Positions 1-30,732 of a stretch of DNA of 30,732 nucleotides are shown in pieces. Numbering within the stretch: the stretch's first letter is position 1; each line of letters opens with the position of its first letter. The notes under the pieces were generated by a model, which did no database searches, was not told the DNA's origin, and saw only the letters and a program-made list of their open reading frames with translations. Made by a program: the position numbers and the translations under genes. The DNA is from a virus, in IMG/VR virus record IMGVR_UViG_3300042691_025212, positions 1 to 30,732 of that record; one strand, given 5' to 3'.

Positions 1-2
1 CT

Positions 3-131
3 AGTTATCGGAAGCAGACACTAGCAGCCCCTGGCCAGGTGCTTAGGGCCACACGCACACCACAGGGAAAATTAAGATTTCTAAACAGAGTATATACAAG
101 TAATTATGAAAATAACATTAGCACTTACTGA
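3..131 (+). CDS. possible C-terminal tail of an upstream gene (partial)
   Basis: An open frame enters from the left edge and stops at the TGA at 129-131, overlapping the next gene by 26 bases. The 42 residues are basic, with a protein-like segment reading KLRFLNRVYTSNY. The first 60 bases are notably GC-rich for this window. It is too short to recognise and could be a chance frame, so it is listed only as a possible partial gene. Confidence 0.3.
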   Translation, partial: SYRKQTLAAPGQVLRATRTPQGKLRFLNRVYTSNYENNISTY

Positions 132-372
132 CGATCGCGCAACACAAGAGCAAATAGAGATTATTAATCACGCATTCTGGAATGGGTACCTCGTGTCACT
201 GGTAACCTTAGCTGAGCAGTATATTCTTAACGGTGACGCAGATACCGCATCGTGCTACTACTTTGCGCAACAAGATCTGTGGGTTAACCAAAGTGGTATA
301 AACACAAATGCACTGCCAACTCTGGTACCATCTCCGGTTACACGAGGTGATGACGAGGACAAAGTTTTCTAA
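106..372 (+). CDS. hypothetical protein, 88 aa
   Basis: I do not recognise this protein. It is a small soluble-looking protein: the first 45 residues look helical (TQEQIEIINHAFWNGYLVSLVTLAEQYILNG), the middle carries an aromatic/Cys segment (SCYYFAQQDLW), and the tail is acidic (GDDEDKVF). The ATG is preceded by an AT-rich leader without a Shine-Dalgarno sequence. It heads a run of small plus-strand genes of unknown role. By position and size it could be an early host-interaction gene, but that is inference only. Confidence 0.6.
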   Translation: MKITLALTDDRATQEQIEIINHAFWNGYLVSLVTLAEQYILNGDADTASCYYFAQQDLWVNQSGINTNALPTLVPSPVTRGDDEDKVF

Positions 373-448
373 CGAGTGATTGAATCTATACGAGTAGGAA
401 ACAGATACCCCAAACAGCCCCAAAACACTTAGATAAAAAACATAAGAT

Positions 449-934
449 ATGAAACAAGAAAAATTAACCGTGGCAGTTACAGCAGATCACTTTTCACTTT
501 ACGAAGCATTTAAAAAAGAGGCAGAGGCTTTAGGTTGGACCTACAACTCAGACTTTGTTCCGTTTGATATAACTAGAAAAGGCTTGTGTAGCTGCTTATA
601 CTTCAGCTTTGATTTCGGAGGTAAAATGAAAGGCATGCCAGCTTTCGCTTTAAGTTCAACAAATGAAATGCGTTTCCAGCTAGAGTCACAATTTGCAGAA
701 GCGCTTGAGGCGGCTAAGCAGCTTATTGATAGCTATTCTATTAGAACAATAAAGCTTAATGATCTATTCACAGCAGACATCGATCCTAGACAGAAAACAG
801 TGACTGTGTATGAAAAACAGTTTGGTATACAGTACGGCGAAAGGTTTAGCTTTGACAAGATACGTGAGCTAGCTGAGCTTTGCAATGCGGCAGAGTTGCA
901 GTATTTCTTACAAAAAACCAAGAAAACTTATTAA
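449..934 (+). CDS. hypothetical protein, 161 aa
   Basis: The protein is unrecognised, soluble and of mixed charge, with no membrane segment. The N-terminal 45 residues (VAVTADHFSLYEAFKKEAEALGWTYN) look like an alpha/beta unit, followed by a Cys/Phe-rich stretch (GLCSCLYFSFDFGG) and a helical region around residues 75-98. The start is supported by the A-rich leader GATAAAAAACATAAGAT just before the ATG. The 76-base gap upstream holds no gene. The next small gene begins five bases after its stop, suggesting co-transcription. Confidence 0.65.
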   Translation: MKQEKLTVAVTADHFSLYEAFKKEAEALGWTYNSDFVPFDITRKGLCSCLYFSFDFGGKMKGMPAFALSSTNEMRFQLESQFAEALEAAKQLIDSYSIRTIKLNDLFTADIDPRQKTVTVYEKQFGIQYGERFSFDKIRELAELCNAAELQYFLQKTKKTY

Positions 935-939
935 ACTCT

Positions 940-1065
940 ATGGAACTATGGATTTGCCTTTTTGTAGTCCTAATGATTGCCCGGCAGTTTTCACTTAAGT
1001 GGTTTGCGTTGGCTAGCCTCTTGCTGTGGGTAGTAATTCAGATCTGTAAAAGAGAGAAGAAATAA
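940..1065 (+). CDS. small membrane protein, 41 aa
   Basis: The frame is open from 880, but the first 20 codons overlap the preceding gene. The ATG at 940, immediately after that gene's stop, is the likelier start. The product is almost all one hydrophobic segment (LWICLFVVLMIARQF, then FALASLLLWVVIQI), closed by a basic tail CKREKK, as in a single-pass inner-membrane peptide. Phages often encode such peptides, but no specific role (lysis, superinfection exclusion) can be assigned here. Confidence 0.5.
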   Translation: MELWICLFVVLMIARQFSLKWFALASLLLWVVIQICKREKK

Positions 1066-1089
1066 AAAACCCAATCTTACAGGATTGGG
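1064..1089 (-). terminator. rho-independent terminator-like hairpin, minus direction
   Basis: Stem CCCAATC (1070-1076) pairs perfectly with GATTGGG (1083-1089) around a six-base loop. A run of six A at 1064-1069 becomes a T-tract only when read on the minus strand. On the plus strand no T-run follows. It could block antisense transcription into the small gene cluster, or be part of a structured RNA leader. Confidence 0.45.
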
Positions 1090-1176
1090 CAGTGTGTGAG
1101 CAAGCATCGGTCTAAGAATGCAATGCTCAGCGCGGTCCTACAGGTAGCACGCTTTTGAAATAATAAATATATAATA
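1066..1176 (+). other. structured intergenic segment with several potential hairpins
   Basis: This gap holds the CCCAATC/GATTGGG hairpin. It also holds a second hairpin in which GAGCA (1098-1102) and GCAT (1104-1107) pair with ATGC (1118-1121) and TGCTC (1124-1128). A third weaker element has CTAC/GTAG inside GCG/CGC near 1130-1153, followed by TTTT. It is GC-richer than its surroundings and lacks T-arm or anticodon features of a tRNA. It may be a small RNA or a leader for the gene at 1177; no known family was recognised. Confidence 0.35.
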
Positions 1177-1431
1177 ATGATAACAAAGATTAGAGACACA
1201 TGGCCATTTTTTTTAGCAGCAGCGATTACACTAGCTGTATTACTAGTAATAGCAGACGTAAGCAGCAAGCATGCAGAGTACAGGTATAGAGTAGAGTATA
1301 CACACGGTAGACACGCTATGACATATTATGTAGACTCTATAGTAACCACAGAGTCGTCTGTTTCGTTTATTGACGAGGACGGTGACTTAGTAGAGATAAA
1401 AGGAGCATATTTAATTATTAAACAACACTAG
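1177..1431 (+). CDS. small membrane-anchored protein, 84 aa
   Basis: The protein is unrecognised. Residues 8-29 form one strong hydrophobic helix (WPFFLAAAITLAVLLVIADV) after a short basic N-terminus. About 50 mostly beta-like residues follow (YRYRVEYTHGRHAMTYYVDSI, then VSFIDEDGDLVEIKG). This is the layout of a single-pass protein with a small domain outside or under the inner membrane. The ATG follows an AT-rich leader. The next gene starts one base after its stop, so the two are probably co-translated. Confidence 0.6.
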   Translation: MITKIRDTWPFFLAAAITLAVLLVIADVSSKHAEYRYRVEYTHGRHAMTYYVDSIVTTESSVSFIDEDGDLVEIKGAYLIIKQH

Positions 1432-1432
1432 T

Positions 1433-1669
1433 ATGACAAGCAATAAGTACACAACCAACCCGTTATCTCTAATTCCAGGCGGGCATAGAGTAACTATAGA
1501 GTACTTTAATGGTAACACATGGAGTAACGACAGAACTAAGTACCCCGCTAGATTTATTAAGAAGATCCTTAGTGAAGTAAACAATGACAAGATTGACCGT
1601 ATCCTTGTAGATGGCGAGTTGTACTGGCGCGGAGGAGTGGTTAGTTTACAGCCGGGAAGTCACCTTTAA
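1433..1669 (+). CDS. hypothetical protein, 78 aa
   Basis: This unrecognised small basic protein looks beta-rich: GGHRVTIEYFNGNTWSND, then KYPARFIKKI and a C-terminal IDRILVDGELYWRGGVVSL. The pattern resembles a small SH3-like or barrel fold, but this is only a visual impression. It starts one base after the preceding stop and ends 51 bases before the late-promoter-like motif and the next gene, so it closes the small-gene cluster. Confidence 0.55.
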   Translation: MTSNKYTTNPLSLIPGGHRVTIEYFNGNTWSNDRTKYPARFIKKILSEVNNDKIDRILVDGELYWRGGVVSLQPGSHL

Positions 1670-1680
1670 AAGGAATTATG

Positions 1681-1694
1681 AATATTTATAAATA
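1681..1694 (+). promoter_or_regulatory. late-promoter-like motif
   Basis: AATATTTATAAATA contains an exact copy of the T4 late promoter element TATAAATA at 1687-1694, 26 bases before the ATG of the 402-aa gene. The same AATATTTAT core precedes several other late-type genes in this window. Function is inferred from its similarity to T4 and from the gp55-type sigma factor encoded at 24472-25242. Confidence 0.6.
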
Positions 1695-1720
1695 ATAAAT
1701 TAATTTAAAAAACCCGGACA

Positions 1721-2929
1721 ATGAAAGAATTTGATTTTAGAAAATATCTAAAGCAGAACCCACTGTTAAAAGAATCAGTTAATGAAAAGTTTTCAAATTG
1801 GAAAAACTGGAAACCAGGCTTTGAAGATTTTTGGGATCGAGTTTATGATGGCGCAATAGAGAAAGCGATTGAGATCTCAAAAGAGTCTGGAGATGGGATG
1901 AATATAGAAGAGATCTCTAAAGCAATTGAAAACGAGTGTGCAAATCCTAATAGAGTTATGCAAGCTTTTGAAGCTGATGGTGAAGTAGACGAGGCGATTC
2001 ATTATGTATTAGATTCATTAGAGATAGGTGAGCCAATGGGCATGGGTGCTACTCAAAATGCGTTTATTAGAAAAAAGGCTAATAGGATTGGTTATAACCC
2101 AATGAGAGAAGATGAAGACTCTATGTCTGAAGGTGATTCAGTGATCTTTGACAAAGGATGGCAATATGATGATGAAGATGAAGATGATTTACCAGACGAG
2201 AGAGAAATGTTCTTAGGACAAGGAGGGCAAGAGATACTAGATAACATTAAATATTTAGTTGATAATGGATTTGAATTAGAAGATATAATAAGGCTAATAA
2301 AACAACACTCTAACTATATTCAAGGTCCTACTATTAATGAAAGAAAAAAAGTAGCTAAAGATAGTTTTATTCAAGCGCAAAGAGAAGCTGCAGGAGAAAT
2401 AAGCATTCCTATAATGGATGCAATGGATATTATTGATTCTAATGGAGAACCATTAGATCCAGACAGATTGAGTAGTTCAGGACCAAATAGCAAAAGAGTC
2501 TCTTCTTATGTTAATAAATTACTTTATTCTACAGTTGAATATGATGGTCAGACTTACGAGATTGATTCAATAGATGATGATTCTGACTCTTATTACTATG
2601 ATCAGGAGTATGCGCAAGGAGAACTACCTTCTATCCATTTAGTAAAAGTTGATGATACTATTAATGAAGATATGTATGGTGATGAAAATCCATTTCCTAG
2701 CTTCCATCCAGGAAACCAAGGAAAAGGAGAAAGAGGATATCTATCTGATTACTATTCTAATTCTGAGCCGTCAGTAAAACATGTTGCTAATGAGTTAGAT
2801 GAAACATTAGATGTGCTTGTTAAAGATAAAAGTAGACTAGAAGAGTTAACTGATCTTATTGTTGCTTTAGGTGATGCTTATGCTCAAGAAAGAATTGATC
2901 TTTATAATAGCGATAACTCTTTTAATTAA
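1721..2929 (+). CDS. acidic protein with capsid-targeting-like leader, 402 aa
   Basis: The first 19 residues (MKEFDFRKYLKQNPLLKES) match residue for residue in layout the start of the protein at 3731-4312. Both reach L16-K17-E18|S19, which fits the (L/I)-x-E|(A/G/S) sites cut by T4 gp21 prohead protease. A second shared motif, DSFIQAQREAAG, lies at residues 214-225. The rest is highly acidic (Asp/Glu runs near 131-163 and 283-290) and partly helical. Known T4 capsid-targeted internal proteins and prohead core proteins have this kind of leader. I infer a packaged or scaffold-type protein; I cannot name a specific T4 homologue. Confidence 0.55.
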   Translation: MKEFDFRKYLKQNPLLKESVNEKFSNWKNWKPGFEDFWDRVYDGAIEKAIEISKESGDGMNIEEISKAIENECANPNRVMQAFEADGEVDEAIHYVLDSLEIGEPMGMGATQNAFIRKKANRIGYNPMREDEDSMSEGDSVIFDKGWQYDDEDEDDLPDEREMFLGQGGQEILDNIKYLVDNGFELEDIIRLIKQHSNYIQGPTINERKKVAKDSFIQAQREAAGEISIPIMDAMDIIDSNGEPLDPDRLSSSGPNSKRVSSYVNKLLYSTVEYDGQTYEIDSIDDDSDSYYYDQEYAQGELPSIHLVKVDDTINEDMYGDENPFPSFHPGNQGKGERGYLSDYYSNSEPSVKHVANELDETLDVLVKDKSRLEELTDLIVALGDAYAQERIDLYNSDNSFN

Positions 2930-3703
2930 ATGGATTACCCCGTAAGAGGATATTTTAAACCTGAAGTTTGTTTCCATACCATTTCGGTATGGGAGCAAAT
3001 TTGTAGGGAATTTCTAGATCTACAAAAGCAAGGGTATGATGTTAGAGGTGGCACTGTCTCTGATAATGCCAACTTAGTATCACTTGTTAATAGATACTTT
3101 AGTCACCAACTCTATGTTGAGACAGAGCAATATGATGATCTAACTAAAAAGAATGTGTTAGACTTTATAGAAGACTTTGTTAATCACCGAGTATGGGCTC
3201 TACGAGATGAGTTTAAAAAGTATATTGTTAATATAGATAATGATAAGATAGCATTCTTTCAATCTAGAGGAGCAATAGAACCTTATGTGTTAATAGATTC
3301 TGAATTCACTAGAGATACATACAAGTCTGGTGACATTCAAGTTGTCTCTATGCATCTTACTTCTGCTGAAGGCGCAAAGAATATAATAGATTCTATTAAA
3401 CAAGGTTATCACTTCGCGATATCTACTTTTACTTCAGCCGAGAAAGAATTCTTTAGACCAGAGAGTAATGTATTACTTAAACTTGAAGGTACGCTATGTG
3501 CTGCATTTCAGTCTGATGCTAAAACATTTGCTACAGATAAAGGAAACCGCGCAGCTAACCTATTTAGATTCTCTTTCCCAGATAATGAAAATAATCTTTG
3601 TAGAGATTGGGAGCAGTGTAGAGCAGATAAGACACATCTCTGGAATGAAATAATTATGAAACCTTCAAAGGTACTAGATTACAAAATTATTACAAGATAT
3701 TAA
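2930..3703 (+). CDS. unknown protein with weak ADP-ribosyltransferase-like segment, 257 aa
   Basis: The ATG directly abuts the previous stop. The N-terminal 110 residues are mainly helical and unrecognised. The segment at 140-187 has an order seen in ADP-ribosyltransferase folds: a start strand with H142-LTS, a helix AEGAKNIIDSIKQG, an STFTS motif at 165-169, and a strand NVLLKLEG at 180-187. A clear catalytic Glu (ExE) is not obvious, so the assignment is tentative. T4 packages ADP-ribosyltransferases (Alt) in its head, which makes its place between two leader-bearing genes suggestive. This protein itself lacks the leader. Confidence 0.35.
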   Translation: MDYPVRGYFKPEVCFHTISVWEQICREFLDLQKQGYDVRGGTVSDNANLVSLVNRYFSHQLYVETEQYDDLTKKNVLDFIEDFVNHRVWALRDEFKKYIVNIDNDKIAFFQSRGAIEPYVLIDSEFTRDTYKSGDIQVVSMHLTSAEGAKNIIDSIKQGYHFAISTFTSAEKEFFRPESNVLLKLEGTLCAAFQSDAKTFATDKGNRAANLFRFSFPDNENNLCRDWEQCRADKTHLWNEIIMKPSKVLDYKIITRY

Positions 3704-3715
3704 TATTTATAAGTA
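3702..3715 (+). promoter_or_regulatory. late-promoter-like motif
   Basis: AATATTTATAAGTA, differing from the T4 late element TATAAATA only at its sixth base, starts at the stop codon of the preceding gene and lies 15 bases before the ATG at 3731. It shares the AATATTTAT core with the copy at 1681. Confidence 0.55.
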
Positions 3716-3730
3716 AATAAAAACAAACTA

Positions 3731-4312
3731 ATGAAACCGTTCGACTACAGTAAATACATGAAAAATAATCCTTTGCTTAAAGAGAGCATTGGTGGTTATA
3801 GAGATTTTACTCCTCTTAGAGAAGAAGATGATTATGTTGAAGAAGGAGATAGCTTTATTGATGCTCAAAGAAGTGCTGTAGGAGCGCCAGGATCTAGTAT
3901 GTTTGGTGATCAAAATGATGAAGACATGGAGTATGAAGCATACGATCAAGCTGAAGAACTAATTAGACAAGCTGTTCAGTCTCTTAAAAATGCTAACATG
4001 CAAGATGAAGAGATTCATGATATGTTTATGTCTGTTCTAGGTTCTTACGAAGAAATGCAAGGAGAGTATGATGCAATGAATCAAGACATGATGGAAGATG
4101 AAGACACTGATGAAACTCATTCTCTAGATGAATATCTTGACGAAGCAGAAAAACAAGACAAAGAAAAAGAAGAGCCTAAGCAATCTAAAGCTAGTACAAA
4201 AGATAACGCTGGAAGACTAAAAGGTAAGATGGATAAGTTTAAAGGAGATAAAGCTAAGCAGTATCAACCAGTTCACTCAAGAGTATATAAAGAGTCTAGA
4301 AGAAGATTCTAA
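3731..4312 (+). CDS. acidic protein with capsid-targeting-like leader, 193 aa
   Basis: This protein is homologous at its N-terminus to the one at 1721. The leader MKPFDYSKYMKNNPLLKES places L16-K17-E18|S19 at the same residues, and DSFIDAQRSAVG at 40-51 corresponds to DSFIQAQREAAG in the partner. The middle is strongly acidic and Met-rich (residues 60-135). The C-terminal 45 residues are Lys/Arg-rich (RLKGKMDKFKGDKAKQYQP, then ESRRRF), giving a charge-segregated chain as in phage scaffolding or internal DNA-associated proteins. Codons of the two leaders differ at many synonymous positions, so the similarity is conserved at protein level. A prohead core or packaged protein is inferred. Confidence 0.55.
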   Translation: MKPFDYSKYMKNNPLLKESIGGYRDFTPLREEDDYVEEGDSFIDAQRSAVGAPGSSMFGDQNDEDMEYEAYDQAEELIRQAVQSLKNANMQDEEIHDMFMSVLGSYEEMQGEYDAMNQDMMEDEDTDETHSLDEYLDEAEKQDKEKEEPKQSKASTKDNAGRLKGKMDKFKGDKAKQYQPVHSRVYKESRRRF

Positions 4313-4331
4313 TTAATTATAAAAAATAAAT

Positions 4332-4366
4332 AAACTAGCTCAAGAGATTGGGCTAGTTTAGTTTTA
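4332..4366 (+). terminator. rho-independent terminator
   Basis: A 10-base stem, AAACTAGCTC (4332-4341) with GGGCTAGTTT (4350-4359) including one G-T pair, encloses an eight-base loop and is followed by AGTTTT. It sits 20 bases after the stop of the acidic-protein gene, so it probably ends the 1721-4312 transcript. The next gene starts immediately after it. Confidence 0.7.
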
Positions 4367-4372
4367 TAAGAA

Positions 4373-5410
4373 ATGATAAGTTTTACGCAGTTAGAAAAAG
4401 ATAAGTCAATAAAAATAGGTGTTTCACCACTAGTTAATCTATTCTCAACTAATCCATACTCATATAAGTCGACTTGGCCTCACATGCTAGTATGCGAGTT
4501 AAAGCATCATGGATATAAGAATGCCGAGGTAGTGTACTCTAGTCGTCAACCATGGTCAGACTATGATGTAATTATTATAGATCATGGCATAGATTTTCAT
4601 GGAACATGGAATTTTTATTCATCACTAACTGATGAGTTATATGAAGAGATAATAAGACTTCTTAGTGATGTTAAGATCTACTCTATGTGGATAACAATGC
4701 CAGACGTCAAACAATTTATTGATGAAAAGGCTTCATACTCAAAATCAAAGTTTGCTACACTTACAAATAAAGCAGATGAAATCTCTAAGGTTTGTTCTAA
4801 AGTTATTACATTAGATTGTATACATAACACAGGAAAACAAATGATAGGAGATAGTCACGTGATCTCTTTATGGCAACCAGGATGGAGCATATCAAGACTT
4901 GGATATGTTACCTTAAAGCAAACACTTGAGAGTGGCTTAGCGTCTCTTTTTCTTCCTAGCACCACTCATATTACCTTATGCTTAGGTAATTTAGATATTA
5001 GACATCATATAATGAGAGAACGAGATCCTCTATATGAAATAGATACCTTAATAGGTTCACTAGAAAAACAACTACTTGATCTAGACTTAGACCATGTTAC
5101 TATAAGATACGCTATGCCAATTGAATTAGAGAAGAGAAAAATTCCTCCTAAATTAATTTATAAAGGGTTAAGATATTTTGGATCACTTAAAGAGCGAATG
5201 GCTTTAGTAAAATATTTTAACTACAAAGTAGAAGAGATTTGTTACAATAATCTTTGGAGTGTGTATAGAGATCCTATTAAACTTGCAGGCCTCGATGGTG
5301 TGCTCAGGCACAAGGCTATGGAGCGACCAGAAGGAATAAATATATCTAGAAACTATCACAGATGGAACTACATACTTAATCAGAGTAATCCTAAAGCAGA
5401 TAGTGAATAA
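4373..5410 (+). CDS. SGNH/GDSL-like hydrolase domain protein, 345 aa
   Basis: Residues 1-155 form an alpha/beta region (DYDVIIIDHG at 64-72). A second half carries motifs in SGNH order: block I GDSH with nucleophile S161, block III LGNLDIRHH at 204-212 (oxyanion Gly/Asn, resembling the GEIDCRxH pattern of glycan esterases and acetyltransferases), and a late His in SRNYHRWN (H329) as candidate catalytic base. SGNH enzymes hydrolyse or transfer acyl groups on glycans or lipids. A virion or surface-glycan substrate is possible but not shown. The gene stands alone between a terminator and the end of the convergent minus-strand block. Confidence 0.5.
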   Translation: MISFTQLEKDKSIKIGVSPLVNLFSTNPYSYKSTWPHMLVCELKHHGYKNAEVVYSSRQPWSDYDVIIIDHGIDFHGTWNFYSSLTDELYEEIIRLLSDVKIYSMWITMPDVKQFIDEKASYSKSKFATLTNKADEISKVCSKVITLDCIHNTGKQMIGDSHVISLWQPGWSISRLGYVTLKQTLESGLASLFLPSTTHITLCLGNLDIRHHIMRERDPLYEIDTLIGSLEKQLLDLDLDHVTIRYAMPIELEKRKIPPKLIYKGLRYFGSLKERMALVKYFNYKVEEICYNNLWSVYRDPIKLAGLDGVLRHKAMERPEGINISRNYHRWNYILNQSNPKADSE

Positions 5411-5448
5411 GGAGTGATTCTAAGAGTAATTATCCTAGTGATAGTAGT

Positions 5449-5931
5449 TTATATAGCTTCTTTAAAAAGATCTTGCTCATCATCACCCTGTGCACCTAGA
5501 GTATCTTTTCTAAAGAACTTACCAAGGATGTTTTCATTATATGAATCAACATGAAGTACTCTGTGTTCTATTTGCCAATAAACTTCGTAGTAGCTTAATT
5601 CTTTTTTTGAGTAACACACTCTAATTATTTCTCTCTTAAACTTATCCTTTCCTACAAGTTTTAACTCTTCTAATAGAGGTTTAGAACTACCGTAATAAGA
5701 TTCCCAATTACTCTCTTTAACTTCTTTTCTTTTCTTAGGTACCCTACCTGGTTTAGACCACTCTTCTGTTTCTTTTTTTGTAAGCTTTTTTGTAAGATTA
5801 TTTCTTAGGATCTTTTTTCCTATGTAAAATTTATCAGTGTCTATGTGAGTTATCTTGTAAACAAACCCAACTGCGAGAGGATCAAACTGATCTAATGTAA
5901 CTATCTGTTTTTCTTCATGTAACCAATTCAT
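5449..5931 (-). CDS. GIY-YIG family endonuclease, 160 aa
   Basis: The N-terminal GIY-YIG core is visible as GFVYKIT (22-28, Y25) and FYIGKK (35-40, Y36). It is followed by a Lys-rich insertion and the SNWESYYGSS motif (74-83), then KFKREIIRVC and a candidate metal-binding Glu near E116. This layout, with YYGSS after a basic insert, is the one seen in small endonuclease genes of T4-like phages. Such nucleases act on host DNA, competing phage DNA or as freestanding homing enzymes; which applies here is not visible. It is the last gene of the minus-strand block, one base after the preceding stop. Confidence 0.75.
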   Translation of the reverse strand: MNWLHEEKQIVTLDQFDPLAVGFVYKITHIDTDKFYIGKKILRNNLTKKLTKKETEEWSKPGRVPKKRKEVKESNWESYYGSSKPLLEELKLVGKDKFKREIIRVCYSKKELSYYEVYWQIEHRVLHVDSYNENILGKFFRKDTLGAQGDDEQDLFKEAI

Positions 5932-5932
5932 A

Positions 5933-6235
5933 TTAACTATCCCATTTTATTATAAAAGTAACGTCTGTGTTTTTTGGTATAGGATACGGAGTAGATAATT
6001 TACCAACTACTAACAATTCATCCTTATCGTTATACAATCCAACTGTTGTAGCGTATGGACTAAAAGAAGAACCAGTAACAGCATTTATATAAGATCCTGA
6101 TGTTCCTGATTTATTTGCGCTTGGATTAAGAGTATAATTAAAATCATTCTCTTGAACATGACATCTTACTTCATTTTGGTAAATGGTAGATTCAGCTATA
6201 AAAGATAAGGTGAACGCAGAGTAAGCTATTGGCAT
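5933..6235 (-). CDS. small virion-type protein sharing a domain with the fibre protein at 10769, 100 aa
   Basis: Nearly the whole protein is one beta-rich module. Its FNYTLNPS, YATTVGLYNDKDELLVVGKLS and C-terminal FIIKWDS align with NYTTNPS, YVTTVGMYNNNNELLAVAKLS and RVKLDW at the end of the 343-aa protein at 10769-11800. It is therefore a stand-alone copy of that C-terminal module, which I take to be a structural or fibre/baseplate domain. The ATG lies directly after the late-promoter-like sequence. Confidence 0.6.
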   Translation of the reverse strand: MPIAYSAFTLSFIAESTIYQNEVRCHVQENDFNYTLNPSANKSGTSGSYINAVTGSSFSPYATTVGLYNDKDELLVVGKLSTPYPIPKNTDVTFIIKWDS

Positions 6236-6236
6236 A

Positions 6237-6250
6237 TACTAATAAATATT
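6237..6250 (-). promoter_or_regulatory. late-promoter-like motif
   Basis: On the minus strand this reads AATATTTATTAGTA, followed by T and then the ATG of the 100-aa gene. The 18 bases AATATTTATTAGTATATG are identical to the sequence before the gene at 20330-20779. The motif overlaps the stop of the upstream glycosyltransferase gene and leaves no room for a long leader, so it may act as promoter, as translation leader, or both. Confidence 0.5.
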
Positions 6251-7112
6251 AAAATGGCCAGTTATTTTTATAATCTCCCCAATAATTATCGTAATTAAAA
6301 ACATTCTTTGTATATACGTTAAAATGAGATGTAAAATGTTTTCCATGATTAATATGAATAGCAGGATTTTTACAATTCCATTGTTTACGCACTATATTTT
6401 GAGGTTCTATTAATCCACTATTTCTAATAAGAGCATTAGATAATATAGATTCGCAATGCTTTATTGCCTCGTTAAATCTCATTGTCATTTGATGAAAAGG
6501 CTCATCTCTTTGTCCTAAAGGTTGATATCCATCAGCATTTATTCCCATATAATTCATGTTTGTCATCACTACACCATCTTCAAAATCTGGAAAATTAAAG
6601 TATTCTTCTGGGTATAATACATCATGCTCTAAAAAGGAAACGTATTCGTAATCTCCAATTTCTTTAGCTTGATAAAGCAGTTGCATAACTTGTAATAATT
6701 GATTTAAATGACTAGAGGTATGAGTCCACGAAATAAATTCTGGAAATGTATTTTCAGATTCGTGATGCCACAAACAAGTTAATATATCAGCCTTACCTTT
6801 TGCGGATCTTTCAATAGATTTTAGAGACGCTTTAATAGCAGGAAATATGGACGGGGTATTATTATTAGAGTAAAATATTCCTAATCTATTATTTTTAGAT
6901 TCAGGAAAAGTAAAAAGATTATGCTCTTTTATTTTATGAACAGTTATTAACCCATCATTTTCAATTTCTATTTCTAAATACTTTACTACACCAGGTTCAG
7001 TATCTCCTATAATATCATTACTAGATCTAATTATTAGTTTACTATTGTTTATCTTAGATTGTATTTGTGATGTACAATCAACTCCTCCGTAACTAGCTTT
7101 TATTATGTTCAT
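6249..7112 (-). CDS. glycosyltransferase-like protein with N-terminal beta domain, 287 aa
   Basis: Residues 1-70 form a beta domain whose pattern (ASYGG, DCTSQI, GDTEPGVVKYLEIEI, FTFPES) resembles the DUF3395-type 'A-YG...DVT...GDPxPGxxK' module. From residue 77 (LGIFYSNNN) onward comes a GT-A-like region with YEYVSFLEHDVLYPEE at 156-170, in which EHD takes the place of the metal-binding DxD. The C-terminal half has His/Asn-rich patches. A nucleotide-sugar transferase is likely; donor and acceptor are unknown. It follows two other glycosyltransferase genes within a few bases. Confidence 0.6.
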   Translation of the reverse strand: MNIIKASYGGVDCTSQIQSKINNSKLIIRSSNDIIGDTEPGVVKYLEIEIENDGLITVHKIKEHNLFTFPESKNNRLGIFYSNNNTPSIFPAIKASLKSIERSAKGKADILTCLWHHESENTFPEFISWTHTSSHLNQLLQVMQLLYQAKEIGDYEYVSFLEHDVLYPEEYFNFPDFEDGVVMTNMNYMGINADGYQPLGQRDEPFHQMTMRFNEAIKHCESILSNALIRNSGLIEPQNIVRKQWNCKNPAIHINHGKHFTSHFNVYTKNVFNYDNYWGDYKNNWPF

Positions 7113-7115
7113 ATT

Positions 7116-7772
7116 TTATTTGTTGTTAAATTGTCTACTCCAAAGAGTACTTGTTTTTACTGTATTGAAATAATGTTTTTCATCTTCTGGTAATACGTCA
7201 AAGTCTGTATAATACCAAGGCACGTGTTTTGCTGTATATGGACTGTTTACTCTAACTGATGAATATATACCATGTTCATTTGTTCTATGTAAAGAAAATG
7301 TTGTATCTATGTGGGCTTCTGTATACATATCATCTAGACGTCTCGCTTTAGGAACACAAAATTGACTTTCCCAAGCAACAATCTCAGCTCTAAATTTAGA
7401 CTCAGGAAGATCATCAGTTTTAAGAGAGAATCCTACTTTGGCGTAAGTAAATTTATTTAATCCCTCTAATAAGACGTCTAACCAATCATCAGGAATACTA
7501 GATAGATCTAAATCAGAATCTGATAATATATAATAACCTTCTTTTACATATTCATTATATAGATTTTTATCCCAAAAAACTGTATGCCCATAATTTTCAC
7601 TCATGGGAATTACTTTATACGGACATTGTTTGTACCAATCTAGTAACGGTTCATATGTGCTGTTATTATCTATAATGTAAACTTCTATATTTTCATTTTT
7701 AGATAAAAAATCTGCCATATTTTTTGGCAAAATTAATCTATTATAATTAATTATAAAGGCTGGAATTTTCAT
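7116..7772 (-). CDS. family 2-type glycosyltransferase, 218 aa
   Basis: MKIPAFIINYNR at the start, VYIIDNNST near 31-39 and YYILSDSDLDL at 80-90 (DxD-type metal/nucleotide site) are the ordered motifs of GT-A family 2 enzymes. The frame extends to 7781, but the ATG at 7772 overlaps the upstream gene's TGA as ATGA, the usual mark of translational coupling, so I prefer it. Only the catalytic domain is present, with no membrane segment, implying a soluble cytoplasmic enzyme. It probably modifies phage virion protein or another phage product. Confidence 0.75.
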   Translation of the reverse strand: MKIPAFIINYNRLILPKNMADFLSKNENIEVYIIDNNSTYEPLLDWYKQCPYKVIPMSENYGHTVFWDKNLYNEYVKEGYYILSDSDLDLSSIPDDWLDVLLEGLNKFTYAKVGFSLKTDDLPESKFRAEIVAWESQFCVPKARRLDDMYTEAHIDTTFSLHRTNEHGIYSSVRVNSPYTAKHVPWYYTDFDVLPEDEKHYFNTVKTSTLWSRQFNNK

Positions 7773-8725
7773 ATTATACATGATTTTTGTTCTACTTTTT
7801 TAATTTCTTGATAATACAAATGACTGCAATTATCTTCTATAGTTCTAAGATTTAAGTTGTATGGTAAGCTATCTCTATAGTTTGCTTTATAAAACTTTCC
7901 GCCACATCCACATGTTACGCCAGCATTATGATATATAGCAACCTCTTCCCATCTATTTGCAGTGTCAGTACCCCAACAAAAATCCATCTCTTTTACTACT
8001 TGAGTTTCATTTCCTCTAATCCAACCATTCCAAAGAACTGCCCACATATCAGCACACCAAATTTGAAGTTCATGATATTTAGGGTTTTCTATTCTTTTTT
8101 TAGTATTTATTTTTGATATTTCATAATAAAGATTTTCACAATCTGATTCTACTTTATCCCAGTAAGTCCAATCTACGTTCTTAATTATGTATTGGGCTCC
8201 TCCAGAATGATCATTCATTAGTTTAGGAATCATCTTAGGCATATTTACTATTTCACACATCTTATCATATACATCTTGTCCTTTAGAAACAATGTAGTCA
8301 TAGTTAATATAGCTATTAGTATTACTTAAATACCATATATCATCATCTAAAAATTTAGAAAAGTCTGGATTCTTAGTAAAAACTATATCACAATCATGAT
8401 AAAATATAGCTTCATACTGAAGTTCTGGATGAGCCTTAAAATGTTGTTTTAATACATTAGGTCTTATAGAAGATATATAGTGAATAGGTCGCTGTCTGGT
8501 ATCTTGATAAAAAAAGAATCTTACAGTGTTATAATGAGAAGCTAGTTTATTCCACATTTCTATAGTCTCTGGTTTGCTTGTATCATCATTAGGATTCCAA
8601 GCAACTACAATATCTATATGATTTGGATTAATACCTCTTTTAATAAAGTTATTGATCATAACTTCTACTTGCCAAGCATAATATACTAATCTAGGTTGAG
8701 CACAAATATATCTTAAATTTTTCAT
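7769..8725 (-). CDS. glycosyltransferase-like protein (GT-A, DxD), 318 aa
   Basis: The segment AIFYHDCDIVFTKNPDF (DCD at 111-113) is a DxD motif in the setting of a GT-A fold. It is followed by a DDDIWYLSNTNSYI strand-turn region and a late His/Cys-rich segment (AIYHNAGVTCGCGGKFY) that could complete the active site. No membrane helix is visible. It is the first of three adjacent glycosyltransferase genes after the Thr-rich adhesin and is coupled to the second through an ATGA overlap. The sugar and acceptor are not deducible. Confidence 0.65.
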   Translation of the reverse strand: MKNLRYICAQPRLVYYAWQVEVMINNFIKRGINPNHIDIVVAWNPNDDTSKPETIEMWNKLASHYNTVRFFFYQDTRQRPIHYISSIRPNVLKQHFKAHPELQYEAIFYHDCDIVFTKNPDFSKFLDDDIWYLSNTNSYINYDYIVSKGQDVYDKMCEIVNMPKMIPKLMNDHSGGAQYIIKNVDWTYWDKVESDCENLYYEISKINTKKRIENPKYHELQIWCADMWAVLWNGWIRGNETQVVKEMDFCWGTDTANRWEEVAIYHNAGVTCGCGGKFYKANYRDSLPYNLNLRTIEDNCSHLYYQEIKKVEQKSCII

Positions 8726-8741
8726 AACAGTTTATTTTTTA

Positions 8742-10754
8742 TTAAACTCCGCAAGTAGTACAAGTTCCATTGGTTTGTATTTGTCCAGATCCTATTGAAT
8801 AGTTTTGATTAGATACTCCGTTATTGAATGATGTTGGGTCTCTAGAATCTATAATCAAACTTGATCCAGCAGAAGTTCCTAAAGCATTTATTTGAACAGT
8901 AGCACATGTATCACCCGTTAATATTGTTGCGTTTCCAGCAACTGCGCCTTCAATATTAGTCCAAGTAAATCCAACTTGCACAGGAGTGGCAACTGGCGCT
9001 GATGAATATACAAATACATTTATAATTCTTGTTACTCCTGTAGGAGTTATATCAGCACAAGCAGTTAGGGTTACAGTAACTGGAGCGGCTGTTGTAGTGC
9101 TAGTTGTTGTACTAGTTGTAGTGGTGGTTGGAGCCACTGTTGTTGTTGATGTTGTTGTACTAGTTGTAGTGGTGGTTGGAGCCACTGTTGTTGTTGATGT
9201 TGTTGTACTAGTTGTGGTAGTGGTTGGAGCCACTGTAGTAGTAGTCGTAGTGGTTGGAGCCACTGTCGTTGTAGTCGTAGTAGTTAAAGCAGCAGTAGTA
9301 GTGGTGCTAGTAGTACTAGTCGTAGTAGTTGGGGCAGCGGTTGTTGTGGTTGTTGTAGTAGCAACTGGACACGCGCTAGCACATGACGCATACTCCGTAG
9401 AATTTAATGATACTCCTCCTGGAGAAGGACTAACTAGTGGTCCAGAGAATACTCTATAAGAGTTACCATCTAGTATTTGAGGTAAATAATAACTTCCTAT
9501 TGTAATAGAAGTGCCTGATAATACTCTTACTTGAGCTGTGGCTCCAGCTGTGCATGTTGAACAAGGATAAGTAGTAGCTAAATAATAATCATATGATGAT
9601 CCAGGAATTAATGCGTTTTGATAATCTTCATTTGTTATTACTATCACTCCTTGAGAGTATATCACATTTCCTACATGATATTTGTCTTTAGTAAAAACTC
9701 CTTCAGTTAAGTGATCTTTAGAAGAGTAAATTAAATTAATTCCTGCAGGAGTAGAAGTTCCTAATGGAGACGACGTAATGCTTGCTGAAATTTGAGTAGA
9801 CGTATTTCCATACACCTCTATTCCCATTAATCCAGGATTATTTACTGTGTTAACTGGACGTTCATCGTTATTTGTGCCTACTAATTTTATTATATGAGAA
9901 CCAGCAGTTAACTGTATAGGAAATATATCCCAATATCTATAATTATCGCTGCTAACTGTAGAATAGTCTCCAACTATTAGTGAATTGTCTACATATACAG
10001 ATGAGAAGTTATCACAACTAACTCCTATATGATACGTGTCAGTTGATGGAATAGACAATGTAAATTCTAAAAATCCTGTAGCTATTGCGCTTGGACTCTC
10101 AGCAGACCAAAAACCTGTGTTATTTAATCTTCCACCCGTAATAGTTTGGTAAGGATTAGACCAAAAAGTTCCTAAATAAGATCCACCTACCGCTGGAGAT
10201 TTCCACTCTTTATAAGTTCCAACTTCATTAGCACTATATCCAGGATCAAATAATCGTACTCCATTTATTCCATAAGCTGCTCCAAAAGTTGTATAATTAA
10301 CAGACCCTGTAGATATTATGTCAATAACATTTCCGTTACCATCATCTACTAATTTATAAGCAGTTCCAATAATAGATAAACTTCCTCTGCTTATGTTTTC
10401 TCCAAAACTTGTTCTAGGAATTGCTAATATAGTTAGATTAGCGTTTGAAGCTGTAGGGAAATATCTATAATCGTAGTCTGGTGTTCCTTTTGCCGCCGTA
10501 GATTGCAAGTTAGAATTCCACGCACTAGCTGACTGTAAAAGAGATCCTGTTAGATACTCTTGATAGTATAATTGTTTTACTACAGCGTAGTTTAGCGCAT
10601 CACTACCACTAGCTGCATAAGAAGAATTAATTCCTCTATTCACAGTCATTCCATAAGATGAAATAATATCACTACTATAAGATGCAGAGTACTTTACCTT
10701 TATTGGATAAGTAGAAACATCAGATCTATCAATAACATTTTTTGATACTCCCAT
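8742..10754 (-). CDS. Thr-repeat tail adhesin with PA14-like domain, 670 aa
   Basis: Domain order: an N-terminal beta/helical region (1-160) probably joining the virion; a PA14/galactose-binding-like domain at about 165-315 (STDTYHIGVSCDNFSSVYVD, then PIQLTAGSHIIKLVGTN); a segment with VGNVIYSQGVIVITN (361-375); a small Cys-containing module (390-465); a mucin-like Thr/Ser/Pro/Ala tract (466-558) with APTTTTTSTTTSTTTV-type 16-residue repeats; and a C-terminal domain (560-670) ending in CTTCGV. This fits a receptor-binding or decoration protein on the tail. Three glycosyltransferase genes follow directly, suggesting glycosylation of the Thr tract. Repeat number may vary between relatives. Confidence 0.7.
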   Translation of the reverse strand: MGVSKNVIDRSDVSTYPIKVKYSASYSSDIISSYGMTVNRGINSSYAASGSDALNYAVVKQLYYQEYLTGSLLQSASAWNSNLQSTAAKGTPDYDYRYFPTASNANLTILAIPRTSFGENISRGSLSIIGTAYKLVDDGNGNVIDIISTGSVNYTTFGAAYGINGVRLFDPGYSANEVGTYKEWKSPAVGGSYLGTFWSNPYQTITGGRLNNTGFWSAESPSAIATGFLEFTLSIPSTDTYHIGVSCDNFSSVYVDNSLIVGDYSTVSSDNYRYWDIFPIQLTAGSHIIKLVGTNNDERPVNTVNNPGLMGIEVYGNTSTQISASITSSPLGTSTPAGINLIYSSKDHLTEGVFTKDKYHVGNVIYSQGVIVITNEDYQNALIPGSSYDYYLATTYPCSTCTAGATAQVRVLSGTSITIGSYYLPQILDGNSYRVFSGPLVSPSPGGVSLNSTEYASCASACPVATTTTTTTAAPTTTTSTTSTTTTAALTTTTTTTVAPTTTTTTTVAPTTTTTSTTTSTTTVAPTTTTTSTTTSTTTVAPTTTTTSTTTSTTTAAPVTVTLTACADITPTGVTRIINVFVYSSAPVATPVQVGFTWTNIEGAVAGNATILTGDTCATVQINALGTSAGSSLIIDSRDPTSFNNGVSNQNYSIGSGQIQTNGTCTTCGV
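9068..9372 (-). repeat. tandem repeats encoding the Thr-rich tract
   Basis: On the plus strand, units beginning GGAGCCACTG start at 9130, 9178, 9226 and 9256 (48-, 48- and 30-base periods), followed by a degenerate unit at 9286. The periods are multiples of three, so unit gain or loss keeps the frame. The neighbouring units at 9130 and 9178 are almost identical, which points to recent duplication by slippage or recombination. Confidence 0.85.
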
Positions 10755-10768
10755 TATTTAATTTTATT

Positions 10769-11800
10769 CTACCAATCTAACTTAACTCTAATTAAAGCCT
10801 CTTTTGTAAAATCTTTTACTAAAGGTTTAGATAATTTAGCAACTGCTAATAGTTCATTATTATTATTATACATACCAACAGTAGTTACGTATGTTTGAGG
10901 ACTATTAATAAAATTAGAATAAATAAAATCTCCAGACCCAGTTATTATAGATGGGTTAGTGGTGTAATTATATTCTCCATTCTTAATTCTAACAAAAATA
11001 TAGTTTGATGATATTGTTTCTTGAGAATTTAATTGAAAATTTCCACTAGCTGAAATAGCATTAAAAACTTGTAAATTATTATTAAGTCCTCCAGCAGCGG
11101 CCGTACCAGTGTACCAAGGAATATTTAATCCGCCATTAGCTATAGGTAATCCTAATGCATCAGTGTTTAATATTATTGTTCCAATATCTGGAAGAAATAA
11201 CCCATAAGATCCAGAAATAGTATATCCATTTCTTAATGCGCCAGTTGCTTTAGTTGTGCTAGCTCCACTTCCGTTAGACCCAGAAACAATATTAAATACT
11301 CTTCCACAATCTAAGTAAGTAATCACAGTAGAGTCTAATGAATCGTCAGTAAGCTTAATTGTGGTACTTCCTGATTTCATGTGCAAATTAAACGTTCCTG
11401 GAAATAAACTCTCTTTATATCTATTTCTGTCAATAGAAATAGCCGCTATATTTTTAGAACTAGGATTCTCTGTACCAAAATTAAAAAATGATTCAGCGTC
11501 TCCATAAACTAAATTTCTAAATTGACCATAGTTTATTCTGGTTGGAGTATTTGTTAGCACTAAAGAATTTAGCGGTCCTGATCCTGTTCCAAAAGCATTA
11601 CCAAACGCGATAGAAAATTGTATTGCCGCATTAATGCTAGACGGCGTTGCATTATAAACATCTGTATAAAAACTGCTGCTTACACCAGTAGATTGTAGAA
11701 AAAATGTTGATAACGTAGGAGTATTACTACTCCAAGCGGGAGCAGTAACAGAATCAGCAGAGATTACGTAATCAGTTGAATCAAGCTTTGTAAATGACAT
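10769..11800 (-). CDS. virion fibre/baseplate structural protein, 343 aa
   Basis: A long beta-rich chain: LVYGDAESFFNFGTENPSS (about 105-123) and RNRYKESLFPGTFNLHMKSG (about 131-150) precede a Gly-rich middle. The C-terminal module (about 275-343) is shared with the 100-aa protein at 5933-6235. I know this type of sequence only as unnamed structural proteins of T4-like phages, so baseplate or fibre attachment is inferred from the context between gp6-type genes and the adhesin. The start follows the leader AATAAAAAATAAACT typical of this window. Confidence 0.6.
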   Translation of the reverse strand: MSFTKLDSTDYVISADSVTAPAWSSNTPTLSTFFLQSTGVSSSFYTDVYNATPSSINAAIQFSIAFGNAFGTGSGPLNSLVLTNTPTRINYGQFRNLVYGDAESFFNFGTENPSSKNIAAISIDRNRYKESLFPGTFNLHMKSGSTTIKLTDDSLDSTVITYLDCGRVFNIVSGSNGSGASTTKATGALRNGYTISGSYGLFLPDIGTIILNTDALGLPIANGGLNIPWYTGTAAAGGLNNNLQVFNAISASGNFQLNSQETISSNYIFVRIKNGEYNYTTNPSIITGSGDFIYSNFINSPQTYVTTVGMYNNNNELLAVAKLSKPLVKDFTKEALIRVKLDW

Positions 11801-11813
11801 AGTTTATTTTTTA

Positions 11814-12479
11814 TTAGCTAACTTTAGTTATTTGAACTGGTATATTTAATCTAGCGCCAGAATCTCTACCAACAATTATTAAGGTAGTATAGAGTACTGT
11901 ATTAGATCCAAATAGTGTATTAATAGTTGTTGCTGTTATATTAATTGTTGTTCCTATAACAGTTTTACTTACGTTAGTACCAACAGTTGATGTCGTATTT
12001 AAGCTCGTAGCTGCTGGAGTATTAACTCCAACTCCAGTAAATGCTGCTGTAGTTCTTACATCTCCTATAGTGAAAATATATCCAGAAGATTCAAAATTAG
12101 ATGTAGTTCCAGTTGCTCCTAAATAATTAAGAGTTTGTGGAGTAATTGCTATAGAAGATCCTTGTTTTAATTGTATGTTTGTATATCCAACACTAATAAC
12201 AGGGATTTTAGCAGTTCCTCTTGGAAGAGTTACTAATTTATATTTCATTATCTCATTGTCTTCAGGAAATGCTTGCAATACTGGCATAGCTTCAATAGCT
12301 TCACCATAAAAAGCAGATCCAGATGGATGTGTTGGATTGTATAAAGTATAATCTATTTCATCATCAGATAATGAAAATTGAGTTATTTGAAAAGATCCAT
12401 CATTTTTTGATAAAGCTTCTCTACCTTTTTTCGTTAGTATGGCATCAACTATTACAGATGAATTACTTAAATATGACAT
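11814..12479 (-). CDS. virion structural protein, 221 aa
   Basis: The N-terminal 90 residues are distinctive (ILTKKGREALSKNDGSFQIT, then FSLSDDEIDYTLYNPTHPSG and AMPVLQAFPED) and look like an assembly or attachment domain. The remainder is Thr/Ser/Gly/Val-rich beta structure, possibly a short shaft. Family naming is not possible from the sequence alone. Its place between the 1360-aa baseplate gene and the fibre genes supports a baseplate-fibre connector role. Confidence 0.55.
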   Translation of the reverse strand: MSYLSNSSVIVDAILTKKGREALSKNDGSFQITQFSLSDDEIDYTLYNPTHPSGSAFYGEAIEAMPVLQAFPEDNEIMKYKLVTLPRGTAKIPVISVGYTNIQLKQGSSIAITPQTLNYLGATGTTSNFESSGYIFTIGDVRTTAAFTGVGVNTPAATSLNTTSTVGTNVSKTVIGTTINITATTINTLFGSNTVLYTTLIIVGRDSGARLNIPVQITKVS

Positions 12480-12496
12480 AAAGAATTCTTTTTTAA

Positions 12497-12505
12497 ATAA
12501 ATATA
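12497..12505 (-). promoter_or_regulatory. weak late-promoter-like motif
   Basis: On the minus strand TATATTTAT, followed by TTAAAAAAG, lies 17 bases before the ATG of the 221-aa gene, in the only gap longer than 20 bases between structural genes of the block. It matches the core but not the TATAARTA half of the stronger copies. Confidence 0.3.
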
Positions 12506-12527
12506 ATACATTTTACTTTATTTTTGA

Positions 12528-15500
12528 TTATTCAAATATTAGTGTGTTAGTATCACTAACTATTAAGTTTTGTTGTTTAAGCGATTTTATCGTATTTCCT
12601 GCGTTATCTTTCACTTTATCATCTATATATTGAGGGAAAAGTATTCCATCTTGAAATATAGTTGACCCTAAATCGAAGTTTAAAATTACATTAGTTTCAT
12701 CTAGCAATCTTTTTAGCCAAATGTATTTTTTTATTTTTCCAGGAATTCCTAATTCAGTATCAGACGGGTTTAAATCTCTATCTAAATTTATTACCCAAAA
12801 AGATCCAGTTGAATCTAAAAGTTGATACATATAGTTAATACGGTATTCAGATTCTTCTATCCATTGAGATTGCGAGTTATACAATCTTATCATATCCATT
12901 TGAGATCCAGCTACAGAAAAAACTGGAGTGTCTATTCCTGTATAGCTCCCATTAAATATAATATTGTCATATAATAAAGATTGAGTTGCTGATAATTTTA
13001 TGTTTCTAGAATCTATTGCGTACCAGTTATTAGTTGCAGCAGAATCTGTAGCAGAAGTGAAAAAATTTGTGCTAGTAGTAGATCCTCCGATAGGGTTATA
13101 AGTTTCTTCAGAATTTATGGTTATAGTAACAGAATCTCCATTAAGCCAAAGTCCTTGATAATATGATGGCATATATATAGTGCTATTAATAGGACCTGTA
13201 GATCCAGCAGCTATAGTTGTTATTGTTTCATAAGTATCATAATTTGATGGAACTACTGCTCTACTAGTATTAGTTAATGTAATAGAAATTCTAGTTTGCA
13301 GAGTTGTGGCACCTGGAAAAGTTCCAGGCGAAGATACAGTTATTGGAATAAGAGTTTGAAATGCGTTTGGAACATTTACCGGTCCACCAACTATAGTAGC
13401 CCAGTAGTTTGCATTTCCAGGATTTATTATTTCATAGCTTGGTATGTTAACATTAGTAACTGACGAAGAAGGTCTTAATAAGTTATATGTCATAGATTCA
13501 TCTCCTGAAACATTATATAAAATAGGAGAGTATCTATATCCACTTTCGTAAACAGAAAAATTACTATTGTTAGTTCCAACAAACTTTTGAATGTATGGGT
13601 CTGATTGCGGATATTTAAACAAAGATACGTTTGTTGATTCTCCAGCTTTAAATATGTTTTGTACAGAAAATATATTAGTGTTTGTTTTTGTTAAATCTAA
13701 AACGTCTTGACTATCTTGTATAAGATACTTTATTTGCGCGTTTGCTCTTCTAGGAAACTGAAACGATGATGAAAAAATGTCAACCAGATATGCGTATTGA
13801 TACTTTATTTTATCAACCGCCGCGGTTTTTCCGTAAGATAGATCTCCTAGATTATATGTAGTGTAAGTAGCGCTAATAGTTTTAGATCCATAATATCTAG
13901 GAATAGTAAATGCGTTTGTATAATAGTTATAGTCTTGCAAATACGCGTACGAAGATACTGTGTTAGTGTAAGTAGAATAATTATCTACTTGAGAATTACT
14001 AATTGATTGAGTGATTAGATTAAAATTAACTGGTTGTGTTTGATTAGTAGTGTAATCTAAATCAAAAAATCTTTTAGATCTATCTGAGTTAACAACATTT
14101 TGATACAAACCACCATAGTTAACTTGTATTAGTGGAAAAGACCCAGAAGAGTTTATTGATACATCAGATTGATTAAACGATCCCGTAACTGCATCAATTA
14201 CTAAAACTGATCCTCCAAATTCTCCAGTGTATTTTTCTATTCCTTGACTAGAAGTAAATTCAACTAATCCTAATGGAGTTTTTTTAATTCCTGAATATTC
14301 AGTAGACCCAGTGATTCCATTTCCTGGTTCTGCATCAATAGTTATCATATCTATTGACTGAGAATAATTTAGAAACTCTGCTACGGGTTCGTGTCTAGCG
14401 TATTTGTTTCTCTCTAATACGTGGCTTTTAACTATTAATCCAGTAGATATGTTTGCTCTAGCTGGAACTAAATCTTTTATTGTTTTAAATACTGAGTTAT
14501 TGTAGTACTTAATTAATCTTATGTATTCAGAAATGTTATGAGATTGACTATAGGCCGCAAAATAATTATTACTTAAAGTTATTAAATCTTTATAAGAGGA
14601 GGAATATTGATTACTAGGATTACCTATAAGTTGATCTATATTAAAATATCCTATAGATTGAGAAATATTACTATTTAGTTTATCAGACGGAGAAAAGCCA
14701 ACCTCTAATGTGTTTACATTTAATCTATTAGTATTAGAATAGTACTGTAACGTGCCACCTTGAAACAATAAAGAAGAAGATAATTCTAAGCTAGAAGTTA
14801 TTACATTTATTTTATCGTTATTAACTTCTGATATTCCGCTTTTAGTAAGTCTATTATATCCTCCAAATTCATTTATAGTTAAAATCTCTTTAGGTATTCC
14901 ATAACAGCTTATAAGCGCTTCAACTCCTTTTCTAGTTCCTTTTGTTTTTAAAAGATATGGTAAGTTGTGATAAATTCTTTTGTAAATTTCTTTTTGTATA
15001 TCATTTGAAGAAAGCGTAGAAATGCTAGAGGTAACATAACTAGTTATTAATTCAGACCCAGTCGGTGGTAATAAACTTCCGTCTGCATTCATACCAAATA
15101 AAGAATAATAAAGGTTGTCTGATACACTTGTGTTAGTGTATATAGGGAATCCTAAGCTTTTTAGTGAGTCTGAAACAATATCGTCTGATACACCAGTGTC
15201 TGGACTATTCGTAGCGTTAAACCTATTCGAGACGTCTTTATAATACACCCAAATATTATCAAAATGTTGACCAATCATATTAACAAACGTTAAATATGGT
15301 TCATTAGCAGAATCATCTCTTATGTAAGTAGGAATAATATTTGTTAATATATCTTTATTTGTGCTATCATAATATGAAGCAGAGTATAATATAGATACTC
15401 CAGTTGACGTAGGTAAAGTTTCAGGGCTACCAATCCAACTTAAAGCTTTAGATGATGTTGATGAATAAAGAGTATACGGAGTTGTAGACGTAGATTTTGG

Positions 15501-16610
15501 CCAAGCAAAAGATTCAGACGCATAATAAAGATAATATTCGTAAATATCAAACTTAGTAATTATAGAATCTATATTACTGTTTAAAATTTTTATTCGAGAA
15601 TTTACAGACGTTTGGCTATAAGTCCCACTGTTTGTAATTGCTTGTTGAGAAACTATCTGTGATTGGTAATTTTCTAATAGCTTTACTTTATACGCAAAAT
15701 TATTTATTCTATCTGTAGCACTTGAAAAATGAACAAAATTAGAAAAATCAGAAAAATCTATGTTTATAGATATTGACTTATCATCATAGTAACTGTTTAG
15801 CTTTCTAGTAAAAGAATCTAGACTACTAGAAAAAAGACTAGTATAAGAATAGTATGGAGTAGTTTGTCCTATCTTTTTATCTAGAGGAATTTTAAAATTA
15901 GCACCTCTTAATGAGTTATTTGCAGATGTAACTTCAGATTCAATTTGAATGTCTACATCAAAGCTAACAGACTCGGCTATCTTATCAACTATCCATAAGT
16001 CTGATTTTAAATCAAACTCAATTGGAAGTGGTTCATAGAGCTTTATTAGCAAATAAGATCCATTATCATCTTCTATATAAGCAACATTTGTGCATATCAC
16101 AAGCACATTGTCTCCAAAATTTAGATAAAAATCTGTATAATAATTCTTGTTTGATATATACGCTTGATAGTTATCAAATCCGTCCTGAATTAGTGCGTCA
16201 CTTAAGTACTGGCTTGAAAGCTTTAACTCTGTTCTAGATAATGAAATCTCTTTTATCCAATATTTTGCTACTACATTAGAGTTGAAAAGATTTCTTAAAA
16301 AATTATATTGTATATTAGTTTTACCTCTAGAAAAACCTCTAGATTCTAGATCATACCTAGGATCTAGTTCAATAGATGAATAAGTGTTGTTTTGTGAGTT
16401 ATTAGTAGAAGGATCAGGATAATAGTTAGAAGCGTTGTAATTACTCTCTAGTAAAGACCCAACTTCATCATAGATAAAATACTCTATAGTATCATTTAAG
16501 TTTCCAAAATAAGAATTAATAAAATTAGATATTACTAAATTCTCGTCTTTATTTGAATACTTTTGGTATTCGTATCCAGTGCCAGTGTATATAATGTTAA
16601 CTACTTCCAT
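12528..16610 (-). CDS. very large baseplate/tail protein, 1360 aa
   Basis: This is the longest complete gene in the window, rich in Ser, Asn and Tyr, without signal peptide or membrane helices. A recognisable landmark at residues 537-585, DIQKEIYKRIYHNLPYLLKT then GTRKGVEALISCYGIP, resembles the segment found in tail protein I-type baseplate proteins. By position after gp6 it stands where T4 has gp7, the 1032-residue wedge initiator, but I see no direct sequence link to gp7. The C-terminal half looks like repeated beta domains. The ATG follows the leader CTTAAAAATAAAC. Confidence 0.6.
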   Translation of the reverse strand: MEVVNIIYTGTGYEYQKYSNKDENLVISNFINSYFGNLNDTIEYFIYDEVGSLLESNYNASNYYPDPSTNNSQNNTYSSIELDPRYDLESRGFSRGKTNIQYNFLRNLFNSNVVAKYWIKEISLSRTELKLSSQYLSDALIQDGFDNYQAYISNKNYYTDFYLNFGDNVLVICTNVAYIEDDNGSYLLIKLYEPLPIEFDLKSDLWIVDKIAESVSFDVDIQIESEVTSANNSLRGANFKIPLDKKIGQTTPYYSYTSLFSSSLDSFTRKLNSYYDDKSISINIDFSDFSNFVHFSSATDRINNFAYKVKLLENYQSQIVSQQAITNSGTYSQTSVNSRIKILNSNIDSIITKFDIYEYYLYYASESFAWPKSTSTTPYTLYSSTSSKALSWIGSPETLPTSTGVSILYSASYYDSTNKDILTNIIPTYIRDDSANEPYLTFVNMIGQHFDNIWVYYKDVSNRFNATNSPDTGVSDDIVSDSLKSLGFPIYTNTSVSDNLYYSLFGMNADGSLLPPTGSELITSYVTSSISTLSSNDIQKEIYKRIYHNLPYLLKTKGTRKGVEALISCYGIPKEILTINEFGGYNRLTKSGISEVNNDKINVITSSLELSSSLLFQGGTLQYYSNTNRLNVNTLEVGFSPSDKLNSNISQSIGYFNIDQLIGNPSNQYSSSYKDLITLSNNYFAAYSQSHNISEYIRLIKYYNNSVFKTIKDLVPARANISTGLIVKSHVLERNKYARHEPVAEFLNYSQSIDMITIDAEPGNGITGSTEYSGIKKTPLGLVEFTSSQGIEKYTGEFGGSVLVIDAVTGSFNQSDVSINSSGSFPLIQVNYGGLYQNVVNSDRSKRFFDLDYTTNQTQPVNFNLITQSISNSQVDNYSTYTNTVSSYAYLQDYNYYTNAFTIPRYYGSKTISATYTTYNLGDLSYGKTAAVDKIKYQYAYLVDIFSSSFQFPRRANAQIKYLIQDSQDVLDLTKTNTNIFSVQNIFKAGESTNVSLFKYPQSDPYIQKFVGTNNSNFSVYESGYRYSPILYNVSGDESMTYNLLRPSSSVTNVNIPSYEIINPGNANYWATIVGGPVNVPNAFQTLIPITVSSPGTFPGATTLQTRISITLTNTSRAVVPSNYDTYETITTIAAGSTGPINSTIYMPSYYQGLWLNGDSVTITINSEETYNPIGGSTTSTNFFTSATDSAATNNWYAIDSRNIKLSATQSLLYDNIIFNGSYTGIDTPVFSVAGSQMDMIRLYNSQSQWIEESEYRINYMYQLLDSTGSFWVINLDRDLNPSDTELGIPGKIKKYIWLKRLLDETNVILNFDLGSTIFQDGILFPQYIDDKVKDNAGNTIKSLKQQNLIVSDTNTLIFE

Positions 16611-16618
16611 GTTTATTT

Positions 16619-16957
16619 TTAAGTTAAGTTGTTAGTAGCCAAAAAAGTATCTCCTATATCTAATAGCTGTTGTCTTAAAGAATTAATTTCTTCTATTAAC
16701 GCAGCTTTTTCAGCATCAAAAATAGATCCACCAAGGTATTCAGTACTTCTTTTTATTAAATATTCGTGAGAATTTTCTTCTCCATTTGGCGGTATATCAA
16801 AAAAAAGTTGATCGTAGTTAATAAAAAAATCCTCTACAGTAACATTAACCTGAGATTCAGTAGGTTGCGTAGGAATTAGCTCTGTAAATGACGAATCAAT
16901 AGCATTAGAATACGTGCTATTTCCTCTAACTTTTTTTATTAAATCTATTTTAGACAT
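16619..16957 (-). CDS. small baseplate-associated protein, 112 aa
   Basis: A basic N-terminus (MSKIDLIKKVRGNSTYSNAI) is followed by a proline-containing extended region and a C-terminal helix with coiled-coil character (FDAEKAALIEEINSLRQQLL). Its ATG shares one base with the stop of the CBM96-like gene, showing translational coupling. It is flanked by genes for gp6-region proteins and the 1360-aa protein, so a connector or assembly role in the wedge is plausible. No family was recognised. Confidence 0.55.
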   Translation of the reverse strand: MSKIDLIKKVRGNSTYSNAIDSSFTELIPTQPTESQVNVTVEDFFINYDQLFFDIPPNGEENSHEYLIKRSTEYLGGSIFDAEKAALIEEINSLRQQLLDIGDTFLATNNLT

Positions 16958-18057
16958 TACTTAACAATTTTAAAAATTAAATTATTATCAACATCAATAA
17001 TTTCTCCAGAAGATAGATACGTTTTTATCAACAGCTTATAGTATCTTTCTGGCTCTAATCCACTCATATACATGTTGAAATAACTACTTATTGAATCACA
17101 GCTTATTTTTGTATACGATGTATCAAAATCAACCACAATATCATTTGTTTTTACGTCTTGAATACTCCAATAAGAGGTTGCTGGAAGAGCTTTATTATTT
17201 AAATAAACGGATGACGTTGTAAAAGTTCTTGTAGGAAATTTATCTCTACAATTAACTCTAAACTTGTATATGCTTGTATCAGCTTTAAATGTACCAACGT
17301 TGTTTGCTACTGTTATTATACAATTACTATTATCTATAATAGATAAACTGCCTGTGATGTAAGATGAATCATCCCACCTAATATCTAAAGACGGTGGATA
17401 TATTGTATGAGTATCATTACTAAAATAATTTAATGTAATATAACTTCCAGAATTATTCTCTATAGAAGTTGTATGTTTAATTAGAAATCCGTTATTTACA
17501 TAGCTGCTACTAAACCATGAATCTACTATATTAGTAACATTTGCGTTAATGTCTTTATTTGCGTTTAAATCAAAAGTTTGACTAGAGCTAACTGAAGTCC
17601 AAGATCCTCCTCCTTGAGTAATAAAGTATGATGGGTTAACCCAGTTTGAAGCTGTTGTATAATAGGATTGAGACGTATACCAACAAGCGCCATTTCTAGT
17701 CTCTGGAGAATCTGCAAACTTACCAGTTCCAGCTTGCCAAGTTTGAAAAACTTGTTTTATTTCTAAAGAGTACTCTTGAGTTATGTTTTCAGCGTCTGCT
17801 ATATATAATCTTAAGTAGCTTTTCCAAGACCCTGTCGAATAAGACTTTAAAGTAGCTAAATCAGTGTTAGAAAATTTAATAACACATCTTCTTAAATCGT
17901 CTGTTAAAAAATCCCCTGTTCCTGGTATTAAACTATTCGTGCTATCCTCTGTATTTTTTACAGACACTTCTAAAATTTCATCTAGTCCCGTATTTTTTGC
18001 AGGATATTTTGAATAGATAGACGTATCAGCTGTTGGAAATATTTTATAAACTGCCAT
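16957..18057 (-). CDS. baseplate protein with CBM96/DNRLRE-like N-terminal domain, 366 aa
   Basis: Residues 1-220 carry the pattern of the DNRLRE/CBM96 type: a start strand ADTSIYSKYPAKNTGLDEIL, then RRCVIKFSNTDL, SYLRLYIADAEN, a W-x-x-G segment (FQTWQAGTGKF) and paired Trp residues. Residues 225-366 look like one or two immunoglobulin-like domains. It directly follows the gp6 gene, so it is probably a wedge-periphery protein that may touch cell-surface glycans. Carbohydrate binding is inferred from family resemblance only. Confidence 0.5.
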   Translation of the reverse strand: MAVYKIFPTADTSIYSKYPAKNTGLDEILEVSVKNTEDSTNSLIPGTGDFLTDDLRRCVIKFSNTDLATLKSYSTGSWKSYLRLYIADAENITQEYSLEIKQVFQTWQAGTGKFADSPETRNGACWYTSQSYYTTASNWVNPSYFITQGGGSWTSVSSSQTFDLNANKDINANVTNIVDSWFSSSYVNNGFLIKHTTSIENNSGSYITLNYFSNDTHTIYPPSLDIRWDDSSYITGSLSIIDNSNCIITVANNVGTFKADTSIYKFRVNCRDKFPTRTFTTSSVYLNNKALPATSYWSIQDVKTNDIVVDFDTSYTKISCDSISSYFNMYMSGLEPERYYKLLIKTYLSSGEIIDVDNNLIFKIVK

Positions 18058-18067
18058 ATATTATAAT

Positions 18068-19915
18068 TTAAAATGTTACTACTCTTCCTTGAATATCTGT
18101 GTCTAGATATTTAACTTCAAACACAGAAGGATCTAATGAAGGATATATAACTTTATTCATTGTAGCCGCACTAATATCATAAGAATATTTAGAGTAATTT
18201 CCAGTAGCCTTATTAATTATTCTAACGTCTTTAACTGTTTGAACACCTTCTACCTTATCTAATAATATATATAAATCATTAAGTATTATTGGTTCATTTA
18301 TTTGAAAATTATCTACGTTAAAATATTCTTTTGCTTTTATTAAGCATCTAGCAATAACATCTTGAGGATTAAAATTAGGTCTAGTAATAATGTCAAAATC
18401 GCATCCAATATTTATTATATACGCAGGCTTTATGTTAACTGAGTCCGTTAACATTCTATACTCTCCTAAATGAGTTTTTAAATTAACCATTAACGCATTA
18501 GACGGAGTAGATAGTTTTCCTTCTACATCTAAAGCTAATACATACATGCTTACTAATAACTGATCTCTATTAGAAATATCTCTTTCTTGATAATTAGCAA
18601 ATGTTGCGTCATCTTTTGTTACATAAGCTTTAGATATCTTACCGTATTTAGAAGGCATTGATAAAGCTTTTTCCAAATAGTCTTGCTGAGTTACTGCTCT
18701 TAATTGACTCATAAATGCGGCTAAACTATTTAATCTAATATCCTCTATGCTATCTCCGTCTCCTCCTCCTGAAGCTGGATCTGGATTATTTGTTGCTATA
18801 GTATTAGAAAAAGCTGTGTTAAAGCCGCTAACAGTAACCCTTGATGGAGCAGTTAATTGATTTGCTAAAACATTATATTGAGCGCCACCTCCAACTAAAT
18901 AAGTTACCGTTAATGATGTATTATATGGAGATAATCCATAAGTGGCTGTAGTAACAAAGTTTGTTGGATCAAATGCTGTGTTTATGGTTGTAGATCCAGT
19001 AGTCACGCCCAGGTTAGTATTAGCAGAATTAGGAATAATGGCTGAATCAGCTACTAAATTTATTCCAGATCCAAACTCTAAAACTAGAGATTCATTAGAC
19101 TTAAATCTAGTTGTAAACCTTCTATCTATTTTAACTTTTTCTAAGATATATGGAACTTGATTAGACTGTTGATATAGCGAAGGATAATTAGCTACAGTAT
19201 TTTTTACAGGGTTATCTATATAGTCTTGAGCTAAATAAGGAACTTCATACCAAATGTTTCCTGACGAATCTACTACATTAATGATAGATATTATATTAGC
19301 ATCATTTATTGTTATTGTTTGAAATCTTTTTGCAGCCCCAAAAGAAAAAGTTTGAGTTTTAGTTTGTCCTGATACTGCTTGAACTGTTTTTTTAAGCAAG
19401 TAAGATCCAGCAGCTGTACCTGCCAAATTATACACATCTACGTCAGTTGGATCTAGTGATGATGAAGTTGTAAAATCAACTTTTGTTGGAACATAAAAAT
19501 TTATATTTCCATTGGCGTTTGATTGAACATTCATTCCTGGAGCTATAATCAAAGCATAATCAAAATCAGGAGTAGTTAATCCTCCAGAAGTTTTAGCTGG
19601 AATAGTTTGATAAACATCTAAATTAACTAAAGCAGCAGAAGTTATTTTTGGTCTATATCCTAGCATATAAGCTATTGTAAATAGATTGTTTTTTTGCTTT
19701 GCATACTGCAGAAACGTTTCTTGCAACTGATTATCTAAATAAAAAGAAAGAACGTCTCCTACATAAGCTGCCATCTCAATAAACATTGACCCAGGAGAAG
19801 CTTGAGAAAAATCATTGTATGCAGTTGGAAAATAGGCTTTAGCGTATTCAATTAAGTCAGACTTAAGAGATGTAAAGTCTTTATTGAGATATTTTATATC
19901 AGTTAAATTTGACAT
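18068..19915 (-). CDS. 6: baseplate wedge protein, gp6/J-like, 615 aa
   Basis: The N-terminal segment KDFTSLKSDLIEYAKAYFP, then NDFSQASPGSMFIEMAAYVG and DVLSFYLDNQLQET, is the hallmark of T4 gp6-type wedge proteins, and the later YLEKALSMPSKYGKISKAYV region fits the gpJ-like core. At 615 residues it is close to T4 gp6 (660). gp6 forms the continuous ring of the baseplate wedges around the hub. The gene lies one base after gp25, a common partner order in contractile tails. Confidence 0.9.
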   Translation of the reverse strand: MSNLTDIKYLNKDFTSLKSDLIEYAKAYFPTAYNDFSQASPGSMFIEMAAYVGDVLSFYLDNQLQETFLQYAKQKNNLFTIAYMLGYRPKITSAALVNLDVYQTIPAKTSGGLTTPDFDYALIIAPGMNVQSNANGNINFYVPTKVDFTTSSSLDPTDVDVYNLAGTAAGSYLLKKTVQAVSGQTKTQTFSFGAAKRFQTITINDANIISIINVVDSSGNIWYEVPYLAQDYIDNPVKNTVANYPSLYQQSNQVPYILEKVKIDRRFTTRFKSNESLVLEFGSGINLVADSAIIPNSANTNLGVTTGSTTINTAFDPTNFVTTATYGLSPYNTSLTVTYLVGGGAQYNVLANQLTAPSRVTVSGFNTAFSNTIATNNPDPASGGGDGDSIEDIRLNSLAAFMSQLRAVTQQDYLEKALSMPSKYGKISKAYVTKDDATFANYQERDISNRDQLLVSMYVLALDVEGKLSTPSNALMVNLKTHLGEYRMLTDSVNIKPAYIINIGCDFDIITRPNFNPQDVIARCLIKAKEYFNVDNFQINEPIILNDLYILLDKVEGVQTVKDVRIINKATGNYSKYSYDISAATMNKVIYPSLDPSVFEVKYLDTDIQGRVVTF

Positions 19916-19916
19916 T

Positions 19917-20330
19917 TTATATGTTTTGAATCTTTATGATTACGTTATCGTTTTCATTTGTATTTAATATTATATAACTTAAATTTATCGTAATAGAGTT
20001 ACGATCGCTATCACTTCCTATTTTTAAATCTTTTACTTTTAAAGTTGTAAAATTAATCTCTACTTGAGATCTTATGTATGATTCTAAACTATCTAATGTC
20101 TGTGTTTCTATTTGTTCAAATAGGTAAGATCTTAGACTAGCTCCGAAATTAAAATTAAAAGGTCTTTCTCCTCTGTCTGTAAGCAAAAAATTAATTACGT
20201 TGTACTTGTATTGCTCTTTAGTTGTATATACACTTGTAAAAACACCTTTAGCAGAAAACGGAAGTTTTACTCCTAAAGCGGTTGATTCGCGTTGATCTAA
20301 CGGAGATATTTGTTTTAGGTTGTATGCCAC
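19917..20330 (-). CDS. 25: baseplate wedge protein, gp25-like, 137 aa
   Basis: FLLTDRGERPFNFNFGASLR and YLFEQIE (48-75) form the conserved gp25 core (T-x-x-GER...P-x-FG...L-x-x-xLFE). Length matches the family (T4 gp25 is 132 aa). gp25 joins the inner wedge to the sheath and starts sheath polymerisation. The start codon is GTG, overlapping the upstream TAG as TAGTG, so its translation is coupled to the preceding gene. Confidence 0.92.
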   Translation of the reverse strand: MAYNLKQISPLDQRESTALGVKLPFSAKGVFTSVYTTKEQYKYNVINFLLTDRGERPFNFNFGASLRSYLFEQIETQTLDSLESYIRSQVEINFTTLKVKDLKIGSDSDRNSITINLSYIILNTNENDNVIIKIQNI

Positions 20331-20779
20331 TAGATTGCTCCTTTTCTTTTCATTGATTCCATTAACTCAGTAAAATCAGGAACTGTGTCTATTTCTACTA
20401 ACTCATGTGCAGAGCTATGTCTAGCGCTTGACAACATATCATTAACTGTGCCTGTCTCAACTTCCTCTGATTGATAAAAAGGAGAATCTCCACTATCATT
20501 AATAGAGTTAACATCTCTAGGTGTCATTGAAGAGATAGTGTCATTTAGCATACTAGCAAAAGGGTTAGAGCTATTAAACTTAACGTTTTCTATTAAACTA
20601 GTTCTTTTGGTGTTTAAAGTTAAAGGAGGTGCCTTAGATTTAACTGAATTCTCTAGAGAAGACTTATAACTAATTGGTCTATTTTCTAAAGATTCTTTTA
20701 TTATCTTAGGTAATTGGTTTCTTAAAGCAGCCTCAACCTCTTCTCTAATTAATTTTCTTAATAAATCTATCTTTGCCAT
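20330..20779 (-). CDS. small baseplate-region protein, 149 aa
   Basis: The helical N-terminus (MAKIDLLRKLIREEVEAALR) is followed by a low-complexity Ser/Asn-rich chain with little predicted fold and a short acidic C-terminal helix (PDFTELMESMKRKG). Such chains often act as assembly partners. It is coupled to gp25 by a one-base overlap and starts directly after a late-promoter-like motif. The function is unknown; gp25-associated assembly is inferred from linkage. Confidence 0.55.
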   Translation of the reverse strand: MAKIDLLRKLIREEVEAALRNQLPKIIKESLENRPISYKSSLENSVKSKAPPLTLNTKRTSLIENVKFNSSNPFASMLNDTISSMTPRDVNSINDSGDSPFYQSEEVETGTVNDMLSSARHSSAHELVEIDTVPDFTELMESMKRKGAI

Positions 20780-20780
20780 A

Positions 20781-20794
20781 TACTAATAAATATT
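20781..20794 (-). promoter_or_regulatory. late-promoter-like motif
   Basis: On the minus strand this reads AATATTTATTAGTA, followed by T and the ATG of the 149-aa gene, identical over 18 bases to the copy before the gene at 5933-6235. It lies in the 19-base gap between the 652-aa gene and this one and could start a transcript for the 149-aa protein, gp25, gp6 and downstream genes. Confidence 0.5.
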
Positions 20795-20798
20795 ATTT

Positions 20799-22757
20799 TT
20801 AACCGTTTTTAAGTACTTTTATTTCTGTATCAATTAATTTAAGTCTTTTTACTGAAGCAGCCACTGTTATTGGATTTCTGTCAATAACTAAACTAGCAAC
20901 AATTTTTTTCTTTTCTTCTTCTAATTGCTCTATTTTTAATTTTGCCGTATTTTGTTCAGTATCTTTAATTAGTTTTCCAGAATATTTTTGTTCTGGGTCT
21001 GATTTTTTTAGTTCAGTAGTTAGCTGTTGATTATTTTTTATTGTTGCGGCTCTAACACGTTTTCTTAAGGCTTTACCACCAGGAAGTTTATTAATAAATG
21101 AATTTAATCCTATTCCTACGCTATCATCTTCATTGTTTGGAGAATCTAATTCACTATTAAAATTACTCTCAGTGTCCCAATTAATATCATCATCATATAA
21201 ATATGAAGAAGCTTCATTAATTATTTCTTGTTGTTCTATTGAGTAATTACTAGGTGATGATTTTATAAGTCCTCTAGAAGCTAGTAATTGTTTTACTTCT
21301 GCTATAATTATACTATCGTCTGATGCGTAAGTAGGAGTAGATGATAACACCTCTAATCCTGAATTATTTATAGCAATACCGTATCTTCTATTGAGATTAA
21401 ACGTAGGTTCAACAACTTCTTCAGTAATTATTCTTATTGTGTATTCTCCAGCGGTATTTTTTTTGGATGTGTTATTAGAATTATTTTTGTTAGCAATAAA
21501 TCTATTTACATTATCTAAAGATTTTTGAAGTTGTTCAATTTTATCACTTAAATCAGAAACTAAGTCTTTATCAGCACCACCGCAGCTTTGTAAGTTTGCT
21601 AATAATGTTTTTAATTTACTTATAATTACTTCTAATTCTAACGCTATTGAATTACAAAAATTATATATGAGTGATAATAAAATATTCAATTGAGATAATC
21701 TGTCTACAAAATTATCTATTCCTTTCTTTTCAATCACTTGCTCAGTCACGTTACTTTGAGCTGTTGTTATTCCTTTAGTAGTTACTGCGTTTGGAGTAGG
21801 ATCTACGAATAACCACAATTTTATTTTTTTAAATATAGCAATAAAAAGAATCGCAAGTCTAATAATTAATTGCATACTAGAAACTACAGTTAATACTCTT
21901 TTTATTAATAAATTTATCTTAGTACATGTTTGAGATATACTTTTAATTAGTGGAATAGCTCTTGCAGGATCAATTATTTTTTGTACTTTTTGAATATCAT
22001 CTTGAACTTTTTTATCTACTTTTGCAGGCAAGAAATCTAATAAATCTGCTGGAGATGACAACCCTTGAACAAGTACGCAATAAAATTTTACCTTATCAAT
22101 AATTTTTAAAAACTTTTGATATTGACTATCTGGTATTTGCCTATAATCTGAATACCTATTTAAATAATTTACTTTATCTTCTAATCCTCCAATTAACTTT
22201 TTAATTTGAGGAAATTGTTCTATGATAGTTTGAGGAGTAATTCCAGTCTCTGTTGCTATAGCATTTATTTCTGGTCCTAATAAAGCTTTTAAATCTATAA
22301 ACTTACTCTTAATTTTTTGAGCTAACTCAAACAGTCCTTTCTTTTTTGTATCACTAGAGTCTTTAGAAGTACTATCAAACGTATCTATCGCTATTTGAAT
22401 ATCATACGCTAGTTTTTGTAACTTATATTTGTTCTTTTTTAGAGCAGAAGCTCCGTCTGGTGGAGGTTTAGTTGGATCAAACCCAGCTCCTTTTTTAGTT
22501 AAAGGAATTTTTGATAAAGCATACGTAATAATGTTACAAAAATCAACAGATAACATTATATCTAGTATTGGATTTAATCCTAATTCTAATGGATTTTTTG
22601 GTATTCCCGAGCCAGAAACCTCAGTTTTTCCATTAATTACTTTTTCTAATCCATCTTGAACTAATAGTACAGAGTCAGCCGCAATAAAAATAATACCCTC
22701 TAAGCCTTTGGCTTTGTTTTTAAAATTTTTTGTTAATATAGATTTATCTAGTGCCAA
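20799..22757 (-). CDS. large helical tail/baseplate protein, 652 aa (tape-measure or hub candidate)
   Basis: Mostly long amphipathic helices, with one strongly hydrophobic helix pair near residues 295-325 (MQLIIRLAILFIAIF) and a coiled-coil segment (DLVSDLSDKIEQLQKSLDNV). A short beta module follows (NRRYGIAINNSGLEVLSSTP, then DDSIIIAEVKQLL), and the chain ends in a Lys/Glu helix. Length and helicity resemble T4 gp29 (590 aa), the hub-bound tape measure with membrane-active helices. The gene sits next to the spike genes. No specific family motif is visible, so gp29 equivalence is only a hypothesis. Confidence 0.45.
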   Translation of the reverse strand: MALDKSILTKNFKNKAKGLEGIIFIAADSVLLVQDGLEKVINGKTEVSGSGIPKNPLELGLNPILDIMLSVDFCNIITYALSKIPLTKKGAGFDPTKPPPDGASALKKNKYKLQKLAYDIQIAIDTFDSTSKDSSDTKKKGLFELAQKIKSKFIDLKALLGPEINAIATETGITPQTIIEQFPQIKKLIGGLEDKVNYLNRYSDYRQIPDSQYQKFLKIIDKVKFYCVLVQGLSSPADLLDFLPAKVDKKVQDDIQKVQKIIDPARAIPLIKSISQTCTKINLLIKRVLTVVSSMQLIIRLAILFIAIFKKIKLWLFVDPTPNAVTTKGITTAQSNVTEQVIEKKGIDNFVDRLSQLNILLSLIYNFCNSIALELEVIISKLKTLLANLQSCGGADKDLVSDLSDKIEQLQKSLDNVNRFIANKNNSNNTSKKNTAGEYTIRIITEEVVEPTFNLNRRYGIAINNSGLEVLSSTPTYASDDSIIIAEVKQLLASRGLIKSSPSNYSIEQQEIINEASSYLYDDDINWDTESNFNSELDSPNNEDDSVGIGLNSFINKLPGGKALRKRVRAATIKNNQQLTTELKKSDPEQKYSGKLIKDTEQNTAKLKIEQLEEEKKKIVASLVIDRNPITVAASVKRLKLIDTEIKVLKNG

Positions 22758-22758
22758 A

Positions 22759-23187
22759 TTATTTAGTATATGTTACTTTAGATAATATTCGATCTATTTG
22801 TACATTAACTTTTCTAGAAGTTGTAGCTAACTGATTTCCTCCTGATTTTGCTATTGTAAACATAGATCCAGCAATATCAGTTTCACTCACAGTATCTAAT
22901 AAATCTCCAAATCTAGTAATTGCTTCAGTTAATACTTTTAATTGTTTAACTAATTCATTTCCTTTAACTACAGGTTCACCAGTAGATTCAGCCGCTTCTC
23001 CTAATTCTATTTTTGGAGAATTAATAAGAACTTTTACTCCACTGTCTATATTGATAGTTAAAGGAGAAGATAATGATACTGTCTTATCTCCAAACAAAAA
23101 TATGCCATCAGTTCTAGATAATAATTGAACTCTATCACTTGTAATGATAACTTGATCACCTTTATATGGAAATACAGGAATGTACAT
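22759..23187 (-). CDS. central spike beta-helix protein, gp5 C-terminal-like, 142 aa
   Basis: Residues 10-65 consist of short regular strands (GDQVIITSDRVQLLSRTDG, then SSPLTINIDSGVKVLINSPK) with the IxINSPKIELG ending typical of intertwined triple-stranded beta-helix needles. The remaining 70 residues are helical and could form a trimerising base. It directly follows, with one-base overlap, the OB-fold hub gene. Together they supply what T4 gp5 holds in a single chain, but without the lysozyme domain. Confidence 0.55.
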   Translation of the reverse strand: MYIPVFPYKGDQVIITSDRVQLLSRTDGIFLFGDKTVSLSSPLTINIDSGVKVLINSPKIELGEAAESTGEPVVKGNELVKQLKVLTEAITRFGDLLDTVSETDIAGSMFTIAKSGGNQLATTSRKVNVQIDRILSKVTYTK

Positions 23188-24104
23188 TATTTTGTAAGTT
23201 TATCTTGATCTATTGGTGATACAGTATATTTAGAATTCAATCCACGAGTTTCTTTATATATTGGCGCAGATTGATTACTATTTAATCCTATTTGAACCCC
23301 AAAAGAGTTAAGAGGAAATCTATCTAAGTTTTTTATATCTATTATTTGTCCAGATGTTAAATAAATAGAAGAATTATCTGTGTTTAAATCTTCAGTAATA
23401 GTTTTAAAATTATCTGGAGAAGGGTTTTTTCCTTGACCATTACGAATTATAGTGATTGGATCGCCATTGTCACCTCCACTAGACCATGAATTTAAAGTTT
23501 TAGATGAAGCATTAGTACTTCCAAATCTAATAGATTGTCCAAATCTTGATTCAATTATAGAATCTCCTTCAAAAATTCTTAATGATTTAATTCTAGCATT
23601 TTCAAAAAATTCATAACCTACAGGAAGAGATGGTGGATTATTTTGATCTCTATTAGTACCTTCTAAAGTTGGTAACGTGTAATAATCTTTTATAAATTGT
23701 TTATATTCAGACAAATTTGGAAATGCGTTATGATTAACAGTATTCCAAGTATTGTAAGATGGAAAATAATAATATCCTTGATTCTCTGAACTATCATTTA
23801 GATTGCTATCTGGACCTGGAACAATAAAAACTATTTCAGATATTAGTGGTAATTGTTTTATAAAACTAAAAATAGGATGAGCTGGCTGAGTCACCTTTTC
23901 AGCAAAAGATAAATTTATATTAGTGTATAAAATTTCATACGTAATTTTGCCAATGTCAGATGGTCCATTATAGTCTGTGTTAATTGATCCATCATAATTT
24001 TCAGGACCTAATACAATTGATTTAACCCTTCCAATAATAAAGTATGAGCCTTTACTTTTTCCAGTTCTTCCATCAGAACTTTGAGAAAATATATAATTGG
24101 CCAT
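23187..24104 (-). CDS. baseplate hub OB-fold protein, gp5 N-terminal-like, 305 aa
   Basis: The N-terminal strand GSYFIIGRVKSIVLG and the region from 185 on (IIESRFGQSIRFGSTN, then NGDPITIIRNGQ and SSIYLTSGQ) match the pattern of hub OB-fold proteins that carry the central spike. T4 gp5 has such an OB domain followed by lysozyme and beta-helix domains; neither follows here, and the needle is encoded by the next gene. The protein probably caps the tail tube and anchors the spike. Two bases separate it from the upstream gene. Confidence 0.55.
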   Translation of the reverse strand: MANYIFSQSSDGRTGKSKGSYFIIGRVKSIVLGPENYDGSINTDYNGPSDIGKITYEILYTNINLSFAEKVTQPAHPIFSFIKQLPLISEIVFIVPGPDSNLNDSSENQGYYYFPSYNTWNTVNHNAFPNLSEYKQFIKDYYTLPTLEGTNRDQNNPPSLPVGYEFFENARIKSLRIFEGDSIIESRFGQSIRFGSTNASSKTLNSWSSGGDNGDPITIIRNGQGKNPSPDNFKTITEDLNTDNSSIYLTSGQIIDIKNLDRFPLNSFGVQIGLNSNQSAPIYKETRGLNSKYTVSPIDQDKLTK

Positions 24105-24106
24105 AT

Positions 24107-24460
24107 TTAGTTATTTTCTATTTGCTTATTTGGGGCTTTATATACTGCAACGTCATTAAATAATTGTTGAATGTCTTTTTCGCTTAGCAAACTATTTTCG
24201 TCTTCTTGAGATTTTTTCTCTACAGGCTGTTTAAATAACTGTACCATTTTCATTAGCACTTCGTCATTTTTTAAACCAGAATCCATTAATTCTTTTAATA
24301 AAGGAACAATAACAATAGCATCTCCTGCTGAGTTAATGAAAGAAGATAATCGTGATATCTCTGATTTAACGCTATCATCATTTTCTTTGTGCTTTTCATA
24401 AACTTCTTGTAATAAATTTGATATAGTTTTACCTTCGAATATTTGTTTTTCTAGTTCCAT
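24107..24460 (-). CDS. hypothetical protein, 117 aa
   Basis: An all-helical small acidic protein: EKQIFEGKTISNLLQEVYEK then SEISRLSSFINSAG, a hydrophobic helix IVIVPLLKELMDSG, and an acidic linker. I do not recognise a named family. It lies between the late sigma factor and the hub gene, and a late-promoter-like motif precedes it, so a structural or assembly role is likelier than a replication role. Confidence 0.55.
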   Translation of the reverse strand: MELEKQIFEGKTISNLLQEVYEKHKENDDSVKSEISRLSSFINSAGDAIVIVPLLKELMDSGLKNDEVLMKMVQLFKQPVEKKSQEDENSLLSEKDIQQLFNDVAVYKAPNKQIENN

Positions 24461-24471
24461 AGTGATTATTA

Positions 24472-25242
24472 TCAGTAGCTATAAATATTGGAAGAGTCAA
24501 TTTTCTCGTATTCTTTGTCTAAACACCTTTTATATATAGCTTTCATGCTCTTAAGTACTTTAGTTATATTAATTGTACTTTCGTCAGTCATTTCTTTAAC
24601 ATACAAAAATATTAATTTCTTATTTATATTCTCGAAACTCTCTATCTTTTTAAATATTTCAAGTAATGACGTAGCTATTTTTATATCAGTTTCATTAATG
24701 TATAGGTCTAAAACATTTAGCTCAAGGTAATTTAAAAAATTCATATATACAACGTCAATATCCACAATGACCTCTGAGTTGTTTTCTATTAGTTTATCTA
24801 TCGTTTTATTATCATTATGAATCTCAGTTAATTCTACTTTTGATAGTAGCTTTTTATAATTTTTTTGATTATAAGATATTAAGTATCTTTTTGCTATTGT
24901 ACCAAAATAAGAGTAAGCTTTTCCTTTTGATTGGTTATATAGATTAACTTTTTCAAGAAGAAAAGATATCACTTCATATTTAAGATCTTCTATTGAGTTT
25001 GTATCAATATAATAAAACTTGAACGAATGTATTATATTTTCTGCTAATTTATAAAATGCGTAGTGTAAATGATCTCTATATATTCTATCTCTATGATGTT
25101 GTCTAGTCTCTACACGGTATTGTAGTATATACTCCTCAGTTTCCTCAGTAAAGTACGTATTTTTTTTCTTTGGCTTTCTCTTTCTAACAGTTCCTTTTTT
25201 AGTTAACTCAACATCATTTTCTATCACAACACTATTATCCAT
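24472..25242 (-). CDS. 55: late-transcription sigma factor, gp55-like, 256 aa
   Basis: After a basic N-terminal tail (KKGTVRKRKPKKKN) comes a sigma-70 region 2-like domain: EEYILQYRVETRQHHRDRIY, then HYAFYKLAENIIHSFKFYY and SIEDLKYEVISFLLEKVNLY with KGKAYSYFGTIAKRYLIS at about 105-122. This is the order seen in T4 gp55, which directs RNA polymerase to TATAAATA late promoters and contacts the sliding clamp. It is somewhat longer than T4 gp55 (185 aa), with extra C-terminal helices. No region 4 is evident. Its genomic place at the head of the structural block fits late-gene control. Confidence 0.8.
   Translation of the reverse strand: MDNSVVIENDVELTKKGTVRKRKPKKKNTYFTEETEEYILQYRVETRQHHRDRIYRDHLHYAFYKLAENIIHSFKFYYIDTNSIEDLKYEVISFLLEKVNLYNQSKGKAYSYFGTIAKRYLISYNQKNYKKLLSKVELTEIHNDNKTIDKLIENNSEVIVDIDVVYMNFLNYLELNVLDLYINETDIKIATSLLEIFKKIESFENINKKLIFLYVKEMTDESTINITKVLKSMKAIYKRCLDKEYEKIDSSNIYSY
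24476..24489 (-). promoter_or_regulatory. late-promoter-like motif upstream of the hub genes
   Basis: On the minus strand this reads AATATTTATAGCTA, 16 bases before the ATG of the 117-aa gene and inside the end of the sigma factor gene. Read on the plus strand, the same site shows a perfect TATAAATA (24480-24487), so its orientation is ambiguous. The minus reading agrees with the other copies and with the genes. Confidence 0.45.
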
Positions 25243-25245
25243 TAA

Positions 25246-25524
25246 TTAATATTTTGTTTCGTCATATCTATCTAACGTAGACTTTAACTGTTTAATTGTC
25301 TCAAAAATCTCTAATAATTCTGGATCTGACTGTACCCACATAGTTATGTCAATCTTATTTACTAAGTCTGAAAATACTTTAGAAGATATCATAAAATCTT
25401 TAATCAATGAGTTTTGACTTATGATCATAGATTCCATTTTCTTATTCTTATTATATAAATTAAATATTACGTAAGATAGTGCTGTGACTATCCAAAGGGA
25501 TACTGATATTACTATTGTTGTCAT
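25246..25524 (-). CDS. membrane-anchored coiled-coil protein, 92 aa
   Basis: Residues 3-23 are one hydrophobic helix (IVISVSLWIVTALSYVIFNLY), followed by a basic stop-transfer patch (NKNKKM) and helical segments with heptad-like spacing. An N-out, C-in single-pass inner-membrane protein is likely. It is packed three bases before the sigma factor gene and one base after the HD gene. The function is unknown. Confidence 0.6.
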   Translation of the reverse strand: MTTIVISVSLWIVTALSYVIFNLYNKNKKMESMIISQNSLIKDFMISSKVFSDLVNKIDITMWVQSDPELLEIFETIKQLKSTLDRYDETKY

Positions 25525-25525
25525 T

Positions 25526-26167
25526 TTATTTATTTACAATTGTTTCTACTTTAGAAGCCATCAAGTCAGCCTGATGTAAAATATGAGGTAGACTAGATTT
25601 TAATTGAAACTCAGGATTATATTGCATGAAATAATCTTCATTAGATTTTTCATATAGTCCATCATGTAATTTAATGGCTAGGTATTCAGTGTAGTCTACA
25701 GGAATTCCTGCTTTTTGTAAAGTAAAAAGAGATCTCTCCGAGACTCTTAGATGAGGAATACTAGAATTAAACTTAAACATTTTTGATCTCTTATCTACTT
25801 CCCATTGATTATCATTAGGTAAATAATAAGGTTGATCATCACTATCTCCAAGCTTTCCTAAATCATGATTAATTGCTGAAAATACTAACTGTTCTTCAGT
25901 AAAGTCTCTAACATTTCCAAATCTATCCCAAACTTTTGCGTAAATTAAAGTAGCTTCAACAACACGGTTAACATGTTCTACGTATCCACCAGCAAAACAA
26001 TTATGCGCGTAAGATACACTAGAAGCGGGAGACGTAGCTAGAGTTAACTCAATTGTTTTATAAAATTCTTTTAATTTAGTTGCTCTATCTTTAGAAATGT
26101 ATGTATCTATAAATCCATAAAATTTAGATAGATTCTCAGTAATTTCTTGCTCAGTAAGTTTTTTCAT
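25526..26167 (-). CDS. HD-domain metal-dependent hydrolase, 213 aa
   Basis: The full HD set is present: H65 (GGYVEHV), H101-D102 (INHDLGK, with K105), H168 (IKLHDGLYE) and D201 (HQADLMAS). HD proteins of this size hydrolyse phosphate esters of nucleotides, cyclic nucleotides or nucleic acids. In a lytic phage, nucleotide-pool turnover or removal of a host signalling nucleotide are candidate roles; the sequence does not decide. It overlaps the thioredoxin-fold gene by 17 bases, so the two are translated together. Confidence 0.75.
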   Translation of the reverse strand: MKKLTEQEITENLSKFYGFIDTYISKDRATKLKEFYKTIELTLATSPASSVSYAHNCFAGGYVEHVNRVVEATLIYAKVWDRFGNVRDFTEEQLVFSAINHDLGKLGDSDDQPYYLPNDNQWEVDKRSKMFKFNSSIPHLRVSERSLFTLQKAGIPVDYTEYLAIKLHDGLYEKSNEDYFMQYNPEFQLKSSLPHILHQADLMASKVETIVNK

Positions 26168-26519
26168 TTATAATAACTTTTATTTTTTCTAGTAATTCTT
26201 CAGTAGATAATACAGACACAGCGACAGTATTTTTATCTAAATTTTTAGATTCTTCTTCAGCAGAATATCTATTGCTAAAATATAACATTCCAGATGGCTT
26301 TGTATACTTATTCTTAAAGTAACTAAAGTTATCTAGTTTTATCATCGGGTATTTTCCCGTGTCAAGCTTGTCCTCTATTCGATCGCACTCAGTATCAAGA
26401 GAATGACAGTTATGATTTTCATAATCTATTTCTTTTCCAGAAATAATTTCTAGCACTTTTTGAGTTACATGTTTACATGTATTGCATCCATTAAGACTGT
26501 ATATCGTTATCTTTTTCAT
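26151..26519 (-). CDS. glutaredoxin/thioredoxin-fold protein, 122 aa
   Basis: ITIYSLNGCNTCKHV places a CxxC pair at C12 and C15 at the end of the first strand, and KYPMIKLDN (P58) supplies the cis-Pro loop of the thioredoxin fold. Two extra Cys lie between them (C38, C45). Such phage proteins (T4 NrdC type) usually donate electrons to ribonucleotide reductase, although no reductase gene is in this window. The C-terminal 50 residues are an extension not needed for the core fold. Confidence 0.7.
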   Translation of the reverse strand: MKKITIYSLNGCNTCKHVTQKVLEIISGKEIDYENHNCHSLDTECDRIEDKLDTGKYPMIKLDNFSYFKNKYTKPSGMLYFSNRYSAEEESKNLDKNTVAVSVLSTEELLEKIKVIINEKTY

Positions 26520-26664
26520 TTTCTATTATATTAGATTCTAGTGTTTGTAATACATCTAACCAACTTTGGCTAGTAACTGGATCCATGGTATCTAATTCAG
26601 CACTTATTATAGAGTATAGTAAGTTTATTTCTTTTTCTGTTAATAATTGTTTACTTTCTTCCAT
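26491..26664 (-). CDS. small acidic protein, 57 aa
   Basis: This frame opens with ATG at 26664 and ends with TAA at 26491, overlapping the thioredoxin-fold gene start by 29 bases. The product (EESKQLLTEKEINLLYSIIS, then DPVTSQSWLDVLQTLE and a tail IENEKDNDIQS) is acidic and looks like two helices. It is preceded by an A-rich leader (GTCTAAAGAAACAATT). It is the first gene of the minus-strand block. I do not recognise it. Confidence 0.6.
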   Translation of the reverse strand: MEESKQLLTEKEINLLYSIISAELDTMDPVTSQSWLDVLQTLESNIIENEKDNDIQS

Positions 26665-26837
26665 AATTGTTTCTTTAGACTGGGATCCCTGATCCTATTT
26701 AATTAAATAAAATATTGGATAAATATAAGGTTTTTTTCCGACATTTAAAAATAATTCTTTTTAGTAATATATAACTTAAATAATTACTAATTAGATTTAT
26801 TTTTTTTATTAAAATAAATTTGTTAATTTTAACTTAT
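26665..26837. promoter_or_regulatory. divergent intergenic region between structural block and replication genes
   Basis: This very AT-rich gap separates the minus-strand block (first ATG at 26664) from the plus-strand primase (ATG at 26838) and should hold promoters for both. On the minus strand TATATTTAT (26719-26727) resembles the late-motif core. Long T runs (26731-26737, 26800-26808) are present. No clear sigma-70 or middle (MotA-type) element was identified. Confidence 0.5.
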
Positions 26838-27767
26838 ATGGATAATAAATATTTTGTTCTTGGATTATTAGAATCTGTATTAGGTAAAGGAAAAAAAAGC
26901 AAAAACGATGATTACGATTTTTTTTGTCCTTTTTGTAAACATAGAAAACCTAAGCTAGTTGTTAACGTAACTAGTGGAATGTATAATTGTTGGACATGTC
27001 ATCCACATACTAAAGGAAGATCTCCAATTGCTTTATTAAAAAAGTTAAATGTTGATTCTAGTGTTATTTCTGAAATGAAAAACTATTTTAAGGATAACAC
27101 AAAAATTAAATTAGACCAAGACGTTCTTCATGCTGTATCACTTCCAAGAGAATTTATTGGTTTAGAAAATTGTGATGCTACTTTAAAATGTCGTCACGCA
27201 TTAGCATATTTAAATACTAGAGGAATAACTTTGCAAGACATAATAAAATATAACATAGGATATTGCGAATCAGGAAAGTATAAGGATAGAATTATTATTC
27301 CTTCTTATGACAAAGATTACAAACTAAATTACTTTATTGCTAGATCTATTAATGAAGAAGCGTTTCAAAAGTATGATGCGCCAAAATGTAAAAAAGCTGA
27401 AATAATTGGATTTGAGAATACAATAAATTGGGAAGTGCCAATTGTTCTTTGTGAAGGTGCGTTTGACGCAATCGCGGTAAAAAGAAACGCTATACCTTTA
27501 TTCGGAAAAACAATTCCAAAATCTATTATGATGAAATTGGCAATGACAAGCGTTAAGACAGTTTATCTTGCGCTTGATAAAGACGCAATATCTCAAGCAA
27601 TAGATAGCGCTGAACAACTTATGAAATTAGGTAAGGACGTATATCTAGTTAACTTACAAGAAAAAGATCCTTCTGATTTAGGATTTACAAAAATAACTGA
27701 ATTATTGCATTCAGCAAAGCAATTAACTTTCCAAACACTATTTGGAATAAAAATGGGAATGATATAA
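26838..27767 (+). CDS. 61: DNA primase, DnaG/gp61-like, 309 aa
   Basis: A zinc-binding N-terminus with CPFC (C30, C33) and CWTC (C51, C54; H55 adjacent) is followed by a toprim catalytic domain: LCEGAFDAIAV (E206) and YLALDKDA (D247, D249). Length is close to T4 gp61 (342 aa). The primase makes RNA primers for lagging-strand synthesis together with a DnaB-type helicase that is not in this window. The frame extends to a TTG at 26820, but the ATG at 26838 gives the better N-terminus (MDNKYFVLGLLESVLG). The fused recombination nuclease follows after nine bases. Confidence 0.85.
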   Translation: MDNKYFVLGLLESVLGKGKKSKNDDYDFFCPFCKHRKPKLVVNVTSGMYNCWTCHPHTKGRSPIALLKKLNVDSSVISEMKNYFKDNTKIKLDQDVLHAVSLPREFIGLENCDATLKCRHALAYLNTRGITLQDIIKYNIGYCESGKYKDRIIIPSYDKDYKLNYFIARSINEEAFQKYDAPKCKKAEIIGFENTINWEVPIVLCEGAFDAIAVKRNAIPLFGKTIPKSIMMKLAMTSVKTVYLALDKDAISQAIDSAEQLMKLGKDVYLVNLQEKDPSDLGFTKITELLHSAKQLTFQTLFGIKMGMI

Positions 27768-27776
27768 AGTAAAATT

Positions 27777-30732
27777 ATGGCACAAAATGTTAATAGGTTA
27801 GTTCATATCTCAGATATTCATTTGAGAAATTATAAAAGACATGCTGAATATAGAGAAGTTTTTGATTCTTTATATTTTTATCTAAAAAATACTCATACTA
27901 AAGATACATTAATTGTTTTAACCGGAGACATTGTTCATTCTAAAACTGATGTATCTCCTGAGTTATACCAAGAAGTTCAAGCTTTATTAACTTCTCTATG
28001 CGAAATAGGAAAAGTACTAATGATACCTGGAAATCATGATGCTAATCTAGCTAACTCAGATAGACTTGATGCTTTAACTCCAATAGTAAATGCATTAAAC
28101 CTAGATAACTTAATTTATTTTAAGGAAAGTGGTATAAAAACCGTCGGCAATGTTAATTTTTATCATTGGTCAGTGTTTGATAAAAAAGTAGATTATCCAA
28201 AAATATCTACAGCAGGTTATAATGTATGTTTATATCACGGTTTAGTTAACGCGGCAGTAAATGATTATGGATATGTAATGAAATCGGACTATATGAAAGC
28301 CGTAGATTTTTCTGGATTTGATTTAACATTACTAGGAGATATTCACACTAATCAGTATTTAAACGAGAAAAAAACTATCGCTTATCCTGGAAGTTTAATT
28401 CAGCAAAATCATGGCGAGTCAATAGATGGACATGGAATATTAGTATGGGACATAGAAAGTATGACATCTAATTTTGTAAAAATCCCAAATAAAACTGCGT
28501 ATTTTACAATTGATATAGAGAATGGTGTATGTCCTACTTTACCATCAAATTTACCTAAAAATTTGTATTTAAGAGTAAGACATAAAAATACTACTCACGA
28601 AGATTTAAAATCAATACTTAAAGAAATAAAAGAGAATTATAAATTAATAGAAATTTCTTCAGTAAAAATAAATGATTTTAAAAATAATTCACATGATACA
28701 TCTCAGACAAATGTAATAGATTTTAGAAACGTAGATTCTCAAAATGAATATATAAAACAATATTTTTCAGGATCATTAATGATTAGTGATGAAGAAATAA
28801 AGCAAATATGTGAAATAAATTCAACAATAAATCATAAGTTAATATCTTCAGAAGCTCCTAGAAATACTGTGTGGACACCAAAATATTTTGAATTTGAAAA
28901 TATGTTTGGTTATCAAAAAGGAAACTCAATAGACTTTTCAAACATGAAAGGAACCTATGGAATATTTGCTCCTAACGCATCAGGAAAATCTACATTTTTA
29001 GATTCAATAACTTACTGCATTTTTGATAAGTGTTCAAAAACAAGCAAAGCATCTGATGTAATGAACAACTTGTCTGATTCATTTCAATGTAAATTTGTAT
29101 TTGAATTAAATGGTAAGGAGTATACTATAGAAAGAAAAGCTAAGACACAAAGAGGAGGAAACATTAGAGTTGACGTTGATTTCTTTTATGTAGATGATAT
29201 AGGAGCTAAAGTATCTATGAATGGTAAAGAAAGAACTGACACTAACTTAAACATAAAAAAACTTTTAGGATCTTATGAAGATTTTATATTAACCTCTTTC
29301 TCTACTCAATCAGGGAACGCATCATTCATAGACATAAATCAACGAGAAAGAAAAGAGTTATTATGCCAATTTATGGACTTAAATGTATTTGAAGAATTAT
29401 ATAACTTAGCAAACGAAGAATCAAAAGAAATAAACATCCTATTAAAAGATTTACAGCGCGTTGATTGGCAAGATAAACATAAAATATCAGAGCAATGCGT
29501 ATCATCAATAAACAAAGACTTAGAAGAAACAATATTAAATAAGAATAACGTAAAGCATAATCAAGAATTAATTCAAGTTGATTTAGATTGTTTGCTTAGT
29601 AAAATATCTAAAATAGACGATAGTCTTATAAACTTTGACAAAGCAAAGTCTGAGCAAAGCATTACAAATATTAAAGATAAAGTAGTAGAGTATGATAATT
29701 TATTAACTGAAAAACAAGAAAAGTATTTTGAAATTAATAATCAACTTAGTGTTGATGAAAATAGTTTTAATCTATATGATAAAGAAACAATTAATAATGG
29801 AAAAATTGTTTTAGAAAAATTAAAAACACAGCATCAAAAGACAGTATTAAAGCTTAAGCAACTTGAGATAGAGAATAAAGGAATGCTTGACAAAATGGAA
29901 AAATTACAAGATTTAAAGTATGATGAATCTTGCGATTTTTGTATGAATAATATTTTTGTTAAAGACGCTATTGAAACTAAGAATAAAATAAGTGATCATA
30001 ATACCCAGCTAAAAATAGTTAACGTAGAAATAGAAGAACTTTTGCATAATATAGAGATATATTCAGAATTTGAGGAAGAAGAAAAAAAGTATAACGAGCT
30101 TGAAAAATTAATAGGAAAAAACAAACTTCATAAGTCGATACTAAGAAACTCTATTGACACTATTACAAGTGATAAAAAACAGGCATTAGCTAATATAGAT
30201 ACTATTACTAATAAAATTAACTTATTTGAATTGCAGTCTAATGTCATAGAAAGTAATAAACAGATAGAAAAATCAAGAGTTGAATTAAGTGATAAATTAA
30301 AAGCTTTAAAACGAGAAGAGGAAAGCCTAAACGAAAAGTATACAACACTACAAGTTAAAAAAGGAGCGTGTGTTAAAGATTTAGATGAATGCAAAGAATC
30401 AATACAAAAATTAACTGAATATGAAACAAAGAAAAAGTTATATCAGTGCTACTTAGAATGTATTCATAGAGACGGAATTCCTCATAAATTAATTTCAGAT
30501 ACTCTTCCACAAGTACAAGATGAAGTAAACAGTGTATTATCGCAACTCGTTGAATTCAGGGTGATTCTAACTACTGATCATAAGAATATTAATGGTTATA
30601 TTGCGTATTCTAAAGACAGATTCTGGGGTCTCGAGTTAGTTTCTGGAATGGAAAAGTTTATTGTATCTCTTGCGATTAGATCTGCATTAATTTCTATCTC
30701 TTCTTTGCCAAGACCAAACTTTTTACTTATCG
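27777..30732 (+). CDS. fused gp47-gp46 (SbcD-SbcC / Mre11-Rad50) recombination nuclease, 3' partial
   Basis: I read 985 codons without a stop from the ATG at 27777 to the window edge. Residues 1-345 carry the Mre11 phosphoesterase motifs: D13-x-H15, GDIVH (D51), GNHD (N86, H87), YHG (H154) and GDIH (H190). After a linker, an ABC ATPase half begins with Walker A APNASGKST at 398-406 (K404). A long coiled coil with a CDFC zinc hook (C719, C722) follows, then a signature-like SGMEK at 956-960 leading toward Walker B at the edge. In T4 these are separate proteins, gp47 and gp46, that resect DNA ends for recombination-dependent replication and degrade host DNA. Confidence 0.9.
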   Translation, partial: MAQNVNRLVHISDIHLRNYKRHAEYREVFDSLYFYLKNTHTKDTLIVLTGDIVHSKTDVSPELYQEVQALLTSLCEIGKVLMIPGNHDANLANSDRLDALTPIVNALNLDNLIYFKESGIKTVGNVNFYHWSVFDKKVDYPKISTAGYNVCLYHGLVNAAVNDYGYVMKSDYMKAVDFSGFDLTLLGDIHTNQYLNEKKTIAYPGSLIQQNHGESIDGHGILVWDIESMTSNFVKIPNKTAYFTIDIENGVCPTLPSNLPKNLYLRVRHKNTTHEDLKSILKEIKENYKLIEISSVKINDFKNNSHDTSQTNVIDFRNVDSQNEYIKQYFSGSLMISDEEIKQICEINSTINHKLISSEAPRNTVWTPKYFEFENMFGYQKGNSIDFSNMKGTYGIFAPNASGKSTFLDSITYCIFDKCSKTSKASDVMNNLSDSFQCKFVFELNGKEYTIERKAKTQRGGNIRVDVDFFYVDDIGAKVSMNGKERTDTNLNIKKLLGSYEDFILTSFSTQSGNASFIDINQRERKELLCQFMDLNVFEELYNLANEESKEINILLKDLQRVDWQDKHKISEQCVSSINKDLEETILNKNNVKHNQELIQVDLDCLLSKISKIDDSLINFDKAKSEQSITNIKDKVVEYDNLLTEKQEKYFEINNQLSVDENSFNLYDKETINNGKIVLEKLKTQHQKTVLKLKQLEIENKGMLDKMEKLQDLKYDESCDFCMNNIFVKDAIETKNKISDHNTQLKIVNVEIEELLHNIEIYSEFEEEEKKYNELEKLIGKNKLHKSILRNSIDTITSDKKQALANIDTITNKINLFELQSNVIESNKQIEKSRVELSDKLKALKREEESLNEKYTTLQVKKGACVKDLDECKESIQKLTEYETKKKLYQCYLECIHRDGIPHKLISDTLPQVQDEVNSVLSQLVEFRVILTTDHKNINGYIAYSKDRFWGLELVSGMEKFIVSLAIRSALISISSLPRPNFLLI

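Follow-up and report, generated by a model that had tools for sequence, protein, structure and literature searches.

Single-chain fusions of Mre11 and Rad50 were described by Yoshida, Claverie and Ogata in 2011 in Mimivirus R555, Bacillus phage 0305phi8-36, plasmids, bacteria and eukaryotes (PMC3175470). These authors estimated a linker of 9-12 residues that preserves the ordinary Mre11-Rad50 contact, and reported that R555 has an Asp in place of P. furiosus His206. They also found abundant homologues in aquatic viruses on scaffolds that also bear phage primases, with the environmental fusion confirmed in only a few long sequences (PMC3175470). In phage T4, as the original prediction for the DNA studied here correctly stated, gp47 and gp46 are encoded separately, with 46.1 and 46.2 between them. 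The gp46 and gp47 proteins have a role in DNA-end processing (PMC3175470).

Here, we analyze a fused Mre11-Rad50 (SbcD-SbcC) gene at the 3' end of a 30,732-base record classed as a virus record (the window, meaning this whole stretch). The encoded protein has the features of the 2011 fusions, namely one open reading frame (ORF) with an Mre11-like metallophosphoesterase in its N-terminal part and a Rad50-like ABC ATPase in its C-terminal part. This kind of fusion, whose 2011 publication the original prediction did not mention, thus gains a member, and the family of the window protein is very likely the aquatic one inferred at that time. We estimate at roughly 0.88 the probability that the gene encodes a single-chain phage SbcDC (Mre11-Rad50) that processes DNA ends, in a slot shared with an exonuclease of sister phages. 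The features of the locus are listed in Table 1.

Table 1. Features of the fused gene, its primase neighbor and the corresponding exonuclease of Flavobacterium phage immuto (coordinates are those of the window unless another record is named).
Feature	Position	Strand	Basis and remarks
DnaG-type primase, directly upstream	26820..27767	+	TTG start, ATG 26838 also possible; PHROG 47 (E 2.7e-47), CHC2 zinc finger
Fused Mre11-Rad50 (SbcD-SbcC) gene	27777..30731	+	ATG start, 985 codons, stop-free up to contig end 30732; Pfam, PHROG, relatives, AlphaFold2
Mre11/SbcD phosphodiesterase core, residues 1-235	27777..28481	+	Pfam Metallophos, PHROG 100, PDB Mre11 fold matches
Mre11 capping domain, residues 240-297	28494..28667	+	AlphaFold2 secondary structure; assigned by analogy to solved Mre11
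Two helices, residues 319-331 and 338-353 (helix-loop-helix)	28731..28835	+	AlphaFold2; putative role from T. maritima Mre11-Rad50 (PMC3175470)
Inter-subunit linker, residues 354-364 (11 aa)	28836..28868	+	AlphaFold2; near-constant spacing in 161 loci
Rad50/SbcC ATPase lobe I, residues 365-535	28869..29381	+	AAA_23, PHROG 77, AlphaFold2
Walker A APNASGKS, residues 398-405	28968..28991	+	Motif reading
Coiled coil, first arm, residues 536-710	29382..29906	+	AlphaFold2 helices
Zinc-hook motif CDFC, residues 719-722	29931..29942	+	Both Cys invariant in 59-sequence alignment
Coiled coil, second arm, residues 726-896	29952..30464	+	AlphaFold2
ABC signature VSGMEKF, residues 955-961	30639..30659	+	Motif reading
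Walker B start NFLLI, cut at contig end	30717..30731	+	Relatives go on mostly as NF(L/I)AIDEGF
PD-(D/E)XK exonuclease of immuto	L186:7369-8151 = NC_055915.1 105368-106150		PHROG 298

The original prediction held that one uninterrupted frame carries an Mre11 part followed by a Rad50 part, and this was confirmed by the ORF, by Pfam, by PHROG and by motifs read directly. The fusion and its parts stand; the framing as a T4 gene pair does not, the supposed constraint of a 1:1 fusion is weak, and the proposal of a lineage marker holds only in part. Neither a stop codon nor a frameshift occurs between residues 345 and 385, where an interruption had been suggested as a refutation. The contig end cuts the gene, which places the stop codon and ~70 C-terminal residues, with Walker B, the D-loop and the H-loop, beyond the window; complete homologues of about 1049-1066 aa indicate what is missing at the C-terminus, and Walker B is found in complete relatives.

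Both Pfam matches exceed the cut-off (Metallophos at residues 7-136 and AAA_23 at 374-583), and the profile search that had been proposed gave an SbcD-type match (PHROG 100, residues 3-345) followed by an SbcC-type match (PHROG 77, residues 267-935). The Mre11 metal-binding motif set (D-x-H, GD, GNHD, H, GxxH) is present, with DIH at 13 (D13/H15), GDIVH at 50 (D51), GNHD at 85 (N86-H87), H154 and GDIH at 187 (D188/H190), and the core motif residues are kept in 59 relatives in an alignment. One metal-motif His is replaced by Asp (D188), as reported for R555, and this residue is invariant in 59 of 59 aligned sequences, the window included. On the Rad50 side, Walker A, a CxxC hook between the coiled-coil arms and the ABC signature were all read directly in the window protein, and every relative long enough to include the hook region has one CxxC.

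An AlphaFold2 monomer model built from the 59-sequence alignment had a pLDDT of 81.9 and a pTM of 0.44, a value at which the relative placement of domains is not reliable and was not used. In the model, a disordered stretch (residues 301-312) separates the cap from the two helices, which are followed by the 11-residue linker and then the first Rad50 strand, with lobe I beginning at 365; the signature helix is also present after the coiled-coil arms. The modeled helices match the Rad50-binding helix-loop-helix of Mre11, and the linker is within the published range of 9-12 residues. Canonical Mre11-Rad50 complexes are already M2R2. The argument that a fixed 1:1 fusion constrains the architecture of the complex is therefore weak, as a linker of this length fits the ordinary contact. 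Among viral fold matches, fused proteins of giant viruses ranked first (Tupanvirus, E 1.7e-63, 24% identity) and fused proteins of phages next. The best PDB matches included Mre11 chains from Mre11-Rad50 complexes, and the PDB matches contained no solved fused chain; a single-chain Mre11-Rad50 would be convenient for structural work.

The fusion prevails across a large group of aquatic viruses and is nearly constant in form. A scan with four fused proteins as queries found at least 537 relatives, ranked in a way that favors long matches, and both parts were in one ORF in all 80 loci fetched. A second scan used the Mre11 part alone as a check on this bias; 76 of 79 new loci were fused and the remaining three stop at a contig end, so all 76 testable loci carry the fusion. 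Two scans anchored on the primase, described below, served as a further check on the same bias. Comparison of linker length across relatives, as had been suggested, revealed near-constant spacing between the two profiles in 161 loci: the distance was 18-22 residues throughout, and exactly 20 in 82 of 85 loci of one set and in 66 of 76 of the other. With contigs that were fetched twice taken once, the fusion is fixed in about 150 distinct IMG/VR contigs, among which no split Mre11/Rad50 gene pair was found. This extends the few environmental sequences of 2011, and the fusion is not a quirk of assembly and not confined to the phage of the window. Several individual loci deserve mention. At L076:7490-7494, the frame breaks in the coiled coil between the hook and the C-terminal lobe, which reflects either damage to the gene or an error in sequencing. 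In a 484-kb phage (LR756508.1, L005:5671-6588), the fused gene is broken within the Mre11 domain, just past the GDIHK motif, by a Cys-rich ORF of 305 aa that looks like a homing endonuclease; an Rfam search of the interrupted gene gave no intron or other match. Three contigs binned as Nitrosopelagicus, Chloroflexi and Gammaproteobacteria (L090, L091, L092) carry the phage-type gene and are probably viral contigs in these bins.

In a FastTree phylogeny of the concatenated Mre11 and Rad50 parts, in which the long-branch rows L006, L004 and L002 are unsurely placed, the window, the viral contigs, Microcystis phage Mel-JY01, a 735-kb phage and the PAU-type phages group together as a single clade of fused genes (support 1.0). 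The two-gene pairs of T4, T5 and Herelleviridae fall outside this clade, and the window gene does not group with T4-like gp46/gp47. The original description of the gene as a fused T4 gp47/gp46 pair is therefore not upheld; T4 is an analogy rather than the parent lineage, and a poor reference. Vibrio phage 150E35-1 (L100:3959-7123) also has the two parts fused, in a protein whose annotation reads only "coil containing protein". It falls outside the main fused clade, at an exact place that is poorly supported, and probably represents at least one further, independent fusion event.

The primase upstream of the fused gene is a conserved neighbor that anchors a nuclease slot. It precedes the fused gene in 153 examined fused loci, and in nine more its placement upstream or downstream is not clean. 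The closest cultured relative of the window by primase and structural proteins is Flavobacterium phage immuto, which is absent from the Mre11-Rad50 matches and in whose genome neither Mre11 nor Rad50 was found. Directly behind its primase, which is 44% identical to that of the window, the same slot holds immuto_2-6A gp090, a 260-residue PD-(D/E)XK exonuclease (PHROG 298) of unrelated nuclease fold. We examined 80 loci in each of two primase-anchored scans, one led by the window primase and the other by the immuto primase, with some contigs in both. The window-primase scan yielded 45 loci with the exonuclease, 25 with the fused gene, seven with Mre11 parts cut by contig ends and three with neither, and the immuto-primase scan yielded 77 with the exonuclease and three too short to tell. 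The PHROG-298 exonuclease thus holds the slot in immuto and more than 110 further loci. Neither scan contained a locus with both modules together or with a split pair, although most of the metagenome records behind this exclusivity are incomplete. Consistent with this, among 21 large records, the 10 of the exonuclease type reach E 3.1e-43 or better against PHROG 298 and lack the fused protein, and in the 11 of the fused type PD-(D/E)XK matches are weak (E 1.4e-6 or weaker) or absent. A search of exonuclease-type records with PHROG 77 and PHROG 100 found no credible Mre11-Rad50. Two loci (L227 and L249) lack both the fused nuclease and the PHROG-298 exonuclease up to 5 kb from the primase, and a third slot state may exist. 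A literature search found no paper on this slot exchange.

The slot state tracks the primase tree, with two changes on 131 primases compared to at least 25 in shuffles. Under a better model, the window's fused group is nested in exonuclease-bearing phages (SH-aLRT 91-98), which would mean a change from fused to exonuclease and back to fused, and the fused proteins of this group cluster as a clade among other fused proteins. The AU test rejected neither a single exonuclease-type clade (p 0.097) nor a single fused-type clade (p 0.084), so that the history calls for one replacement or more, with a second only suggested. We do not claim the tree-favored reversal from exonuclease to fusion in the window's lineage, as the AU test allows simpler histories. 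The position and mutual exclusivity of the two nucleases suggest that they are interchangeable end-resection modules, and the exonuclease, judged by its family membership, presumably does the same job as the fused nuclease. We lean toward a scenario in which, in a large group of aquatic phages with T4-like baseplate proteins, two unrelated, mutually exclusive end-resection modules swap with each other in the slot behind the DnaG-type primase, the fusion makes Mre11-Rad50 one exchangeable cassette, and the fused form may have returned in the window's lineage. This exchange limits the fusion as a lineage marker, the use originally proposed for it: close relatives with Mre11-Rad50 all have the fusion, but other close relatives have the PD-(D/E)XK exonuclease in the slot instead.

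There is a negligible chance that the fusion stems from an error of assembly or sequencing, or from a frameshift joining neighboring genes in one contig. Such joins may exist, as in Listeria phage LMTA-57 (L009:3001-6030), where the gene is annotated as one 1009-aa exonuclease and groups with the split Herelleviridae genes, and the junction looks like a read-through of two genes. However, the same ORF with the same spacing recurs in ~150 independent contigs and in the isolate Mel-JY01, which rules out this explanation for the window. It is quite improbable, too, that an internal start or cleavage of the linker yields two proteins in vivo and thus an ordinary two-subunit enzyme. Four in-frame start codons are present near the junction (residues 335, 365, 376 and 390), but the stretch checked for an internal start, residues 326-420, contains no good candidate. 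Only one of these codons, at residue 335 within the helix-loop-helix, shows any AGGA match, and this match is weak; other starts in the genome lack a clear Shine-Dalgarno motif and have A-rich leaders. Met376 is within a conserved NMFxY stretch, and starting there would drop the first Rad50 strand; the conserved spacing of the junction also argues against separate products.

We infer that a single-chain SbcDC would most likely resect and tether DNA ends. Two chains would dimerize via their Mre11 cores and, with ATP, via their Rad50 heads, with the helix-loop-helix of each Mre11 half resting on the Rad50 coiled-coil root, where the linker would permit it to seat without altering the usual M2R2 shape, and with the coils joined via the CxxC hook. 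The complex would make 3' single strands from DNA ends for recombination-dependent replication and repair, like T4 gp46/gp47. A literature search found no biochemistry for any fused phage protein. The main job could instead be host-DNA degradation, defense or counter-defense, since T4 gp46/gp47 are annotated as also degrading host DNA and SMC-like Lamassu proteins are among the PDB fold matches. We consider this unlikely: the gene adjoins a primase, its domains are those of a complete Mre11-Rad50, and the Mre11 fold matches are stronger than those to Lamassu. The exchange with a PD-(D/E)XK exonuclease likewise supports end resection as the service of this locus. A 260-residue exonuclease appears able to replace a 1050-residue ATP-driven machine, and the exchange provides a natural experiment that asks whether end resection is all that Mre11-Rad50 is needed for.

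A Bacteroidota host is plausible, given the start-site leaders of this genome and a closest cultured relative that infects Flavobacterium. Rfam and tRNA scans of the window found nothing. The gene at 5449-5931(-) has the PHROG 447 label "NAD synthetase", a name also found near the primase in the immuto annotation, and Pfam identifies it as a SegE-type GIY-YIG endonuclease (92 bits). The former name is probably a propagated misannotation of this family.

Several known systems resemble this locus in part. The closest is Mel-JY01, for which a literature search found no paper; its protein (WWT39521.1) has the same fusion, at 37.9% identity over 97% of the query, and is complete at 1066 aa, with the annotation "AAA domain containing protein" leaving the fusion unmentioned. 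Its primase neighborhood is as in the window, but with one small ORF in between. Sphingomonas phage PAU gp288 and the proteins of Tenacibaculum phages PTm1/pT24 and Chryseobacterium phage MA9V are fused and in the same clade, but are ~1300 aa long and have other gene neighbors. Mimivirus R555, Tupanvirus A0A6N1NVE8 and the proteins of Harvfovirus, Yasminevirus and Catovirus likewise have Mre11 and then Rad50 in one chain; these best viral fold matches are 20-24% identical, come from eukaryotic viruses and have longer chains (~1215-1389 aa). The Asp at the position of P. furiosus His206 in R555 corresponds to D188 here, a likeness drawn from the published description of R555 rather than from an alignment. 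T4 gp47 and gp46, T5 D12 and D13, and Herelleviridae SbcD and SbcC provide the same two activities from two genes in a separate clade, and in Herelleviridae a related primase lies downstream of the split pair, at a distance of about one gene, compared to upstream of the fused gene in the window.
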